NCBI GenBank assembly: GCA_021201235.1
Contig: JAJQFI010000016.1
Coordinates: 62,001-126,000, forward strand
Length of the DNA stretch: 64,000 nt
Origin: Oscillospiraceae bacterium
GTDB lineage: Bacteria > Bacillota > Clostridia > Oscillospirales > Ruminococcaceae
Reading direction: 5' to 3'
Shown here: positions 1 to 64,000 of the stretch, piece by piece
Layout of the letters: each line of letters begins with the position of its first letter
Position numbering within the stretch: position 1 is the stretch's first letter
The notes under the pieces: model-generated
Told to the model about the DNA's origin: nothing
Seen by the model: only the letters and a program-made list of their open reading frames with translations
Database searches by the model: none
Position numbers and translations under genes: made by a program

Positions 1-881
1 AGAGGGAGCTTTTGGAGATCTGGCGACAGCTTCTGGAGCGAGAAATCGATATTCTCGTATGTACCACTATCATTGAGACCGGCGTCGATGTTCCGAACGT
101 AAATACACTCATCATCGAGGATGCCGACAGATTCGGACTTTCACAGCTCTATCAGCTGAGAGGTCGTGTCGGACGGTCGTCAAGAAGAGCGTATGCCTAT
201 TTCACATTCAGGCGTGGAAAGGTCCTGTCGGAGGTCGCCGCAAAAAGGCTTGAAGCGATAAGAGAACTGACGCAGTTCGGCTCGGGATTCAAGATAGCTC
301 TTAGGGACCTCGAAATAAGAGGCGTCGGGTCTATTCTCTCTGCCAAACAACACGGGCACATGGAAGCCGTCGGATATGATATGTATCTACAGCTCCTCGA
401 AGAAGCCATCGCCGCAAGCAAGGGAGAAACCAAACCGAAAGCATCGGAGGACTGCCTTGTTGACGTTACGATAGATGCGTTTATTCCGGAAACATATATC
501 GAGTCGCTTAAGGCAAGGCTTGAAGCCTATCGGAAGATTGCTTCCATTCTGACCGTTGAGGATTCGGAAGACGTTATCGACGAGTTTATCGACCGCTACG
601 GCGAGCCGCCGAAATCGGTTATGGGACTTATAGACGTTGCACTCGTAAGAAACGGTGCGGCGAGACTCGGAATCAAGGAAATAACCCAGCGAGGAAACAA
701 CCTTATCTTCTATGTCACCGAGAATGCTTCGGTCAATTCCATTATGAATCTGACGAAGAAGTTTGCCGGCAGAATCCTTGTAAACGGCTCCGAGGGCGGG
801 TACATCCAGCTCACACTCGGGAAGAAAGAACAGCCGCTACAGATGATGAAGGCGGTCGTGGAGACAATGCAAGCAGAATAG
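1..881 (+). CDS. mfd: Transcription-repair coupling factor Mfd, C-terminal part (5' end outside window)
   Basis: The reading frame is open from the first bases of the window, so the gene starts upstream and only about 293 C-terminal residues are present. Mfd is a cytoplasmic SF2 DNA translocase that displaces stalled RNA polymerase and recruits UvrA. Visible here are the end of the second RecA-like helicase domain, with TTIIETGVDVPNVNT and the motif VI arginine fingers in QLRGRVGRS, then the relay region and the C-terminal TRCF domain. The carboxy end (roughly residues 140-293) has the usual family length. It stops with TAG and is followed by a hairpin terminator. The 5' part is cut by the window edge, not broken. 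Confidence 0.95.
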   Translation, partial: RELLEIWRQLLEREIDILVCTTIIETGVDVPNVNTLIIEDADRFGLSQLYQLRGRVGRSSRRAYAYFTFRRGKVLSEVAAKRLEAIRELTQFGSGFKIALRDLEIRGVGSILSAKQHGHMEAVGYDMYLQLLEEAIAASKGETKPKASEDCLVDVTIDAFIPETYIESLKARLEAYRKIASILTVEDSEDVIDEFIDRYGEPPKSVMGLIDVALVRNGAARLGIKEITQRGNNLIFYVTENASVNSIMNLTKKFAGRILVNGSEGGYIQLTLGKKEQPLQMMKAVVETMQAE

Positions 882-892
882 TGAGAAAAGCA

Positions 893-932
893 AAAGAGCC
901 AACGTCACAAATCGTGCCGTTAGCTCTTTTTT
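893..932. terminator. Intrinsic terminator between convergent mfd and ABC gene
   Basis: An imperfect stem AAGAGCcAACG/CGTTaGCTCTT is followed by a T run on the plus strand and by CTCTTTT on the minus strand. It sits between two convergent genes and could serve both. Confidence 0.75.
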
Positions 933-943
933 GTTGCAAAATT

Positions 944-3883
944 TTATTCTGTTCTCAGTGCCTCTACGGGGTCCTTCTTCGCCGCCATACTTGACGGAAC
1001 AAGTCCGGAAATAAGCGTGAGAACCGTGCTTATGACTATGAGTACAACTGCACTCACCGCAGGAAGCGAAGCCGCAAGGTAGGAAATGCCTGTGATGCTT
1101 TGCAGGATGATGTTTATAGGAATCAGCAACAGGAGAGAAATTATTATTCCCATTGCGCCCGATACAAATCCTTCGATAAGTGTTTCGGCGTTGAATACTC
1201 TTGAAATATCACCCTTTGACGCACCGATTGCACGAAGAATACCGATCTCCTTCGTTCTCTCAAGAACTGAGATGTAGGTTATAACCGCAATCATGATTGA
1301 GGAAACGATGAGCGAAATCGCTACGAACGCAATCAGGACATACGAAATAGCGTTGATTATCGTAGTCATCGAGGACATCAGGAGTGCAATATAGTCGGTA
1401 TAGGAAATCTGGTCATCCTCGTCAACACTTTCATTATACTCCTCTATCAAGGTTGAGATTTCGTCCTTGTCTTCAAACGATGCGGCGTAGATATAGATTG
1501 CACTGGGTGAGCCCTGATCGACATAGCCCAAAAGCGACATGTTGTCATCATAGGTCGAATCCGAGAAACCGCTCGGAATATTCTCATCATGGAGCGACTG
1601 GTATTCATCGTCGGAAAGCTTATATGAATCGAACATTGCGGCAACCTCAGCATCGCTGAGAGCAGAGAGCTGAGTCGAGATGGTCTCGGCATATTGCTGA
1701 GCGACCAAAGCGGAAAGAATCTGGTTTATATATGTGTCCTCTGTAGTGGCATCAAGCGTCGCAATATAAGATCTTATAGACTCTTCATCCATCTGTGTCT
1801 GGCTGACAAATGCCTGTACGAGAAGGTCTTCAATCTGTTCATCGGTCATCGTCGTGCGGTATTGCTCAACAGCTGTGCTTATATAGTCTTCACTCGGAAC
1901 GCTTGCAAGCGACAGGTATGCTTCCGCTTTTTCCGAGTCGGTGAGTTCTGAAATCCACTCATCAACTTCGACCTTGATATCCTCCAGAGAAAGCTCGTCA
2001 TCTCCGGTTGAGAACTTGAGTCCTGTCAGGACATCAGTCTCGGGATTCTCCATCTGCTCTGTTACAAGGTCACTAGACCCGGTTCTTTCGATGATATATT
2101 CAGTCAATGCGCCTGTGTAGCCGATAGCTCCGCTCATGAAGCTTGATGCAGAGTCTTCACTCTGACGGATGATGCCGACGACCTTAAGCTTTATAGCGTT
2201 GTCGGAATCATAGAGGAACTGAAGACCCGTTTCGGTTTCGGCGGCGTCGATATATGTTGTTCCGTCCTCGCTGAGTTGGTATTTATCGCAGTTCAGGATT
2301 ACACGGAAATCAAGGTTCATGATGTCTTCATAGCTCCACGAGGTCACACCGCTGTCTTCGTCGTCGGTTTCTTCACCGCTCAACGCGCTGATAAGCTCAT
2401 CGCTCGTGACGAGTCCCATCGCATAGAGCATCATGTCATTGATTTCGTTGTTCGAATCGACAACTATGACAATCTCATCGTAGCTTTCTGGCCAACGTCC
2501 CGCTATGACGTCATACTGCTCGGTCATCGACTCATTTACAATCTCGCCATCCATGCCGCTCAGAAGCTGTTGCCAAGCGTCAAGAGACATGTAGCTCGTG
2601 AGTGTTGAGTCTGAAATATCAACACCCATACTTGCATAAAGAGAAGTCATCAGGTCGGTTAAGTCCGATTTGACGATTTCACCGTCAGCATTCGTGACGT
2701 AGACACTCATATCGGTGTCGTACTCATAGCTGTATGCAGAAGCGTAGCTCTTCATCTCTTCCGACGTTTCAAGATATTCCTTGAACTTGACGAGGTTGTT
2801 TTCTCTCGTCTCGATATTAGTCATCGACTCCATCATGCTTGACATGATACTGCTCTTGTAAACGGCGTCAAGCTCATGCTTTTCTTCGCTTTCACTGCTT
2901 GTCGACATCAGCGATGTCATAAGCTCCGTCATATCGACCTCGCTTGCACTGATGGTTATCGGATATGACGAAAGTGTGTCCTCCTGAACCCTGTCGATAT
3001 AGTTCTGAACACCCGTAGACACAGCTAAAATCAGAGCAATACCTATTATTCCGATACTACCTGCAAAACAGGTCAGAATCGTTCGTGCCTTCTTCGTCAT
3101 GAGGTTGTTAAGAGACAGAGAAAGAGCGGTTCCGAAGGACATCGAAGGCTTCTTTTCTTTACCGACTTTTCTTATTTCGTCGGGAGAAGGCTGAGATTCA
3201 TCCTCGGTATAAGGATTTGAGTCGCTTTGAACAACGCCGTCAAGACAACGGACGATTCTCGTGGCGTATTGCTCGGCAAGCTCGGGGTTATGGGTTACCA
3301 TTATGACAAGTCGGTCCTTCGAGACCTCCTTCAGAATCTCCATAATCTGAACGCTTGTCGTCGAATCGAGTGCGCCTGTGGGTTCATCCGCCATCAGGAT
3401 TTCGGGATCGTTGACGAGTGCTCTTGCGATAGCGACACGTTGCATCTGACCGCCGGACATCTGGTTCGGCTTTTTGTTTAACTGGTCCTCGAGACCTACT
3501 TTTTTAAGGGCATCTATAGCCCTCTTTCTGCGCTCAGCCTTGCCGACACCCGAAAGCGTCAGGGCAAGCTCAACGTTTGCGAGAACCGTCTGATGAGGAA
3601 TCAGGTTATACGACTGGAAGACGAAGCCGACCGAGTGGTTACGGTAGCTGTCCCAGTCGGAGTCTTTGAATTTCTTGGTTGATCGGCGATTTATGGACAG
3701 GTCGCCGGACGTGTATTGGTCGAGTCCGCCGATGATGTTTAAAAGCGTCGTCTTGCCACAACCGGAAGGTCCTAAGATTGCAACAAATTCACTTTTCCTG
3801 AACTCGATGCTTATGCCTTTCAGGGCGTGTATCGTTTCGTCACCGACGAAATAATCTTTTGTGATATTGGTTAGTTTCAGCAT
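944..3883 (-). CDS. ABC transporter, fused ATPase and FtsX-type permease
   Basis: This 979-residue protein fuses a LolD/MacB-type ATPase (about residues 1-235) to an FtsX-like permease. Walker A GPSGCGKT lies at 38-45, the signature is SGGQMQRVAIARAL, and Walker B is LMADEPTGALD. One membrane span follows near 265-290. A very long, acidic extracytoplasmic region (about 300-840) comes next, and then three C-terminal spans with the FtsX motif ERTKEIGILRAIGAS. Known homologues are MacB-like mechanotransmission exporters or lipoprotein/peptide extruders, but the substrate cannot be read from sequence. The gene stands alone, with a consensus-like promoter upstream. Domain assignment is secure; physiological role is not. 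Confidence 0.93.
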   Translation of the reverse strand: MLKLTNITKDYFVGDETIHALKGISIEFRKSEFVAILGPSGCGKTTLLNIIGGLDQYTSGDLSINRRSTKKFKDSDWDSYRNHSVGFVFQSYNLIPHQTVLANVELALTLSGVGKAERRKRAIDALKKVGLEDQLNKKPNQMSGGQMQRVAIARALVNDPEILMADEPTGALDSTTSVQIMEILKEVSKDRLVIMVTHNPELAEQYATRIVRCLDGVVQSDSNPYTEDESQPSPDEIRKVGKEKKPSMSFGTALSLSLNNLMTKKARTILTCFAGSIGIIGIALILAVSTGVQNYIDRVQEDTLSSYPITISASEVDMTELMTSLMSTSSESEEKHELDAVYKSSIMSSMMESMTNIETRENNLVKFKEYLETSEEMKSYASAYSYEYDTDMSVYVTNADGEIVKSDLTDLMTSLYASMGVDISDSTLTSYMSLDAWQQLLSGMDGEIVNESMTEQYDVIAGRWPESYDEIVIVVDSNNEINDMMLYAMGLVTSDELISALSGEETDDEDSGVTSWSYEDIMNLDFRVILNCDKYQLSEDGTTYIDAAETETGLQFLYDSDNAIKLKVVGIIRQSEDSASSFMSGAIGYTGALTEYIIERTGSSDLVTEQMENPETDVLTGLKFSTGDDELSLEDIKVEVDEWISELTDSEKAEAYLSLASVPSEDYISTAVEQYRTTMTDEQIEDLLVQAFVSQTQMDEESIRSYIATLDATTEDTYINQILSALVAQQYAETISTQLSALSDAEVAAMFDSYKLSDDEYQSLHDENIPSGFSDSTYDDNMSLLGYVDQGSPSAIYIYAASFEDKDEISTLIEEYNESVDEDDQISYTDYIALLMSSMTTIINAISYVLIAFVAISLIVSSIMIAVITYISVLERTKEIGILRAIGASKGDISRVFNAETLIEGFVSGAMGIIISLLLLIPINIILQSITGISYLAASLPAVSAVVLIVISTVLTLISGLVPSSMAAKKDPVEALRTE

Positions 3884-3985
3884 TATTATATGTCGCCTTG
3901 TTTAAGGCTCTCCTTTCACATATGTAATACCATTTCCCGACAACTTTTTCAAAGGTGTCTTATTATTGATTTTATCTTAAAGTCT

Positions 3986-4014
3986 ATAATATCATCACAT
4001 GTCGCAAAAGTCAA
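3986..4014 (-). promoter_or_regulatory. Sigma-A promoter for ABC transporter gene
   Basis: On the minus strand TTGACT (4009-4014) is separated by 17 bp from TATTAT (3986-3991). This leaves a leader of about 100 nt to the ATG at 3883. Confidence 0.7.
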
Positions 4015-4080
4015 TTAGCCTCGGCTATCTTTCAACAGCTTTTCACTGCTGTATCACACTTAAGATGTTGAAAGCCCGTT

Positions 4081-4112
4081 AAAAAAGCCGGCACGATTGC
4101 TGGCTTTTTATT
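4081..4112 (-). terminator. Terminator after the GH27/small-protein operon
   Basis: The minus strand reads AAAAAGCCaGC-loop-GCcGGCTTTTTT, a stem with one mismatch followed by a T run just after the small Cys-rich gene. Confidence 0.8.
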
Positions 4113-4115
4113 AAC

Positions 4116-4319
4116 TTATCTGAACAAAAGGCATGTCCCGCTTTCGCGATAATACCTGATTTTTGCTTCTATTGCCGCACGGCTTACCCCCAGATACTCC
4201 GCCAGGCAGTCGATGCACAAAAACTCGTCTGCGCACCTGAGCACAAGCTTACGATAAATCGCTATGTCGTCGCCCTCGAGCTTGTGTCCGCACTGACGGC
4301 AGGTTTCGTAATTCGCCAT
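4116..4319 (-). CDS. Small Cys-rich (zinc-ribbon-like) protein coupled to GH27
   Basis: This is a 67-residue hypothetical protein. The ATG at 4319 overlaps the upstream galactosidase TGA as TGATG, which indicates translational coupling; a longer frame to 4355 exists but has no comparable signal. It carries two cysteine pairs, CRQCG near residue 7 and CADEFLCIDC near residues 34-43, a spacing compatible with a treble-clef or zinc-ribbon fold. A C-terminal helix-turn-helix-like segment (EYLGVSRAAIEAKIRYY) follows. It could be a small DNA-binding or zinc-carrying accessory protein. I do not recognise a named family and assign no function. Confidence 0.75.
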   Translation of the reverse strand: MANYETCRQCGHKLEGDDIAIYRKLVLRCADEFLCIDCLAEYLGVSRAAIEAKIRYYRESGTCLLFR

Positions 4320-5479
4320 CAGAGCTTGACGAGCTTGGCTCTCAGAATAAGGCAATCGTGAGCCTCGACGTCGGCTGTGAATCTTTCAGCATAGGTGCCG
4401 ATTGTTTCATGCTTCCAGCAATCGTACATTTCGAAGCCGTAACCCACAGAGGACGGAAGTCCCATATCCCAGAACGGGAATGAAGCCGCTCTGCCGAACT
4501 TGTCGCCGAAGTTGAAGAGACCGATTGCATAATCGCCGTTCTCAAGAGGCTTAACAAGAATCTTGACCTGACCATCGTCCCATCCGGAGGAATCAAGGAC
4601 ATATGCTCCCCTTCCCTCGGGGTCCTGATTGATGGCGATAACGTCCTTGTTCATGAGGATTTCCTTGGTGGCATCGCTCATATTTCTGATGTCACAACCA
4701 ATCATCAAGGGAGAGTTCATCATCGCCCAGAGTGAGAAGTGGGTCTTGTATTCGGTATCGGTGCAACCGAAGCCGCCATCGCCGATAAAGTCGTTATTCG
4801 AGCCGCCGTGCATTCCGACAACGAGCATGTCGATATCGTTCCAACAGTAAACACCCTGCTGGCTCTGTCTGCCGAACTGTGATTTCGCAAGGTTTACGAT
4901 GGAGTTCCAGCTGTCCTGAATGTCGCCGGTAGAACGGAACATCTGGGCACCGGTTTCCTTGATCCATGTGTAGACGTCATCCTGACCCCAGTTACATGCC
5001 GAGAAGAGGATGTCTCTTCCGCAGTTACGAAGTGCCATTCCCATTCTCTTGTAAAGAAGCTCGCCGGGGATTCCCTTCGGCTTGAAGCAGTAATCATATT
5101 TGAGGAAGTCAACGCCCCACTCTGCAAAGGTATTCGCGTCGACGAATTCATGCTCGAAGGATGCGGGATAAGCCGCACAGGTGTGGGTCCCCGAGCAGGA
5201 ATACATACCGAATTTGAGCCCTTTCGAATGAATGTAGTCGGCAAGATACTTCATTCCGTGTGGGAACTTTTCGGGGTCGGCAACGAGCTTGCCGTTTTCA
5301 TCTCGTTCTTTTTTGGACCAGCAATCGTCGATAACTATGTATTCATAGCCGCAATCCTTAAGCCCCGTTGCGACCATTTCGTCGGCCGCCTGCATAACAA
5401 GCTCTTCGTTGATGTTCCATGTGAAGGTATTCCATGAGTTCCAGCCCATCGGCGGAGTACGTCCCAGATTCTTAGGCAT
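4319..5479 (-). CDS. Alpha-galactosidase, GH27
   Basis: This is a 386-residue GH27 enzyme that hydrolyses terminal alpha-galactosyl residues. The start at 5479 (MPKNLGRTPP) is chosen over 5503 because AAGGAAGAG lies 5 nt upstream and the GH27 hallmark PPMGWNSWNTF then begins near residue 9. The nucleophile Asp is in DFLKYDYC and the acid/base Asp in FRSTGDIQDSWNSI; the IDDCW motif is intact. There is no signal peptide, so it is probably cytoplasmic and acts on imported raffinose- or galactomannan-type oligosaccharides. It is first in a two-gene operon with the small Cys-rich protein, has its own promoter and ends at a shared terminator. Confidence 0.93.
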   Translation of the reverse strand: MPKNLGRTPPMGWNSWNTFTWNINEELVMQAADEMVATGLKDCGYEYIVIDDCWSKKERDENGKLVADPEKFPHGMKYLADYIHSKGLKFGMYSCSGTHTCAAYPASFEHEFVDANTFAEWGVDFLKYDYCFKPKGIPGELLYKRMGMALRNCGRDILFSACNWGQDDVYTWIKETGAQMFRSTGDIQDSWNSIVNLAKSQFGRQSQQGVYCWNDIDMLVVGMHGGSNNDFIGDGGFGCTDTEYKTHFSLWAMMNSPLMIGCDIRNMSDATKEILMNKDVIAINQDPEGRGAYVLDSSGWDDGQVKILVKPLENGDYAIGLFNFGDKFGRAASFPFWDMGLPSSVGYGFEMYDCWKHETIGTYAERFTADVEAHDCLILRAKLVKL

Positions 5480-5587
5480 ATAATCTCTTCCTTTCAGATG
5501 CAAGTATGAATTTATTAACCGTCAAGGCTTTGCAGCCATTTTCGGGAAATAATCCGAAAAGGCGCACAATAAGCCTTTTATATTAAG

Positions 5588-5616
5588 ATTATAACTCATA
5601 CGGCATTGATTGTAAA
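5588..5616 (-). promoter_or_regulatory. Sigma-A promoter for GH27 operon
   Basis: Minus strand: TTTACA (5611-5616), 17-bp spacer, TATAAT (5588-5593). The leader is about 100 nt. Confidence 0.75.
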
Positions 5617-5668
5617 TATAAATATATGATACGGATCAGTGTACTTCCACACAATACGACCGTCAACT

Positions 5669-6850
5669 TCATCCGTTCCAGTAATCCTTGAGCTTATCAA
5701 AGAAGCCTTTTTTCGAAGCCGAGTTCTTATCCTCAAGAGAATCATCGAACGCCTTCAACAAATCAGCCTGTTTCTTATTCAGATTCTTCGGAACTTCGAC
5801 TTTAACGGTTACATACTGGTCGCCACGGTCATTCTTGTAAAGGCGCTTGACGCCCTTGCCGCGAAGTCTGAATACGGTGCCGGTCTGAGTTCCGGCGGGA
5901 ACTGTATACTTAACGTTGCCGTCGATGGTAGGAACGGTTATCTCGTCGCCCAGAACAGCTTGCATGTATGAAATCGGAACTTCGGTATAGATGTCGTAGC
6001 CTTCACGCTCGAAGAGCTCATCCTCGGTGACGTTGATCTTTATATTGAGGTCACCGAAGCCTCCGCCGTTTACGCCGCAGTTACCGGCTCCCGGAACGCG
6101 AAGCGTCTGACCGTCGTCAATTCCGGCGGGAATCTCAACCTCGCGTGAAAGGGTCGAACGGACTCTGCCCTGCCCCTGACAGGTTGTGCAGGCTTCTCTT
6201 ATAATCTTTCCTCTGCCTCCGCACCTCGAACAGGTCTGTGTTGACTGGAAGGTGCCGAAAGCGGTTCTCTGATTTATTCTTACCGTTCCGGTGCCGTGGC
6301 AATCGGGGCAGGTTTCCGGCTGTGCGCCGCCCTTGGCTCCGGTGCCCTTGCAATCAGGACAAGTATCATAACGTGAAACTCTTACATTCTTCTTTGTGCC
6401 CTTGCAGGCTTCCATGAAGCTTATTGTCATTTCCTGACGCAGATCCTGACCACGCTTGGGGGCATTCGCATTCGAAGTACTCGAACGGGTTGAACCGCCG
6501 CCGAAGAAAGCGTCGAAGATGTTGCCCATGTCAGCACCGAATCCGCCAAAGCCTCCTCCGAAGCCGCCGGTACCGCCGTAGGAGCCATACGTTCCGCCGC
6601 CCTGACCGGCTCCATAGCTCGGGTCTACTCCGGCAAAGCCGAACTGGTCATACATCTGCCTCTTGTCCTTGTCGGAAAGAACCTCGTATGCCTCGTTGAC
6701 TTCTTTGAATTTAGCCTCGGCTTCCTTATCGTTCGGGTGAAGGTCGGGATGATATTTCTTTGCGAGGGTTCTGTAGGCATGCTTGAGCTCGTCGTCCGTC
6801 GCGCCCTTCTGCACACCCAAGACCTCGTAATAATCTCTTTTATCCGCCAT
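5669..6850 (-). CDS. dnaJ: Chaperone DnaJ (Hsp40)
   Basis: This 393-residue type I DnaJ stimulates DnaK ATPase and delivers substrates. The N-terminal J domain (about 3-70) contains HPD in [10 protein letters not shown] Gly/Phe-rich linker (about 75-115) follows, then four zinc-binding CxxCxGxG repeats ([32 protein letters not shown]) and the C-terminal beta domains. It is the last gene of the hrcA-grpE-dnaK-dnaJ operon, separated from dnaK by a strong hairpin. All key residues are present and the length is normal for the family. Confidence 0.97.
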
Positions 6851-6874
6851 AATTTACTCCCATATTGAAAGTTT

Positions 6875-6910
6875 GCCAATCCGCCGCGCCATGAAGCTCG
6901 GCGGATTGGC
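6875..6910 (-). promoter_or_regulatory. Strong intergenic hairpin between dnaK and dnaJ
   Basis: A perfect 12-bp inverted repeat, GCCAATCCGCCG/CGGCGGATTGGC, with a 12-nt loop lies between the two genes. On the transcribed strand it has no downstream T run, so it looks like an mRNA-processing, stability or partial-attenuation element and not a full terminator. Confidence 0.6.
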
Positions 6911-6929
6911 TTTATTTTGTCTGTCTGAA

Positions 6930-8762
6930 TCAGTCGGCGTCGGTGAAGTCGGCATCAACTACGTTGTCGTCTCCGCCATTATTGCTACCGTTGTCGTCAG
7001 GTCCCTGCTGATTCTGCTGTTCTGCGGCAGCGGCAGAGTATACCTTTGTAGCTATATTCTGAATCGACTGCTCGAGCTCCTTCTCTTTCGACTTGATAGC
7101 TTCCATGTCGGTGCCCTTGAGAGCTTCCTTGAGAGCAGAAATCTTGGCTTCGCAATCGGACTTGTCAGAAGCGTCTACCTTGTCGCCGAATTCCTCGAGG
7201 GACTTCTTGCACTGGAAGACCATCTGGTCAGCCTGATTTCTTGTGTCGACATCCTCGCGCTTCTTCTTGTCCTCTGCGGCGAACTGCTCGGCTTCCTTGA
7301 CAGCCTTGTCGATATCGTCCTTGGACATGTTGGTGGAAGAAGTGATTGTAATCTTCTGCTGTTTGCCGGTGCCGAGATCCTTTGCGGATACGTTTACGAT
7401 ACCGTTGGCATCAATATCGAAGGTAACCTCGATCTGAGGGATTCCTCTCGGAGCGGGAGCAATACCGTCGAGTCGGAACATACCGAGCTGTTTGTTATCC
7501 TTGGCGAATTCTCTTTCACCCTGAAGGATGTTGATATCAACTGCGGACTGATTGTCTGCCGCGGTAGAGAATACCTGAGACTTGGAAACAGGGATAGTGG
7601 TGTTTCTGTCGATAATCTTGGTGCAGATACCGCCCATGGTCTCAAGACCGAGTGAAAGCGGGGTTACATCAAGAAGGAGAAGACCTTCCTTGACGTCGCC
7701 GCCGAGGATACCACCCTGAAGTGCGGCACCGAGAGCAACGCACTCATCGGGATTGATTCCCTTGAACGGCTCCTTGCCGGTAATCTTTCTTACTGTATCT
7801 ACGACTGCGGGGATTCTTGAAGAACCGCCAACCATGAGAACCTTATGGATATCGTTGGTTGAAAGTCCGCTGTCGGAAAGCGCCTGCTTAACCGGTCCTA
7901 CTGTTGCCTCAACGAGGTCAGCGGTGATTTCGTTGAACTTAGCTCTTGTGAGAGTATAGTCGAGGTGCTTCGGTCCTGTTGCATCAGCTGTGATGAACGG
8001 AAGGTTGATGTTGGAGGAAGCAACGTTTGAAAGCTCAATCTTAGCCTTTTCAGCGGCTTCCTTGAGTCTCTGCATCGCCATCTTGTCGTTAGAAAGGTCA
8101 ATGCCATCCGACTTCTTGAATTCGCTTACGAGAAGATCAATGATTCTCTGGTCGAAGTCATCGCCGCCGAGGTGGTTATTACCTGCTGTTGCCAATACTT
8201 CGGTTACGTCCTCGCCCATCTCGATGATGGATACATCGAAGGTGCCGCCGCCGAGGTCATAAACCATAACCTTCTGGCTTTCTTCCTTGTCGATTCCGTA
8301 GGAAAGTGCCGCGGCTGTAGGCTCGTTGATGATTCTCTTGACGTTAAGACCGGCAATCTGTCCTGCGTCCTTGGTTGCCTGACGCTGGGAGTCGGTGAAG
8401 TAAGCCGGAACGGTGATAACCGCATCGGTTACCTTCTCGCCGAGGTAAGCTTCGGCATCCTGCTTGAGCTTCTGGAGAATCATTGCGGAAATCTCCTGAG
8501 GAGTGTAGCTCTTGCCGCCCATCTGAGCCTTGTAATCGGAGCCCATATAGCGCTTGATTGAAATTACGGTGTTGTCATAGTTGACAACAGCCTGTCTCTT
8601 GGCAACCTGACCTACGAGTCTGTCGCCATTCTTTGATACTCCGACAACGGAAGGAGTTGTTCTTGCGCCTTCACTGTTGGGGATTACTACTGCCTCGTCG
8701 CCTTCAACAACAGCTACGCATGAATTGGTTGTACCAAGGTCTATACCTATGATTTTTGACAT
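6930..8762 (-). CDS. dnaK: Chaperone DnaK (Hsp70)
   Basis: This 610-residue Hsp70 starts [16 protein letters not shown] and has an AAGGAGAG ribosome site. The nucleotide-binding domain covers about residues 1-365, with the phosphate-1 motif, [12 protein letters not shown] and the adenosine motif [13 protein letters not shown]. The substrate-binding beta domain begins after the linker [13 protein letters not shown] helical lid follows, then a Gln/Asn/Gly/Asp-rich tail ending [10 protein letters not shown]. It refolds proteins with DnaJ and GrpE and sits in the CIRCE-controlled operon. Nothing is missing. Confidence 0.98.
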
Positions 8763-8819
8763 ATAAATCTCTCCTTATTAAGTATGTGATAAATTTGGAT
8801 TTTTCTTGTTTTATTCGGA

Positions 8820-9425
8820 CTAACAGTTTGCAACAGCGACCATTGCGGGTCTTATAACCTTATCGCCACGCTTGTAGCCCTTCTGATAAACTTCGGCAAC
8901 GACATTGTCGCCAAGGTTCTCATCAATTATCTGAGTTACGGCATCCTCTAACTGAGGGTTGAACTCCTCCCCTTTCGGGTCGATTATCTCAACTCCGAGC
9001 TTTTTGAAAGCATCTGAAAGCTGATTCTGGATCATCATGACGCCCGACTTATACTTTTCATCGGTTGTCTCGGCAGTAGCGGCACGCTCGAAGTTATCCG
9101 CCATCGGGAGGAACTCCTTTATTGCGGCAACCATTGCGTCGGGATAAATATCCGCCTTTTCCTTCTGGGTGCGCTTTCTGAAATTGTCGTACTCGGCGGC
9201 AAGTCTCTGATACTTATCCGTGAGGTCTGCAAGCTCTTTTATTATTTCTTCGTTCTCTTTCTTCAAGAGTGTGAGCTCGTCGTCCTCGGGAGCTTCTTCG
9301 GCTGCCTCTAAATTTTCGGTTTCGGAAGCTTCGTCCGTGGCTTCAGCATCTTCCACTGCTTCGGAATTCTCCTCTTTTTCAGAAGTCTCCTCTGTCTTCT
9401 CCTCTTTTATATCTTCATTACTCAT
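8820..9425 (-). CDS. grpE: Nucleotide exchange factor GrpE
   Basis: This 201-residue protein releases ADP from DnaK. The N-terminal ~55 residues are extremely acidic (Glu/Ala/Asp-rich, low complexity). A long coiled coil with the signature YDNFRKRTQKEK comes next, followed by the beta-wing head ending VIRPAMVAVAN. The ATG overlaps the hrcA stop by 8 bp, so translation is probably coupled. It is longer at the N terminus than the minimal GrpE, but the core is typical. Confidence 0.96.
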   Translation of the reverse strand: MSNEDIKEEKTEETSEKEENSEAVEDAEATDEASETENLEAAEEAPEDDELTLLKKENEEIIKELADLTDKYQRLAAEYDNFRKRTQKEKADIYPDAMVAAIKEFLPMADNFERAATAETTDEKYKSGVMMIQNQLSDAFKKLGVEIIDPKGEEFNPQLEDAVTQIIDENLGDNVVAEVYQKGYKRGDKVIRPAMVAVANC

Positions 9426-10521
9426 CCTTAGTATTCACCTCATTTTCTTCGGTATTTGTCGTATCCGGCGGCTGTGAAATTACGCCGTCGTCCGATATAA
9501 TTCTCAATTCATTCTGTGCGCCTTCGGCGGTCGAAAGAATTTCTGAAATCTTATTTGTGAAAAATTCAACGTAAGGGATTACTTTCTTGTAATCGATTCT
9601 CATCGGACCTATTACGCCAAGATGCCCGGCAACCTCGCCGTTCTTCGTGAAATCTCCGCTTACAAGGCTTGAATTTCCGATTACGAAATTGTCGTTCTCC
9701 TCAGAAAATACGACATGTATTCCGCTGAAGCTGTCATCAATAAGCTCCCTTAACTCATCGCTTGTGTCGATGAAGGTCATAAGCTCGTTTTTGTCGACAT
9801 CGGTTCTCGTAATCAGATTCTTGGCGCCCGAGATGCTTATATCTCTTTGTGCCATGTTCTTTGACATGTCGAATATCGCCTGCATGAGTGGTGAAAGCGT
9901 CAATAAGTAGGTTCCCATCGCCGTTTCAAGCTTCTCAAGCATTTCATCGCTGAACACGTTTACCGGAACGCCTTCAAGATTCTCCTTGACGAAATCGGTA
10001 AAGTAGCTGAGCTGTTCGTCGGTCAGGTCAAGCTGCAGTCTGCATGTACGGTTCTGGATTCTTCCTGTTGAAGAAATCATCAGAAGGACATACATCCTCT
10101 TGCCTGTCGGGATGACCTCAACCTTCGATATTACCGAGAACTTCGGGTTCTCTGTCGTTACAAACGTCGCACAGCTTGTGAGCTCCGCCAGAGCGTTTGA
10201 AGCTGACTTGACGAGATTCTCTTCGGAATAGTCATCCTTAGGGAGCATGCTTTCAAGCTTTTCCTGCTCTTCCGGGGGAATCGGATTCGTCTCCATAAGA
10301 TGGTCGACATAAAGTCTGTAGCCGCTGTAGGTCGGAACTCTTCCCGAGGAAGTATGAGGCTGTTCAAGATATCCCTGCTTCTCAAGCTCCGCCATTTCGT
10401 TGCGGATGGTCGCACTTGAGGCATTGACATAGCGCATTATTGATTTTGACCCTACCGGCTCGCCCGTAACGATATATTCGTCAACAACGGCGGCAAGTAT
10501 TCTCATTTTTCGGTCGTCCAC
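9418..10521 (-). CDS. hrcA: Heat-inducible transcription repressor HrcA
   Basis: HrcA binds CIRCE and represses the chaperone operon, with its activity tuned by GroE in known systems. An N-terminal winged helix (about 1-70: MRILAAVVDEYIVTGEPVGSK, then YVNASSATIRNEMAELE and GYLEQPHTSSGRVPT) is followed by the GAF-like HrcA domain. I place the start at the GTG at 10521, because AGGTGAGG lies 6 nt upstream and this gives the usual family N terminus. A GTG 12 bp further upstream (10533) overlaps that ribosome site. It is the first gene of the operon, 52 bp from the CIRCE element. Length about 367 residues. Confidence 0.95.
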   Translation of the reverse strand: MDDRKMRILAAVVDEYIVTGEPVGSKSIMRYVNASSATIRNEMAELEKQGYLEQPHTSSGRVPTYSGYRLYVDHLMETNPIPPEEQEKLESMLPKDDYSEENLVKSASNALAELTSCATFVTTENPKFSVISKVEVIPTGKRMYVLLMISSTGRIQNRTCRLQLDLTDEQLSYFTDFVKENLEGVPVNVFSDEMLEKLETAMGTYLLTLSPLMQAIFDMSKNMAQRDISISGAKNLITRTDVDKNELMTFIDTSDELRELIDDSFSGIHVVFSEENDNFVIGNSSLVSGDFTKNGEVAGHLGVIGPMRIDYKKVIPYVEFFTNKISEILSTAEGAQNELRIISDDGVISQPPDTTNTEENEVNTKDE

Positions 10522-10572
10522 AATATTCCTCACCTTTGAATTAAGACTGTTGGCAATTTGAATTTTTAAGTG

Positions 10573-10599
10573 TTAGCACTCTTTCTTTCCGAGTGCTAA
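10573..10599 (-). promoter_or_regulatory. CIRCE operator (HrcA binding site)
   Basis: The sequence is TTAGCACTC-N9-GAGTGCTAA, an exact match to the CIRCE inverted repeat. It lies directly downstream of the -10 box, where HrcA binding would block transcription of hrcA-grpE-dnaK-dnaJ. Confidence 0.97.
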
Positions 10600-10603
10600 T
10601 TAT

Positions 10604-10631
10604 AGTATACCCCTTTTTCCGCGAAAGTCAA
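10604..10631 (-). promoter_or_regulatory. Sigma-A promoter of the hrcA operon
   Basis: Minus strand: TTGACT (10626-10631), 16-bp spacer, TATACT (10604-10609), with the CIRCE palindrome starting 4 bp downstream. Confidence 0.85.
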
Positions 10632-10737
10632 GAGGTTTTTAAAAATTTTTTTCAAATCTTCCGAGTGTGACAGATTTCGCGGCTTTGCCGCCTTAAAATT
10701 ATGCAAAAAGAACAAAGAAGGAGACGTGAAAAGCAAT

Positions 10738-11082
10738 ATGCCGGTATATATGGAATCGGATTACGATTGCGTCCTCACTGCAAAAATTACGGGTGAAATC
10801 GATCATCACAGCGCAAAATGGCTTCGGGCGGACATCGACACAGCCATAAACGATAACAAGCCTCAGTTACTCAGGCTTGATTTCTCGGGAGTGACATTTA
10901 TGGACAGCTCTGGAGTCGGGCTTGTTATGGGAAGAAATCTTAGTATGAAAGAAATCGGTGGAAAAGTTGAGCTTGTGAACATGCCGCCGTATATCGAAAG
11001 AGTCATGTCGATTGCGGGTATGGACAAGCTCACGGGGACTGTTTTCGGAAAAGGAGGTAATCAGGATGGCAAACAAGACTAA
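10738..11082 (+). CDS. spoIIAA: Anti-sigma F factor antagonist SpoIIAA (STAS)
   Basis: This STAS-domain protein of about 114 residues, when dephosphorylated by SpoIIE, binds SpoIIAB and frees sigma-F in the forespore. The phosphorylatable serine is in FMDSSGVGLVMGR, and the N-terminal ITGEIDHHSA segment matches the family. Start choice is uncertain: AAGGAG at 10718-10723 lies only 2 nt before a GTG (10726) and 14 nt before the ATG at 10738. I prefer the ATG. It is the first gene of spoIIAA-spoIIAB-sigF and overlaps the next gene by 17 bp. I could not identify a convincing sigma-H or sigma-G promoter upstream. Confidence 0.94.
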   Translation: MPVYMESDYDCVLTAKITGEIDHHSAKWLRADIDTAINDNKPQLLRLDFSGVTFMDSSGVGLVMGRNLSMKEIGGKVELVNMPPYIERVMSIAGMDKLTGTVFGKGGNQDGKQD

Positions 11083-11512
11083 ACCCACAAATGAAATGAA
11101 GCTTGTGTTCCCTGCCCTGTCCGCAAACGAAAGCTTTGCGAGGGCGGCAGTCAGCAGCTTCGTCGGACTTATGGATCCGAAGATGGACGAGCTTATCGAC
11201 ATAAAAACAGCGGTCAGCGAGGCAGTCACAAACTGTATAGTCCACGCCTACAGAGACAGCTCGGGCAACATCGAGCTCACAGCAAAAATCTATTCCGACA
11301 GAACGGTATACATAAAAATCAAAGACCGAGGGTGCGGAATTGAGGATATCGGACAGGCTATGGAGCCGCTTTATACCACTCATCCGGAAGAGGAGCGCTC
11401 CGGTCTCGGGTTCTCCGTTATGGAAAGCTTCTGCGACGATGTGAAAGTGACCAGTAAACCCGGTTCGGGAACCACGGTAACGTTGCGCAAGAAGCTCGGA
11501 ATCAAGCTTTAG
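11066..11512 (+). CDS. spoIIAB: Anti-sigma F factor / serine kinase SpoIIAB
   Basis: This 148-residue GHKL-type ATPase holds sigma-F inactive and phosphorylates SpoIIAA. The N box is SEAVTNCIVHAY, the G1 box is DRGCGIEDI, and the G2 region is ERSGLGFSVMESF. A canonical AGGAGG lies 8 nt before the ATG at 11066; the longer open frame to 11012 is an extension into spoIIAA. The length matches characterised SpoIIAB. Proof of sporulation capacity is strengthened because the complete three-gene operon is present. Confidence 0.96.
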   Translation: MANKTKPTNEMKLVFPALSANESFARAAVSSFVGLMDPKMDELIDIKTAVSEAVTNCIVHAYRDSSGNIELTAKIYSDRTVYIKIKDRGCGIEDIGQAMEPLYTTHPEEERSGLGFSVMESFCDDVKVTSKPGSGTTVTLRKKLGIKL

Positions 11513-11517
11513 GTATT

Positions 11518-12210
11518 ATGAGCATTCAGACCTTCACTAAAAATGAGGCTTTCCCCGACACTGCTGAAGAAGAGATAACCGTTGAGGGAAATCTCGGACT
11601 GGTCAGACTCTGTGCCGGAAGATTCAGGGGCAAAGGAATTGAATATGAAGAGCTGTACAGTGCCGGATGCGTAGGACTCGTGAAGGCGGTAAAATCTTTT
11701 GACACGTCGAGAGGCGTCCGGTTCTCCACTTATGCCGTGCCGGTCATATTGGGAGAGATAAGGCGGCTTTTCCGGGATGGTGGTAGCCTCAAGGTCTCAC
11801 GCTCCGTAAAAGAGCGTTCCCTTGCTGTTTCGAGAGCTTCGGGCAAATTCGAGCTTGATAACGGCAGAGAGCCGACCATAAGCGAGCTTTCCGAGATAAC
11901 CGGATTCTCACAGGAAGAGATTATCGAAGCTTTATGCGTATCACAACCGACGGTAAGCCTGACTCCGGCAGAAGACGGCGAGCCGCAGCTCGATTTGCCT
12001 GTGGAGTCGCCCGAAACCAAAATCACAAATTCGCTTGCATTGAGGCAGGCGTTAAGCGAGCTGAGCAACAGAGACAAAGCGCTGATATATTGCAGGTTTA
12101 CCCTTGACCTCACCCAGCAGGCTACCGCCGAAAGATTAGGCATGACTCAGGTGCAGGTCTCAAGGAGAGAGAAGAAGCTTCTTCTCTATCTTCGGGAAAA
12201 GCTGTACTGA
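11518..12210 (+). CDS. sigF: RNA polymerase sporulation sigma factor sigma-F
   Basis: This 230-residue sigma-70 family factor directs early forespore transcription. Region 2 holds YEELYSAGCVGLVKAVKSFD and RFSTYAVPVILGEIRR. Region 3 begins VSRSVKERSLAVSRA and includes GREPTISELSEITGFS. Region 4 carries the helix-turn-helix LTQQATAERLGMTQVQVSRREKK. It follows spoIIAB by 5 bp with a weak ribosome site, consistent with coupling, and is followed by a strong terminator. Confidence 0.95.
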   Translation: MSIQTFTKNEAFPDTAEEEITVEGNLGLVRLCAGRFRGKGIEYEELYSAGCVGLVKAVKSFDTSRGVRFSTYAVPVILGEIRRLFRDGGSLKVSRSVKERSLAVSRASGKFELDNGREPTISELSEITGFSQEEIIEALCVSQPTVSLTPAEDGEPQLDLPVESPETKITNSLALRQALSELSNRDKALIYCRFTLDLTQQATAERLGMTQVQVSRREKKLLLYLREKLY

Positions 12211-12217
12211 AGTAAAC

Positions 12218-12250
12218 AAGACCCTCATCGCTTGATGAGGGTCTTTTCTT
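12218..12250 (+). terminator. Terminator of the spoIIA operon
   Basis: A perfect 12-bp stem AAGACCCTCATC/GATGAGGGTCTT with a 4-nt loop is followed by TTTTCTT. It lies between convergent sigF and the CPBP gene. Confidence 0.9.
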
Positions 12251-12254
12251 ATTT

Positions 12255-13568
12255 TTATTCAAGATATTCGACCGTTATTGATGTCATATAATCCCGTTCG
12301 CCCTCGGCAAGCTCGCCGACTTCGGAATAATCATAGTTGATTGAGACCGTATAGGTCTCGCCTTCCTGTAGTCCGACGGTTCTCGTGGCACTCGTTCTGC
12401 CCACGAAGGTTTCGCCATAGACGGTTTCTCCGCTCGAGTCTGTAACGATAACGGTCATCTTTGCCGAATTGGTTGACGGGAGATTCGAGATTGTGAATGT
12501 GTAATCTGCGGTGTGAAGAGTTGTAAAAACCAGCGCATCCGTGCCGAAGTATTCTTCGCCGTCCCATTCGCCACTGTACTCATAGGATATCGAATTCGAA
12601 TATTCGGAAGCGTAAACGCTTGCTCCAAAGAGCCCGAGAAGAATCACCACTGCAAGAATCACCGCAATCGCACAGCTTCTCTTGGATTTCGAGGAAGATT
12701 TCAGCTTTTCCTCAGGCATTACGACGCCTATGGAGGTGTCCTCCACTCCGCTGAGACGGTGAAGTGCGATTATCTCACGCAACTTCTTCGGTCTCAGAAG
12801 TATGACGGTCACGATAAGATACGGAAGAGCCGAAATAACCTGATAGGGCTCGTAACTGCTTATCGTAGATGAGAGCGAACCGCCGGCTATAAATCCGGAG
12901 TAGAATGCTCCGCAGAAATCGACAAAGGCATGGACAAGAACCAGAACCCAGATGTTGCGACAGCGGTAATAAATCGCAGTAAGAGCCATTCCCATTGCGC
13001 ATGCCGCCACGACCTGAACCAGAACTCCGACCGTATCGGAAGACATGAGGTTCGACAGGTGCATCAGTCCGAAGACCATTCCCGAGCATATCGTGGCGCA
13101 CCAGACGCCTGCGGGGTCGTTGCCATACTTATCAAGGAACAGGTTTGCGACAACTCCCCTGAAAAACGTTTCCTCGGCAAGTCCGATCAGAAGCACTGTC
13201 AGCACAAATACGATTATCTGCCACAGAGGATTAAACTCGACGTCATCCATCAAGGCGATGTCTGCAACATAGATTACGAGCGAATAGAGCGAGACCACTA
13301 TGAAGTATCCGGCACTGAGGAAGCCCTTTCCGAGACCCTTTCCCCGTTCATTCCATATCCAGCCGTAGCCCATAAGGGCGACGAAGCCGATGCCAATCAG
13401 TGAGGTGAAGCACTCGACCGTTCCCTGATAGACATAGTCGCCGTTCGTAAGGAAGAAGCTCGGTCCGAAATAGGATATCAATATTGCCGGTCCCCACAGT
13501 GCTATCAGGAACACCACGACAGTCACTATGCTCCAAAGCAACGGGTGCTTGCTTACGGTTGTTCTCAT
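12255..13568 (-). CDS. CPBP-family intramembrane metalloprotease with extracytoplasmic C-terminal domain
   Basis: This 437-residue multi-pass membrane protein carries the CAAX-protease/bacteriocin-processing motifs: EETFFRGVV (motif 1), FGLMHLS (motif 2 His) and HAFVDFCGAF (motif 3). These residues form the metal-dependent intramembrane active site of the Rce1/CPBP family. After the protease domain (to about residue 270) a cytoplasmic linker rich in Lys/Ser leads to one more span (about 297-318). A ~115-residue beta-rich extracytoplasmic domain follows, unusual for the family. The start has AGGAGA 7 nt upstream. The substrate is unknown. Confidence 0.88.
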   Translation of the reverse strand: MRTTVSKHPLLWSIVTVVVFLIALWGPAILISYFGPSFFLTNGDYVYQGTVECFTSLIGIGFVALMGYGWIWNERGKGLGKGFLSAGYFIVVSLYSLVIYVADIALMDDVEFNPLWQIIVFVLTVLLIGLAEETFFRGVVANLFLDKYGNDPAGVWCATICSGMVFGLMHLSNLMSSDTVGVLVQVVAACAMGMALTAIYYRCRNIWVLVLVHAFVDFCGAFYSGFIAGGSLSSTISSYEPYQVISALPYLIVTVILLRPKKLREIIALHRLSGVEDTSIGVVMPEEKLKSSSKSKRSCAIAVILAVVILLGLFGASVYASEYSNSISYEYSGEWDGEEYFGTDALVFTTLHTADYTFTISNLPSTNSAKMTVIVTDSSGETVYGETFVGRTSATRTVGLQEGETYTVSINYDYSEVGELAEGERDYMTSITVEYLE

Positions 13569-13594
13569 TTCATTTCTCCTTTTCCTGTTCTATA

Positions 13595-16213
13595 TCAAGA
13601 CAAATCGCTTATCGACTGCTCAATCTTTGAGAGCTTGTCCTTGGCACGCTCGAGCTTTTCGCGCTCAGATTCAACAAGCTGTGCGGGAGCCTTCTTCAAG
13701 AAGCCTTCGTTATTAAGCTTGCCGGAGATGATTGCGATATCCTTCTCGGCGGATGCCTTCTCGCGATTAAGTCTTGCAAGCTCCTTGTCCTTGTCGATAA
13801 TCTCACTGAGCGGGATGAAGAGTCTTGCCTGATCGGTAACGGCGGTTACACAGCCCTCTTTTTCTACCTTCTCCGTTATCTCGACGGATGAAGCATAGGC
13901 AAGGCGTTCAAAGAACATTATACCCTTTTCGAATATCTCAGCGTGTGATGTTTCGATGAAAAGCTCGGCTTTTTTCGACGGAGGTACGTTCATACCGCTA
14001 CGCAGGTTTCTTATAGCCTTGATAGCCTCGATAATCTTCTCGAAGTCGTATTCTTCCTCGGGATAGGAAAGAGCTTCCTCGTATACGGGATAGCTTTCGA
14101 GCATAAGAGGAGTTCCGCCCTTCAAGTTCTGCCAGATTTCTTCGGTTATGAACGGCATGAACGGGTGAAGAAGCTTAAGGATTCTTATCATAGCCCAGAC
14201 GAGAACCTTCTGTGCGGATTCCGCGGTTTCGCCACCGGCTGAAATTCTCGGCTTGGTGAGCTCGATATACCAGTCGCAGAATACATCCCAGATGAAGTCG
14301 TAGAGCTTCGAAGCAGCGACACCGAGCTCGAACTTGTCGATGTTCTCCCCTACTTCTTTTGCAAGGGTATTGAGCTTTGAAACAACCCACTTGTCCTCGA
14401 GTGTGAGGGTTTCGGGAAGCTCTCCCGTTATCTCCATGTCCTCGGGCAGGTTCATCATTATATATCTTGTTGCGTTCCAGAGCTTATTTGCAAAGTTACG
14501 GGCGGCTTTGACCTTTTCGTCGGAATATCTCATATCGTTTCCGGGTGAATTGCCGGAGGCGAGCATGAATCTCAGTGCATCAGCACCGTACTGGTCGATA
14601 ATCTCGAGCGGGTCGATGCCGTTGCCGAGAGACTTCGACATCTTTCTGCCCTGCGAATCTCTTACGAGACCGTGGATGAAGACAGTGTCAAACGGCTTCT
14701 CGTGCATATGCTCCATACCGGCAACAATCATTCTAGAAACCCAGAAGGTTATGATATCATAGCCGGTAACCATTGTTGATGTGGGATAGAAGTACTTGAG
14801 GTCTTCCGTTTCATCAGGCCAGCCGAGAGTTGAGAACGGCCAGAGCGCAGAGCTGAACCATGTGTCGAGTGTGTCGGGGTCCTGACGCATCGGCTTGCCG
14901 CAGTGCGGGCAAACGACTGAATCTTCCTTCGTGACTATCATCTCGCCGCAATCGTCGCAATAGAATGCGGGGATTCTATGACCCCACCAGAGCTGACGGG
15001 AGATGCACCAGTCGCGAATGTCCTCCATCCAGTTGAAGTAATTCTTCTCGAATCTTTCGGGAACGAACTTGATGTCTCCATTCTTGACGACTTCGATTGC
15101 GGGCTTTGCAAGGTCCGCCATCTTGACGAACCACTGAAGCGATACTCTCGGCTCGATTGTGGTTCCGCAACGATAGCAGGTGCCGACATTGTGCTCGTGT
15201 TCCTCGACGGAAACGAGGTATCCTCCGGCTTCGAGGTCCTCAACGATTGCCTTTCTTGCCTCGAATCTGTCCATACCGGCGTACTTCGGATAATCATCGA
15301 CAATCTTTGCGTCGTCAGTCATTACGTTTATAACGGGCAGATTATGACGCTGTCCGACTTCGAAGTCGTTCGGGTCGTGAGCAGGTGTAATCTTAACAAC
15401 ACCGGTACCGAATTCCATATCGACATAGGAGTCGGCAACTACGGGGATGACTCTGCCAACAAGAGGAAGTGTTACAGTCTTTCCGACATAGTCCTTATAT
15501 CTTTCGTCCTTCGGATTTACTGCAACTGCAGTATCACCAAGGAGGGTTTCGGGTCTTGTGGTGGCAAGCTCGAACCAACCGGAACCGTCGGTGAGCGGAT
15601 ATCTTAAATGCCAGAAGTGTCCTGCCTGATCCTCATATTCAACCTCTGCATTGGAAATAGAGGTCATGCAGTGAGGACACCAGTTGATGATTCTCTCGCC
15701 TCTGTAGATGAGACCTTTTTCGTAGTATTTTACGAATACTTCTTTTACTGCCTTTGAACAGCCTTCATCGAGGGTGAATCTCTCGCGGGACCAGTCGCAG
15801 GAGGAACCTAACTTCTTCAACTGCTCGATGATTCTTCCGCCGTACTTGTCTTTCCATGCCCAGGCACGTTCGAGGAAGCCCTCTCTGCCGAGGTCGTCCT
15901 TGGTCAAGCCCTCTTTGCGCATGGACTCGACTATCTTAGCCTCGGTAGCAATCGAAGCATGGTCGGTTCCGGGAACCCAGAGCGTGGCATAGCCGGACAT
16001 TCTCTTGTATCTTACGAGAATATCCTGCAAAGTATTGTCAAGTGCATGTCCCATATGAAGCTGACCGGTGATGTTCGGCGGCGGGATAACGATGGTATAG
16101 TGTTCCTTATCGGGGTCTGCGTGAGCCTTGAAGCAGTCGTTATCAAGCCAATACTGATAAATCTTGTCTTCGACCTGCTTTGGCTCATAGAGCTTGGACA
16201 TTTCCTTTTTCAT
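13595..16213 (-). CDS. valS: Valine-tRNA ligase ValRS
   Basis: This class I aminoacyl-tRNA synthetase of 872 residues charges tRNA-Val and edits threonine. The HIGH motif is PPNITGQLHMGHALD, the KMSKS loop is GRKMSKSLGNGIDP, and a zinc-type cluster (CDDC, CPHC) lies between. The C-terminal coiled-coil arm ends the protein. The true start is the ATG at 16213 (MKKEMSKLYEP) with GGAAAGG upstream. The open frame that continues to 16720 runs through the T-box leader and is not coding. Control is by the valine T-box immediately upstream. Confidence 0.97.
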   Translation of the reverse strand: MKKEMSKLYEPKQVEDKIYQYWLDNDCFKAHADPDKEHYTIVIPPPNITGQLHMGHALDNTLQDILVRYKRMSGYATLWVPGTDHASIATEAKIVESMRKEGLTKDDLGREGFLERAWAWKDKYGGRIIEQLKKLGSSCDWSRERFTLDEGCSKAVKEVFVKYYEKGLIYRGERIINWCPHCMTSISNAEVEYEDQAGHFWHLRYPLTDGSGWFELATTRPETLLGDTAVAVNPKDERYKDYVGKTVTLPLVGRVIPVVADSYVDMEFGTGVVKITPAHDPNDFEVGQRHNLPVINVMTDDAKIVDDYPKYAGMDRFEARKAIVEDLEAGGYLVSVEEHEHNVGTCYRCGTTIEPRVSLQWFVKMADLAKPAIEVVKNGDIKFVPERFEKNYFNWMEDIRDWCISRQLWWGHRIPAFYCDDCGEMIVTKEDSVVCPHCGKPMRQDPDTLDTWFSSALWPFSTLGWPDETEDLKYFYPTSTMVTGYDIITFWVSRMIVAGMEHMHEKPFDTVFIHGLVRDSQGRKMSKSLGNGIDPLEIIDQYGADALRFMLASGNSPGNDMRYSDEKVKAARNFANKLWNATRYIMMNLPEDMEITGELPETLTLEDKWVVSKLNTLAKEVGENIDKFELGVAASKLYDFIWDVFCDWYIELTKPRISAGGETAESAQKVLVWAMIRILKLLHPFMPFITEEIWQNLKGGTPLMLESYPVYEEALSYPEEEYDFEKIIEAIKAIRNLRSGMNVPPSKKAELFIETSHAEIFEKGIMFFERLAYASSVEITEKVEKEGCVTAVTDQARLFIPLSEIIDKDKELARLNREKASAEKDIAIISGKLNNEGFLKKAPAQLVESEREKLERAKDKLSKIEQSISDLS

Positions 16214-16239
16214 TTTGGATGAACCTTTCCTTATAAAAT

Positions 16240-16492
16240 TCCGCGAAGTAAAAAATCGCCCCAAGAAATTCTTGAGACGAGATAGCCCGCGGTACCACTC
16301 AAATTGCAGAAAATAAAGCTTTCTGCCTCTTAATGCGGATAACGTTCGCTTACGGACGGGTTCTACTCGGGTCTTCCCTTTCTTCCCGTCGGCTCGGAAG
16401 CCACCGGCTGAGGCTTTCCCCGACAGCTCGCACCAACCGCTGTCTCTCTTTGGAAGAAAATTACCTTGCCGCTCTTCGTCAACGCCATTTCT
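16240..16492 (-). ncRNA. T-box leader (tRNA-Val sensing) of valS
   Basis: On the minus strand the leader contains a stem I apical region with GGUUGGUGCGAG, then a candidate specifier GUA (16364-16366, in GAGUAGAACCCG). The conserved T-box sequence GAGUGGUACCGCGGG (16286-16300) comes next, then a terminator. GUA is a valine codon, which matches the downstream valS. Uncharged tRNA-Val would stabilise the antiterminator and allow readthrough. The specifier assignment is by analogy to other T-boxes. Confidence 0.9.
16250..16280 (-). terminator. T-box terminator of valS leader
   Basis: Minus strand: TCGTCTCAAGAA/TTCTTGGGGCGA stem followed by TTTTTT. It is mutually exclusive with the antiterminator that uses the T-box sequence. 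Confidence 0.85.
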
Positions 16493-16498
16493 TTCTGT

Positions 16499-16527
16499 AT
16501 GATAACATAATCGCAGAAGATTGTCAA
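16499..16527 (-). promoter_or_regulatory. Sigma-A promoter of the valS T-box leader
   Basis: Minus strand: TTGACA (16522-16527), 17-bp spacer, TATCAT (16499-16504). Transcription would start near 16492. Confidence 0.8.
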
Positions 16528-16572
16528 GCATAAAAATGGCTGACAGGTGTTCAAACCCATCAGCCGGAAAAA

Positions 16573-17169
16573 TTACACTGTTTTTTCGCCTATATTTACT
16601 ATCCGCACTATGACGGGGCTCAGGATTACGTTGAAGAGAAGCTCGAAAAGGAAGTTGCCTCCTGCAAGACCCAGGAACATGTACGCAACAGCGTTCTGAT
16701 ATCCCAATGCCGATGCCCATTCAGCTACGGTATCATAGAAGAAGAGGAAGCAACCGATAAGGAAGATTCCGGTGTTGACAACCGGACAAGCGACTGCCGC
16801 CGCGACGGTTGCAACGTATTTGCTTCCCTTAAACTTGAGCTTGTTCACAAGACTGAACACAAGTCCAGCGAAGAGTCCGGCACATGTTCCCTTAAGAACA
16901 CAAATAAATATTGTTCCCGGAACATTTACAGTCAAAAATGCAGAAGCATCTCCTGAAATGAGAACCACTACACCGAACACAAAGCCAAGCCAAGCCCCGG
17001 ACGCTGGTCCACAAAGTGCTGCTCCGACCACTATCGGGATAAGCACAAGTGAGATTGAGAAGACGCCAAATCTTATGAATGAGCCAAGAAGCTGTAAAAC
17101 TACAACTATGGCGGTCAGCATTCCGAGGATTGTGAGCTGACGGATTTTTGCGGAATTTGTTTTTTGCAT
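16573..17169 (-). CDS. ECF transporter S component, probably pantothenate (PanT-like)
   Basis: This 198-residue integral membrane protein has about six hydrophobic spans and no soluble domain, typical of ECF substrate-binding components. The N-terminal segment KIRQLTILGMLTAIVVVLQ matches the conserved first helix used to dock the shared EcfT. It has GGAGTAGATAAT before the ATG. It follows coaX on the same strand with a 76-bp gap, so pantothenate is a reasonable substrate guess. The ECF family is clear from its architecture, while the substrate is inferred only from the neighbour. EcfA/EcfT would be encoded elsewhere. Confidence 0.85.
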   Translation of the reverse strand: MQKTNSAKIRQLTILGMLTAIVVVLQLLGSFIRFGVFSISLVLIPIVVGAALCGPASGAWLGFVFGVVVLISGDASAFLTVNVPGTIFICVLKGTCAGLFAGLVFSLVNKLKFKGSKYVATVAAAVACPVVNTGIFLIGCFLFFYDTVAEWASALGYQNAVAYMFLGLAGGNFLFELLFNVILSPVIVRIVNIGEKTV

Positions 17170-17245
17170 ATTATCTACTCCTGACTGATTTCCGAGTGAA
17201 TCGGTAAATCGCCGTATTTAAACTCACGAAGCAGAATATTTTGTT

Positions 17246-18019
17246 TTAACGGTTTTTCTGATAAATGGCGTAGAGACCGTCAAGAAGAAGTCCGCCGTCA
17301 AGAACGATTCCCTCTGTTTTGCAGTAAGGAACGATGCTTGAAGCGAGTCCACCGGTTGCGATAACCTTGGCATCTTCGCCGAGCTCGGAACGATATCTTT
17401 CAATCATGCCGTCCATCATCGAGGCATTACCGAGGATTACACCCGAGCGCATTGAAGCAACTGTATCCGCACCTATTACATCTATTGCACCAGAATCAGG
17501 ATTGATGTCCTGAAGCTGTGCCGCAGACGAGGAAAGTGCACGAAGTGAGACATTAACACCTGGTATAATCGAGCCACCGAGAAAGCTTCCGCTACGGTCG
17601 ATTCCGGAAATCGTCGTTGCGGTTCCGAAGTCGAAAATTATAAGCGGAGGAGCATACTTAAGAAGTGCTCCGACTGCGCCGCAGACAAGGTCTGCGCCGA
17701 GGCTTGCGGGATTGCCGATTTTGATATTAAGACCGGTCTTGATACCTGCACCGACCACAACCGCATCGACACCGAAAAGCTTCTTTACAGCGTTTTTGAG
17801 AGCGGTTGTGAGCTGAGGAACGACAGTCGAAACAGCCGCACCCGTTATTTCCGCCTTGTCGACACCGTAAAGGCGCAAAATGTCACCAAAAGTCACAGCG
17901 TACTGATCCTCAGTTTTAGAGGCTTCAGTCGCCACTCTTGAAGTGAATATGAGCTTTCCGTCGTCGTCAAATACGCCGAGGACTATGTTTGTATTTCCGG
18001 CATCAACAGTAAAAACCAT
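17246..18019 (-). CDS. coaX: Type III pantothenate kinase
   Basis: This 257-residue ASKHA-fold kinase catalyses the first step of CoA synthesis, ATP-dependent phosphorylation of pantothenate. Visible motifs are the phosphate-binding DAGNTNIVLGVF at residues 5-16, GADLVCGAVGAL, the catalytic/adenosine region IIFDFGTATTISGID, GGSIIPGV, and TGGLAS near the C terminus. Length and motif order are normal for CoaX. It is the first gene of an apparent coaX-ECF unit with its own promoter. Confidence 0.96.
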   Translation of the reverse strand: MVFTVDAGNTNIVLGVFDDDGKLIFTSRVATEASKTEDQYAVTFGDILRLYGVDKAEITGAAVSTVVPQLTTALKNAVKKLFGVDAVVVGAGIKTGLNIKIGNPASLGADLVCGAVGALLKYAPPLIIFDFGTATTISGIDRSGSFLGGSIIPGVNVSLRALSSSAAQLQDINPDSGAIDVIGADTVASMRSGVILGNASMMDGMIERYRSELGEDAKVIATGGLASSIVPYCKTEGIVLDGGLLLDGLYAIYQKNR

Positions 18020-18049
18020 AGCTATTCTCCCGTGTGAGTTTATGGATAT

Positions 18050-18078
18050 ATTTTATTCGTTTTTGATTCAAAATGCAA
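18050..18078 (-). promoter_or_regulatory. Sigma-A promoter for coaX
   Basis: Minus strand: TTGCAT (18073-18078), 17-bp spacer, TAAAAT (18050-18055). Confidence 0.6.
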
Positions 18079-18151
18079 TAGCCTGCGCCAAATTTTGTGT
18101 GCAGTCACAGATTTATTCCTGACCGTACTTTCAGAGTTGTGAAAATTTCTG

Positions 18152-18180
18152 TTGCAGTCTTGTCTCAAAAATCGTATAAT
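18152..18180 (+). promoter_or_regulatory. Sigma-A promoter for FkbM methyltransferase
   Basis: TTGCAG (18152-18157), 17-bp spacer, TATAAT (18175-18180), divergent from the coaX promoter. The leader is short, about 25 nt. Confidence 0.7.
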
Positions 18181-18211
18181 TGACGTATAAAAATTCGGTT
18201 TGGAGCACATT

Positions 18212-19285
18212 ATGACAGATATAAATAAATTTCTTTCGCTTGATTCATACATAGATGTTCTTAAGAGTACTAGTGATCCCATATTTTTCTACGGAATGGG
18301 TGACGGTTGCCTCAAGCTTCTTAAGATATTTGATGAGTACGGAATTCCCTGCGCAGGTATATTTGCGAGCGACGAGTTTGTCAGGGATAAAACCTTTGAG
18401 GGGCACAAAATACACAAGCTATCGGATATTGAAGGACAAGTAGAAAAGTTTACAATAGTGCTTGCATTCGGAGCCGGTTATCAGGAGCTGAGAGATAAAA
18501 TCGACAGCATCGAAAAGAAGCATCGGCTTTTTGTTCCAGACATGCCGGTTATCGGCGACGGGCTTTTCACGAAAGAATATCTCAGAGAAAACTTTGATAA
18601 GATTTCGGCAGTATATGAGCTATTGGCTGATGAGCAATCGAGGATATGCTACGAAAAGCTGATCGAATACAAAATAACGGGGCTTCTTGAGCCTCTGAGG
18701 GCATGCGAAAGCTCACCGAAGGAAAATATACTTGGTCTCGGTAGCGACGAAATTTATGTTGATTTGGGTGCATACACGGGCGATACTGTTTTGAGCTTTT
18801 TGGAAGCTACCGGTGGGAAATATCAGGAGATATATGCCGTCGAACCGGACAAGAGAAATTTCCGGAAGCTTTTGGAGAACACCGCTTCCCTGCATGGTAT
18901 CAACCTCATAAACGCCGCAATCGGGGCTGAAGACGGAGTTACCCGTGTTCTGAAAGGCGGAGGAAGAAAAATCAGGCGAAGTGATAACGGGATAGAGATA
19001 GAAGTCAGAAGCGTTGACAGTATTCTCGGTAATTCCGGATGCTCTTATATTAAGATGGACATTGAGGGCGAGGAAAAGGCGGCACTTATAGGTGCAAAAA
19101 ACACTGTCGCTAAGTGCTCGCCGAAGCTGAATATTGCGATTTATCACAGGGTTGGAGATTTGTTTGAACTTCCGCTCATGGTTCATGAAATGAATTCTGG
19201 ATACAAGCTCTATATCCGTCACTATCCCTATTACCCTGCATGGGATACAAACCTGTTTGCTCTGAGTGAACAAATTTGTAACTGA
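18212..19285 (+). CDS. FkbM-family SAM-dependent methyltransferase with N-terminal nucleotide-fold domain
   Basis: This is a 357-residue protein; GGAG 6 nt upstream favours the ATG at 18212. The C-terminal part (about 175-357) is an FkbM-type methyltransferase: YVDLGAYTGDTVLSFL is the SAM glycine-rich loop, IYAVEPDKRNFRKL is the acidic ribose loop, and SYIKMDIEGEEKAALIGA is the characteristic FkbM motif. The N-terminal part (IFFYGMGDGCLKLLKIF, IFASDEF) resembles the Rossmann-like domain seen in sugar-modifying enzymes. FkbM relatives O-methylate sugars or peptides. No glycan or antibiotic cluster surrounds it, so the acceptor is unknown. Confidence 0.85.
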   Translation: MTDINKFLSLDSYIDVLKSTSDPIFFYGMGDGCLKLLKIFDEYGIPCAGIFASDEFVRDKTFEGHKIHKLSDIEGQVEKFTIVLAFGAGYQELRDKIDSIEKKHRLFVPDMPVIGDGLFTKEYLRENFDKISAVYELLADEQSRICYEKLIEYKITGLLEPLRACESSPKENILGLGSDEIYVDLGAYTGDTVLSFLEATGGKYQEIYAVEPDKRNFRKLLENTASLHGINLINAAIGAEDGVTRVLKGGGRKIRRSDNGIEIEVRSVDSILGNSGCSYIKMDIEGEEKAALIGAKNTVAKCSPKLNIAIYHRVGDLFELPLMVHEMNSGYKLYIRHYPYYPAWDTNLFALSEQICN

Positions 19286-19569
19286 TAGCCCGGTTTTGTA
19301 ACCGAGTTGTCACCATTTGTAATCTTCCTGTTCTTGAATCCGGCTCAAAATGTGCTAAAATAAAAGCATAGAAAAGATAAAGACAGCTTCCGAGACGTTA
19401 CGGTTCAAAACGGGTCTTTACTGAATATTTTGTAAAGATGAAGCGTAAACGGTCCGATCTATATTATAAACTTTGCAGTTCCATCTTTTTCCTCCATCCA
19501 AAATATAGATAAGCAACAAAGGGATACCTACTTAAGTCGGGCATCCCTTTGGCTTATTATATCAAGTTG
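19286..19569. other. Non-coding interval between FkbM gene and thiN
   Basis: This AT-rich 284-bp stretch has no convincing open frame. It contains a weak hairpin (AAAGGGAT/ATCCCTTT, 19518-19550) lying 20 bp beyond the thiN stop on the minus strand, without a strong T run. It may be an inefficient terminator for the converging genes. Confidence 0.5.
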
Positions 19570-20202
19570 TCAGTAGGCTATAAATTTTTCAGCCGCTTTT
19601 CCGTGGTCGGCCCACATCACAAGCAGGGTTCCATCGCCAACCGTTACAGTCACAGGCTTTCCGACGGAATGATTGCTGACACCTATTGGGAAGCTCGATG
19701 AGATTTCACCGTTCTGCATTTCATAGAAGCCGCCGGTTATCGACACTCCGTGAGAAGTCCCGCTCAGTGAGAATACCGAAAAAATTCCGGTTGGCTCGAT
19801 TGTCAGGTTGCCATGAATCACGGTCATGACCATTTCGGGACTGTAGAGATATCCCCTTCCGCCATGCTCGGCGATATACGAAAGCGTCTGGATGTTGGCA
19901 ATCGTGTGATCTATCCGCCCTCCGGTTCCGCCGTAGATATGTATTTCACCGAAACCGTGCTCGAGGCAATACCTGACAGCAAATACCGAATCCGTATCAT
20001 CCTTTTCTACGGGGAGCTTTATAACATCGCCGGTAACAGGCTCATCCGAAGAATCAAAATCACCGATAATCAGGTCAGGTTTGATACCGAGGCTGTCAAG
20101 ATATCTCATCCCACCGTCGGCGGCGATTACAAAGTCGCCGCCTTCAGGGACAGCCCGAAGCGGCACCGTCTCACCGGCACCGAATATAAACGCCCGGGAC
20201 AT
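19570..20202 (-). CDS. thiN: Thiamine pyrophosphokinase
   Basis: This ~210-residue ThiN-type kinase converts thiamine to TPP with ATP. Motifs: VIAADGGMRYLDSLGIKPDLIIGDFDS, then EKDDTDSVFAVRYCLEHGFGEIHIYGGTGGRIDHTIANIQ split by the usual loop, with Asp residues for Mg-ATP. The start ATG at 20202 lies 4 bp beyond the thiT stop and has AAAAGG 9 nt upstream; the longer frame to 20259 overlaps thiT. It forms a thiT-thiN operon under TPP riboswitch control, coupling import to activation. Confidence 0.95.
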   Translation of the reverse strand: MSRAFIFGAGETVPLRAVPEGGDFVIAADGGMRYLDSLGIKPDLIIGDFDSSDEPVTGDVIKLPVEKDDTDSVFAVRYCLEHGFGEIHIYGGTGGRIDHTIANIQTLSYIAEHGGRGYLYSPEMVMTVIHGNLTIEPTGIFSVFSLSGTSHGVSITGGFYEMQNGEISSSFPIGVSNHSVGKPVTVTVGDGTLLVMWADHGKAAEKFIAY

Positions 20203-20206
20203 GTAA

Positions 20207-20773
20207 TTATGCCTTTTCAACTCTGAAGAGTCTCGGAGCAAATTTCCTGAGAAGAACAAGAACTACAACACAGATGATGATGTCGGGAAGCATGTATGCG
20301 CCGTTATAGAGGAAGCTGTAGACAACTGCGCCCATTCCGTCGGGAGCATAACCGCCCCAGATGAGAACGCCGGAAAGGAAGCTACAGATAAATCTGAATA
20401 CTCCGACAACTGCGGTTCCAACTCCAACGCCGACGAGCTGGTTCTTGAAAGGCTTGGCAAATACGAGAGCAAGTCCGAGGACGGTGAATGCTACGAGGTA
20501 GTCAAGAAGGATGCAACCAATCTGGCTCAGAAGAGTTGTGCAGTAAAGGACGTTTTTGAAGCCGATAATCATCTGCAGAAGCCCATGAACAAGACCGGTG
20601 AAGCAACCCCACTTGGGACCGTTTCTTAAGCCCATAAGGATAAGCGGAATCATCTCAAACGTGATTGAGCCGCCATAGGGAAGATTGAAGAGCTTCAGGT
20701 AGGAGAGGATGGTAGCAAGAGCTATCATAAGCGCTCCTTCGACTAAGATTCTTGTTTTCTGTGAGGATTTCAT
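20207..20773 (-). CDS. thiT: Thiamine ECF transporter S component ThiT
   Basis: This 188-residue six-span membrane protein binds thiamine for the ECF transporter. It has the docking helix TRILVEGALMIALATILSYLKL and the diagnostic YGGSITFEMIPLILMGLRNGPKWG. The start at 20773 has AAAGGG upstream; the frame to 20857 extends into the riboswitch terminator and is rejected. TPP riboswitch upstream and thiN downstream both support the thiamine assignment. Confidence 0.95.
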   Translation of the reverse strand: MKSSQKTRILVEGALMIALATILSYLKLFNLPYGGSITFEMIPLILMGLRNGPKWGCFTGLVHGLLQMIIGFKNVLYCTTLLSQIGCILLDYLVAFTVLGLALVFAKPFKNQLVGVGVGTAVVGVFRFICSFLSGVLIWGGYAPDGMGAVVYSFLYNGAYMLPDIIICVVVLVLLRKFAPRLFRVEKA

Positions 20774-20831
20774 TATAATAATCCCTTTCTTTGTGTTATT
20801 TAAAACATCGCCCGGTTGAGAAGATTCCAAC

Positions 20832-20855
20832 AAAAAAGCCCCGTAATGACGGGGC
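20832..20855 (-). terminator. Expression-platform terminator of the TPP riboswitch
   Basis: Minus strand: GCCCCGT-loop-ACGGGGC followed by TTTTTT, located between the riboswitch and thiT, consistent with TPP-induced premature termination. Confidence 0.9.
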
Positions 20856-20897
20856 AATCAAAGCACAGTGTTCTGAATGCAATGAACATTCAAAAGC

Positions 20898-20990
20898 TAT
20901 ACGCCCTACGTCGGCATTATCCGAATCAGGTTATGGGTCGGAGCGAAACGCGCTCCCTCTCAGCCTGCCCTTGCAAGCTCCCCTGTTTTA
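20898..20990 (-). ncRNA. TPP (THI element) riboswitch
   Basis: The minus strand reads GGGGAGC, then GGCUGAGAGGG, GACCCAUAACCUGAU and CGGAUAAUGCCGACGUAGGG, which are the conserved P1/P2/P4 elements of the TPP aptamer. It precedes a terminator and thiT-thiN. Ligand-bound RNA would terminate transcription. Confidence 0.97.
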
Positions 20991-20998
20991 TTGATACG

Positions 20999-21027
20999 AT
21001 ATTAACACATTGCGAAGCGTTTGTCAA
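20999..21027 (-). promoter_or_regulatory. Sigma-A promoter of the thiT riboswitch leader
   Basis: Minus strand: TTGACA (21022-21027), 17-bp spacer, TAATAT (20999-21004). Confidence 0.8.
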
Positions 21028-21073
21028 GAGGCTATTTTCGTAATTTGCGTATTTCAGCCACGAAGTGTTTTGC

Positions 21074-21102
21074 TTGACATAAGTCCCTCTTTCGACTATA
21101 AT
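21074..21102 (+). promoter_or_regulatory. Consensus sigma-A promoter of the double-cubane-like operon
   Basis: TTGACA (21074-21079), 17-bp spacer, TATAAT (21097-21102): both hexamers are perfect. It drives the operon starting at 21154. Confidence 0.88.
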
Positions 21103-21153
21103 AGATGTAATCAACACAACGGTTTTACGACAACGAATTGAAGGCAAATATAA

Positions 21154-22125
21154 ATGAATCTTGACTTTATGAAGGAATTTCACGAATACGCCGGTGTCAA
21201 GACCATCGGAATTCCGAGAGCCCTGCATTACTACAGGTACGGCAGGCTTTGGATAGAATTTTTCCGTGGTCTGGGAATCGAGTGCGTAGTGAGTGAACCA
21301 ACAACAAAAGAAATTCTGACCAACGGAATCAACCGCTCAATCGACGAGGCTTGCTATTCTCTGAAGGTATATCTCGGGCATGTCGACAGTCTTATCGGGA
21401 GGTGCGATGCCGTGTTCGTCCCGAGAATTGCCGGATTTAGGCTGAGAGAAAAGTTCTGCACCCGGTTTGAGTCGCTTTATGATGTTGTTTCAACGATTTT
21501 CGCCGACAAGGGTATACAGGTTGTCACCCTGTCGCACGACTGGAAATCGGAAAACGAAATCGAAGACGACTATATCGAGCTCGGAATAAAGCTCGGCAAA
21601 TCAAAGAAAGAAGCGAAGAAAGCTTATTCTCAGGCGGTCAAAGCTTCTCAGCAGGCTTCTCAGGCGGAAGCAAAGGAACAGCGGCGTCTTGCGGTATCGG
21701 ACGACGGATTCAAGCTTCTGATTGCGGCTCACCCCTATATAGCACATGACCCGTATATCGGCGGTCAAGTTGAAAGCTATCTTAACGAGCTCGGCTGTAA
21801 GGTATTATATGTCGACAGAGCGAATACCCGTGCGGCTGTCAAAAGAAGTCAGGCTATGGTTCACACACTACCGTGGATTGAAAGCCGTGAAATCTTAGGC
21901 ACGATTGATTTGTACAAGAACAAGCTTGACGGAATTATTCTTATGAGCGCTTACCCGTGCTGTACCGACTCAATGACCAATGAGTACATACTCAGAACGG
22001 TCAAGGATATTCCCATCTTGCAGGTAACAATGGATGTTCAGGACGGCACTGCGGGTCTTGAGACAAGGCTTGAGAGCTTCGTGGACATAATCAGATTCAG
22101 AGAAAACGGCGGCTATGGCAAATAA
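21154..22125 (+). CDS. DUF2229 / acyl-CoA dehydratase activase-related protein (half A)
   Basis: This 323-residue protein belongs to the DUF2229 / 2-hydroxyglutaryl-CoA dehydratase-like group that in many Firmicutes is part of one very long activase polypeptide. Visible features are TIGIPRALHYYRYGRLWIEF, DEACYSLKVYLGHVDSL, YPCCTDSMTNEY, and the tail IPILQ...DVQ...GLETRLESF. A charged Lys/Ala/Gln helix (about 145-180) interrupts it. The Cys residues are candidates for Fe-S ligation. It overlaps the next gene by 11 bp. Several tail motifs recur in the following protein, suggesting homologous halves of a heterodimer. The substrate is unknown. Confidence 0.85.
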   Translation: MNLDFMKEFHEYAGVKTIGIPRALHYYRYGRLWIEFFRGLGIECVVSEPTTKEILTNGINRSIDEACYSLKVYLGHVDSLIGRCDAVFVPRIAGFRLREKFCTRFESLYDVVSTIFADKGIQVVTLSHDWKSENEIEDDYIELGIKLGKSKKEAKKAYSQAVKASQQASQAEAKEQRRLAVSDDGFKLLIAAHPYIAHDPYIGGQVESYLNELGCKVLYVDRANTRAAVKRSQAMVHTLPWIESREILGTIDLYKNKLDGIILMSAYPCCTDSMTNEYILRTVKDIPILQVTMDVQDGTAGLETRLESFVDIIRFRENGGYGK

Positions 22126-23233
22126 AAACAATAAAAACCAAAAGAATAATACAAGTATCAGCGGCAATACAAGAAAAGTGGCGTTTCCGACATTCGGCAA
22201 CTATAACCTGCCATTTAAGTACTTTATCGAACAGGCTATAGGTGCGGAATGCGTTCTGCCTGCCGCGCACATAAAAAAGACCGTTCACTTCGGTGAGCTT
22301 AACAGTCCCGACTTTGTCTGCACTCCTTTCAAGCATACTCTCGGAAGTATGATTGAGCTTCTGGAGCTCGGTGCGGATACCCTCGTCATGAGCGGCGGAC
22401 CTTGCAGGCTCGGCTTTTACGGAGAGCTTCAGAAGAAAATTTTAGAGGATATGGGCTATGAGTTCACGATGATCGACCTCGAATGGTACAAGGACTCAAA
22501 AAGAAGTGAATGGCTTAAGGTCATAAAATCAGTGAATCCCGACGTGAAGGTCCCTCAGCTTCTGCTTGAAGCAACAAACACCGTGAAGATGATAAAGTAC
22601 ATCGACGAAATCGAAGAGCTTTATCATGCAAACATGGGCTTTGAAACGAATGAAGGCGCATACGATAAAATTTATCGTGATTTTCTCTTCGATATGAGAA
22701 TGGCGGCTTCGGGAAACGACATCAAGAATGCCTACCGAAAAGCCAAGATGGCTATCGACGACGAGCCTCTAAACAAGCCGGATATGCCGCTGAGAGTAGG
22801 TATTGTCGGCGAGTATTACACCATCATGGATAAGTTCTCGAATCTTGATGTTGAGAATAAGCTCTGCCGGATGGGAATTGAAGTCCACAGACTGATGAAT
22901 TTCTCCAACTACAACCTCGGCGGAAGTGAGCAAAAGATGTTTCCTGCGGCGAAGAACTACATGAAGTTTCAGATGGGTCCGACAAGCGCGACCACCGTTG
23001 CCGCCGCCGAAAAGTACGCAAAACAGGGCTTTGACGGCTTGGTTCACGTCAAGTGCTTCGGATGCACTCCGGAGGTTGACGTTATGCCTCTTTTGCAGAA
23101 GCTCTCGCAGGACTATCACATCCCGGTTTTGTATCTGAGCTACGACACCCAGACCTCGGACACGGGTCTCGACACCCGTCTTGAGGCATTTTATGATATG
23201 ATTTCACTTAAGAAGAAGGTACTGAAAAATTGA
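22115..23233 (+). CDS. 2-hydroxyacyl-CoA dehydratase / double-cubane-like protein (half B)
   Basis: This 372-residue protein is related to the HgdB/DUF2229 group. Candidate cluster cysteines are in FVCTPFKHTLGSM, SGGPCRLGFYGE and KCFGCTPEVDVMP, patterns known from double-cubane cluster proteins and acyl-CoA dehydratase activases. A Lys/Asn-rich N-terminal stretch of about 20 residues precedes the domain. The C terminus (IPVLYLSYDTQ...GLDTRLEAFYDMI) closely parallels that of the preceding gene. Such proteins reduce recalcitrant small substrates using electrons delivered by an ATP-dependent activator, which is encoded next. The exact substrate is not deducible. Confidence 0.83.
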   Translation: MANKNNKNQKNNTSISGNTRKVAFPTFGNYNLPFKYFIEQAIGAECVLPAAHIKKTVHFGELNSPDFVCTPFKHTLGSMIELLELGADTLVMSGGPCRLGFYGELQKKILEDMGYEFTMIDLEWYKDSKRSEWLKVIKSVNPDVKVPQLLLEATNTVKMIKYIDEIEELYHANMGFETNEGAYDKIYRDFLFDMRMAASGNDIKNAYRKAKMAIDDEPLNKPDMPLRVGIVGEYYTIMDKFSNLDVENKLCRMGIEVHRLMNFSNYNLGGSEQKMFPAAKNYMKFQMGPTSATTVAAAEKYAKQGFDGLVHVKCFGCTPEVDVMPLLQKLSQDYHIPVLYLSYDTQTSDTGLDTRLEAFYDMISLKKKVLKN

Positions 23234-24198
23234 GTAAAGCTAAAGCATACATAGGAATCGACATCGGTTCCATATCAACAAAAGGCGTAATCATAGACGA
23301 ATCGAAAAACATAATCGCATCGTCCTACTTATGGACGGAAGGAAACCCGGTCGGAGCGGTAAGAAAGCTCCTGGGAGTTCTTGAAGAGCAGTTCGACGAC
23401 GAGAAGTACACGATAGTATCGTCCGGCACAACAGGAAGCGCAAGAAGGCTTATCGGCGCAATAATAGGCGCCGGAGTCGTCAAGAACGAGATTACAGCTC
23501 ACGCCGTAGGCACCACGACCATCCACCCTGATGTAAGAACGATATTCGAAATCGGCGGTCAGGATTCAAAGATAATCCTCGTCGAGAACGGCATCGCCGT
23601 CGACTATGCGATGAATACCCTCTGTGCCGCAGGAACCGGAGCTTTCCTCTCGAGTCAAGCGCACAGACTGGGAGTCGAGGTTGAAGAGTTCAGCGAGATT
23701 GCTCTTAAATCCAAGCACCCGACCCCTATCGCCGCAAGATGCACGGTATTTGCTGAGTCAGACCTTGTACACAAGATTCAGATGGGTCACTCGAGAGAGG
23801 ACATTATCGCCGGTCTTTGCCGTGCGGTAGCTTCGAACTATCTCAACAACGTTGCAAAGGGCAAGAAGATTATCTCCCCCATCGTCTTCCAGGGCGGCGT
23901 CAGCAAGAATCAGGGCGTTGTCAAGGCGTTTTCGGACGAGCTCGGAGTGCCGGTTACGGTTGATGAAAACGGTCACCTTATGGGCGCATACGGTTCGGCA
24001 ATCCTTGCGATGGAATCAAGAAAAGAAGCGCCGTTTTCGTTCGATGTCGGCGAGATGGACTTCGTCACAAAGGAAGTCACCTGCGGAAAGTGCTCGAACC
24101 ACTGCGAGATTATCTGTGTTTCAAGAGACGGTGTTCTTATCGACTCATGGGGCAACAGATGCAAAAAGGGCGAAATCAAGGCTCACGCAAAGAAATAA
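23230..24198 (+). CDS. ATP-dependent reductive activator (BcrAD/BadFG/HgdC family)
   Basis: This 322-residue ASKHA ATPase uses a [4Fe-4S] cluster and ATP to push low-potential electrons into the partner. Motifs: YIGIDIGSISTKGVI, the bridging-cluster Cys in NTLCAAGTGAFL and ARCTVFAESD, IFEIGGQDSK, and VFQGGVSKNQGV. The C-terminal ~40 residues add CGKCSNHC and a final Cys (DSWGNRCKKGE), possibly a second metal site, as seen in longer activases. It begins with TTG at 23230 overlapping the upstream TGA, indicating coupling. It completes a three-gene redox unit. Confidence 0.9.
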   Translation: MSKAKAYIGIDIGSISTKGVIIDESKNIIASSYLWTEGNPVGAVRKLLGVLEEQFDDEKYTIVSSGTTGSARRLIGAIIGAGVVKNEITAHAVGTTTIHPDVRTIFEIGGQDSKIILVENGIAVDYAMNTLCAAGTGAFLSSQAHRLGVEVEEFSEIALKSKHPTPIAARCTVFAESDLVHKIQMGHSREDIIAGLCRAVASNYLNNVAKGKKIISPIVFQGGVSKNQGVVKAFSDELGVPVTVDENGHLMGAYGSAILAMESRKEAPFSFDVGEMDFVTKEVTCGKCSNHCEIICVSRDGVLIDSWGNRCKKGEIKAHAKK

Positions 24199-24242
24199 AT
24201 AAGACAAATCAGCAATATTCCGGGAGAGGAGTGTTTCCTAAA

Positions 24243-25619
24243 ATGAAAAAGAAGCTCTCAATAATCATCTGCGCCGTGTTTACATTCGTAATGCTCACTT
24301 GTAGCGCAACCGCTGTGACTTTCACGCCCGACTTTGAGGTTTACTCAGAGGCGGCATATCTTGTAAGCCTCGACACAGGCGACGTTGTCTATTCGAAGAA
24401 CGCAGACGAACAACTTGTTCCGGCGTCACTGACGAAGATTATGACAGCGGTTATACTTTTAGAGCAATTTCAGGATGACATCTCCGCTCTCTCGACTACA
24501 TATGTCTGCGGAACCTCGGAATGCTTTGATGAGCTTTACATGACCGGTTGTTCAACGGCGGATATACAGATTGGCGAGATGGTCTCCTATAAGGATTTGC
24601 TCTATGCACTGATGCTCCGCTCGGCATGTGAGGCGGCGAATATCATCGCCTATAACATCGGCGGAAGCCTTGAGGACTTCGTCGAGATGATGAACGACAA
24701 GGCTGAGGAGCTCGGGTGCGAAAACACTCACTTTACAAACGCTCACGGACTCTTCATCGACGACCATTACACGACGGCTCACGACATGGCTATCATTACT
24801 CAGTATGCGATGAGCCTGCCTATGTTTACCGAGATAGCCTGCACCGAAAGCTACACCATGGAAGCGACGGCTTATCACACCTCAGAAAGAACCATCACCC
24901 ACACCAACTACATGATGTCAAAGACCAACGGTGGCGACTACTACTATGAGTATGTTAAAGGAATCAAGACAGGTACCCTCGACGAAGCGGGAAGATGCCT
25001 CGTGTCACTCGCCTATAAGGACGGCTACAGCTATCTTCTGGTCACGCTGGGCGCTCCCCAATACGACGACAATGGAAACACAGTTTATTATAACTTCATC
25101 GACCACAAGAACATCTATGAATGGGCGTTCGACAATCTTGTCTACACGGAAATACTCACGGGAACCGAGGAGAAAGCCGAGGTTGCGGTTGAATACGGCG
25201 ACGGACAGGACTATGTCATAGTCGTTCCGGCTGAATCGTTCTCGATGATGTGGAATTCGAACATATCGACAAGCTCGATTCACGAGGTTATTACTCTGAG
25301 CACCGATGTGGTTGCCCCGGTAAGTGCCGGGGATGTATTGGGAACGCTTGAGCTTCAATACGGCGGTGAAACGCTTGCGGTAATCGACCTCGTTTCGGAA
25401 ACTGACCTCGGTCGTTCGGAAAGTGCCGAGACGCTCGCAATCATGCAGAGCTTCATCGGCTCCGACCAATTCTATAAAGCGGCAATGTACAGCGCAATAT
25501 TTTTTCTTGCGTATACTATACTGATTATCGTCCTCAAGATAGTCGTACACAGAGTGAACAAGAAGCGTGTAAAAGTGTACGCGACGCCGAAAAGGCAATC
25601 ATCACGAAAGAAATGGTAA
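24243..25619 (+). CDS. D-alanyl-D-alanine carboxypeptidase (PBP5/DacF type)
   Basis: This 458-residue protein has a signal peptide (MKKKLSIIICAVFTFVMLTC...) and a C-terminal membrane anchor (about 415-440) followed by a basic tail. The SxxK motif is PASLTKIMTA and the KTG motif is IKTGTLDEAGR. In the middle motif, SXN is replaced by Ser-Ala-Cys in LRSACEAANI. It trims pentapeptide side chains of peptidoglycan. Orientation of the C-terminal anchor is atypical in having a full transmembrane helix, not an amphipathic one. It lies 44 bp behind the activator gene, so it may be co-transcribed, though the functional link is unclear. Confidence 0.88.
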   Translation: MKKKLSIIICAVFTFVMLTCSATAVTFTPDFEVYSEAAYLVSLDTGDVVYSKNADEQLVPASLTKIMTAVILLEQFQDDISALSTTYVCGTSECFDELYMTGCSTADIQIGEMVSYKDLLYALMLRSACEAANIIAYNIGGSLEDFVEMMNDKAEELGCENTHFTNAHGLFIDDHYTTAHDMAIITQYAMSLPMFTEIACTESYTMEATAYHTSERTITHTNYMMSKTNGGDYYYEYVKGIKTGTLDEAGRCLVSLAYKDGYSYLLVTLGAPQYDDNGNTVYYNFIDHKNIYEWAFDNLVYTEILTGTEEKAEVAVEYGDGQDYVIVVPAESFSMMWNSNISTSSIHEVITLSTDVVAPVSAGDVLGTLELQYGGETLAVIDLVSETDLGRSESAETLAIMQSFIGSDQFYKAAMYSAIFFLAYTILIIVLKIVVHRVNKKRVKVYATPKRQSSRKKW

Positions 25620-25623
25620 TCAC

Positions 25624-25656
25624 AAAATCGGCTGAGAAAACTCAGCCGATTTTTTA
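25624..25656. terminator. Bidirectional terminator
   Basis: A perfect 11-bp stem AATCGGCTGAG/CTCAGCCGATT with an AAAA loop is flanked by T runs on both strands, between the convergent carboxypeptidase and GH94 genes. Confidence 0.9.
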
Positions 25657-27384
25657 TACGTCTTTTCCGTCAAGATAAATTTGCGCATCGACAAGTGACT
25701 TCCCTCTTGCGAGCTTGCCGCCTTTTAACTTTAAGCCCAATATATCTTCAATGATCGCACGATAATACCACGCCGCAGAGCCAGTATAGATTGACCATCC
25801 TCCCCGGGAATAGCAATTCTTGTTTGAGTAGACATCGCCGCAGATATAGTAAGGCTCGGTTTTGTACCTCTCATATCCCCCGCTTTCGGAACGCAGAATC
25901 GGGTTGAGAGCTCTTAAGATTTCAAAGCCTTCGTCGGTGAGCCCTGCCTCAATGCAAGCCATGCCGAGCCAGATTGCCGCATGGGTATACTGCCCGCCGT
26001 TTTCGCGGATTCCGTCGGGATAGCTTGCTATATAGCCGACCTCGGCTCTTGCATCGTCGTTGAATGCAGGATAGAAAAGCTTGATAACGCCGTTTTCGGT
26101 GTCGGCAAGCCTTGAATATGCTTCCGATAGTGCGGACTTTGTAAACTCTTTGTCGGGTAGCTTTGCAAACTGTGCAAACGACTGTGAAAGGGAATCAAGC
26201 TTGCAGGAGACGGAGCTTTCGTCTCCCAGAACAGTACCCGAATCGGAATAGGCTCTCAGGTACCACTTCTCGCCCTTGCCGCTTGAGGATATTGCCGATT
26301 CAAGTGCTTTTACTCTTGCTAAAAGAGTTTCTCTGTAGTCTGATTTGCAAAATGCTGAAAATCTCTTAAGAACAAGCACATAAAACTCACTGAGCCAGAC
26401 AGATTCACCGATTCCATCCCCGCCAAGATTCGAAAAGCCGTCGTTCCAGTCTCCGGTGCCGATGAGAAGAAGTCCATGCTTACCGGTTCTCGAGCCGACA
26501 TATTCGATAGCACGAACGCAATGGTCGAAAATGCTCTCCCGAAGAGAAGTCTTATAGACCTCGCCGCATCTGTCCCGTTCGCTATCCGACAGAGTAATCC
26601 CGGCTGAGTATGCAACTTTTACGTCGAGTATAGAAGCATCGCCGGTCTTGTCGACATACTCGCATACTGCATAAGCAAGCCACAGAGGGTCATCGGAGAT
26701 TCTTGTACGGATTCCGGTGGTCTTTTTGAGTGGGAGCTCATGCCACCAGTGCATTACGTCGCCTTCTATGAACTGTGCTCCTGCCGCCCGAATGATATGA
26801 GTACGACATTCGTGAGGGTTCTCAATGATAATCCCGACAGCATCCTGTAGTTGATCACGGAAGCCGTAGGCTCCCGACGACTGATAGAAGCCGGTTCGAG
26901 CCCACATTCTTGCGTGAAGCGCCTGATAGCGAAGCCAGTCGTCCGATAGAATCCGAAGCCCGCTCTCTTGGGACTTAACCAAAAGCTTATGCTCCCGGGT
27001 GTCTGTCTGCGTTTCGAAGTATTCCGGCATCAGTACTGCGGCTTTTTTAGTGTGAGCATAGGACATATAGAAGTCGACGACGGTTTTGCCTTGAATATCA
27101 ACCGTTGCCGCCGCTATGGTGTCTTCACCGACGGCGATATTTGCCTGCCAATCGCCGCTTAAGAATGCTTTTCTGTCAGTCTGGAAGCGGCATTCAAGCG
27201 ACGATGTTATCGACATAAAGCCGTCAACAGGCGAAGCGCAATCAGAGACAAGAAGCGTATTGCCTTTCTTTTCGGGTTTCAATAAAGCAGATTTTGAACG
27301 GTCAAGACCGAGGCATGGTTCTGTGTAATAGGACAGTTCTGCCGGTTCATCCACGGAAATATTCACACGGATGCGTTTGCACAT
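25654..27384 (-). CDS. GH94 catalytic domain fragment (C-terminal part of interrupted glucan synthase)
   Basis: This open frame of 576 codons encodes the GH94 phosphorylase domain: TGFYQSSGAYGFRDQLQDA, FIEGDVMHWWHE, the catalytic Asp in TGDWNDGFSNLG, and TGSAAWYYRAI. It is in the same frame as the upstream 1658-codon segment, and the region 27385-27558 also translates without another stop as NIGERLVLHIGDEYFDI and onward. Only one TGA (27559-27561) separates the parts. The ATG at 27384 has AAAAAGG just 1 nt away, so an independent start is not convincing. I read it as the natural C-terminus of the interrupted gene. Confidence 0.85.
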   Translation of the reverse strand: MCKRIRVNISVDEPAELSYYTEPCLGLDRSKSALLKPEKKGNTLLVSDCASPVDGFMSITSSLECRFQTDRKAFLSGDWQANIAVGEDTIAAATVDIQGKTVVDFYMSYAHTKKAAVLMPEYFETQTDTREHKLLVKSQESGLRILSDDWLRYQALHARMWARTGFYQSSGAYGFRDQLQDAVGIIIENPHECRTHIIRAAGAQFIEGDVMHWWHELPLKKTTGIRTRISDDPLWLAYAVCEYVDKTGDASILDVKVAYSAGITLSDSERDRCGEVYKTSLRESIFDHCVRAIEYVGSRTGKHGLLLIGTGDWNDGFSNLGGDGIGESVWLSEFYVLVLKRFSAFCKSDYRETLLARVKALESAISSSGKGEKWYLRAYSDSGTVLGDESSVSCKLDSLSQSFAQFAKLPDKEFTKSALSEAYSRLADTENGVIKLFYPAFNDDARAEVGYIASYPDGIRENGGQYTHAAIWLGMACIEAGLTDEGFEILRALNPILRSESGGYERYKTEPYYICGDVYSNKNCYSRGGWSIYTGSAAWYYRAIIEDILGLKLKGGKLARGKSLVDAQIYLDGKDV

Positions 27385-27558
27385 GCCTTTTTCGGAAACA
27401 CTGACTGTGACGCTTCCGTGAAAATGCTTTTCCTCAAAGTGATATTCAGCGAGATAGGGAGCGAAGACAGCGACTGAGCCTCTGATTATATCGAAATATT
27501 CGTCGCCAATGTGCAGGACCAGGCGCTCACCAATATTGTCCCGGCTTGTATCGTTGTC

Positions 27559-30500
27559 TCACGGAGTGAGCCTAAGCTTACGGGAATTGTGGGCATAAGT
27601 GAAGCCGAGAGAGCCCTCCGAAAGAAGTGTTCCGAACTGCCTTGAGGACAAGACATGACACCAAGGCAGTGGTGGTCTCGAGTTTGTGACGTACTTACCC
27701 CGACAAAATCCGCCACAGGCGATTTCATCGTCTACAGGTTGTTTCTTGGGACTGACAGGCTTAATCTCAATTTGCGAGAACTGTGAAGCTGGGATATTTG
27801 CCTCTATTTCGCCGTGAGAAATGTGGCAGGCGTAGGCTTTCAGAAGAGTGATGAGCTCCTCGCGGACGGCTGAACGGTCGACGGGATAGATTCCGCCTTC
27901 GGAATATAAAAGCCCTTCACAGGAGAAGTCTCTTGCGGCTTTCACAAGCGCAGTGTAGTGCTCTCTTTCGTATCTGCCGGCGTCATCGAAGAGAACCGCC
28001 ATCTGCGCCTTGATCCCCGAAAGTCGCAAATCACGAAAAGCATGGATATAGACCGAGAGCTTGTCGGTATCGGATATATCGTCGAAGCAATATAGGATAA
28101 GCGGCAAATCGGTTGAAATTGAAAGCTCCCAAAGGGAACTGAGTGGCAGGGTGTTTTCCCGAAGCGCTTCCCTCCTCTGCTGTGAATTGCAAGGCGTAAA
28201 GAGCACATTCCCGGCAAGAATTTCGAGAAGCCTTGAGGAAGCTGAGCTGTAGCCGGTGCATGTTTCCGCTTGCCTTACCCTTAGCTCGCTTACCGTGTTT
28301 ATAAGCTCGTCGGGGCTGTCGGCGGCGAGGATGAACATATTGAGAGTTGCTTCTCCCGACGGTGGAAGCTTCACGGGAGTTTTTAAGAATATGCAAGGGT
28401 CGGGTTCGGAAATAAGACTGCTTGAGACTTTATCCGCTCTGTCAAGAAAACCGCCTGCACCATCGGGACGAGATAACACGTCTTCCCTTTCGAACGAAAC
28501 CAAGCCCAAAGAGCTGTCTGTAAATCCAACAGCCATATAGGGCTTATCCGAACCGTCGCAATCGCTTCTTGTGGCGGTGATAATATCGAGGTTCGGGTCT
28601 ACATCAAGCCGAAGGAACATCTTTTCGTATGCCGGATGAGCCCGCTCAGCTTCATCCGAAAGTAACGACGGCTCAATATAAGAGCATAAAAATGCCTCTT
28701 TTTCGGCATCGGAATCATTCTTTATTGTGAAGGTCCTCAGCTCGCACGGCAATGTTTTGTGAAGGGTAACTCTCATCTCGGCGGAGGCATTACGGTACAC
28801 TGCAAAGCCGTCGCCGAATTCGCAGGTGTCGCCGGTGAAGTATGCTTTTTTATCGCCCGAGATAATTCCGAAGAATGCGCCCTTGGGGCGACTTACTTGG
28901 TCATGCGTTGCGGAGTAGACATTTCTGCCTCTGTACAAAGCGATTGATATTCCGCTGTCGGTGAGTGCGAGAGTATATTCACCATTTCGTAAGAGCTTTA
29001 CTCTTGGATTGAATGGCGATATAGCGGCAAAGTATTCGGAGGTAGGAGCCGGCGGCTTCTCTGCTTTCCGGTGCTTCGGCTTGAGGACTGCATCCTCGTA
29101 GGTATTTCGCTCGAGCCTTACACGTTCATCAAGAAGCTCGCTTGCGCCCATGACGTTCTTATCGCGCATGAACCTGCGACGGAAGACACCGTCTTCGAGA
29201 ACGTTGACAGCCGAGATTATGCTCATCCCGACGTGGTGAGACATGTAGCTCTTCACCACTCCATAGCCTTCGGGCGTGTCGGGCGCAGTAAAATCAAGTG
29301 CTTCATAGAAACCGTAGCGTGAATACATGCCGTATTTTTTAAGGCGGCTTAAGTTCTCCATGCCGTTATCTCCGGAGTAGCCGAGCGAAAGATATGAGGA
29401 ATAGGGCGAGACTACGAAATCCTGCTCCAGTCCCCTTCTCAAGCCTGTCTTCGGCACTCCATGCGCCATATAGCGGTATGACAGACTGCTGTCAAAGCTG
29501 TAATAGCCACTTTCGGAAATGCCATAGGGTCTGCCGAAGGCTTTTGCATATCTCTTCTGACACCAGAGAGCATAGCGAAGACTTTCGTTAAGAAGCGAAC
29601 CCTCGGGGCTCTCAAGTAACATCTCAGGCATGAAGTATTCGAACATGGTGCCGCTATAGGAAGCTGTTCCGGCATAGAATTCACAGCTCAAGGTTGTTCT
29701 TGACAGGCTATACCAGTGGCTTTTTGGAACCTGATGCGAGGCTATAGCATAGAAGGAGCCGAGGCGGGCTTCACTCATGAGGTAATCGTAACTTGAATTG
29801 TCAGGCTCGCCCGTTTCGGGATTGATGCCTATCGCCATCAGCCCACGGACATCGTCAAAGAAAACTGACAGGTCGCAATCGGCGATTATATTCTCAATTC
29901 TTGATATGGTTTCAGCGAGTTCGGGACAACGGGCTGTGTACTCCTTCAAGCCCTCTTTCAGAGCGACCAGAGAGCAGATAAAATTGCCGCTGTCGACGCT
30001 TGAAACATAAGGATTCGGACATAGCTTGAGGGTTTTGGTGTCGTACCAGTTGTAGAGATTGCCCTTGTATTTCTCCATTCTATCAATCGAGTCAAGAGTG
30101 CCACTTATGCGCAAATTCATAACTTCGAAGCTGATAAGGCGGCGGTCGCATGCCGCCAGTACAGACAGAAGATACATGCCGATATTGGTGGGAGAAGTTC
30201 TGTGGGCAATCCGATATACCGGTGAAAACTGGACGTTGTCGGGCGGCAGGCAATTCTCCGATTCGGTGACGTAGTCGGAGAAAAAGCCCCACATGTCAGC
30301 TATTTGTGCCGAAAGCTCACGACGATTGCGCTCTGACAAACTCTTATTCGATATTCCGGTTCTCCGCGTGCCGATTGCAAGAAGCACCGGCAGGAATGCA
30401 AATACAATTCCAAAAAATCTCACGACATAGCTCGGTGAAAATACAAGTACGGTTCCCGATATCCACGAAATAAAGAAGAATGAAAAGCTGTCTGAAGACT

Positions 30501-32535
30501 TACTGTCATACGACGATGACACCGTCCACTCCAAAAGCTTGCGCTTTGTTATCATCCTCAGAATTGCCGTGAGCATTGCCCGTGCTGATTTAAGGGCGAG
30601 CGTTGGAAGAAGGACCAAAGAATAGACAAACGAAGAGAGATTCAATGCCGCTCCGCTTACCATTGCGGAATAGAAGCGGCGTGAGCCGGTGCCCTGATTC
30701 AGAAGCGTTCCGATAAGCCCCAGAAGCTGTGGAAACAGATACATTATGACTGCCGCAAGTGCGATTTTACCGGAGGCTTCGGGATATAAAAATAGTCCAA
30801 GAAGCAGAGTTGCAAAGACATCAATCGGCAAAAATGAACGGCGAAGATTTTCCCAGAGCTTGAGCTTCGAAAGCATGTCAAACTTGTGAGAAAATATGAA
30901 TCTGAGATTCTGGATATCTCCTCTTATCCAACGGTCGAGGCGCTTGAAATAGCTGACGGGATTTTTCGGAAAGCCTTCAGTAAAGATTACGTCGTGGGCA
31001 TAAGCAGTATTCATCAGCTCACCTTCGAGGATGTCGTGCGAGAGAACTCTCTCATGCGGAAGGAAGCTCGTGCACTCCAAGAGGGACAATATCCTGAGCA
31101 GTCCTTTGCCGCAGAAGGTTCCTCTGCCGTAAACATCCTGCCAGAAATCCATGCTCTCAAGGTCATAGCCGGATATTGAGCCTATGCCGCCCATGGCTCT
31201 TGAGAAGCCGGTTGCGAGTGAATCGCCAAGTCGGGTCACCATCCGGGGAGCGATTATGCCGTACCTACCGTTTGCCGGGTGCAATGCTATCGACAGGAGC
31301 TCCGCCACGGAATCCATATATGGCTCGGTGTCGCTGTCGGCACAGATGATATATTCCGTTCCGACAAGCTTCTCTGTACATCCGAACATACCGTAAAAAT
31401 CCTGCTCGCCTGATTTCATATAGCGAGCCAAATCCATTATCGCACCGCGTTTGCGCTCATAACCCATAAACTCGTCCTGAGCCTCGGAATAGATGCGTTT
31501 TCTTATTATGCAGGAGAAGATATCGCCGTTTTCACGATTGAGCCTGTCAATCATATCTTCAAGGCTTTCTGATATAGCTCTATCATCTCCTGTTACGAGA
31601 GTCTGAGATGAAGAGAAATCGGCAAGCAAGCATACGGAAATATTGGGTTGCGGGTTCGATGCGTGAAGCCTAATGAGCTTCCGATAAAGGCTGTCGGAGT
31701 AGTTGACGCCGTTGACAACCGCTGAGAGGACGATAGTGCAAGGCGTGCTTCTTACTTCTTCGGAATTTATATCAAGGCGAGGAAGACGGATTCTTGGCAC
31801 ATAGCGGATAAGAATATCGTTTACGACTGCCTTGACTGCGGCGTAGGCGGGACATATCAGAAACAGCGTTGTCCACGGCTCACCGATTCGTACAGCGAGT
31901 GCCATAGTGAACATGAAGGCGATTACAACTTCCAGAAATTCGACCGTCAGATTTGTGGCGATTCTCGATTTGGGGCATCTGCTTGGAAAAAGAACAGGCT
32001 TCGAAGCATAGATTTGCTCACGATATTGCTTTTTCGTTTTACGGTCGCACTTGGGATAATATTCGTCCCGGGATAGCTCTATTGCGACGGGATTGACCGT
32101 TTCGTTAATACGGTACTCATCAAGGGAGCTTAGCCCCGAGAGCATGGCGACAGCTTCGCGGATATTCTGCTCGGACTTTTCGAGAAGATGATATGTCAGC
32201 TCAAACCTGAGATTTTCTATATCGCAGGGGTTGACTGTGTTTTCGGACGCATAGCTACTGATCAGAAAGATTATCTCATCCGAAGACGGGATTTTTCCCG
32301 AAAAGTGAGATATCAGATATCCGGCAAGAGGAAGCCCATCGGTTATCTCTGCCTTCGGGTCACATCCAAGAAGATAGCCGGTGGCATCGTTCAGAATTCT
32401 ATAGTTATCTGCAAAGAAAATTTCGTCGTCGGTGTTGCAACCATCGAGGCAAAGGGTTTTATATCGCCGCTCCATGCGGGCACGCATACTTCTTATTTTT
32501 CCGAAATACTTGCCTATTCTTATAAGTTCGCTCAT
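27559..32535 (-). CDS. Cyclic beta-1,2-glucan synthase-like protein (GT84 plus glycoamylase-like), interrupted by in-frame TGA
   Basis: The 1658-residue segment contains N-terminal helical sequence, membrane spans, a GT84/GT2-type glycosyltransferase (CADSDTEPYMDSV, RGTFCGKGLL, then RLDRWIRGD near residues 380-560) and further spans. The glycoamylase-like PF10091 region (GYSGDNGMENLSRL, YEALDF, SHHVGMSI) and GT36 carbohydrate-binding modules follow. It ends ...AHNSRKLRLTP then TGA, where homologues continue LTPW. The next sense codons after TGA (DNDTSRD) continue the homology, so a Trp codon TGG has probably become TGA. Full length would be about 2293 residues, the usual NdvB-like architecture. 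A SD-like AAAGGCGAC precedes the ATG. Confidence 0.88.
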   Translation of the reverse strand: MSELIRIGKYFGKIRSMRARMERRYKTLCLDGCNTDDEIFFADNYRILNDATGYLLGCDPKAEITDGLPLAGYLISHFSGKIPSSDEIIFLISSYASENTVNPCDIENLRFELTYHLLEKSEQNIREAVAMLSGLSSLDEYRINETVNPVAIELSRDEYYPKCDRKTKKQYREQIYASKPVLFPSRCPKSRIATNLTVEFLEVVIAFMFTMALAVRIGEPWTTLFLICPAYAAVKAVVNDILIRYVPRIRLPRLDINSEEVRSTPCTIVLSAVVNGVNYSDSLYRKLIRLHASNPQPNISVCLLADFSSSQTLVTGDDRAISESLEDMIDRLNRENGDIFSCIIRKRIYSEAQDEFMGYERKRGAIMDLARYMKSGEQDFYGMFGCTEKLVGTEYIICADSDTEPYMDSVAELLSIALHPANGRYGIIAPRMVTRLGDSLATGFSRAMGGIGSISGYDLESMDFWQDVYGRGTFCGKGLLRILSLLECTSFLPHERVLSHDILEGELMNTAYAHDVIFTEGFPKNPVSYFKRLDRWIRGDIQNLRFIFSHKFDMLSKLKLWENLRRSFLPIDVFATLLLGLFLYPEASGKIALAAVIMYLFPQLLGLIGTLLNQGTGSRRFYSAMVSGAALNLSSFVYSLVLLPTLALKSARAMLTAILRMITKRKLLEWTVSSSYDSKSSDSFSFFFISWISGTVLVFSPSYVVRFFGIVFAFLPVLLAIGTRRTGISNKSLSERNRRELSAQIADMWGFFSDYVTESENCLPPDNVQFSPVYRIAHRTSPTNIGMYLLSVLAACDRRLISFEVMNLRISGTLDSIDRMEKYKGNLYNWYDTKTLKLCPNPYVSSVDSGNFICSLVALKEGLKEYTARCPELAETISRIENIIADCDLSVFFDDVRGLMAIGINPETGEPDNSSYDYLMSEARLGSFYAIASHQVPKSHWYSLSRTTLSCEFYAGTASYSGTMFEYFMPEMLLESPEGSLLNESLRYALWCQKRYAKAFGRPYGISESGYYSFDSSLSYRYMAHGVPKTGLRRGLEQDFVVSPYSSYLSLGYSGDNGMENLSRLKKYGMYSRYGFYEALDFTAPDTPEGYGVVKSYMSHHVGMSIISAVNVLEDGVFRRRFMRDKNVMGASELLDERVRLERNTYEDAVLKPKHRKAEKPPAPTSEYFAAISPFNPRVKLLRNGEYTLALTDSGISIALYRGRNVYSATHDQVSRPKGAFFGIISGDKKAYFTGDTCEFGDGFAVYRNASAEMRVTLHKTLPCELRTFTIKNDSDAEKEAFLCSYIEPSLLSDEAERAHPAYEKMFLRLDVDPNLDIITATRSDCDGSDKPYMAVGFTDSSLGLVSFEREDVLSRPDGAGGFLDRADKVSSSLISEPDPCIFLKTPVKLPPSGEATLNMFILAADSPDELINTVSELRVRQAETCTGYSSASSRLLEILAGNVLFTPCNSQQRREALRENTLPLSSLWELSISTDLPLILYCFDDISDTDKLSVYIHAFRDLRLSGIKAQMAVLFDDAGRYEREHYTALVKAARDFSCEGLLYSEGGIYPVDRSAVREELITLLKAYACHISHGEIEANIPASQFSQIEIKPVSPKKQPVDDEIACGGFCRGKYVTNSRPPLPWCHVLSSRQFGTLLSEGSLGFTYAHNSRKLRLTP

Positions 32536-32606
32536 AACCGTCGCCTTTCAAACAGTATTTTGTGCTATTATTTGCGGACGGCGGGAAATTATCCCTATAA
32601 GAGCTA

Positions 32607-32635
32607 TTGCTTTTTTCTTTGAAATATGGTATACT
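32607..32635 (+). promoter_or_regulatory. Sigma-A promoter for apgM-traX
   Basis: TTGCTT (32607-32612), 17-bp spacer, TATACT (32630-32635). Confidence 0.65.
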
Positions 32636-32676
32636 GGGTACGCTTTATTGAATCACAACTCGAAGGAGACGATAAT

Positions 32677-33888
32677 ATGAAATATCTTGTTTTACTTTGC
32701 GACGGCATGGCGGACTATCCCGTCGAAGAGCTCGGCGGCGTTACACCTATGGTGAAAGCGTATAAGCCGAATATGGACAAGCTGGCGAAGATCTCGGAAA
32801 TCGGTCTTGTCAAGACAGTTGCCGACGGCTTGAAGCCGGGATCTGACGTTGCAAACCTCTCGGTTCTCGGGTATGACCCGGCTATCTACTACTCGGGGCG
32901 CTCACCTCTTGAGGCAGGCTCTATAGGCATCGACATGCTTCCTAGTGACGTATCTTTCAGATGCAATCTTGTAACCCTTTCCGATGAAGAAAAGTATGAA
33001 GACAAGACCATGGTTGACTACTGCTCGGGTGATATCTCCACCGCTGATGCGAAAATCTTGGTTGATTTCCTCAAAGAAAACTTCGACGACGAGGAATTCA
33101 CCCTTTATGCAGGCGTAAGCTATCGCCACTGCCTTATTCAGAAGAACGGTACACTTGATGTCGGGACCCTGACTCCCCCGCATGACATTTCGGGAAGAGT
33201 TATCGGGCAGTATCTCTCAACAAGTCCGAACGCCGAAAAGCTTATCAATATGATGAAGAAGAGCTATGAGCTCCTCAAGAATCACCCTCTCAATCTTGAA
33301 AGAATCAAGCAGGGCAAGAACCCGGCTAATTCGATGTGGTTCTGGGGCGAGGGAGTGAGAAAACCCTTGGCTCAGTTCAAGGACAGGTACGGGCTCAAAG
33401 CCTCCATGATCTCAGCCGTCGACCTTCTCAAGGGCATCGGCAAATTCAGTGGCATGAACGTTGTAAACGTCGAGGGTGCCACCGGATATATCGACACCAA
33501 CTTCGAAGGCAAGGCTCAGGCTTGCATCGACGAGCTTGCCGCAGGGCAGGACTTTGTCTATATCCACGTTGAAGCTCCCGACGAGTGCGGACATCGTCAT
33601 GAGATAGAAAACAAAGTCAAGGCTATCGAGCTTATCGACAAGAAAATCTTAGGTCCGGTCCTTGAGGCTCTTGAGGGCTATGACGACTACAAGATTCTCA
33701 TCATGCCCGACCATGCCACTCCGCTGGCTCTTAAGACCCACACCAACGACCCGATTCCCTATCTCATCTATCACAAGAATTCCCCGAAGTCCGGCGTTGA
33801 CTGCCTCTGCGAAGAATCTGCAAAAGAAACAGGAAGATTTATTCCTGTAGGGCATACGATTATGGACAGGTTTATCACGGGTGACTAA
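32677..33888 (+). CDS. apgM: Archaeal-type cofactor-independent phosphoglycerate mutase / putative homoserine kinase
   Basis: This 403-residue alkaline-phosphatase-superfamily enzyme starts at the ATG at 32677 with AAGGAGA 7 nt upstream. Motifs: LLCDGMADYPV (metal-binding Asp), KPGSDVANLSVLGYDP (nucleophilic Ser), HVEAPDECGHR, and LIMPDHATP near the C terminus. The family interconverts 2- and 3-phosphoglycerate. The subgroup common in Clostridia and Bacteroides has also been proposed to act as homoserine kinase, and sequence alone does not settle this. Neighbours (TraX overlapping by one base at TAATG) do not help. Confidence 0.85.
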   Translation: MKYLVLLCDGMADYPVEELGGVTPMVKAYKPNMDKLAKISEIGLVKTVADGLKPGSDVANLSVLGYDPAIYYSGRSPLEAGSIGIDMLPSDVSFRCNLVTLSDEEKYEDKTMVDYCSGDISTADAKILVDFLKENFDDEEFTLYAGVSYRHCLIQKNGTLDVGTLTPPHDISGRVIGQYLSTSPNAEKLINMMKKSYELLKNHPLNLERIKQGKNPANSMWFWGEGVRKPLAQFKDRYGLKASMISAVDLLKGIGKFSGMNVVNVEGATGYIDTNFEGKAQACIDELAAGQDFVYIHVEAPDECGHRHEIENKVKAIELIDKKILGPVLEALEGYDDYKILIMPDHATPLALKTHTNDPIPYLIYHKNSPKSGVDCLCEESAKETGRFIPVGHTIMDRFITGD

Positions 33889-34661
33889 TGGTGACGAAGA
33901 GAAAAATTCAGCTTGACAGAAGCGCTCTTAAGTATATAGCAATCATAACGATGCTGATTGATCATATAGGCGCACTCATAATCTACCCTTTGTATGTCAA
34001 CGCCAATTTTGTTGATGGCGTAGATATGCTCGGCGACCTGATGCCGACCAAGGCTAAAGTGCTTTATGCGGTGTATACTGTTCTGAGATGTATAGGTCGG
34101 ATTGCATTTCCGATATTCACCTATATGGTGGTCGAAGGGTTCTTGCATACTCACAGTAGAAAAAAGTATCTCTTGCGACTTGTAGTATTCGCACTTATTT
34201 CAGAAATACCGTTTGACATAGCGTTCAGCGACTGCTTATTCGATTTCAGTTCTCAGAACGTTATCTGGCTGTATGTCATCGCAGTTCTGATGATGTGGTT
34301 TATCGAGAGGTTTGCGGAAACTCAAGAGAAGTCGGGAGCGAAAATTGCGCTCACAATTGTAGCTGTTCTGGTCGCTTGCTTACTCGCGATTACATGTGAC
34401 TACTCATTCGGCGGAATACTGCTTGTAGCTTCAATGTATCTGTTCAAAGATAAAAAGACATTCTATTGGATAGGTTGCGTGTTGTCACTGGTCATAATCG
34501 CACTCCTTTCCACTTGGATGGAACTGTTTGCCATTGTTTCGCTGTTCCTGTTGACGCTATATAACGGAGAAAAAGGCAAAAGTAACAAATATCTTTTCTA
34601 TGTCTTCTACCCCGCACATCTGCTTATTCTCGGCTTGATTTCTCATGTGCTTTGGATGTAA
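33888..34661 (+). CDS. TraX-family integral membrane protein (possible acyltransferase)
   Basis: This 257-residue membrane protein has about eight hydrophobic segments and the family start RSALKYIAIITMLIDHIGALI, with a conserved Asp-His, then RIAFPIFTYMVVEGF and FDFSSQNVIWLY. Named after the F-plasmid pilin N-acetyltransferase TraX, but chromosomal members are widespread and unrelated to conjugation. Its ATG overlaps the apgM stop as TAATG, indicating coupling. The substrate is unknown; no mobile-element genes are nearby. Confidence 0.85.
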   Translation: MVTKRKIQLDRSALKYIAIITMLIDHIGALIIYPLYVNANFVDGVDMLGDLMPTKAKVLYAVYTVLRCIGRIAFPIFTYMVVEGFLHTHSRKKYLLRLVVFALISEIPFDIAFSDCLFDFSSQNVIWLYVIAVLMMWFIERFAETQEKSGAKIALTIVAVLVACLLAITCDYSFGGILLVASMYLFKDKKTFYWIGCVLSLVIIALLSTWMELFAIVSLFLLTLYNGEKGKSNKYLFYVFYPAHLLILGLISHVLWM

Positions 34662-34679
34662 TTTTCGGAATAAATAAAG

Positions 34680-34709
34680 AAAGCACCGCCTCTCGACGGT
34701 GCTTTTTTA
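34680..34709. terminator. Terminator between TraX and CE2 genes
   Basis: The stem AAAGCACCG/CGGTGCTTT is followed by T's on the plus strand and flanked by A/T on the minus strand. The two genes are convergent. Confidence 0.85.
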
Positions 34710-34717
34710 TGTTCAAA

Positions 34718-35758
34718 TTAATCTTTCCAGGTATCTTCCGGAAGCGAATTAAGAAACGCCGTGAGTTCCTTTGCCATTTCTTCCTGCTCGGGGATTCGAG
34801 GGTGTCCGGGGGTAGCTTTACCGCAACGGGTATAGGTGAGGTGGTAAACACGGTTTTCCTCGCCGCCGAGGCGGTTCTTGATTTCTTCGAGGGCTTCATC
34901 CCAAGCCGGGTCGTGCATAAGGACGGTAAGGGCTAAAACTACGGTTGCATGATTGGTGTGAGAGCGGGTATCTTCGATGATTTCGATGTAGCGCTTCATC
35001 CACTTTTCGCGGTATTCGGGATCATGAATACAGCCGTTGTGCGGATGGTCGTCGTTCTGACCGACGGCGTAAACCATGACGTGCGGAACGAACTTCGAGA
35101 AATCCCAAGGAGTTCTCGGAGGCATCGAACAATATCTCGTCTTGTCATAGCAGGACTCAAGCCCGAGGGCAGGGTCTTCGAAATAACCGGTGCCGTTGAA
35201 GATGGCGATGCCGCCCTGAGCGGTGTTATAGACCTCCGCAGGAAGAAGACGCGCAGTCATCAGGGAGTAGCTATGCCATGAGTTATCGTAAACGCCGTCG
35301 TGATTCTCAGGATCGCACTGTCCCACATAATCTACAGCATCGACAACCGAGCCTGCGGTTACCGAATCGCCATAAAATTCTATGCGCTTTTTGGGCTTGG
35401 GAATCGGCTCTAAAATCTCGCCGTCATCGGGAAGGACGAAGCCCTTGAGTTTGAAATAGTGTCCCTCCATCCGCTTGTAGAGGACGCAGTCATGACGGGT
35501 GTTTTCGAGACCGGAAGCAAGCAGAACCTCCGCTTCGCCGTCGGAAATCGGGATGCACTTCTCTTCCCCGTCGATTACGAAGCCGATGAATCTGCCGTAC
35601 CAGTATTTCAGGTTCTCGATTACTGCCGAAATCTCCGTGCCCTTGAACGAAAAGCTAAGGTAGCTTCCGGTCCAGCAGAATACTGCGCTGTCCGGCTCCG
35701 AAAAGTCGATTCTGCCGGAATAATTGAACTTGTCGCCTATCGGGTTAATATGCTTCAT
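34718..35758 (-). CDS. CE2-type SGNH carbohydrate esterase
   Basis: This 346-residue protein has an N-terminal jelly-roll-like domain (about 1-115: FCWTGSYLSFSFKGTEI) and a C-terminal SGNH hydrolase domain. The catalytic Ser lies in FYGDSVTAG, Asn in VYAVGQND, and a late conserved GHPR sits near the family His position. CE2 enzymes remove acetyl groups from xylan or mannan oligosaccharides. It has no signal peptide and is translationally coupled to the GH5 gene by a 4-bp ATGA overlap. In known cellulosome proteins these two activities are fused, whereas here they are separate and in different compartments. Confidence 0.88.
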   Translation of the reverse strand: MKHINPIGDKFNYSGRIDFSEPDSAVFCWTGSYLSFSFKGTEISAVIENLKYWYGRFIGFVIDGEEKCIPISDGEAEVLLASGLENTRHDCVLYKRMEGHYFKLKGFVLPDDGEILEPIPKPKKRIEFYGDSVTAGSVVDAVDYVGQCDPENHDGVYDNSWHSYSLMTARLLPAEVYNTAQGGIAIFNGTGYFEDPALGLESCYDKTRYCSMPPRTPWDFSKFVPHVMVYAVGQNDDHPHNGCIHDPEYREKWMKRYIEIIEDTRSHTNHATVVLALTVLMHDPAWDEALEEIKNRLGGEENRVYHLTYTRCGKATPGHPRIPEQEEMAKELTAFLNSLPEDTWKD

Positions 35759-36933
35759 GCCGCTTCCTCCGATTCTGTGTATGAGCTCTCAACCGCACGG
35801 TCAAGGGTCTTGATTTCGTCAAATGCTTCGATTATTTCCATGTCATAGAATTCGCATGAGCTTCTGTCATAGTGTGTGCCGGTGGTGTCCCAGAGAACCG
35901 GGCACATGCCTCTTACATATGCAGCCTCGCAGACGGAAGTGATATAATTCCTTATCTGGTCGGGCATCTTGTTCGAAGTGGTGCAACCGTACTCGCCGAT
36001 TATAACGGGGATTCCGTTGGCGACGTAAGTATCATATAGCATGTCCATTATCGAGTCAAGATAAGCATAGTCGTCGTCTGTTCCCCATGTCGTTTCCGCC
36101 TTGCCCCACGAGGCGTCTTCTTCAATTACGGCGAAGGTCGACGGCGCATAGTAGTGAACCGAGATTGCATATCTGTTTGAAGGGTCATCGGGAAGAACGA
36201 AAAGCTCGTCGCATGTAAGCTCGGGGTCGGTGGCGTAGCCGGCTATCAGAAGATGCCGGAGCTCGTTATTGCCGCCCGAAGCTCTGACTATGTCTACAAA
36301 CGTCTGATTGATTTCACCCAAGAGTTCAAATGCCTCTGCTTTTCCTTCCGTTGTATTACCATAACGGTTCCAGATATCGTCCCAACAGCCTTCCTCGTTG
36401 AGGGATTCAAACATCAGATCAAGCGAGTAGTCCTTGAAAGCCTCCGAAAGCTGTGTCCAGATGCTTTCGTACTTCGCCATGCACTCGTCTTTGTCGGTCG
36501 AGAAGCCTTCCCACCAGTCGCCGTCCCAATGGATATTGACGATGCACTTCATTCCGGCATCGAGAACCCAGTCGACGATCTCCTGAACACGGGCTAAGTA
36601 CTCCTCATTGATAGTATAGTCCTCAGCCATCATATTTGACCACGCAACAGGGATACGGATAACGCCGAAGCCGAGGTCGGCATAGCCTTGGATGATTCTC
36701 TCGGTTATTTCGGGACTTCCCCAAGCCGTTTCGTATTCACGGACAGTCTCTTTCGTGAAGCCGGAGCACTCCATTGTGTTACCCAGATTGATGCCCAAGC
36801 CCATACTTAGGACGAAATCCATTGTGCTCATGACTTCGGCTGTCTCAGTCTCACTCGTACTTGAACAACCCGCAAACACAGTCAGCATCACAACCGCCGC
36901 TGTGAGAACGCATATAACTTTTTTGAATATCAC
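35755..36933 (-). CDS. GH5 endoglucanase-type lipoprotein
   Basis: This 392-residue protein starts with GTG at 36933 (GGAGG 8 nt upstream). A signal sequence ends in the lipobox VFAGC, so it is a lipoprotein facing outside. The GH5 domain (about 40-380) has GLGINLGNTME, RIPVAW, HWDGDWW, the acid/base Glu in FESLNEEG, SVHYYAP, and the nucleophile Glu in VIIGEYGCTT. The subfamily acts on beta-glucans, xyloglucan or mannans. The longer frame to 36996 is not supported. It is first in a GH5-CE2 operon with its own promoter. Confidence 0.92.
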   Translation of the reverse strand: MIFKKVICVLTAAVVMLTVFAGCSSTSETETAEVMSTMDFVLSMGLGINLGNTMECSGFTKETVREYETAWGSPEITERIIQGYADLGFGVIRIPVAWSNMMAEDYTINEEYLARVQEIVDWVLDAGMKCIVNIHWDGDWWEGFSTDKDECMAKYESIWTQLSEAFKDYSLDLMFESLNEEGCWDDIWNRYGNTTEGKAEAFELLGEINQTFVDIVRASGGNNELRHLLIAGYATDPELTCDELFVLPDDPSNRYAISVHYYAPSTFAVIEEDASWGKAETTWGTDDDYAYLDSIMDMLYDTYVANGIPVIIGEYGCTTSNKMPDQIRNYITSVCEAAYVRGMCPVLWDTTGTHYDRSSCEFYDMEIIEAFDEIKTLDRAVESSYTESEEAA

Positions 36934-36967
36934 CTGTAATACCTCCACATAGTATTTTGTACAATCA

Positions 36968-36996
36968 AGTATACAGCATAACACACTCTTTTTCAA
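36968..36996 (-). promoter_or_regulatory. Sigma-A promoter of the GH5-CE2 operon
   Basis: Minus strand: TTGAAA (36991-36996), 17-bp spacer, TATACT (36968-36973). Confidence 0.7.
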
Positions 36997-37015
36997 GAAT
37001 TTCCGAAAATTTTAT

Positions 37016-37044
37016 TTGCATTTTGAATGCCTTTGTGCTATACT
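37016..37044 (+). promoter_or_regulatory. Sigma-A promoter of the HAD gene
   Basis: TTGCAT (37016-37021), 17-bp spacer, TATACT (37039-37044), divergent from the GH5 promoter. Confidence 0.65.
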
Positions 37045-37074
37045 ATCCTGATATCTAAATTGGAGGTTAGAAAT

Positions 37075-37839
37075 TTGAAATTACTATTGTTTGATTTGGA
37101 CGGCACATTACTTCACCACGACAAAACCTTGTCGGAAAGAACCATAAAGACTCTTGAACGCTGCCGTGAACAGGGATACATACTTGGCATCGCCACTGCC
37201 AGAGGCGAATACAGCATCGGAAAATTCATCGACGCCTTCAAGCCGAAGGTGGTCATCTCAAACAGCGGAGCTCAGGTAAGAGCTTATTGGGAAATAGTTC
37301 ACACCGCATCCTTCCCCGTTTCCGAAACAAGAAGAATCCTGGGACTTATCAAAGAAATCTGCGGCGACAACCGCATCATGGTCGACACCGACGGCAGAGA
37401 ATACCGGAACTTCATCTACACCGGCGACCGCCTCGGTTGGGACTGGGGCGAAATAGTCATCGACGACTTCTCAGACTTCAACGTCGAAGCCCTGAAAATC
37501 TGCACTGAAATCCCCGACCCCGAGATCGCCCAGCGGATGATTAACGCCATCCCCGAATACTACTGCGGCAGATACTCCGACGGCTTCTGGCACGAAATCG
37601 GCAAAAAAGAAGTCACCAAAGCCTACGGCGTCGAAAAGCTCTGCGAAACCGGGCTCTTCAACCTCTCCGACATCACCGCCTTCGGCGACGAATTCACCGA
37701 CATCGGGATGCTCAAGCTCTGCGGCACCGGCGTCGCCATGGGCAATGCGATTCCCGAGACCAAGGAAGCGGCGGATATTGTCATTGGGACGAATGAAGAG
37801 GATGGGGTTGCTGAATACTTGGAAACACTGCTTAAGTGA
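37075..37839 (+). CDS. HAD-superfamily Cof-type phosphatase
   Basis: This 254-residue protein starts with TTG at 37075 (GGAGG 8 nt upstream). HAD motif I is LLFDLDGTLLH, motif II is GIATARGEY, the C2 cap is central, and motif IV GDEFTDIGML is near the C terminus. The Cof/IIB group dephosphorylates sugar phosphates or cofactors, with broad specificity. Codon choice changes inside the gene: 37,380-37,740 is almost entirely C-ending, after which it shifts abruptly. No operon partner. Confidence 0.9.
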   Translation: MKLLLFDLDGTLLHHDKTLSERTIKTLERCREQGYILGIATARGEYSIGKFIDAFKPKVVISNSGAQVRAYWEIVHTASFPVSETRRILGLIKEICGDNRIMVDTDGREYRNFIYTGDRLGWDWGEIVIDDFSDFNVEALKICTEIPDPEIAQRMINAIPEYYCGRYSDGFWHEIGKKEVTKAYGVEKLCETGLFNLSDITAFGDEFTDIGMLKLCGTGVAMGNAIPETKEAADIVIGTNEEDGVAEYLETLLK

Positions 37840-37843
37840 ATGT

Positions 37844-37875
37844 AAAAAAGCGAGGTGCGTGACCTCGCTTTTTTA
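37844..37875. terminator. Bidirectional terminator
   Basis: AAAAAAGCGAGGT/ACCTCGCTTTTTT with a 5-nt loop lies between the convergent HAD and repeat-lipoprotein genes. Confidence 0.9.
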
Positions 37876-37886
37876 TACTCCTCACT

Positions 37887-38885
37887 TTATCCCGGTAGTC
37901 TAAGCGTGCTTGTTACCTTTCCATTTTCGTCGTATATGGTCGTTTTCCCAAGACTACCATCCGAATAATATTTGTATTCAACCCACGTTGCAAGATTGCC
38001 ATCTGCATCATAGTATGAGATTTTCGTATTATTACCATTTTCATCGTACTCATATTCGGCAATATACGATGTTTTCTTTCCATCATAGCTAACTACTATT
38101 CTTAGTTCATTTCCATTTACATCGTATTCATATTCTATCCATGATGTTACGTTACCATCCGCATCATACTCAGTGCTATTTTTCTTTGAAGTGCCATCGG
38201 AATAATATTCATACAAGTATTCACCGGTGCCTCCGAAAGATCTATGAATAATATATGACACTAAATTTCCATTTGAATCATATTCATATTCAAACGACTT
38301 GCTTCCATTGGCTCTATAATCAATTTCCCTATACAGAACTCCGTCTGAATAATACTCATACTCATTTGTTCCGCTTAAGTCTCCGTAACTGTCATAACTG
38401 AATTCTTTTATGCAATAATTATTTTCATCGTATTTCCTTTTGTATGTATTTTTAATTTTACCGTCATAGTAATAATCAGTATACTTTAACAAGTTATTAT
38501 TTATATCATACTCATCATATGTGCGCCAACCCGCAATATCGCCAACACCATTGTATTCTATATATCTGGTGAGACAACCATTTTCATTGTACTCGTACTC
38601 TATTGAACTACGAAGAACTCCATCTTTAGTATATTGCATTTCTTTTTGTAAAACGCCATTCAGATATTCATAAACAGTCCAGTTTCCATACTCACTATAT
38701 ATGGTTTCTGTTGTAACTGCATCATCAATGACTTCTTGTTCGTCCTCAGACTTTGACTCAGTAGAAGTTTCATACTCCTGTTCTGCACCAGTTGTTGAAT
38801 TTGTTGTTTCACTCTTTGCTCCACAACCTACAAGCAGTGAAACTGCCATCAAAATCACAAGCACCATCGCCAATAACTTTCTCAT
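37887..38885 (-). CDS. Surface lipoprotein with tandem YEYD-NGN repeats
   Basis: This protein is about 332 residues. The start at 38885 is preferred, because AAGG lies 9 nt upstream of this third in-frame ATG. A signal peptide ends in LLVGC (lipobox). From about residue 65 to the end, about a dozen degenerate repeats of 20-25 residues contain EYEYD.NGN and W.EY.Y.SDG, resembling MORN/YD-type or toxin-complex beta repeats. Such repeats form elongated beta structures; no enzymatic motif is visible. It is AT-rich compared with neighbours. The long structured leader upstream is a separate feature. Confidence 0.75.
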   Translation of the reverse strand: MRKLLAMVLVILMAVSLLVGCGAKSETTNSTTGAEQEYETSTESKSEDEQEVIDDAVTTETIYSEYGNWTVYEYLNGVLQKEMQYTKDGVLRSSIEYEYNENGCLTRYIEYNGVGDIAGWRTYDEYDINNNLLKYTDYYYDGKIKNTYKRKYDENNYCIKEFSYDSYGDLSGTNEYEYYSDGVLYREIDYRANGSKSFEYEYDSNGNLVSYIIHRSFGGTGEYLYEYYSDGTSKKNSTEYDADGNVTSWIEYEYDVNGNELRIVVSYDGKKTSYIAEYEYDENGNNTKISYYDADGNLATWVEYKYYSDGSLGKTTIYDENGKVTSTLRLPG

Positions 38886-38929
38886 AAACATCATCCTTCT
38901 AATATATTTTTACGCATAAAAAATGCGCC

Positions 38930-39078
38930 CCAATAAGAGACGCACGAAAAAGTGGATCTCTCATTGTTGCCACACAATCCCAATTTCGTAAACAGAAAAC
39001 CGAGTAAGAGAAGATCACCTTTTACCGAAATAAAAGGCTTTCTAGTTTACGAAAGAATATTAGATTATGTGGCACAAT
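38930..39078 (-). ncRNA. Candidate structured RNA leader of unknown class
   Basis: On the minus strand an RNA of about 145 nt would fold into nested stems. An outer stem pairs 39063-39077 with 38964-38979 (15 bp, one bulge), a second perfect 10-bp stem pairs 39045-39054 with 38984-38993, and an inner hairpin is CCUUUUA/UAAAAGG (39018-39037). A downstream hairpin pairs AGAGA with UCUCU (38936-38961) with CAC/GUG inside. Transcription would begin at the outer stem. GAUCuUCUC in the inner loop can alternatively pair with GAGAGAUC of the downstream hairpin, suggesting a switch. No T-box, THI or c-di-GMP motif is recognised. Confidence 0.6.
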
Positions 39079-39079
39079 T

Positions 39080-39108
39080 ATTGTATCACATTTTATCGTA
39101 TTTGTAAA
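39080..39108 (-). promoter_or_regulatory. Sigma-A promoter of the structured RNA
   Basis: Minus strand: TTTACA (39103-39108), 17-bp spacer, TACAAT (39080-39085). Transcription would start about 39073, at the base of the outer stem. Confidence 0.75.
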
Positions 39109-39128
39109 GATATTTTTTAGAGAAATGC

Positions 39129-39158
39129 AAAAAGAGCGGATTTTGACCGCTCTTTCTT
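39129..39158 (-). terminator. Terminator after PAS protein gene
   Basis: The stem AAAGAGCGG/CCGCTCTTT is followed by TT on the minus strand. It shares 16 identical bases with the hairpin at 39599-39630. Confidence 0.8.
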
Positions 39159-39171
39159 GTTATGATTATTC

Positions 39172-39528
39172 TTATGCTTTCTCATGCAACCGGCTTTCGT
39201 GCTTTTCGTAGTAGCCGATGAGGGTGCCGGTGTCGTCTCGGAGGGCAACTATGTAGACGTCGGTGTCTTCGTTATCCCAATTTTTGGTGTAGGTGTAGAC
39301 TTTATTGAGGTCGGGATCATTTAAGAACTTCTCGAAAACCGACAGGATTATTTCTTTTGAATGGGCGTTGTGGCAGTCGAAGATGGACTTGCCGATGAGC
39401 TTGGCACCGCCTCGCTTTTCGTAGCGCTTCACGGCTGTGGGGTTCATGTAAATGATTATGTGGTTCACGTCACAGATTACAATCGGTGCATCGTCGGCGT
39501 CAACTATTGCTTTGAAAAATTCGGTCAT
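39172..39528 (-). CDS. Small PAS-domain protein
   Basis: This 118-residue stand-alone PAS protein has its start at 39528 supported by GGAGG upstream (frame to 39582 rejected). It shows the PAS core: FFKAIVDADDAPIVICDVNHIIIYMNPTAV, GKSIFDC, and a C-terminal beta segment VYIVALRDDTGTLIGYYE. Single PAS proteins can bind small ligands or dock with other sensors. No output domain, kinase or regulator is adjacent, so the partner is unknown. Confidence 0.85.
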   Translation of the reverse strand: MTEFFKAIVDADDAPIVICDVNHIIIYMNPTAVKRYEKRGGAKLIGKSIFDCHNAHSKEIILSVFEKFLNDPDLNKVYTYTKNWDNEDTDVYIVALRDDTGTLIGYYEKHESRLHEKA

Positions 39529-39598
39529 TGCTATTCCTCCATTGCTTTTTATTAAGTTATTGTAGCATATTTTCGGTGGCATGTAAAGTGCTTAATGC

Positions 39599-39630
39599 AA
39601 AAAGAGCGGTTTTTGCGCCGCTCTTTTCGC
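39599..39630 (-). terminator. Terminator after beta-helix lipoprotein gene
   Basis: The stem AAAGAGCGG-loop-CCGCTCTTTT is followed by CGC on the plus side and a T run on the minus side, between the PAS gene and the lipoprotein. Confidence 0.8.
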
Positions 39631-39651
39631 TTTCAGGAAGGGTATTATATA

Positions 39652-41658
39652 TTAGAAGGGATTTTCGACTGAGTAGTCTTCGAAGCTGACGAGCTCGCTG
39701 GCGCCGGTGGTATCGACGGTGGTCGAGTAAGAGTCGACGGTGATAGTGTATTCACTGTCGCCGGTGACGTAGACGGTGCCGTCGGAGCTTAATATGGTGA
39801 CGGTGTTGCCATCAGCATCGGTGATGGTGCCTTCGCAGTAGAGGTTTGTGACGGTGCTATAATTCGTGACAATCCATGTCGAGGTGCTGTCAATATAGAC
39901 GTTGCACTCACCGTCGCCGCCGTTGCCTGCATTAGATTCGTCGTCGACGAAATAACCGGTCAAGACACTGCCGTCGAGCATGTAGAAATCAAGGTTGCTG
40001 ATGCTGTCGTAGATGACGGCTCCTTCCATCGCCTGCTTGCGGGCTGTGAAGCTGCAGTCGGCGCCGTTTGAGCCGGTCGAACCCCAACCGCGCTGGTTCG
40101 AGTTGCCGGTGCACTTGAGGAAGAATTCACTGTCTTCGGCGTAGGTGATGTCAACACCGCTGATAAGGAAGGTGCTCTCGGTGTTGGTGGTGTAGAACAT
40201 GCCGCCATTGTTCGCGGTGATAGAGTCGCCAATCATCATGAATGTGCCGTTGCCGACCTCCGAGTCGCCGGACATGCTCTGATAGACTATTACGTTCCAT
40301 GTGCAATCGTTCTGGGAGCTGTCAAGCATACTGCCGGAGAGGTCGCAATCGAAAAGACGAATTGTATTGAGACCTTCGATGCAGATTGCTTCGGAGGAAT
40401 TGGCTGTCAGGGTAGCATTCGCAACGGTGATGTCTGCTGTGCTGTATACTGCGGGAGAGCCGGTGCCGTTCGAGACATAGGTGCCGCCGTCAACAACCAT
40501 GGTGCCACTACCACGATCGCTTCTTATTGCCGCCGAGGATTCACCGGAAGTGCTGACTGTCAGATTCCATGCGTAAAGCGTTCCGCCACCCGCAACATGG
40601 ATGCCACCTGAAGTATCCTGCTCGGTGGTGATGGTGGTGTCGCTGACATAGGCAATGCCGTCGCCATAGGCGAAGACTCCTGCGCCGCCTGCCGAGTCGG
40701 AGGCGATGGTTGTGTTGGTGATTCTGAGTGTCCCACTGGTTACGAGAGCGCTTGCACCGACGCCGTAGAAACTTGAATTGTCACCACCTGTGGAGTTGGA
40801 GGAGATTCTCGAGATGGTGCTGTCGGAGATGGTGACATCGCCGGAGGTGACCAAAACAGCGTTTTCATCGGAACCGGTCGAGGTGTAATCCATATCCGAA
40901 TAGATGCCGTCCTCTGTGTAGGTTACGACTGCGTCGTAGCTGTCGACGCCGGAGAATGAGCCGCCGCCCATTCCGCCACCGTTAGAGAGGTTGCCCATAT
41001 CGGAGGATACGCCGCCGACCACTATCGAAGTGATTTCGCCGCCGTCGTCGACGGTGAAGGTCAGGGTGTCCCCTGTTTCTATATCGGAAAGAGTCAGGCT
41101 GTTGCCATCGGTATCGGTGATTACCGATTCATCGGGAACTATGAGAGTGACTGTGAATGTGTTGTCGGAGCTTTCTGTGGGCTCTTCGGTTACATCGGCA
41201 AGAAGTTCTATTTCATAGTCGCCGGTTGAAGACGCAGGCTCTGCGCCGCCTTCGTTGCCTTCGCCCTCGCCTTCTCCGTCGGGCTTGTCGGGAACGTCTA
41301 CGCCGTCGCCGTTTCCGCCGCCCTGACCATTGTCAGAGGGTACATCGTCAGGCATATCGGAGGGAACATCTCCTCCTTCGCCACCCATGTCACCCATCTG
41401 CATATCTCCGCCCATGCCCATCATGTCAGAGTTGCCTGTTGAGAGGGCAACGGTGAGGATTATCTCATCGCCGGAGACTTCAGTAACGGTTCCCGAAAGA
41501 GTGCAAGAAACGAGGAAAGCCGCGCCGACCGCTGAGTCGGTTACAGAAGTGTCGGAATCACTGTCACTGTCGCTTACTGATTCCGCACATGAAGAAAGCA
41601 TGAAGACCATGCTGAGTGCTATTATCATTGAAAGTATTCTTTTGAGATTTAAGTTCAT
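39652..41658 (-). CDS. Large beta-helix lipoprotein with Met/Gly/Asp low-complexity region
   Basis: This 668-residue lipoprotein has a lipobox MLSSC. A Ser/Asp stretch follows directly. Residues about 75-145 are low complexity, rich in Met, Gly, Asp and Glu (MMGMGGDMQMGDMGGEGG, then DVPSD and GEGEG repeats). From about 225 onward, many Thr/Ser/Asn/Gly turns with short beta strands (VTISDSTIS, LRITNTTIAS, VSDTTITTE) indicate a right-handed beta-helix. Similar architectures occur in surface adhesins and carbohydrate-binding proteins. No catalytic residues can be assigned. Metal binding by the Met/Asp/Glu region is possible but unproven. Confidence 0.75.
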   Translation of the reverse strand: MNLNLKRILSMIIALSMVFMLSSCAESVSDSDSDSDTSVTDSAVGAAFLVSCTLSGTVTEVSGDEIILTVALSTGNSDMMGMGGDMQMGDMGGEGGDVPSDMPDDVPSDNGQGGGNGDGVDVPDKPDGEGEGEGNEGGAEPASSTGDYEIELLADVTEEPTESSDNTFTVTLIVPDESVITDTDGNSLTLSDIETGDTLTFTVDDGGEITSIVVGGVSSDMGNLSNGGGMGGGSFSGVDSYDAVVTYTEDGIYSDMDYTSTGSDENAVLVTSGDVTISDSTISRISSNSTGGDNSSFYGVGASALVTSGTLRITNTTIASDSAGGAGVFAYGDGIAYVSDTTITTEQDTSGGIHVAGGGTLYAWNLTVSTSGESSAAIRSDRGSGTMVVDGGTYVSNGTGSPAVYSTADITVANATLTANSSEAICIEGLNTIRLFDCDLSGSMLDSSQNDCTWNVIVYQSMSGDSEVGNGTFMMIGDSITANNGGMFYTTNTESTFLISGVDITYAEDSEFFLKCTGNSNQRGWGSTGSNGADCSFTARKQAMEGAVIYDSISNLDFYMLDGSVLTGYFVDDESNAGNGGDGECNVYIDSTSTWIVTNYSTVTNLYCEGTITDADGNTVTILSSDGTVYVTGDSEYTITVDSYSTTVDTTGASELVSFEDYSVENPF

Positions 41659-41757
41659 AATACAGGATTTCCTTTCTTATTAAGCTTCACTGTGGATATG
41701 ATAACCCCTGAAGCTTAAATGAACCTAAAAGTTTTTGTGAAATATTCGGGATAAAAG

Positions 41758-41787
41758 AAAATCCCCCGAAAATTCGGAGGATTTTTA
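41758..41787 (-). terminator. Terminator after aquaporin gene
   Basis: The stem AAAATCCcCCGAA/TTCGGaGGATTTT with a short loop and T's on the minus strand. Confidence 0.8.
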
Positions 41788-41802
41788 TATCTCAAAGAGA
41801 TT

Positions 41803-42501
41803 TTACTTGGATTCCTTTGAAGAAGCCAAAGCCTTGTAGCAGACGCCTGCCAACGCTCCGCCTACGAGAGGACCTACGATGAAGATCCAGAGCTCCGAGA
41901 TAGGAGTGGTGTTGCCGGAGATTGCGACGATGAGGGCGGGACCGAAGCTTCTTGCAGGGTTTACGGAGGTACCGGTCAAGCCGATGCCAAGGATGTGGAC
42001 GAATGTGAGGGTCAAGCCAATAACGATTCCGGAAACAGCGTTGTTCTCGGTCTTGCTTGTTACGCCGTGGATGGCAAGGACGAATACGAATGTAAGGACG
42101 ATTTCGACCAGGAGTGCCGCAATAGCACTTCCACCGACACCTGCTGTACTATTGGAACCATACGCCTCAGTCATATCTGTAACCGAGCCGAGGTTCCAGA
42201 TAAGAGCAAGGATTGCAGAGCCGCATGTTGCTCCGAGAACCTGAGCGATAACATAGCCGACGAAATCCTTGACGGTCATCTTTCCGGTGACTAACATCGA
42301 AAGCGAAACGGCAGGGTTTACATGACAGCCGGAAACATTACCGATGCTGTAAGCCATTGCAACGATTGCAAGTCCGAACGCAAGAGCGGTGAGGATATAT
42401 CCACAGCCCGAAACGCTGTCACAGCCGACGAGCATAGCGGTGCCGCATCCGAAGACCACCAATACGCATGTGCCGATAAATTCGGCAATATACTTCTTCA
42501 T
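41803..42501 (-). CDS. Aquaporin Z-type water channel (MIP family)
   Basis: This 232-residue, six-span membrane channel carries two NPA motifs: GCHVNPAVSLS and GTSVNPARSFGPAL. The selectivity-filter His (FVHILG), Thr and Arg around the second NPA match the narrow water-selective AqpZ pattern and not glycerol facilitators. TTAGGAGGTACTTATCAA precedes the ATG, a strong ribosome site. No partner gene is in the operon. A TTGCAA/TTATAC-like promoter lies upstream with an 18-bp spacer, less certain. Confidence 0.92.
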   Translation of the reverse strand: MKKYIAEFIGTCVLVVFGCGTAMLVGCDSVSGCGYILTALAFGLAIVAMAYSIGNVSGCHVNPAVSLSMLVTGKMTVKDFVGYVIAQVLGATCGSAILALIWNLGSVTDMTEAYGSNSTAGVGGSAIAALLVEIVLTFVFVLAIHGVTSKTENNAVSGIVIGLTLTFVHILGIGLTGTSVNPARSFGPALIVAISGNTTPISELWIFIVGPLVGGALAGVCYKALASSKESK

Positions 42502-42568
42502 TTGATAAGTACCTCCTAATTAAAGTATAATCCCGTAATTCTGCTTGATTGCAATTTCAGAGATTACT

Positions 42569-43468
42569 TTAATTATATAGCTCTTTCGGAATCTTGTCAA
42601 GTGTTATAACATCGGAATTATTATAAATTTCATTCAGAATATCGGAATTATTGTCCATGAGATACCTTGTGTGCCAGTTCATGAACCAGAGCCAGTTTGT
42701 GTTATCTCTTCTGAAATCGTCGAAATGCGGAAGATTGCCGATTTCATGATAGCAGAGCGGCTTGTCGCAGACTTTAAGAAGTCTGTCCCAACCGAATTTG
42801 TTGGTGGTTCCGTCGTAGGTGTCCGAGCCGATGATGTCGCAGTATTCGTCACCCGGATACCAGCCGGGCTTTACTTCTCCCGAATAGCCTAAGACCCAGA
42901 TAAGATTATTAAGTCCGTGATAGTTTGTATATCTGTCATACATCATTCTCCACAGCCTGATGAACGGCTCAGGACCGCCCTTCCCCCACCAGAACCACTG
43001 ACCGTCGAATTCATGGAAGGGGCGCCAGATTACGGGGAAATGCTCGGACTGAAGAATCTTCAGAGCCTCGGCTCCCAAATCCCAATTCTTTAACATGAGC
43101 TCGTTTTCGGGAGTGCCGTATGTGAGAAGCTTGTCAAAATCGGGGTTATCCGCCTGACTGTCGGGATAGGCACCGCCATTGACACCAGTGTGCCAGCAGA
43201 CAGTGACGATTCCGCCACGCATGTGCCAGTCGATTGCACGGTTGATGACGCCTCTGAAATCGGCGTGCATGAAATCAAGTCCTCTGATTGCGGGGTATTT
43301 TCCCGTCTTCTCAAAGACGTAATTTACCTCCCACTCGGTTGTTCTTCTATGTGGAAATTCCTGCTGACCGGAAAGCATCAAATGCTTGTCATAGCAATTG
43401 CAAAGATACTGAAACAGCTTTTTTGTTTCAGCTGTCGCGTTCTTGTTTACAAGTGAATAGGACTGCAT
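42569..43468 (-). CDS. GH26 endo-beta-1,4-mannanase-type enzyme
   Basis: This 299-residue protein starts at the ATG at 43468 (AGGAGA 5 nt upstream). It has GH26 hallmarks: SGQQEFPHRR, GLDFMHADFRG, the acid/base Glu in PVIWRPFHEFDGQWFWW, GSDTYDG, and the nucleophile Glu in LCYHEIGN. It lacks a signal peptide, so it is likely intracellular and acts on imported manno-oligosaccharides. It is third in a GH95-phosphohexomutase-GH26 operon, 16 bp behind the mutase. Confidence 0.9.
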   Translation of the reverse strand: MQSYSLVNKNATAETKKLFQYLCNCYDKHLMLSGQQEFPHRRTTEWEVNYVFEKTGKYPAIRGLDFMHADFRGVINRAIDWHMRGGIVTVCWHTGVNGGAYPDSQADNPDFDKLLTYGTPENELMLKNWDLGAEALKILQSEHFPVIWRPFHEFDGQWFWWGKGGPEPFIRLWRMMYDRYTNYHGLNNLIWVLGYSGEVKPGWYPGDEYCDIIGSDTYDGTTNKFGWDRLLKVCDKPLCYHEIGNLPHFDDFRRDNTNWLWFMNWHTRYLMDNNSDILNEIYNNSDVITLDKIPKELYN

Positions 43469-43484
43469 GTTTGTCTCCTGATAG

Positions 43485-44999
43485 TTATTTTGCGTAATCT
43501 GTAAGCTTTGACGTATCGAGCTTTTCATACTTTGTGAGGAATCCGCAAAGCTCGTTCGCGATAGTCCTGACTCCACCCTCACTGTCAGACTCGATATTGA
43601 GAGGCATCAGCGGCTCATGAAGGGACATGCGGAGAAGGAACCAACCGTCGCCGTGGTCTTTGTCAAGATTGATTCTGATGCCCTCATAGTTGCTGTCGGC
43701 AGGCGTCCAACCGGGCTGAGACTTTGAGTACTCCTTCAGATTCGAAATAATATCGTTGCCATAGTGCTTGAAGTCCTCGAGGTCGATATTCATTCTGAAT
43801 TCCATGCTCTCGGCGGGCTCTCTCAAGCCATCGATGAGGGAATGAAGAGTATAACCCTCTTTTACTCCCCTTGAAAGCTCGATTATGAGTCTTGTGACTA
43901 TATATGCGCCGTCGTCGAGGAAATAGTTATCCTTGAATGCGCCGTGACCGGAGGTTTCGATTGCGAGCTGACTGTCGATGCCCTCTTTGTTGAGGCGGAT
44001 TGACTCGTTGATGACGTTGCGGTATCCCCTTCTAAATCTGTGGTGAACGCCGCCCTTGGAGCGGATGAAGTCACCAAGTCCCGAAGAGGTTACGCTGTCG
44101 GTGACGATTGTGGTGTGCGGATGGTCTCTTAAGAGCATTGCCGAAAGCATTGCGATAAGGCGGTTGCGGTTAAGCTCGCTTCCGTCGGAAAGGACCGCTC
44201 CCGCTCTGTCGACATCTGTATCGAAGATGATGCCGAGATCTGCCTTGGATTCTTTCACTGCTTCTGTAATTGAAGCCATAGCCTCTTTGTTTTCGGGATT
44301 CGGAATGTGATTCGGGAAGCTTCCGTCGGGGTCGAGATATCTTGAGCCGGCGGTGTCAGCTCCGAGAGGCTTAAGGACCTTTTCGGCATAGAAGCCGCCT
44401 GCGCCGTTTCCGGCGTCCACCACTATCTTAAGTCCCGTAAGCGGGGTTTCGCTACCACAGCTATTTCTTATCATATCGGCAAGACGCTTTGAATAGACAT
44501 CCATAAACTCGTCTTTCTTTACCTCAGACGGCTTGATGCCGGTGTGAAGATCTGTTTCGGCGAGCTCAATCATTTCCTTTATGTCGCTCGCTTCAACGCC
44601 GCCGTCGGGGGTGAAGAACTTGTAACCGTTGCGATTATACGGAAGATGGCTTGCGGTTACCATAACGGCGCCATCGAACATATAACCATCGGTCTTGGTG
44701 GTCATGAACATTGCGGGAGTGCTGGCAAGACCCATGTCGGTGACTTCGATTCCCTCTTTTGCGAGTTCGTCCGCCATCCAGCCCAAGAGCGTTTCTCCCG
44801 AAAGGCGGGAGTCTCTGCCGACCGCCACACGAAGATTTGTTTTCTGAGTTCTTCTGACAAGCCAGAGGGCGAAGCCTCTTGCTATATCACGGCAAGTGCC
44901 CTCGGTCAGGTTTACATCCTGACCGGGTACGCCTGCAATCGCTATTCCTCTTATGTCGCTTTCATTGCGAAGCTTTGAGTAGTCCTTAGTTGTCGTCAT
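43485..44999 (-). CDS. Phosphomannomutase/phosphoglucomutase
   Basis: This 504-residue alpha-D-phosphohexomutase has the active-site serine in VTASHLPYNRNGYKFF, a metal-binding loop FDTDVDRAG, and ETSGHGAFKDNYFLDDGAYI (sugar-binding loop). It interconverts hexose 1- and 6-phosphates. Its place between GH95 and GH26 suggests it channels released mannose or galactose into central metabolism. It starts 26 bp after the GH95 stop. The activity class is secure; preference for mannose versus glucose is not fixed by motifs. Confidence 0.9.
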   Translation of the reverse strand: MTTTKDYSKLRNESDIRGIAIAGVPGQDVNLTEGTCRDIARGFALWLVRRTQKTNLRVAVGRDSRLSGETLLGWMADELAKEGIEVTDMGLASTPAMFMTTKTDGYMFDGAVMVTASHLPYNRNGYKFFTPDGGVEASDIKEMIELAETDLHTGIKPSEVKKDEFMDVYSKRLADMIRNSCGSETPLTGLKIVVDAGNGAGGFYAEKVLKPLGADTAGSRYLDPDGSFPNHIPNPENKEAMASITEAVKESKADLGIIFDTDVDRAGAVLSDGSELNRNRLIAMLSAMLLRDHPHTTIVTDSVTSSGLGDFIRSKGGVHHRFRRGYRNVINESIRLNKEGIDSQLAIETSGHGAFKDNYFLDDGAYIVTRLIIELSRGVKEGYTLHSLIDGLREPAESMEFRMNIDLEDFKHYGNDIISNLKEYSKSQPGWTPADSNYEGIRINLDKDHGDGWFLLRMSLHEPLMPLNIESDSEGGVRTIANELCGFLTKYEKLDTSKLTDYAK

Positions 45000-45025
45000 A
45001 ATAAAGCACCTTTTTCTTAGAAGAT

Positions 45026-47314
45026 TTATATAAGTTCCATTTTGCCGTTCCGAAGAACAATTTTATACGGGGATTTCTGCTCGAATGTTGCAGTGCCTTC
45101 TCCGAAGCCTTCGGGTACAAGAAGCGTGACTTTTCCGCCCTGATTGACAATGAGCTCGGCTTCGTCAACCTTGCCATCGCGCCAAGTCATATTGACGGTT
45201 ACGTCACCCCTTGCCTTCAAGCCGCTAACCGAGCCGTTCTTCCAGTGATCGGGAATTGCGGGAAGAAGTCTTATCAGACCATCCTGCGATTGCAGAAGCA
45301 TCTCAGCGATTCCGGCGGTTCCGCCGAAATTGCCGTCAATCTGGAACGGTGCGTGCATATCGAAGAAGTTGGGATATGTAAAGCAAGCGAGGAGATAGTT
45401 CAAGTGTTTTCCCGCCTCGTTGCCGTTCCGGAGCCTCGCCCACATGTTGACAATCCACGCTCTGCTCCAACCTGTGCCTCCTCCGCCGTGACTGAGGCGT
45501 CTTTCGATGGTCGCCTGTGCCGCTTTCATGAGCTCGGGAGTCTTTTCGTATGTCAACTGAGATGAAGGATAAAGACCGTAGAGCTGGGAGATGTGGCGGT
45601 GTCCTATTTCCGTCTCGTCATAGTCCTCTGTCCACTCCATTATCTGTCCGTGCTTGCCTATCCTGTTTTCGGGAAGCTTCGGGAGGAGTTCACGGAGCGC
45701 ATCCGTGAGGTCGTCCTCGTCGTCAAGAACTTCGGAAGCCTTGATGCAATCGGTGAAAAGGTCTCTTACAATCATTGTGTCCATTGTGGGACCGACGCAA
45801 ATCTTTCCCTGCTCGCCGGACGAATGGATATATGTGTTCTCAGGAGAGAGCGACGGACCCGTCATAAGCTTGCCGTCGTGCTCAAAGAGATAATTCTTCA
45901 TAAAGACGCAGGCGCGCTTCATTATCGGAAGATATTCCCGGAGAAAATCTTTATCAAGGGTAAACTCGTAGTGCGTCCAGATGTGGGTGCAGAGCCATGC
46001 GGCACCGCTTGCCCAGATGGTTGCAGAAATCCAGTTGTCCTGAGGGGCACAGTCGCCGAACAGGTCGGTGTTGTGATGAGCAACAAACCCCTCGATGCCG
46101 TACATATCACGGGCGACCTTCTCGCCGTTCGGAAGCATTACCTTCAGGTGCTCCAGAAGTGCCATTTGGCAATCGGAGAGATTGCAGGGCTCGGCGCACC
46201 AGTAGTTCATCTCGGTATTGATATTAATCGTGTATCTCGAGCCCCATGCGGGGTAAAAGTCTTTATTCCAGATGCCCTGAAGATTTGCGGGCTTGGTCCC
46301 CTGACGGGAGCAGGAAATCATCAGATATCGCCCGAAATCAAAATAGAGCTCACAGAGATTATTATCGGGTCGGCTATAGGTTTCGTGTATTCTCTGGTTG
46401 GTCGGCATGCCGTCATGGTTCACGTCGTCATCAATGGTAAGCCTGACCCTGTCAAAATAGGTCTTATAGTCTTCGATATGGCGGGCTTTTATAGCCTGAT
46501 AACCGAGGCTTGCGGCGTTTTCAAGAACAGACGAGCACCAAGCATGGAGATCTTCGCCGTGGAAGTCGGTTCTTATCGTCAGATACATCGTGACTTCGTC
46601 AGCATCGTAAACATTAAGCTCGGTTTCGGTGAGCTTCGACATTCCGCCGATGTTTTCGCATGTGATTGCGATGATGTAGTCGCAGCCTTCGTCCCGCTCC
46701 CTGTAGTGGAGATAAACGCCGTTTTCGTCAAGAGAAGACTCCACAAAATCACCGGCTGTAAGGCAGGAAAAATCAATCTTCATGGAGGTTTTTCCGCCAT
46801 CGGGCGAAGCTTCGTGCATGCAAAGGACGTTATCGGGTGCACTGACGAAATACTCGCGCTCGAAAGAGTGATTTTCCGAACTGAAAGTTACGGTGCAAAC
46901 GGCATTAGCAATATCCAGAACTCTCTTGTAGTCGGAATAACCATCGTGGTTGAAGCCTATCATCAGAAAGCCTGCGGTATCATAGTGGCTCTCGTCCTGA
47001 GGATGAGGGTACATATTCGAGATTTCAAGCTCGGTCGCCTCGCCGATTTTGCCCTCAAGGAGGAGCTCACGGATTTTCTTGTAGGAACCGACAGATTTGG
47101 GGTTATAGCGTTCTTTGACGCCCTTACGGTTCCAGATGGTCTCCTCGTTGAGCTGAATAATGTCGTCAGTCGGGTCGCCGTAAATCATTCCGCCGATGCG
47201 ACTGTTGCCGATGGGGTATGCTTGGTTCCAGCCCTCGCCGTTATAATCCTTCTCGTCTTTTGTGGGTGCAGGATGGTCGAGCCAGATTTGCTTTTTTTCA
47301 TATTCGTGTGTCAT
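45026..47314 (-). CDS. GH95 alpha-L-fucosidase/alpha-galactosidase
   Basis: This 762-residue enzyme starts at the ATG at 47314, since GGGAG lies 8 nt upstream (the GTG at 47323 overlaps it). GH95 features: WNQAYPIGNSRIGGMIYG, IQLNEETIWN, the catalytic-region NINTEMNYWCAEPCN, PSLSPENTYIH, and FQIDGNFGGTAGIAEML near the end. Members cleave alpha-1,2-fucosyl or alpha-L-galactosyl residues by inversion. No signal peptide. It is the first gene of the operon with the phosphohexomutase and GH26, consistent with fucosylated or galactosylated mannan/xyloglucan oligosaccharides. Confidence 0.92.
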   Translation of the reverse strand: MTHEYEKKQIWLDHPAPTKDEKDYNGEGWNQAYPIGNSRIGGMIYGDPTDDIIQLNEETIWNRKGVKERYNPKSVGSYKKIRELLLEGKIGEATELEISNMYPHPQDESHYDTAGFLMIGFNHDGYSDYKRVLDIANAVCTVTFSSENHSFEREYFVSAPDNVLCMHEASPDGGKTSMKIDFSCLTAGDFVESSLDENGVYLHYRERDEGCDYIIAITCENIGGMSKLTETELNVYDADEVTMYLTIRTDFHGEDLHAWCSSVLENAASLGYQAIKARHIEDYKTYFDRVRLTIDDDVNHDGMPTNQRIHETYSRPDNNLCELYFDFGRYLMISCSRQGTKPANLQGIWNKDFYPAWGSRYTININTEMNYWCAEPCNLSDCQMALLEHLKVMLPNGEKVARDMYGIEGFVAHHNTDLFGDCAPQDNWISATIWASGAAWLCTHIWTHYEFTLDKDFLREYLPIMKRACVFMKNYLFEHDGKLMTGPSLSPENTYIHSSGEQGKICVGPTMDTMIVRDLFTDCIKASEVLDDEDDLTDALRELLPKLPENRIGKHGQIMEWTEDYDETEIGHRHISQLYGLYPSSQLTYEKTPELMKAAQATIERRLSHGGGGTGWSRAWIVNMWARLRNGNEAGKHLNYLLACFTYPNFFDMHAPFQIDGNFGGTAGIAEMLLQSQDGLIRLLPAIPDHWKNGSVSGLKARGDVTVNMTWRDGKVDEAELIVNQGGKVTLLVPEGFGEGTATFEQKSPYKIVLRNGKMELI

Positions 47315-47339
47315 AATGAACACTCCCTTCTATGAATCC

Positions 47340-47368
47340 ATTCTACAGTATTCGGGCGGTCATTTCAA
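47340..47368 (-). promoter_or_regulatory. Sigma-A promoter of GH95-PGM-GH26 operon
   Basis: Minus strand: TTGAAA (47363-47368), 17-bp spacer, TAGAAT (47340-47345). Confidence 0.65.
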
Positions 47369-47417
47369 TAGGAACTTACGAAAGAATAAAATATTATCCG
47401 CTTCAAAATCGCATAGA

Positions 47418-47455
47418 GAAAACTCTCTTTACTTTGGAAAAGAAAGAGAGTTTAT
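47418..47455 (-). terminator. Terminator after aldo/keto reductase
   Basis: Stem AAACTCTCTTT/AAAGAGAGTTT with T's on the minus strand. Confidence 0.8.
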
Positions 47456-47461
47456 GTTATT

Positions 47462-48571
47462 TTATTCGAGCTCCGATACACATTCACTCAGAAGCGTCGG
47501 GATGTCGAGATTCTGAGGGCAGTGCTCGGTGCACTGGCGACAGGAGATGCAGTCGCTCGCCTTGCCGGTGTTCTTTACCGTCTCAGCATACTTATCCTTT
47601 ATCTCGCCAAGCTTGCGGATATCGCGCTTATACTCGTTATAATGTGCGAACAAATCCGGAATCGGGATGTTCATCGGGCAACCGTCGGTGCAGTAGCGGC
47701 AGGCGGTGCAAGGAATTGCAAACTTGAGATTCTCGCTGACCTTTGCGATGACTTCATAGTCCTTATCGGTAAGAGGTTCGAAGTTTTGCATGTAAGAGGT
47801 GTTGTCCTCTACCTGCTGCATATCGCTCATTCCGCTCAATACCATCATTACATTCGGCAAAGAAGCGCAGTAACGGACAGCCCATGAAGCATAAGACTTC
47901 GTGGCATCGTAGTCGTCGAATATCTTCGCCGCAGTCTTCGGAAGTCTTGCCAAAGCTCCGCCCTTGACGGGCTCCATTACGATTACGGGCTTACCGAATG
48001 CTGTCGCGACTTCATAGCAACGGCGGCTTCTTACCCAGGCGTCCTCCCAGTCAAGATAGTTGATTTGGAGCTGGACATATTCAACCTCGGGATGCTCGGT
48101 TAAAATCTTCTCGAGAGTTTCGGGACTGTCATGGAAGGAGAAGCCGATATGCCTGATTTTGCCCTCGTCGCGCTTTCTCTGAATATAACCGAAGGCGTCG
48201 GTTTTCTCGATATACTCATAGATGTCCTTGTTGACGGCATGGAGCCAGTAATAATCGAGATAGTCGACTCCAAGACGGGTCATAGACTCGTTAAAGATGT
48301 TTTCGCGCTCGTCCTCGTTCGGCTTTGAGAACAGCGGAAGCTTCGTCGTGATGGTGAAGCTGTCACGAGGGTGACGCTTTACAACCGCCTCTCTGAAAGC
48401 AACCTCGCTCTTGCCGCTGTGATAGACATAGGCGGTGTCGAAGTATGTAAAGCCACGCTCAAGGAACTTGTCAGCCATCGCCTTGAACTGCTTAAGGTCG
48501 ATATTCGAATGGTCGTCGCCGATTATCGGCAATCTCATAAGCCCAAAGCCTAATTTTTTGATATTATTCAT
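47462..48571 (-). CDS. Aldo/keto reductase with C-terminal Fe-S (ferredoxin-type) domain
   Basis: This 369-residue protein pairs an AKR TIM-barrel (about 1-270: LGFGLMRLP, FTYFDTAYVYHSGKSE, HAVNKD) with two 4Fe-4S-type clusters in CTACRYCTDGCPMN and CISCRQCTEHCPQN near the C terminus. This architecture is common in anaerobes and implies electron transfer coupled to NAD(P)H oxidoreduction. No signal peptide. It has a consensus promoter whose -35 overlaps the end of the broken methylase reading frame. The substrate is unknown. Confidence 0.92.
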   Translation of the reverse strand: MNNIKKLGFGLMRLPIIGDDHSNIDLKQFKAMADKFLERGFTYFDTAYVYHSGKSEVAFREAVVKRHPRDSFTITTKLPLFSKPNEDERENIFNESMTRLGVDYLDYYWLHAVNKDIYEYIEKTDAFGYIQRKRDEGKIRHIGFSFHDSPETLEKILTEHPEVEYVQLQINYLDWEDAWVRSRRCYEVATAFGKPVIVMEPVKGGALARLPKTAAKIFDDYDATKSYASWAVRYCASLPNVMMVLSGMSDMQQVEDNTSYMQNFEPLTDKDYEVIAKVSENLKFAIPCTACRYCTDGCPMNIPIPDLFAHYNEYKRDIRKLGEIKDKYAETVKNTGKASDCISCRQCTEHCPQNLDIPTLLSECVSELE

Positions 48572-48609
48572 TGTGCCACTCCCTATAATTCAAACATTTC
48601 TTACCTATA

Positions 48610-48638
48610 ATTATAAGAGCATTTCCGGCAAAAGTCAA
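48610..48638 (-). promoter_or_regulatory. Consensus sigma-A promoter of the aldo/keto reductase
   Basis: Minus strand: TTGACT (48633-48638), 17-bp spacer, TATAAT (48610-48615). The -35 overlaps the final stop of the FliB-like frame. Confidence 0.8.
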
Positions 48639-48892
48639 GAATCCGATAAGAAATCACGAAGCAAATCCAGGTTAATATCGTCGTGCTCGAGCTCTTTTGA
48701 AACAAGGCGAACAGTTTCCGAGAAATTGTCTCCTAATTTGCATAACTCATATATGGCTACAATTAGCTTGCACTCGGTCAGGATATCTTCGGTATTGACT
48801 GCCTTCAGGAAAAATCTGAATATGAGGTAGTCAAAGAGCGATTCGCTCTCCTGCTCGTGACTTCCCTGTTCGCAGTTTCTGAGAAGCTTCCA
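48635..48892 (-). pseudogene. C-terminal remainder of FliB-like gene beyond in-frame TAG
   Basis: After the TAG at 48893-48895 the same frame stays open for 85 codons and ends with TGA at 48635. It encodes SLFDYLIFRFFLKAVN and VRLVSKELEHDDINLD, the usual FliB-family C terminus. No independent start is visible. Confidence 0.75.
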
Positions 48893-49546
48893 CTACTCGG
48901 GTGTCAGGATTTCCGTATTATCGAGAATAAATCCGCATAGGCTTTTGACATCTATCGGCTCGCTGTCGGGAATTTCTCCCTCCGGGAGCTCTAAGCTACC
49001 GAAGTCGATTTCCTCCTGCAGGAGCTCGCCGTATGCAATAAGCTGTGAAGGCCTTAATCCGAAGGCTTTTGCTCTCGCTTTGAGCAGGAAATCAAGAAGC
49101 TCGTCGCCGGTTTGCTCTTTATAAAGTGCTTCATAATCGGATTTGCTTGCCGAAAGCACGATTCTCGCCGCTTCGGGACAGGAAACGGACAAGCCCGCTT
49201 CGGTGAAAGCGAGCCCATCGCCTATGTAATACTCCTCGTAAAATCTCGGGTGCTTTGAGCAGACGTCGCCCATCATGCCGGACTGTATGTACATTTCGCA
49301 TAGACCTTCCGGATTGAGATACGGGCAAGCATTATTATTGTTTACACGAAGCACCGTATCGCCGTCGGAACCGGTGCGGATATTCTTGTCTATTTCGAGC
49401 GACGGATAAGCTCTGAGCTTATCTATCGTCCCGTCATCTATGGGAATCTCCCAACCGGCTTTACAGCAGCTGTCCGGGCAGGCTCCCATAAGACAGTGAA
49501 AGCTATCGAAGTAGGACGGCGTAAAAAGCTTGCTACTGTTCATCAT
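48893..49546 (-). CDS. FliB-like flagellin lysine-N-methylase family protein, cut short by in-frame TAG
   Basis: This 217-codon open segment encodes the N-terminal part of a YkgJ/FliB-type Cys-rich protein: GACPDSCCKAGWEIPID, NACPYLNPEGLCEMY, GDVCSKHPRFYE and LSVSCPEAARI. The four cysteine-containing motifs probably ligate an Fe-S or zinc site. The frame continues after TAG through 48635, giving a full length of about 303 residues. The family normally runs beyond 300 residues. The ATG overlaps the upstream acyl-CoA ligase stop by 4 bp. No flagellar genes occur in this window, and related proteins are found in non-motile species too. Confidence 0.8.
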   Translation of the reverse strand: MMNSSKLFTPSYFDSFHCLMGACPDSCCKAGWEIPIDDGTIDKLRAYPSLEIDKNIRTGSDGDTVLRVNNNNACPYLNPEGLCEMYIQSGMMGDVCSKHPRFYEEYYIGDGLAFTEAGLSVSCPEAARIVLSASKSDYEALYKEQTGDELLDFLLKARAKAFGLRPSQLIAYGELLQEEIDFGSLELPEGEIPDSEPIDVKSLCGFILDNTEILTPE

Positions 49547-51288
49547 ACTTTTACAAGTTCTTTTTCTTCCGGCTTTTTGATGCCAAGCTTTTCGTACTCC
49601 TCCTGCTCGAGAATTCGATATGCTACCTTTCCTACAAGAGTCTTCGGAAGAGTTTCTCTGAACTCGATATCATAAGGCATAGCGTACTTTGCGATGTTCT
49701 TCTTGCAGTACGCCATTATCAAGCCCTTGGTGGTTTCGTTCGGTTCATAGCCGGGCTTGAGCATGATAAATGCCTTGATTTTCTGCATCTTGTACGGATC
49801 TGGAACGCCGATAACACAGCTCATCTGAACAGCTTCGTAGCCGTCAAGGACATTCTCGAGCTGAGAAGGATAAACGTTGTAGCCGGATGTTATAATCATG
49901 CGCTTGATTCTCTGCTTGAAGTAGATAAAGCCCTCCTCGTCCATATAGCCGAGGTCACCGGTGTGAAGCCAGATTCTGCCGTCGCCGTGGAGTCTTAATG
50001 TATTTGCGGTTTCCTCGGGCTGGTCGAGATAGCCAAGCATGACTGTAGGTCCCGAAATGCAGATTTCGCCGTCGGTGCCATAGGGAACCTCAATATTCGT
50101 GCCGACATCAACAATCTTGTAGTAGTTATCGGGGAGCGGCTGACCGATTGAACCCTCTTTGTAGAGGTGAATCGGTGTCAGACAGCTTGCCGTAACACAC
50201 TCGGTGGTGCCGTAGCCCTCACGGACGCTGATGGTTGCGCCATGGTCAGCTAAGAATTTATCGAAGCGCTTCTTGAGCTCAACCGAGAGCGAATCTCCGC
50301 CGGAGAATACGCCCTTGAGGCAACTTAGGTCTGCACCGTCCATCGAAGGCTGTCTCAGAAGTGCCTCATAGAGGGTCGGCACGCCGGCGATGAAGTTGCA
50401 ACGGTGCTTGACGATGTTCTTGGCGTAGGTTTCAGCCGTGAATCTCGGAACGAGAATGCAGTTGCAGCCGTTTGAGAGCATAGCGTGGATGGTGACACCC
50501 AAGCCGAAGCCGTGGAAGATGGGCATTACGGAGAGCATCTTGTCACCCACCTGTGCCATCGGGTTGGTTTCCATAAGCTGCTTGGAAAGTGCGTTGAAGT
50601 TGAGGTTCGAAAGAAGAATACCCTTTGTCGTGCCGGTGGTTCCGCCGCTATAGAGGATTACCGCCGGGTCTTCCTTCTGGACATGTGCGATATAATCGCC
50701 GACATAGGACTTGCCCTGCTTCATGAAGTCATTCCAGATGATTACGGGCGCGTCCTTCGGGATTTTCTTAATCTTCTTCGCTTCGGTCAGGTCGTAGCCG
50801 AGAGTTACGGGGAATGCAAGAGCGTCACGGGTGCTTGCAATGATGAGGTTTTTGACCTCAGTGTGCTTCATTATCTCCTCGAACTTCGGATAGAACATGT
50901 CGAAAGTCAGGGTGCAGACGCTCTTCGAGTGACTGATGAAGAAAGCGATTTCGTTTTCACTTGAGAGAGGGTGAATCATGTTGGCGATTGCGCCGACAAC
51001 ATTGATGGCGTAGAACATGATGACAGCCTGAGGGCAGTTGGGCATGCAGATGGTGATTCTCTGCCCGGGCTTGATGCCGATTGATTTCAGACCCTTGGCG
51101 CATATGTAGACCTGCTTCTCGAAATCGCGATACTTTACCTTATTTCCCATGAACTGATATGCAATCAGGTCGGGGTATCTGTGCGATGCGTCGCGAACCA
51201 TCTCCCACATTGAGCCCTCGTAATATGAGAGATGGAAATTTACATTTCCGTAATTATTAAGCCATGGGGCTTTTACTTCTGTAGCCAT
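49543..51288 (-). CDS. Class I adenylate-forming acyl-CoA ligase
   Basis: This 581-residue AMP-dependent ligase has the P-loop ILYSGGTTGTTKGILLS, the A4/A5 region GYGTTE, A8 HTGDLGYMDEEGFIYF and KRMIITSGYNVYPSQ, and the catalytic Lys in LPKTLVGKVAYRIL. It activates a carboxylic acid as an acyl-AMP then acyl-CoA; the substrate is probably a medium/long-chain fatty or aromatic acid. It is in an operon with the E2-like acyltransferase 11 bp upstream and the FliB-like gene downstream. Confidence 0.9.
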   Translation of the reverse strand: MATEVKAPWLNNYGNVNFHLSYYEGSMWEMVRDASHRYPDLIAYQFMGNKVKYRDFEKQVYICAKGLKSIGIKPGQRITICMPNCPQAVIMFYAINVVGAIANMIHPLSSENEIAFFISHSKSVCTLTFDMFYPKFEEIMKHTEVKNLIIASTRDALAFPVTLGYDLTEAKKIKKIPKDAPVIIWNDFMKQGKSYVGDYIAHVQKEDPAVILYSGGTTGTTKGILLSNLNFNALSKQLMETNPMAQVGDKMLSVMPIFHGFGLGVTIHAMLSNGCNCILVPRFTAETYAKNIVKHRCNFIAGVPTLYEALLRQPSMDGADLSCLKGVFSGGDSLSVELKKRFDKFLADHGATISVREGYGTTECVTASCLTPIHLYKEGSIGQPLPDNYYKIVDVGTNIEVPYGTDGEICISGPTVMLGYLDQPEETANTLRLHGDGRIWLHTGDLGYMDEEGFIYFKQRIKRMIITSGYNVYPSQLENVLDGYEAVQMSCVIGVPDPYKMQKIKAFIMLKPGYEPNETTKGLIMAYCKKNIAKYAMPYDIEFRETLPKTLVGKVAYRILEQEEYEKLGIKKPEEKELVKV

Positions 51289-51299
51289 ATTTTTCCTCC

Positions 51300-52190
51300 T
51301 TAAAATTCAACCGGAGTTTCGATGGGAAGCTCCAAAAGCTCGGGATGAGCCAAAAGATGTCTTATAATTTTTATAGACTGCGAATAGTAGTAGCCGTCGG
51401 CAATTCTCTCGTCGATGGTGACACCGAGATCGATTCCGTTGTGAAACTCCATGGTGCCGTCAGCATTGGCGAAAACGGTCGGCTTTTTCTCGCCGATTAC
51501 GAGAAAAAGCGAATTGGTTCCCCACTCGGCAAGGTGATGATAGGATGCGTGTAGCTTGATGCTACCAAGGTTCGTGATAAAACAGCTCGAATAGTACGGG
51601 TCGCCGTTCATGAGAACGGACGGGTAACAGCCGTGATATTCCATCCAGTTGAGAGCCGCGATGACAATCTTGAAGACGAATCTCGGGAGCTTCTGGAGAG
51701 AGTCCATGATGTCGCCGATGTCGTTATTCTTGCCCTCTTTTCTTATGTGGGTGACGAACTTCTGGATTTCGTCGTGGACATGTTCGACGGGGATTGTTCC
51801 CGTTCTGTCGAACTTGACGGTTGCAAGCGCTTCGCCGCCGTCATCTGCAAACTTCTTCTTTGCGGTGAACGAAATACTTACGTCCTTCTTCTCCCAGAGT
51901 CTGTGACCCGAGAAGAAATAATTGAGCTTCGGGCGCAGAACTATTGTCTTCGCGATTGCGGCCGTTATGACGTGGAAGAAGGTGTATTTGAACTCAATCC
52001 CCTCGTAATTTTTCTTTGCGAGATATTCCTCAATCGGGGTAATATCAATAGTCTCGTTCAGGACGGCTTCGTTTGCGGTTCTGCCCGGGATGTTATAAGG
52101 CATGATGAAGTGCATCGAATCGACGTCTCTGACAAGCCAAGCGTCCTTGCGGTCTCCCCTGCGTTTCTTTTCTTTTTTAGCTTCTGCCAC
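51300..52190 (-). CDS. E2-like acyltransferase (lipoyl-free, CoA-dependent)
   Basis: This 296-residue protein matches the C-terminal catalytic domain of 2-oxoacid dehydrogenase E2 / chloramphenicol acetyltransferase, without lipoyl or peripheral-binding domains. Clues are TFFHVITAAIAKTIVLRPKLNYF, SSCFITNLGSI and a late motif DERIADGYYYSQ. In E2/CAT enzymes the motif is DHRxxDG with a catalytic His; here Glu takes that place. The N terminus is very Lys/Arg-rich. It immediately precedes an acyl-CoA ligase gene, so it probably uses that acyl-CoA, though catalysis without the usual His is uncertain. Confidence 0.85.
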   Translation of the reverse strand: MAEAKKEKKRRGDRKDAWLVRDVDSMHFIMPYNIPGRTANEAVLNETIDITPIEEYLAKKNYEGIEFKYTFFHVITAAIAKTIVLRPKLNYFFSGHRLWEKKDVSISFTAKKKFADDGGEALATVKFDRTGTIPVEHVHDEIQKFVTHIRKEGKNNDIGDIMDSLQKLPRFVFKIVIAALNWMEYHGCYPSVLMNGDPYYSSCFITNLGSIKLHASYHHLAEWGTNSLFLVIGEKKPTVFANADGTMEFHNGIDLGVTIDERIADGYYYSQSIKIIRHLLAHPELLELPIETPVEF

Positions 52191-52224
52191 GGCTCACAGC
52201 CCTTTCTTTTGAATTTCGTGTATA

Positions 52225-52252
52225 CCAAGATGTAAACACCAAGATGTAAACA
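52225..52252 (-). repeat. Two tandem 14-bp repeats at transcription start (candidate operator)
   Basis: Minus strand: TGTTTACATCTTGG occurs twice in a row (52225-52238 and 52239-52252), a perfect direct repeat just downstream of the -10 box. This is a typical place for a repressor operator. No named regulator site is recognised. Confidence 0.7.
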
Positions 52253-52262
52253 CAACAGCTAA

Positions 52263-52291
52263 ATTATAATACTTTTTGTGCGCTTTGTCAA
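52263..52291 (-). promoter_or_regulatory. Consensus sigma-A promoter of acyltransferase/ligase operon
   Basis: Minus strand: TTGACA (52286-52291), 17-bp spacer, TATAAT (52263-52268), both hexamers perfect. Confidence 0.85.
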
Positions 52292-52348
52292 CGAAAATTG
52301 TCGAGTTGTCGGGGAATTAACTTTTGAAAAATCTATTCGAGATTAGTC

Positions 52349-52377
52349 TTGAAAAGCTCTCAAAAATCACTTATAAT
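52349..52377 (+). promoter_or_regulatory. Sigma-A promoter of second GH27 gene
   Basis: TTGAAA (52349-52354), 17-bp spacer, TATAAT (52372-52377), divergent from the acyltransferase promoter. Confidence 0.75.
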
Positions 52378-52410
52378 GGCTTCGAAGACATTTTCACTTG
52401 GAGGCATATT

Positions 52411-53670
52411 ATGATTACAGCAAAATACCCGCCGATGGGGTGGAACAGTTGGGACTGCTACGGCGCGGCGGTTGACGAGAAGACGGTTAAGACGAACGCC
52501 GATTATATGGCGAAGAATCTTAAGGAGTACGGTTGGGAGTATGTAGTCGTCGACATCGAGTGGTATCAGCCGACGGTCACGACGCACGAGTATCTCCCGT
52601 TTGCGGATTTGGCTATGGACGAATACGGCAGACTTTTGCCGGCGGAGAACCGGTTCCCTTCCGCGAAGGGCGGCAAGGGCTTTGCGCCGCTCGCCGAATA
52701 TGTCCACAGCCTCGGCTTGAAATTCGGAATCCACATTATGAGAGGAATCCCGAGGCAGGCGGTTCATGAAAATTGCCCGGTTCTCGGAAGCGAGTTCACC
52801 GCCAGACAGGTTGCCGAATACAACGACGTCTGCGAGTGGAACCCGGATATGTACGGGCTGAACAGCACCGTCAAGGGCGCCGCAGACTACTACAACAGTA
52901 TTTTCAGGCTCTATGCCGAGTGGGGCGTGGACTTCGTCAAGGTCGACGACATCTGCCGCAACAATGATAACGAGGGCGAAATCATGCTCATCGCTGACGC
53001 TATCAGGAACAGCGGCAGAGAGATGGTTCTGAGCCTCTCCCCGGGACCGGCAAAGGTTTCGCAGGCGGAGTTCCTCAAAAAATACGCCAACATGTGGCGC
53101 ATCACCGACGACTTCTGGGACAAGTGGGAGCTTCTTTACGCGATGTTCGAGCGTGCAGAGGCTTGGTGCAATCACGCAGGACCCGGGCACTTTCCCGACT
53201 GCGACATGCTCCCGATAGGTCCAATCAATCAGGTTTACTCGAAGGAAAACCGCACGAACTTCACCCGTGACGAGCAGAAGACGATGATGTCGCTCTGGTG
53301 CATGGTGCGCTCTCCCCTGATGATCGGCGGCGAGATGAACGGGTTCGACGACTTCACTCTGTCTCTTGTCACAAACCGCGAGCTCCTCGAAATCGAGAAG
53401 ACGACCTTCTGTGCCCACATGCTCGAGAGGAAGGACGTTGACGGTTGCGAGACGATAACATGGTTCGCCCCGAGGGTTGACGGAAGCGGCTGTTACCTCG
53501 CCCTCTTCAATGCCGGCGAGAAGCCTGCCCGAATCAGCGTCCCCTTAGATTCCATCGGCATAAGTGCGACAAAGGCTTATGACATCTGGGAGAAGACGAC
53601 CGAGGACGTCAAGGACGTGGTTTCGGGAGTCGTGAATCCGCATGGAGTCAAGCTTGTAAAGCTGAGTTGA
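52411..53670 (+). CDS. GH27-family alpha-galactosidase-like enzyme (divergent clade)
   Basis: This 419-residue protein has TTGGAGG 6 nt before the ATG at 52411. GH27 hallmarks: PPMGWNSWDCYG, VVDIEWYQP, the nucleophile Asp in DFVKVDDICRNN, the acid/base Asp in WRITDDFWDKW, and SPLMIGGEM. It differs from the first GH27 enzyme (KYDYC replaced by KVDDIC), resembling a subgroup that may act on other alpha- or beta-L-glycosides. No signal peptide. Codons are strongly C/G-ending. Function as alpha-galactosidase is likely but substrate may differ. Confidence 0.88.
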   Translation: MITAKYPPMGWNSWDCYGAAVDEKTVKTNADYMAKNLKEYGWEYVVVDIEWYQPTVTTHEYLPFADLAMDEYGRLLPAENRFPSAKGGKGFAPLAEYVHSLGLKFGIHIMRGIPRQAVHENCPVLGSEFTARQVAEYNDVCEWNPDMYGLNSTVKGAADYYNSIFRLYAEWGVDFVKVDDICRNNDNEGEIMLIADAIRNSGREMVLSLSPGPAKVSQAEFLKKYANMWRITDDFWDKWELLYAMFERAEAWCNHAGPGHFPDCDMLPIGPINQVYSKENRTNFTRDEQKTMMSLWCMVRSPLMIGGEMNGFDDFTLSLVTNRELLEIEKTTFCAHMLERKDVDGCETITWFAPRVDGSGCYLALFNAGEKPARISVPLDSIGISATKAYDIWEKTTEDVKDVVSGVVNPHGVKLVKLS

Positions 53671-53673
53671 ATT

Positions 53674-53710
53674 AAAATCCCGTCCGAATTACTCCGGGCG
53701 GGATTTTTTA
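53674..53710. terminator. Terminator between GH27 and FN3 genes
   Basis: Stem AAATCCCGtCCG/CGGgCGGGATTT with an AT loop and T run on the plus strand, between convergent genes. Confidence 0.85.
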
Positions 53711-53734
53711 ATTTCTCCTCTTATCTTTCTTTGA

Positions 53735-54625
53735 TTATTCGGCGGTCACCGTGACGATTTCAGATTCAACACCGGTCGCCTCAATCTTGAAGTCATAGCT
53801 GATGCCCGACTTAAGCCCGGTGATGCTGACTCTCTCCTTCGAAGTAGTCCCCGCAACCTTCCACTCATCGGACGTAGAACGCTTCCAGTAAACGGTGTAA
53901 GTCGAATCCTCGACAATCTCGTTCCAAGAGAGCTTGACCTTCCCGTCAACAGCCTCACCACTGAGACCATATGCTTCGCCGAAAGGATGATAAACGGCGT
54001 TGCTCATCGCCAGGAGCTCATCGCCATAGAGCTCTTCATAGCCAGTTTCGCTTGTGTCGTGAGAGCCCATAAGTGTTAAATTATAATAATAGCCGTCCTG
54101 ATACCACAGATAGTTCAGATTTTCATTTACTGTGGTCTTATGAGTAGGTGCAAAATTCCAAAAATAAACTGTAGTTCCATTTGCTGATTCGAGAACCTTT
54201 CCGGAATACATTCCACCCTTGGCATACATTATCGGAGTGTCCACAACAATCCGTTCAGCCGCTTCGGTGTTGTAGTAGTAGGTAAACTCAAGCGTTATGT
54301 CGTCAATCTTGAAATACACATAATAGAAATATGTGCCTGACATGAACTCAGTTATGTCGTCAAAGGTTAAGCCTTCGGGAAGATACAAGCCTTCAAGCCC
54401 CTCGACACAATCATAGCTCTCATAATAAACGCCATGGTCTTTATCGGTTTCTCTCAGGTAGTTCCGGTACTCGATAAGTTCACTAAGCGAGTAAAATCTC
54501 GGTCCCGGGTCTGCGCCGTCAATCGGAACATCATCGAAGTCTTCGTCATCGTCCGCCCAAGCCATCACTGACATCGAAGTGATGAGAAGTAGTCCTGCCA
54601 GAAGCATTGCGAGTAATTTTTTCAT
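53735..54625 (-). CDS. Secreted protein with C-terminal fibronectin type III domain
   Basis: This 296-residue protein has a signal peptide (MKKLLAMLLAGLLLITSMSVMAWA) and a following acidic stretch (DDDEDFDD). The middle ~170 residues are rich in Tyr/Phe and Thr (ITLEFTYYYNTEAAER) and unrecognised. The C-terminal ~85 residues form an FN3 domain: GKVKLSWNEIVEDSTYTVYWKRS, ISYDFKIEATG. Its role may be in extracellular binding of polysaccharide or matrix; no catalytic motif is evident. AAGGAGAAATTACA precedes the ATG. Confidence 0.78.
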   Translation of the reverse strand: MKKLLAMLLAGLLLITSMSVMAWADDDEDFDDVPIDGADPGPRFYSLSELIEYRNYLRETDKDHGVYYESYDCVEGLEGLYLPEGLTFDDITEFMSGTYFYYVYFKIDDITLEFTYYYNTEAAERIVVDTPIMYAKGGMYSGKVLESANGTTVYFWNFAPTHKTTVNENLNYLWYQDGYYYNLTLMGSHDTSETGYEELYGDELLAMSNAVYHPFGEAYGLSGEAVDGKVKLSWNEIVEDSTYTVYWKRSTSDEWKVAGTTSKERVSITGLKSGISYDFKIEATGVESEIVTVTAE

Positions 54626-54649
54626 TGTAATTTCTCCTTAATTTTGCAA

Positions 54650-54695
54650 TAAAAATTGCCGTTCTGATTATAATACAAATCAGAACGGCAAATTA
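54650..54695 (-). terminator. Terminator after queH operon
   Basis: Minus strand: a perfect 14-bp inverted repeat TTGCCGTTCTGATT/AATCAGAACGGCAA is followed by TTTTTATTG. Confidence 0.85.
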
Positions 54696-54718
54696 TTGCA
54701 CGGAGATAAAAAAATTTT

Positions 54719-55258
54719 TTATTTTTTCTTCTTGCTGAGGTAACGCTCTTCCTCGCTGAAAACACAGCCACAGTATTTTTGCATGTAGTAGCCGGCTTCA
54801 CGGGCAAGCTTCTGCCCTTCACGGAAATAGGGACGGAAGTCTCGATAGAGGAAGGCGACATTGTACTTCTCGGCTTTTCTCTCGGCGACCTCCCGGATGA
54901 GGTCATGCTTCTGGTAAGGACTGATGAGAAGCGAGGTTGAGAAGCTGTCGAAACCATTCTCGGCGGCGTACTTCGCCGCTCGGTCAAGGCGGATGTCATA
55001 GCACTTCTCGCACCTGTCCTCCAAATCAGGATAGACGAGGCGGACGAACTCACGAAGCCCGTAGTCGTCAACGGTCACAAGGGGCATGTTGACGTTCTGA
55101 GCGTGCAAAATCAGAGTGTCACGGCGAGCCTTATATTCGGTGTAGGGGTGAATATTCGGGTTGTACCAGAAGCCGGTGACGTCGATGTCCTCAGCCCGAA
55201 GGGTCTCAATGCACATAAGAGAACAGGGCGCACAACAGATATGGAGAAGAGTTTTCAT
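54719..55258 (-). CDS. queH: Epoxyqueuosine reductase QueH
   Basis: This 179-residue enzyme performs the last step of queuosine formation at tRNA position 34, in organisms that lack the cobalamin-dependent QueG. The metal-ligand Cys residues are in HICCAPCSLMC, RCEKCYDIR and QKYCGCVFSEEERY. It overlaps the surE stop by 4 bp as ATGA, so it is translated with surE. All expected Cys motifs are present, giving high confidence. Confidence 0.94.
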   Translation of the reverse strand: MKTLLHICCAPCSLMCIETLRAEDIDVTGFWYNPNIHPYTEYKARRDTLILHAQNVNMPLVTVDDYGLREFVRLVYPDLEDRCEKCYDIRLDRAAKYAAENGFDSFSTSLLISPYQKHDLIREVAERKAEKYNVAFLYRDFRPYFREGQKLAREAGYYMQKYCGCVFSEEERYLSKKKK

Positions 55259-55992
55259 TCGAAAACGCCGTCCTTAAGAACGCCGGAGCGAACCTTGCCG
55301 ATCGAAATGTAGTTGTTGACAACGGCAAGAGTGTCGCTTCCCTTTCCCGCTTCGAGGCAGGGGTCGCCGGTGACGGTGAGGGTAATCGTGCCGTCGGGAT
55401 TTTCGGAAGGAACGAACTCGGTGGTGTAGTAGGACTTGCCCTCGGGGCGTCTGTCCTCAAGAATGCCCTTGAGTTCATCAAGCGAGCAACCCGGGAAATT
55501 GACGTTCCAGAGCTCGTATTTCTCAATAGGACGAGTAAGTAAATCCCTTGCAATGGGGACGAGCTTTTCGCGGATGACCTCAAAATCTCCGTTCATACTG
55601 TTCGAAAAAGCGATTGCGGGAATGCCTCTGACAAGGGCTTCCTTTGTGGCACCAATAGTGCCGGAATACATGATGTCGATACCGACATTATAGCCGTTGT
55701 TGATTCCCGAGAATACAACATCGGGAGCCTCAGGCATTATATTCATAAGCGCAACCTTGACGCAGTCGGCAGGTGTGCCTGTAATGGAGTATGCCTTTAC
55801 GCTCTCAACAGGGAAATCGGTTTCGTGTTTGAGAATCATATCTCCGAAAACGCTGATTCTCTGAGACATGGCGGAGCACTGGGTTGCGGGTGCCACGACC
55901 CAGACCTCGCCGAGCTCTTTTGCGGCTCCTGCAAGTTCGATAAGTCCTACGGAGCTGATTCCGTCATCATTTGTAACTAAAATTCGCATCAT
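55255..55992 (-). CDS. surE: 5'/3'-nucleotidase SurE
   Basis: This 245-residue phosphatase hydrolyses nucleoside monophosphates. Motifs: RILVTNDDGISS (metal Asp pair), PATQCSAMSQRIS, and FSGINNGYNVGIDIMYSGTIGATKEA. It overlaps both neighbours by 4 bp, being the central gene in an MBL-surE-queH operon. Length and motif set are normal. Confidence 0.95.
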   Translation of the reverse strand: MMRILVTNDDGISSVGLIELAGAAKELGEVWVVAPATQCSAMSQRISVFGDMILKHETDFPVESVKAYSITGTPADCVKVALMNIMPEAPDVVFSGINNGYNVGIDIMYSGTIGATKEALVRGIPAIAFSNSMNGDFEVIREKLVPIARDLLTRPIEKYELWNVNFPGCSLDELKGILEDRRPEGKSYYTTEFVPSENPDGTITLTVTGDPCLEAGKGSDTLAVVNNYISIGKVRSGVLKDGVFE

Positions 55993-57323
55993 CGACGAAT
56001 CTCCTTTTTATCAAGAAAGATGGTTTGTCCCCCTGTGGGGAGTATGCGGCATCCCGCATTATTGGAATTGACATTCTCGGGTCGCTGGCTGTGGATAGGT
56101 ATCAGGCACTTTGGCGAGACGGTGTCAATCATATGCTTGAGGCACCAGGGGCTGGCGTGACCGCCCAAGCCGAGTTTTACATACTCGATTCCGGCTTTTT
56201 CAAGAAGCGCCTGCATCTTCGGGTATGACGGGTCGTAATCTCCCAAGGGATAGCCGTCCATGTGGAGATATACTTCGGCAACGCCCGAGAGATCCAACAG
56301 CTCATATGAATCGCGATACGGAAGCTGTAGCATATAGCCATTAGGATTTGCAAGGATTTCATCTCTCGAGATGAGCTCAGCTCCATCCGGAACTGGTCTT
56401 TCGCCTACTGTTTCTGAATAAACGCAGAGCTTATCGTCAGGATAGAATTCGCCGAGATAATCGGCTTGAGCATTGTCGAGAACAAGCTTCCTTTGGTGCT
56501 TTACGCATAGATTATAGAGATTGTGTATTCTGCCGACGTTTCTTTCGTAGGGATTTATAATAATCAGGCTGTAGGAGCCTTCAAGAATCTCATCGACTTC
56601 CGAAATCAATGTATACTCGGTTCTGGGCTCGTCGACGGGCTTTTCGAGAGTGAGCATGTCGAACTCTTCCCAGCTTGCGTTGGTTCCTTCGGTAATCATT
56701 ATATCAATTCCGGCTTCGTGGCAGGTCTTGCCGAAGCCCTCCGTATATTCGGGATTGAGACCGTGGAAACGATAGTCGCCGGTATAGGCGATATTTCCGT
56801 CGGGAGTTTCGATGATGAAGCCGGTTGCTCCCGTGCAGTCGTGGTCGATGGGAAGAACATTCACTTTGATATCCCCAACCGTGAAATTATCACCATAAGG
56901 GATACCGACGCAGTTCTTGTGGGCACGGTATGTAAATTCGCCCTGAGCGCAGAGCTTGCGATAGAGTCTTAAGGAATCCTCACTCATATAGACCGGAATA
57001 TACGGGTCAAGCATATCGAGACCGCCCATGTGGTCGATGTGCATGTGTGAGATGATAAAGAAATGAGGCTTTTCCGTCTTGCCATATGGCACGCATCCGA
57101 TTTTTGATGCGACGCTGTTTTCATAAATTCCATCGGCGGCAGGAAGACGACCGATTCTTACAAAGTCTTCGGGAATATGACCGTCTCGGAGTCTGACATT
57201 GCTGTCAATATCACGCATGACGGTAAAGCCGAAGTCGAACATCATTACAGCTTTTTCGGTCTCTACTTTGATAAATGTTCCGCCGATTACGTTAAGTCCT
57301 TTATAAAATGTTATCTTAGTCAT
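55989..57323 (-). CDS. MBL-fold metallo-hydrolase (beta-CASP/RNase J-like)
   Basis: This 444-residue protein has the metallo-beta-lactamase metal motif ISHMHIDHMGGLDM, IDHDCTGATGF, and TGDYRFHG. A beta-CASP-like C-terminal part follows, with LDNAQADYLGEF and GGHASPWCLKHMIDTV...IPIHSQRP. These features match the RNase J/CPSF-related MBL family, which processes RNA or hydrolyses phosphodiesters, but specificity is unassigned. The gene leads the surE-queH operon with an ATGA overlap. Confidence 0.82.
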   Translation of the reverse strand: MTKITFYKGLNVIGGTFIKVETEKAVMMFDFGFTVMRDIDSNVRLRDGHIPEDFVRIGRLPAADGIYENSVASKIGCVPYGKTEKPHFFIISHMHIDHMGGLDMLDPYIPVYMSEDSLRLYRKLCAQGEFTYRAHKNCVGIPYGDNFTVGDIKVNVLPIDHDCTGATGFIIETPDGNIAYTGDYRFHGLNPEYTEGFGKTCHEAGIDIMITEGTNASWEEFDMLTLEKPVDEPRTEYTLISEVDEILEGSYSLIIINPYERNVGRIHNLYNLCVKHQRKLVLDNAQADYLGEFYPDDKLCVYSETVGERPVPDGAELISRDEILANPNGYMLQLPYRDSYELLDLSGVAEVYLHMDGYPLGDYDPSYPKMQALLEKAGIEYVKLGLGGHASPWCLKHMIDTVSPKCLIPIHSQRPENVNSNNAGCRILPTGGQTIFLDKKEIRR

Positions 57324-57354
57324 AGTATGAATATCTTTCAGATAAAGTATGGGG

Positions 57355-57391
57355 TCAAAAAGGGACTCACCTTTTGCGGCAAGTCCCTTTC
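57355..57391 (-). terminator. Terminator of Ugp-type ABC operon
   Basis: Stem AAAGGGACT/AGTCCCTTT with a T run on the minus strand, between the transporter operon and the MBL gene. Confidence 0.85.
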
Positions 57392-57422
57392 GTGCTAATA
57401 GTTATTGTAGACGATTACAGAG

Positions 57423-58736
57423 TTACTGCAAAATTCCGTTTACAAGAGCGATAAGCTCATCATATGCGGTCTGACCGTCAGCACCCGAGAGAACCAATTC
57501 CTCGAACTTGGTGCCGATGTCGTTACGAACATCATAGCTTCCGTCGAAGTTGGAAGAAGCGAAGTAAGCTTCCTGCTGAGCGTAGCAAGCCTGAGCAGCT
57601 TCGCTGGTCTCCATGTATGCCTGATATTCCTCAGACTCGAAGCCGGAAGTACGGATAGGCATGTAACCGGTTTCCATAGCCCAATATACAGTGTTCTCAG
57701 TGTTGGTGAGGTACTTGAGATATTCCCAAGCTGCAGCCTGCTTGTTAGCATCGGTGGTGAACATCATAACGTTGGTGCCGGCGGTGTTAGCAGCGTTGGT
57801 AACATTTCCGGGAAGAGTGGAAACGCCGAGCTCATAGCCTTCGTTCATGGTGATGTAGGAAACACCGGTGGAAGAACCAACATAAGCACCGATGAGGCAG
57901 TTGCCGAGAGGTCCGGAGAAGTAAAGATCCTCACCTACGAGACGAGCATAGCCGTTGTTGTAGAGATCCATGAGGTAAGTGATAGCCTCGAGACCTTCCT
58001 CAGTGTCGAACTCTGCACCGTCTTCGCTGATGTACTCAGCGCCGTTCTGGAGAAGAGTCGCTTCGATAAGACCGGCAAGGTCATCGTAACCGAGGGAAAC
58101 CATACCGAGCTCTTCCTGGAAGGTCTTACCGATGTTGATGAGGTCGTCCCAGGTCTCAGGAGCGGAAAGTCCGAGCTGATCGAAGAGGGTCTTGTTGTAG
58201 AAGTAGAGGTAGGTGGACTTGTTGAAGGGCATACCGCTGATGAAGCCGAACTCGCTGTTCTCATCACGATAGGACTGGAGGATATCCTCGTAATCCATTT
58301 CGTCATAATCTCTCTCAACGAAATCATCAAGAGGAATGATCTTGTCGATGTAAGAGGTTACCCAGTTGTTGTAAGCCTGTGAGAGGTCAGGAAGAGTGTC
58401 GGATGCAGCACTTGCGGTGAGCTTGGTGGAAAGGTCATTGTAGGCACCCTGATTTACGAGGGTAACGGTGATTCCCCACTCGTTGGTTGCGTTGAACTCA
58501 TCGGTGATAGCAGTGAGAGCAGCTTCCTGAGCGTTTGACATTGCATGCCAGAATACGATTTCGCAAGCTTCGATATCTGCACTGTCGACGAGGGTCGCAG
58601 TCTCAGAATCGCTGTTGGACTCGCTGTCGCTATTGCTATTGCTTGTATCATCGGTAGCGGTGTCGCCGCAAGCGGTGAACATGCAAAGAAGCATCATAGC
58701 AGAGAGAAGCACGCAAAGAATTCTTTTCATTTTCAT
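57423..58736 (-). CDS. Extracellular solute-binding lipoprotein (UgpB-like sugar ABC)
   Basis: This 437-residue lipoprotein (lipobox FTAC, then an N/S-rich linker) has a family 1 solute-binding domain. UgpB-like residues include IVFWHAMSNAQEAAL, LVNQGAYNDLSTKL, PFNKSTYLYFYNKTLF, GSSTGVSYI and TGYMPIR. Known relatives bind glycerol phosphates or oligosaccharides. It is last in the transporter operon and follows two permeases and an ATPase; a strong terminator follows. Exact ligand unknown. Confidence 0.9.
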   Translation of the reverse strand: MKMKRILCVLLSAMMLLCMFTACGDTATDDTSNSNSDSESNSDSETATLVDSADIEACEIVFWHAMSNAQEAALTAITDEFNATNEWGITVTLVNQGAYNDLSTKLTASAASDTLPDLSQAYNNWVTSYIDKIIPLDDFVERDYDEMDYEDILQSYRDENSEFGFISGMPFNKSTYLYFYNKTLFDQLGLSAPETWDDLINIGKTFQEELGMVSLGYDDLAGLIEATLLQNGAEYISEDGAEFDTEEGLEAITYLMDLYNNGYARLVGEDLYFSGPLGNCLIGAYVGSSTGVSYITMNEGYELGVSTLPGNVTNAANTAGTNVMMFTTDANKQAAAWEYLKYLTNTENTVYWAMETGYMPIRTSGFESEEYQAYMETSEAAQACYAQQEAYFASSNFDGSYDVRNDIGTKFEELVLSGADGQTAYDELIALVNGILQ

Positions 58737-58826
58737 GTGATTTTTTCTCCTAACTTAAAGAATTTTTCCTGCCCACGGTATAGGATTCCGGGAGCATCGG
58801 TTTATATCGTAGACGAGGAAGCGCTA

Positions 58827-59702
58827 TCAGCCTTTAACGCCGCTGAAAGCAACGCCCTCGAGAACGTACTTACGGAGAACCAGGAAGAGGATAACAACAG
58901 GCATTACGAGCATGCAGGATGCCGCCATTGTCAGCTGATAATCCGCGCCGGATTCGGTCTGGAATCTTACGAGTCCGATTGAGAGGACACGCATATTCGG
59001 GTCGTTGGTGACGAGCAAGGGCCAGAGGAAGGCGTTCCACGAGCTGATGAAGTTCAGTATCGCGATGGAAGCCAGACAGCTCTTGTTCATCGGAACCATT
59101 ATCTTTGTCATGAACTTGAAATCACTGCACTTATCAACCTTTGCCGCGAGGTAAAGTTCATTCGGAACCTGCTCAAAGAACTGGCTCAGAAGATAGATGT
59201 AGAATACGCTCGAGATATAAGGAACAATCATGGAAGCGTAGGAATCTATCCATCCCAAATTACTTACCGTCTGGTAGTTGGTGATGACAAGCATTTCGCC
59301 GGGGATCATAAGCGTTGCCATGAAGATGGAGAACACGAGATTCTTTCCGGGGAAGTTAAGTCTTGAGAATGCAAACGCGGAAAGTGTTGAAGTGATGAGC
59401 ACTCCGATTGTTGTGCAAACCGCAACGATGATTGTGTTCAGAAGATATCTTGCGAACGGTGCCGAGTTCCACGCCTCAACATAGTTCGACCACTGAGGAA
59501 TTGACGGGAAGAACACCGGTGGAATCGCATTCAGTTCCTGATAGGTCTTGAGACTCGAAAGAATCATGTACAGGAACGGAAGAAGTGTGAATACAGCTCC
59601 CAGGATAAGCACCGCATACTCGACAACCTTTGTGACTATCGCAGACGGCTTCATCTTGATATGCTGTGAATGAGTTTTCTTAGTGGCTTTAGTCATTGTC
59701 AT
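58827..59702 (-). CDS. Carbohydrate ABC transporter permease (UgpE/MalG-like)
   Basis: This 291-residue, six-span permease has the EAA-like loop LYLAAKVDKCSDFKFMTKIMVP (residues about 200-225) and the MalG C-terminal motif. It overlaps the other permease by 4 bp. It forms the membrane channel with the next protein for the sugar or glycerol-phosphate substrate of UgpB. Confidence 0.92.
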   Translation of the reverse strand: MTMTKATKKTHSQHIKMKPSAIVTKVVEYAVLILGAVFTLLPFLYMILSSLKTYQELNAIPPVFFPSIPQWSNYVEAWNSAPFARYLLNTIIVAVCTTIGVLITSTLSAFAFSRLNFPGKNLVFSIFMATLMIPGEMLVITNYQTVSNLGWIDSYASMIVPYISSVFYIYLLSQFFEQVPNELYLAAKVDKCSDFKFMTKIMVPMNKSCLASIAILNFISSWNAFLWPLLVTNDPNMRVLSIGLVRFQTESGADYQLTMAASCMLVMPVVILFLVLRKYVLEGVAFSGVKG

Positions 59703-60622
59703 TTGCTCTTCACCTTATCCCTATCTCTCGTGACATATCTTTCAATCATAGTGAAGACGAAGATAATCACGAACAGTACGACTGCCGCAGCCGCCGCAAT
59801 ACCGTAACGATAACTGTTGTAGAACTTGGAGTAAATGTAGTAAACAACCGTGATTGCACTGTTTGCCGGTCCCGCACGGGTTCCTCCGAACAGAGAGTAG
59901 ACCTCGTTGTAGACCTTGAAAGCACTTATAAAGCCCATCATGAATGCGTATACTATAATCGGTCTCATCTGAGGAACGGTGAGCTTGAAGAATACACGCA
60001 TCTTCGGAGTCGAATCCACTCTTGCCGCACGATAGATATCCTGCGGAATTGTCTGAAGACCCGAGAGGAAAATCAGGATGTTGAACGCAAGACTCTTCCA
60101 CACACTGAATATTATCAGCGCCGGCATGGCGTATTTTGGCAAATTCAGCCACTCAATAGATTCTATTCCGAAAAGATTGAGAATACTGTTGATAAGACCG
60201 TAGTTGGAGTTGAACATCCATCTCCATACCAAGCCGATAGCGATGACACTCGTTACATAAGGCAGGAAGTAGAGGGTCTGGAAGATTGCTTTTCCTCTTA
60301 CTACGTCATTGATGAAAACTGCGATTATAAGCGAAAGAACGACGGAAATCGGAACCACGAATATTACATAGATTCCTGTGTTCTTGAGAGCCGCCAGAAA
60401 TGTGGCATCAGAGAAGAGCTCCTTATAGTTCTCAAGATTGATTGCCGTGTATGTGCCGTTGACAAGATTGTAGTCCTCCATAAAGCTCATCATAAATGTC
60501 TTTATGAGCGGATAAATCGTGAACACGCACAGAATGATGATTGACGGGAGAAGATACAGGAAGCCTTTAAAGGGTCTCAGCTTTCTTCTGACCGTATAAA
60601 CGGGAGACGAATAATCTTTCAT
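59699..60622 (-). CDS. Carbohydrate ABC transporter permease (UgpA/MalF-like)
   Basis: This 307-residue permease has six hydrophobic spans, the EAA loop IYRAARVDSTPKMRVFFKLTVPQM and an N-terminal cytoplasmic start RRKLRPFKGFLYLLPSIIIL. Second gene in the operon, overlapping the downstream permease by 4 bp and 16 bp behind the ATPase. Confidence 0.92.
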   Translation of the reverse strand: MKDYSSPVYTVRRKLRPFKGFLYLLPSIIILCVFTIYPLIKTFMMSFMEDYNLVNGTYTAINLENYKELFSDATFLAALKNTGIYVIFVVPISVVLSLIIAVFINDVVRGKAIFQTLYFLPYVTSVIAIGLVWRWMFNSNYGLINSILNLFGIESIEWLNLPKYAMPALIIFSVWKSLAFNILIFLSGLQTIPQDIYRAARVDSTPKMRVFFKLTVPQMRPIIVYAFMMGFISAFKVYNEVYSLFGGTRAGPANSAITVVYYIYSKFYNSYRYGIAAAAAVVLFVIIFVFTMIERYVTRDRDKVKSK

Positions 60623-60638
60623 ACTATCCCTCCCCTAT

Positions 60639-61703
60639 TTAAACCTTAGCGAGTGTCAGATTATCCTCGCTGAAGATCATAAGCTGGGAAGCTCTTACTC
60701 TGAGATTGAACTCACTGCCCTGAGAAAGTCTCTGGTCGGAATGAGTAAGAAGTCTGAACGGAGATTCACCCAAGGTGAAGAATACCTGAAGCTCACGACC
60801 GGTCATGAGAACTCTGTCAGCCGTTGCGGGAACACCGTCATCGCAGAGCTCAAAGTGCTCGGGACGGATGCCCATCTTATATGTACCGTTCGGGATTTCC
60901 TTGGATTTGTCCGCAAAATCTTCTCTTGCTCTCAGGAGATTGCCGCCGAGGAAGACGCCCTTATCGGTGACTTCACCGTCGAACATGTTAATCTGAGGAG
61001 TGCCAAGGAAGTTCGCAACGAAGGTATTGACAGGATTAAGATACATATCCTGAGGCTTTTCGAACTGCTGTAAAACACCGGCATCCATAACCGCGATACG
61101 GTCGGAAATACTCATTGCTTCTTCCTGATCGTGGGTTACGAAAATGGTTGTAATCTTGACCTCCTGCTGAATACGGCGGATTTCCTCACGGGTCTCCACT
61201 CTCAGCTTGGCGTCAAGATTCGACAAAGGCTCGTCCAATAAAAGAACCTGAGGCTCCTTGACCAAAGCACGCGCTATCGCAACTCTCTGCTGCTGACCGC
61301 CGGAAAGAGCCTTCGGCTTACGTCCGAGAAGACCTTCGAGGTGGACAACTTTAGCCATTGCCTCTGCACGTTCCTTCGCCTCTTTCTTAGGAACCTTTCG
61401 GTTGATTAGGGGGAACATTATGTTGTCGAGTACGCTCATGTGGGGATACAAGGCGTAATTCTGGAATACGAGACCGATCTCTCTGTCCTCCGGAGGGATT
61501 CTCGTGACATCGGTATCGCCGAACAGGATGGTACCCTCCGTCGGGTCGGTAAGACCGGAGAGCATAAACAGCGTTGTTGACTTGCCGCAACCGGACGGAC
61601 CCAGAAGACCGACCAGCTCGCCACTCTCAACGTCAAGCGTGAGGCTGTCAACAGCTTTAAAATCACCATACTTTTTGGTTAGACCTTGGATTGAAATTTT
61701 CAT
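60639..61703 (-). CDS. Sugar ABC transporter ATPase (UgpC/MsmK/MalK type)
   Basis: This 354-residue ATPase has Walker A GPSGCGKST, the Q loop VFQNYALYPHM, the signature LSGGQQQRVAIARALV, Walker B VLLLDEPLSNLDAKLR, and the His switch VTHDQEEAMS. A C-terminal TOBE regulatory domain (MGIRPEHFELCDDG) ends the protein. The first gene of the operon; such ATPases can be shared between several transporters. Confidence 0.94.
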   Translation of the reverse strand: MKISIQGLTKKYGDFKAVDSLTLDVESGELVGLLGPSGCGKSTTLFMLSGLTDPTEGTILFGDTDVTRIPPEDREIGLVFQNYALYPHMSVLDNIMFPLINRKVPKKEAKERAEAMAKVVHLEGLLGRKPKALSGGQQQRVAIARALVKEPQVLLLDEPLSNLDAKLRVETREEIRRIQQEVKITTIFVTHDQEEAMSISDRIAVMDAGVLQQFEKPQDMYLNPVNTFVANFLGTPQINMFDGEVTDKGVFLGGNLLRAREDFADKSKEIPNGTYKMGIRPEHFELCDDGVPATADRVLMTGRELQVFFTLGESPFRLLTHSDQRLSQGSEFNLRVRASQLMIFSEDNLTLAKV

Positions 61704-61943
61704 TCAAGCACCTCTTATACACCACTGATTTTTATCATATGCCGGAAACCGGTCATTGACACAATAATACTCTTTTGGGGGTTAAATCTCAACTGCAGTC
61801 CGGTTAAGAATATGTTAAATCGGACCGGCAAGTATAAACAACTGTCCCCTGCCAACTGTTATCTTCTTCTGATGATATAATACAGGTTCTGAAGGAAGCC
61901 TTCAAACCATGGTGAAATTTAAATGTCGATTTGGTGACTCGAT
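61704..61943 (-). other. 240-nt structured 5' leader of the Ugp operon
   Basis: The minus-strand leader contains three hairpins: GGTT-TGAAGG/CCTTCA-AACC, a longer GTCCGgTTAA/TTAAatCGGAC arm pair, and ACCGG/CCGGC. It has no T run, so no attenuator is proven, and I recognise no riboswitch class. Confidence 0.45.
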
Positions 61944-61949
61944 AGGTAT

Positions 61950-61978
61950 ATTATATCCCTTATTTCGTCACTTGTCAA
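61950..61978 (-). promoter_or_regulatory. Consensus sigma-A promoter of Ugp operon
   Basis: Minus strand: TTGACA (61973-61978), 17-bp spacer, TATAAT (61950-61955). Confidence 0.88.
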
Positions 61979-62025
61979 CCACCGAATTCTCATAAATTTT
62001 AAAATCCGATTTTTCGTTGAAATCA

Positions 62026-62066
62026 AGAAAAATGCACAGCACTTGTCGCCAAGCACTGTGCATTAT
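62026..62066 (-). terminator. Terminator of pnp
   Basis: Minus strand: AATGCACAG/CTGTGCATT stem with internal extra pairing followed by TTTTTC. Confidence 0.85.
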
Positions 62067-62073
62067 TTTAATA

Positions 62074-64000
62074 TCAGTCTTTCTTCTGAGCTCTCTTTGC
62101 GGCGAGGTCGATAAGTGCGTCCTTGCGGCTGAGGTTCAGTCTGCCCTGATCGTCGATTTCGATAACCTTGACGAGGATTTCATCGCCGATGGAAACAACG
62201 TCCTCGACCTTGTTTACTCTCTGCATATCAAGCTTGGAGATGTGAACAAGACCGTCCTTGCCGGGAGCAATCTCGACAAATGCGCCGAAGTTCATAATTC
62301 TTACAACCTTGCCCTTGTAGATAGAGCCGATTTCGGGGTCGAAGGCAATGGTATTGATGACGGAGATAGCCGCCTTTGCCTTGTCAAGGTCGAGACCGGA
62401 GACGAATACGTTGCCGTCGTCGTTGATATCAATCTTGACGTCGTAATCGGCGGAAATCTTCTGGATGACCTTTCCGCCGGAGCCGATGACTTCACAAATC
62501 TTGTCAACGGGAACCTTGGTGGTGAGCATCTTGGGAGCATACTTCGAAACCTGAGGTCTCGGAGCGTCGATAGCCTTTGCCATAATCTCATCAAGGATAT
62601 AGTCTCTTGCCTTGTGAGTCTTAGCGAATGCTTCCTCGATAATCTCGTAAGTAAGACCGTCAACCTTGATATCTACCTGAATAGCGGTTATACCCTTGTG
62701 GGTTCCGCCAACCTTGAAGTCCATATCGCCGAAGAAGTCCTCAAGACCCTGAATGTCCACCATAGTAGCGAATGAGCCGTCTTCCTTGGTGATAAGACCA
62801 CAGGAGATACCGGCTACGGGAGCCTTTATCGGAACACCGGCATCCATAAGTGCCAGAGTAGAGCCGCAGATGGAACCCTGGGAAGTGGAGCCGTTGGAGG
62901 AAAGAACCTCGGAAACAACTCTTATGGCATACGGGAATTCCTCAACGGAAGGAAGAACCGGAACGAGAGCCTTTTCAGCCAGAGCACCGTGACCGATTTC
63001 ACGACGTCCGGGTCCACGGGAAGCCTTGGTCTCGCCTACCGAGTAGGACGGGAAGTTGTACTGGTGCATATATCTCTTCTCGGTCTCTTCGTCAAGCCCG
63101 TCAAGTTTCTGGCACTCGCTTACGGGAGCCAGAGTTGCGATTGAGAGAACCTGAGTCTGCCCACGGGTGAAGAGTCCGGAGCCGTGAACTCTCGGGAGAA
63201 GACCAACCTCAGCCGCCAGAGGACGAATCTGGTCGAGGCTTCTTCCGTCGACACGCTTGCCCTCATAGAGCCAGTTGCGGACAATCTTCTTTTGGAGCTT
63301 ATAGATGCACTCGTCAATCATTGCAATCTGCTCGGGATACTGCTCGTCATACTTTTCGTGGATGGCATCCTTGATGGGCTGGAGTCTTGCTTCACGAACG
63401 TTCTTGTCGTCGGTGTCAAGAGCGACCTTTACGTCCTCAGCCGCCATCTCCTCGATAGCGTCAAAGAGGTCGTGGTCAACTTCCATGGACTCAAACTCGA
63501 ACTTCGGCTTGCCGATTTCAGCCTTGATTTCGTTGATGAACGCAACCATCTTCTGGATTTCCTTGTGTCCGGTCTTGATGGCGTTAAGCATAGTCTCGTC
63601 GTCGACCTCGTCGGCGCCGGCTTCAATCATAACGATTTTTTCCATGGTTCCGGCAACAGTGAGGTTAAGATGATTTCTTGAGCGCTGTTCAAGAGTCGGA
63701 TTGAGGACGATTTCTCCGTCAACAAGACCCACGCTGATACCTGCAATCGGTCCTGCCCACGGAATATCCGAGATGGAAAGAGCGATTGAGGTTGCGAGCA
63801 TGCCGGTGATTTCAGGCGAGCAATCGGGGTCAACCGACATAACGGTCATTACAACGGTTACGTCGTTACGCATGTCCTTCGGGAACAAAGGACGAATCGG
63901 GCGGTCAACCATTCTTGATGTAAGAATAGCCTTCTCGGAAGGCTTGCCTTCTCTCTTTGTGAAGGAGCCGGGGATTCTTCCTACCGAATAGAGCTTCTCC
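62074..64000 (-). CDS. pnp: Polyribonucleotide nucleotidyltransferase (PNPase), 5' end outside window
   Basis: About 641 residues of the C-terminal portion are present; the frame remains open to the window edge, so the start lies beyond. The first visible residues SVGRIPGSFTKREGKPSEKAI belong to the first RNase PH domain. An internal helical region and the second RNase PH core (VHGSGLFTRGQTQ, GPGRREIGHGALAEKALVPVLP, SNGSTSQGSICGSTLALMDAGVP, MDFKVGGT) follow, then a KH domain (IGSGGKVIQKI) and an S1 domain (GKVVRIMNFGAFVEIAPGKDGLVHIS). It degrades RNA 3' to 5' using phosphate. Confidence 0.97.
   Translation of the reverse strand, partial: EKLYSVGRIPGSFTKREGKPSEKAILTSRMVDRPIRPLFPKDMRNDVTVVMTVMSVDPDCSPEITGMLATSIALSISDIPWAGPIAGISVGLVDGEIVLNPTLEQRSRNHLNLTVAGTMEKIVMIEAGADEVDDETMLNAIKTGHKEIQKMVAFINEIKAEIGKPKFEFESMEVDHDLFDAIEEMAAEDVKVALDTDDKNVREARLQPIKDAIHEKYDEQYPEQIAMIDECIYKLQKKIVRNWLYEGKRVDGRSLDQIRPLAAEVGLLPRVHGSGLFTRGQTQVLSIATLAPVSECQKLDGLDEETEKRYMHQYNFPSYSVGETKASRGPGRREIGHGALAEKALVPVLPSVEEFPYAIRVVSEVLSSNGSTSQGSICGSTLALMDAGVPIKAPVAGISCGLITKEDGSFATMVDIQGLEDFFGDMDFKVGGTHKGITAIQVDIKVDGLTYEIIEEAFAKTHKARDYILDEIMAKAIDAPRPQVSKYAPKMLTTKVPVDKICEVIGSGGKVIQKISADYDVKIDINDDGNVFVSGLDLDKAKAAISVINTIAFDPEIGSIYKGKVVRIMNFGAFVEIAPGKDGLVHISKLDMQRVNKVEDVVSIGDEILVKVIEIDDQGRLNLSRKDALIDLAAKRAQKKD

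Follow-up and report, generated by a model that had tools for sequence, protein, structure and literature searches.

An in-frame TGA at a conserved tryptophan position of a cyclic beta-1,2-glucan synthase-like gene in an Oscillospiraceae bacterium, probably a recent nonsense mutation

The divided synthase gene

The window analysed here is a 64-kb stretch of a 363-kb contig, taken from an assembly of 2.06 Mb in 32 contigs that belongs to an uncultured, probably gut-dwelling bacterium. On the minus strand of this window, a TGA (27559..27561, read from 27561 to 27559) is the sole stop between two open reading frames that lie in the same frame. The 5' part (27559..32535, minus strand) comprises 1658 codons and the TGA (4977 nt), the 3' part (25654..27558, minus strand) comprises 634 codons and a TAA, and the joined gene has 2293 codons when the TGA is counted as codon 1659. 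The original prediction had described a 4977-nt frame and a downstream GH94 domain in the same frame, parted by one TGA within a gene of 2293 codons, and the coordinates confirm this arrangement and the length. The first ATG, GTG or TTG past the TGA is at 27382..27384 (minus strand), 58 codons further downstream. For annotation, the consequence is that a single gene is recorded as two.

Judging from its sequence matches, the split gene would encode a large sugar-polymer synthase resembling cyclic beta-1,2-glucan synthase (CGS). Jointly, the two frames match full-length CGS, and the solved CGS 8rf9 is matched (E 4.7e-250) in three stretches that cover query residues 207-2282 in part and correspond to the glycosyltransferase, cyclization and GH94 parts. 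The intact relative L040 is homologous to 8rf9 across query residues 207-881 (the glycosyltransferase part) and is matched at 868-1141 (the cyclization domain) by 8wy1, a further sequence match named Glycosyltransferase 36. Within the window gene, the 5' part holds a GT84-like region, for which no Pfam match to a GT84 model was seen, a cyclization (glycoamylase-like) domain (Pfam PF10091, residues 919-1124), a first GH94-type supersandwich (Pfam, residues 1177-1401) and the start of a second. This second supersandwich, which occupies approximately residues 1622 to 1735 in L040, is split by the TGA, with its first 37 profile positions upstream and the remainder in the 3' part. Behind the TGA, the GH94 catalytic domain (PF17167), also present in intact relatives, extends over residues 190-608 of the 3' part. 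The motifs DSDTEP (at 400), RLDRWIRGD (at 532) and SESGYYSFD (at 1007), which we take to be catalytic, are kept in the 5' part, the first two being retained in all 11 members of the clade, and the GDWNDG motif is present in the 3' part. Whole-protein matches to the NCBIfam MdoH models were weak and far under the cut-offs. The three homologous stretches are common to the window gene and the known CGS proteins (PDB 8rf9 and 8rf0, and the cyclization domain of T. italicus CGS), although its approximately 2293 residues compare with about 2800 in Agrobacterium CGS. Relatives of the window gene hold all CGS parts in one frame, whereas the window frame is cut inside the second GH94-type supersandwich. 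Other carbohydrate-active genes lie nearby, namely a CE2-type esterase and a GH5 cellulase-type enzyme (34718-36996, minus strand).

Conservation, selection and decoding at the site

All 12 of the nearest homologues fetched (L031-L042) have TGG at the site, which bears out the view that a conserved Trp codon, TGG, has become TGA. In a wider set of 140 CGS-like loci, which includes duplicate places and counts the window's own genome twice, 136 cover the site: 126 carry TGG, four TTT, two TAT, one TTG and one a gap, while both TGA loci are the window's own genome. The seven non-Trp residues all come from distant loci, and no stop occupies the site in the other 134 covered loci, duplicates included. 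The original prediction had homologues continuing LTPW, and the orthologues are single open frames with Trp at this position. A search of the genus returned a CGS match in 31 of 31 genomes; 25 hold one open frame of at least 2191 residues, four are broken (the window's genome, G156, G157 and G149) and two are fragmented or truncated at contig ends (G163 and G174). By the CGS gene, the nearest named relatives are MAGs called Oscillospiraceae bacterium or Ruminococcus sp.; no further genome of the same species came to light, the nearest being 93.8% identical in this gene.

Tip-specific substitutions on the window branch were polarised against the sisters L040, L031 and L032, with the stop itself left out. 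The window branch has 34 nonsynonymous and 96 synonymous changes, compared to 27/103, 38/114 and 51/104 in the three intact sisters (pooled, 116 to 321; Fisher P = 1.0 over the whole gene), and past the stop the counts are 8/31 for the window and 37/98 for the sisters together (P = 0.53). Another polarisation gave the same picture, with 41 to 93 for the window and 39 to 84 for L040. The counts show no relaxation of selection before or after the stop, which means that the stop arose recently or that the gene remains under selection in spite of it; the pattern would also fit a gene whose product is still made through leaky reading of UGA. We also modelled a gene that turned neutral when the stop arose, assuming a neutral ratio of 2.9: neutrality over 5% of the branch was borderline (P = 0.06) and over 8% was disfavoured (P = 0.01). 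Changes at otherwise invariant sites number 18 in the window gene (stop included) versus 11, 14 and 17 in L040, L031 and L032, and one of those in the window is a Glu to Lys change six codons upstream of the stop. We rejected a bias towards G-to-A mutation in the window lineage, since such changes make up 29/158 tip changes as against 30/162, 30/176 and 28/197 in the sisters.

TGA is an ordinary stop in this genome. The 39 other conserved genes of the window end in TGA (14), TAA (21) or TAG (4) and, where the C-termini of relatives align, in the same or another stop; they have 173 TGG codons among them, and no internal stop was accepted in any. RF2 is present, above its cut-off. The expectation that TGA is normally a stop here, and a whole-code change unlikely, was therefore upheld as far as it was tested. 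We found 42 tRNA matches in the genome, and none of the 41 tRNA genes that ARAGORN called at these places has a UGA-reading anticodon; the 42nd match is truncated by a contig start and has, by eye, the anticodon TGT. Since tRNA-Phe was not seen among the called genes, the tRNA set is incomplete and the absence of a suppressor tRNA is not absolute. The single tRNA-Trp found has the anticodon CCA, a 5-bp anticodon stem, A9 and G24 (in our own numbering), and is identical in eight other congeneric genomes. The assembly contains no match to SelA, and of the six weak matches to tRNA-Sec none exceeds the cut-off; each coincides with a gene that ARAGORN assigns to Ser or Gly. The TGA is thus almost certainly not explained by selenocysteine or by a change of the genetic code: the one point in favour of either is that the codon is UGA, and both are refuted as far as the assembly goes, a selenoprotein by the lack of SelA and tRNA-Sec in it, and a UGA-to-Trp code by the common TGA stops, the retained RF2 and the called tRNAs.

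The small contig that bears the tRNA-Trp (L255; contig C5 of genome G000) also carries integrase-like and relaxase-like ORFs, named by eye. A separate tRNA-Trp 3' half lies on another contig (L254:1028-1071, contig C27), and G154, G155 and G156 have comparable 3' halves, as if the tRNA-Trp were used as a site by an integrative element.

Breaks of the gene in sister species

The single stop that the original prediction had described in this gene stands, but that prediction had missed other breaks of the same gene in two sister species. Eight of ten sister species have single open frames, while the remaining two carry a frameshift elsewhere in the CGS gene, by loss of one base in L035 (G156) and by gain of one base in an A run in L037 (G157), near residues 1203 and 1067 of the L040 gene, respectively. 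The gene is therefore broken in three of 11 sister species, window included, at three different places. L037 has 62 nonsynonymous to 69 synonymous changes versus 43 to 69 in its sister, counts given here without a significance test.

We surveyed breaks in 40 genes across the 11 genomes (395 gene tests and 170,500 codons), with the CGS gene covered in all 11. The CGS gene accounts for 14.8% of the tested codons and has all three accepted breaks; the probability of this arising by chance is 0.003, or 0.022 when the window's break is not counted, both calculated post hoc. The 39 syntenic neighbours have no accepted break, once 31 of the 34 flagged gene-genome rows (the other three being CGS) had been dismissed by hand. 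Ten of the dismissed rows concern the leader of ORF 13595-16720, which overlaps a T-box, and the other 21 are stops within the first 32 codons, which we attribute to misassigned start codons; in one of them (G156, ORF 23212-24198) codon 313 of 328 is a stop as well. Breaks listed on other frames were judged to be mostly in antisense ORFs. The T-box leader (16270-16491, minus strand) falls within the 5' portion of ORF 13595-16720, so that this ORF must really start further downstream, and a TPP riboswitch is found at 20886-20994 (minus strand).

Outside the clade, a more distant congener (G149, whose assembly is 84% complete) has a CGS frameshift at L139:1675-1690. Without counting it, the contrast between the clade (3/11) and the rest (0/17) gives P = 0.05, whereas with it the rest of the genus stands at 1/18 (P = 0.14); with 28 family members added, the comparison is 3/11 to 1/46 (P = 0.02). 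Copies cut by contig ends were left out of these comparisons (G163 and G174 in the genus; G037, G070, G100 and G128 in the family). The clade contrast is thus weaker than it first looked, and breaks are not significantly more frequent in the clade than in the rest of the genus. Breaks at three places with the neighbours intact suggest that the polymer is expendable or at times selected against.

Explanations of the stop

Among the three explanations that had originally been offered for the TGA, a recent nonsense mutation is the best supported and programmed UGA readthrough gained no positive support. We consider it probable that the sampled strain carries an ordinary, recent nonsense mutation which turned the conserved Trp codon into TGA and which probably inactivates the enzyme. 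A single substitution would suffice; ribosomes would stop at the new TGA and release a protein of 1658 residues that retains the glucosyltransferase and cyclization parts but lacks most of the GH94 half, and the 3' part would not be usefully translated alone. One study of Agrobacterium Cgs (PMC10901819) reports that the glycosyltransferase and cyclization residues are required while the GH94 catalytic residue is not essential, and that the truncations Cgs1-1587 and Cgs1-1846 lose activity, from which its authors conclude that the C-terminal half acts as a scaffold; another (PMC10834661) reports that the GH94 domain controls chain length. The truncated window protein would probably have little or no activity, since the Agrobacterium enzyme depends on its C-terminal half for scaffolding, though not on the phosphorylase active site. 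Extrapolated from the alignment end, the window stop corresponds to about residue 2089 of the 8rf9 chain, and the Agrobacterium truncations end earlier; the window protein would keep more than these, yet lose most of the GH94 half. Loss of activity is what we infer, because the stop lies beyond the published truncations.

That the base is simply wrong in the assembly, with the real population carrying a sense codon, strikes us as unlikely. The nearest named relatives are MAGs, and an error would look just like this, a single altered base in a gene that is otherwise unrelaxed; however, the site lies about 89.6 kb inside the 363-kb contig, the concentration of all accepted breaks of the survey in the CGS gene (a post hoc observation) speaks against an error, and the gene is a single full-length copy. 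Other GH94 matches in the genome are only about 30% and 27% identical, so divergent that mixing of paralogues is improbable. A very unlikely reading is functional readthrough, in which near-cognate insertion of Trp at the UGA would yield a little full-length synthase. UGA is a leaky stop, and the substitution counts are unrelaxed in both parts of the gene. One survey (PMC7918605) moreover reports in-frame stops under purifying selection to be widespread in bacteria, and the window gene resembles those cases in its lone in-frame stop and unrelaxed counts; the filter described there, however, takes stops common to two or more species, whereas the window stop is in one genome only. Indeed, no relative has a stop at the site, and the 62 nt downstream showed no RNA structure that could stimulate readthrough (z +1.31, with 187 of 200 shuffles folding at least as well), so that neither a conserved stop nor a stimulating structure marks the site as programmed. 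The called tRNAs, in which no anticodon reads UGA, likewise speak against readthrough. A UGA at a Trp position is shared with the UGA decoding by variant tRNA-Trp described in PMC13092985, but unlike the variants linked to readthrough there, the tRNA-Trp of the window genome has an ordinary 5-bp anticodon stem, A9 and G24.

A broader version, to which we give only a slim chance, holds that the locus is repeatedly switched off in the clade: species-specific breaks (a stop codon, a one-base insertion in an A run, a one-base deletion) would be tolerated or favoured for a time, while low-level recoding or slippage retains some product and leaky UGA keeps a small dose of synthase in the window strain. 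Highly improbable, finally, is a pair of functional genes, one for a GT84/cyclization protein and one for an independent GH94 phosphorylase whose translation restarts after the TGA. The GH94 catalytic domain does lie wholly behind the first possible restart ATG, but such a restart would cut into the second supersandwich, already split by the TGA, there is by eye no good ribosome-binding site at the first restart codon, and no homologue was seen with a break at the same place. No promoter-like site was present in 27300-27700 and terminator signals were not found near the stop; restart of the 3' part looks poor.

If the stop is a recent nonsense mutation, it represents the probable loss of cyclic glucan in one strain, of a gene that may be prone to loss in this clade. 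A different kind of change is seen in a congener, L140 (G152), whose single open frame of 2191 residues has a GH94 half without the GDWNDG motif and the LTPW stretch, the only one without GDWNDG among 30 genus loci. By its sequence this GH94 half is probably a natural, catalytically dead phosphorylase half, and the loss of the motif within a long open frame fits the scaffold role proposed for the GH94 half in Agrobacterium.
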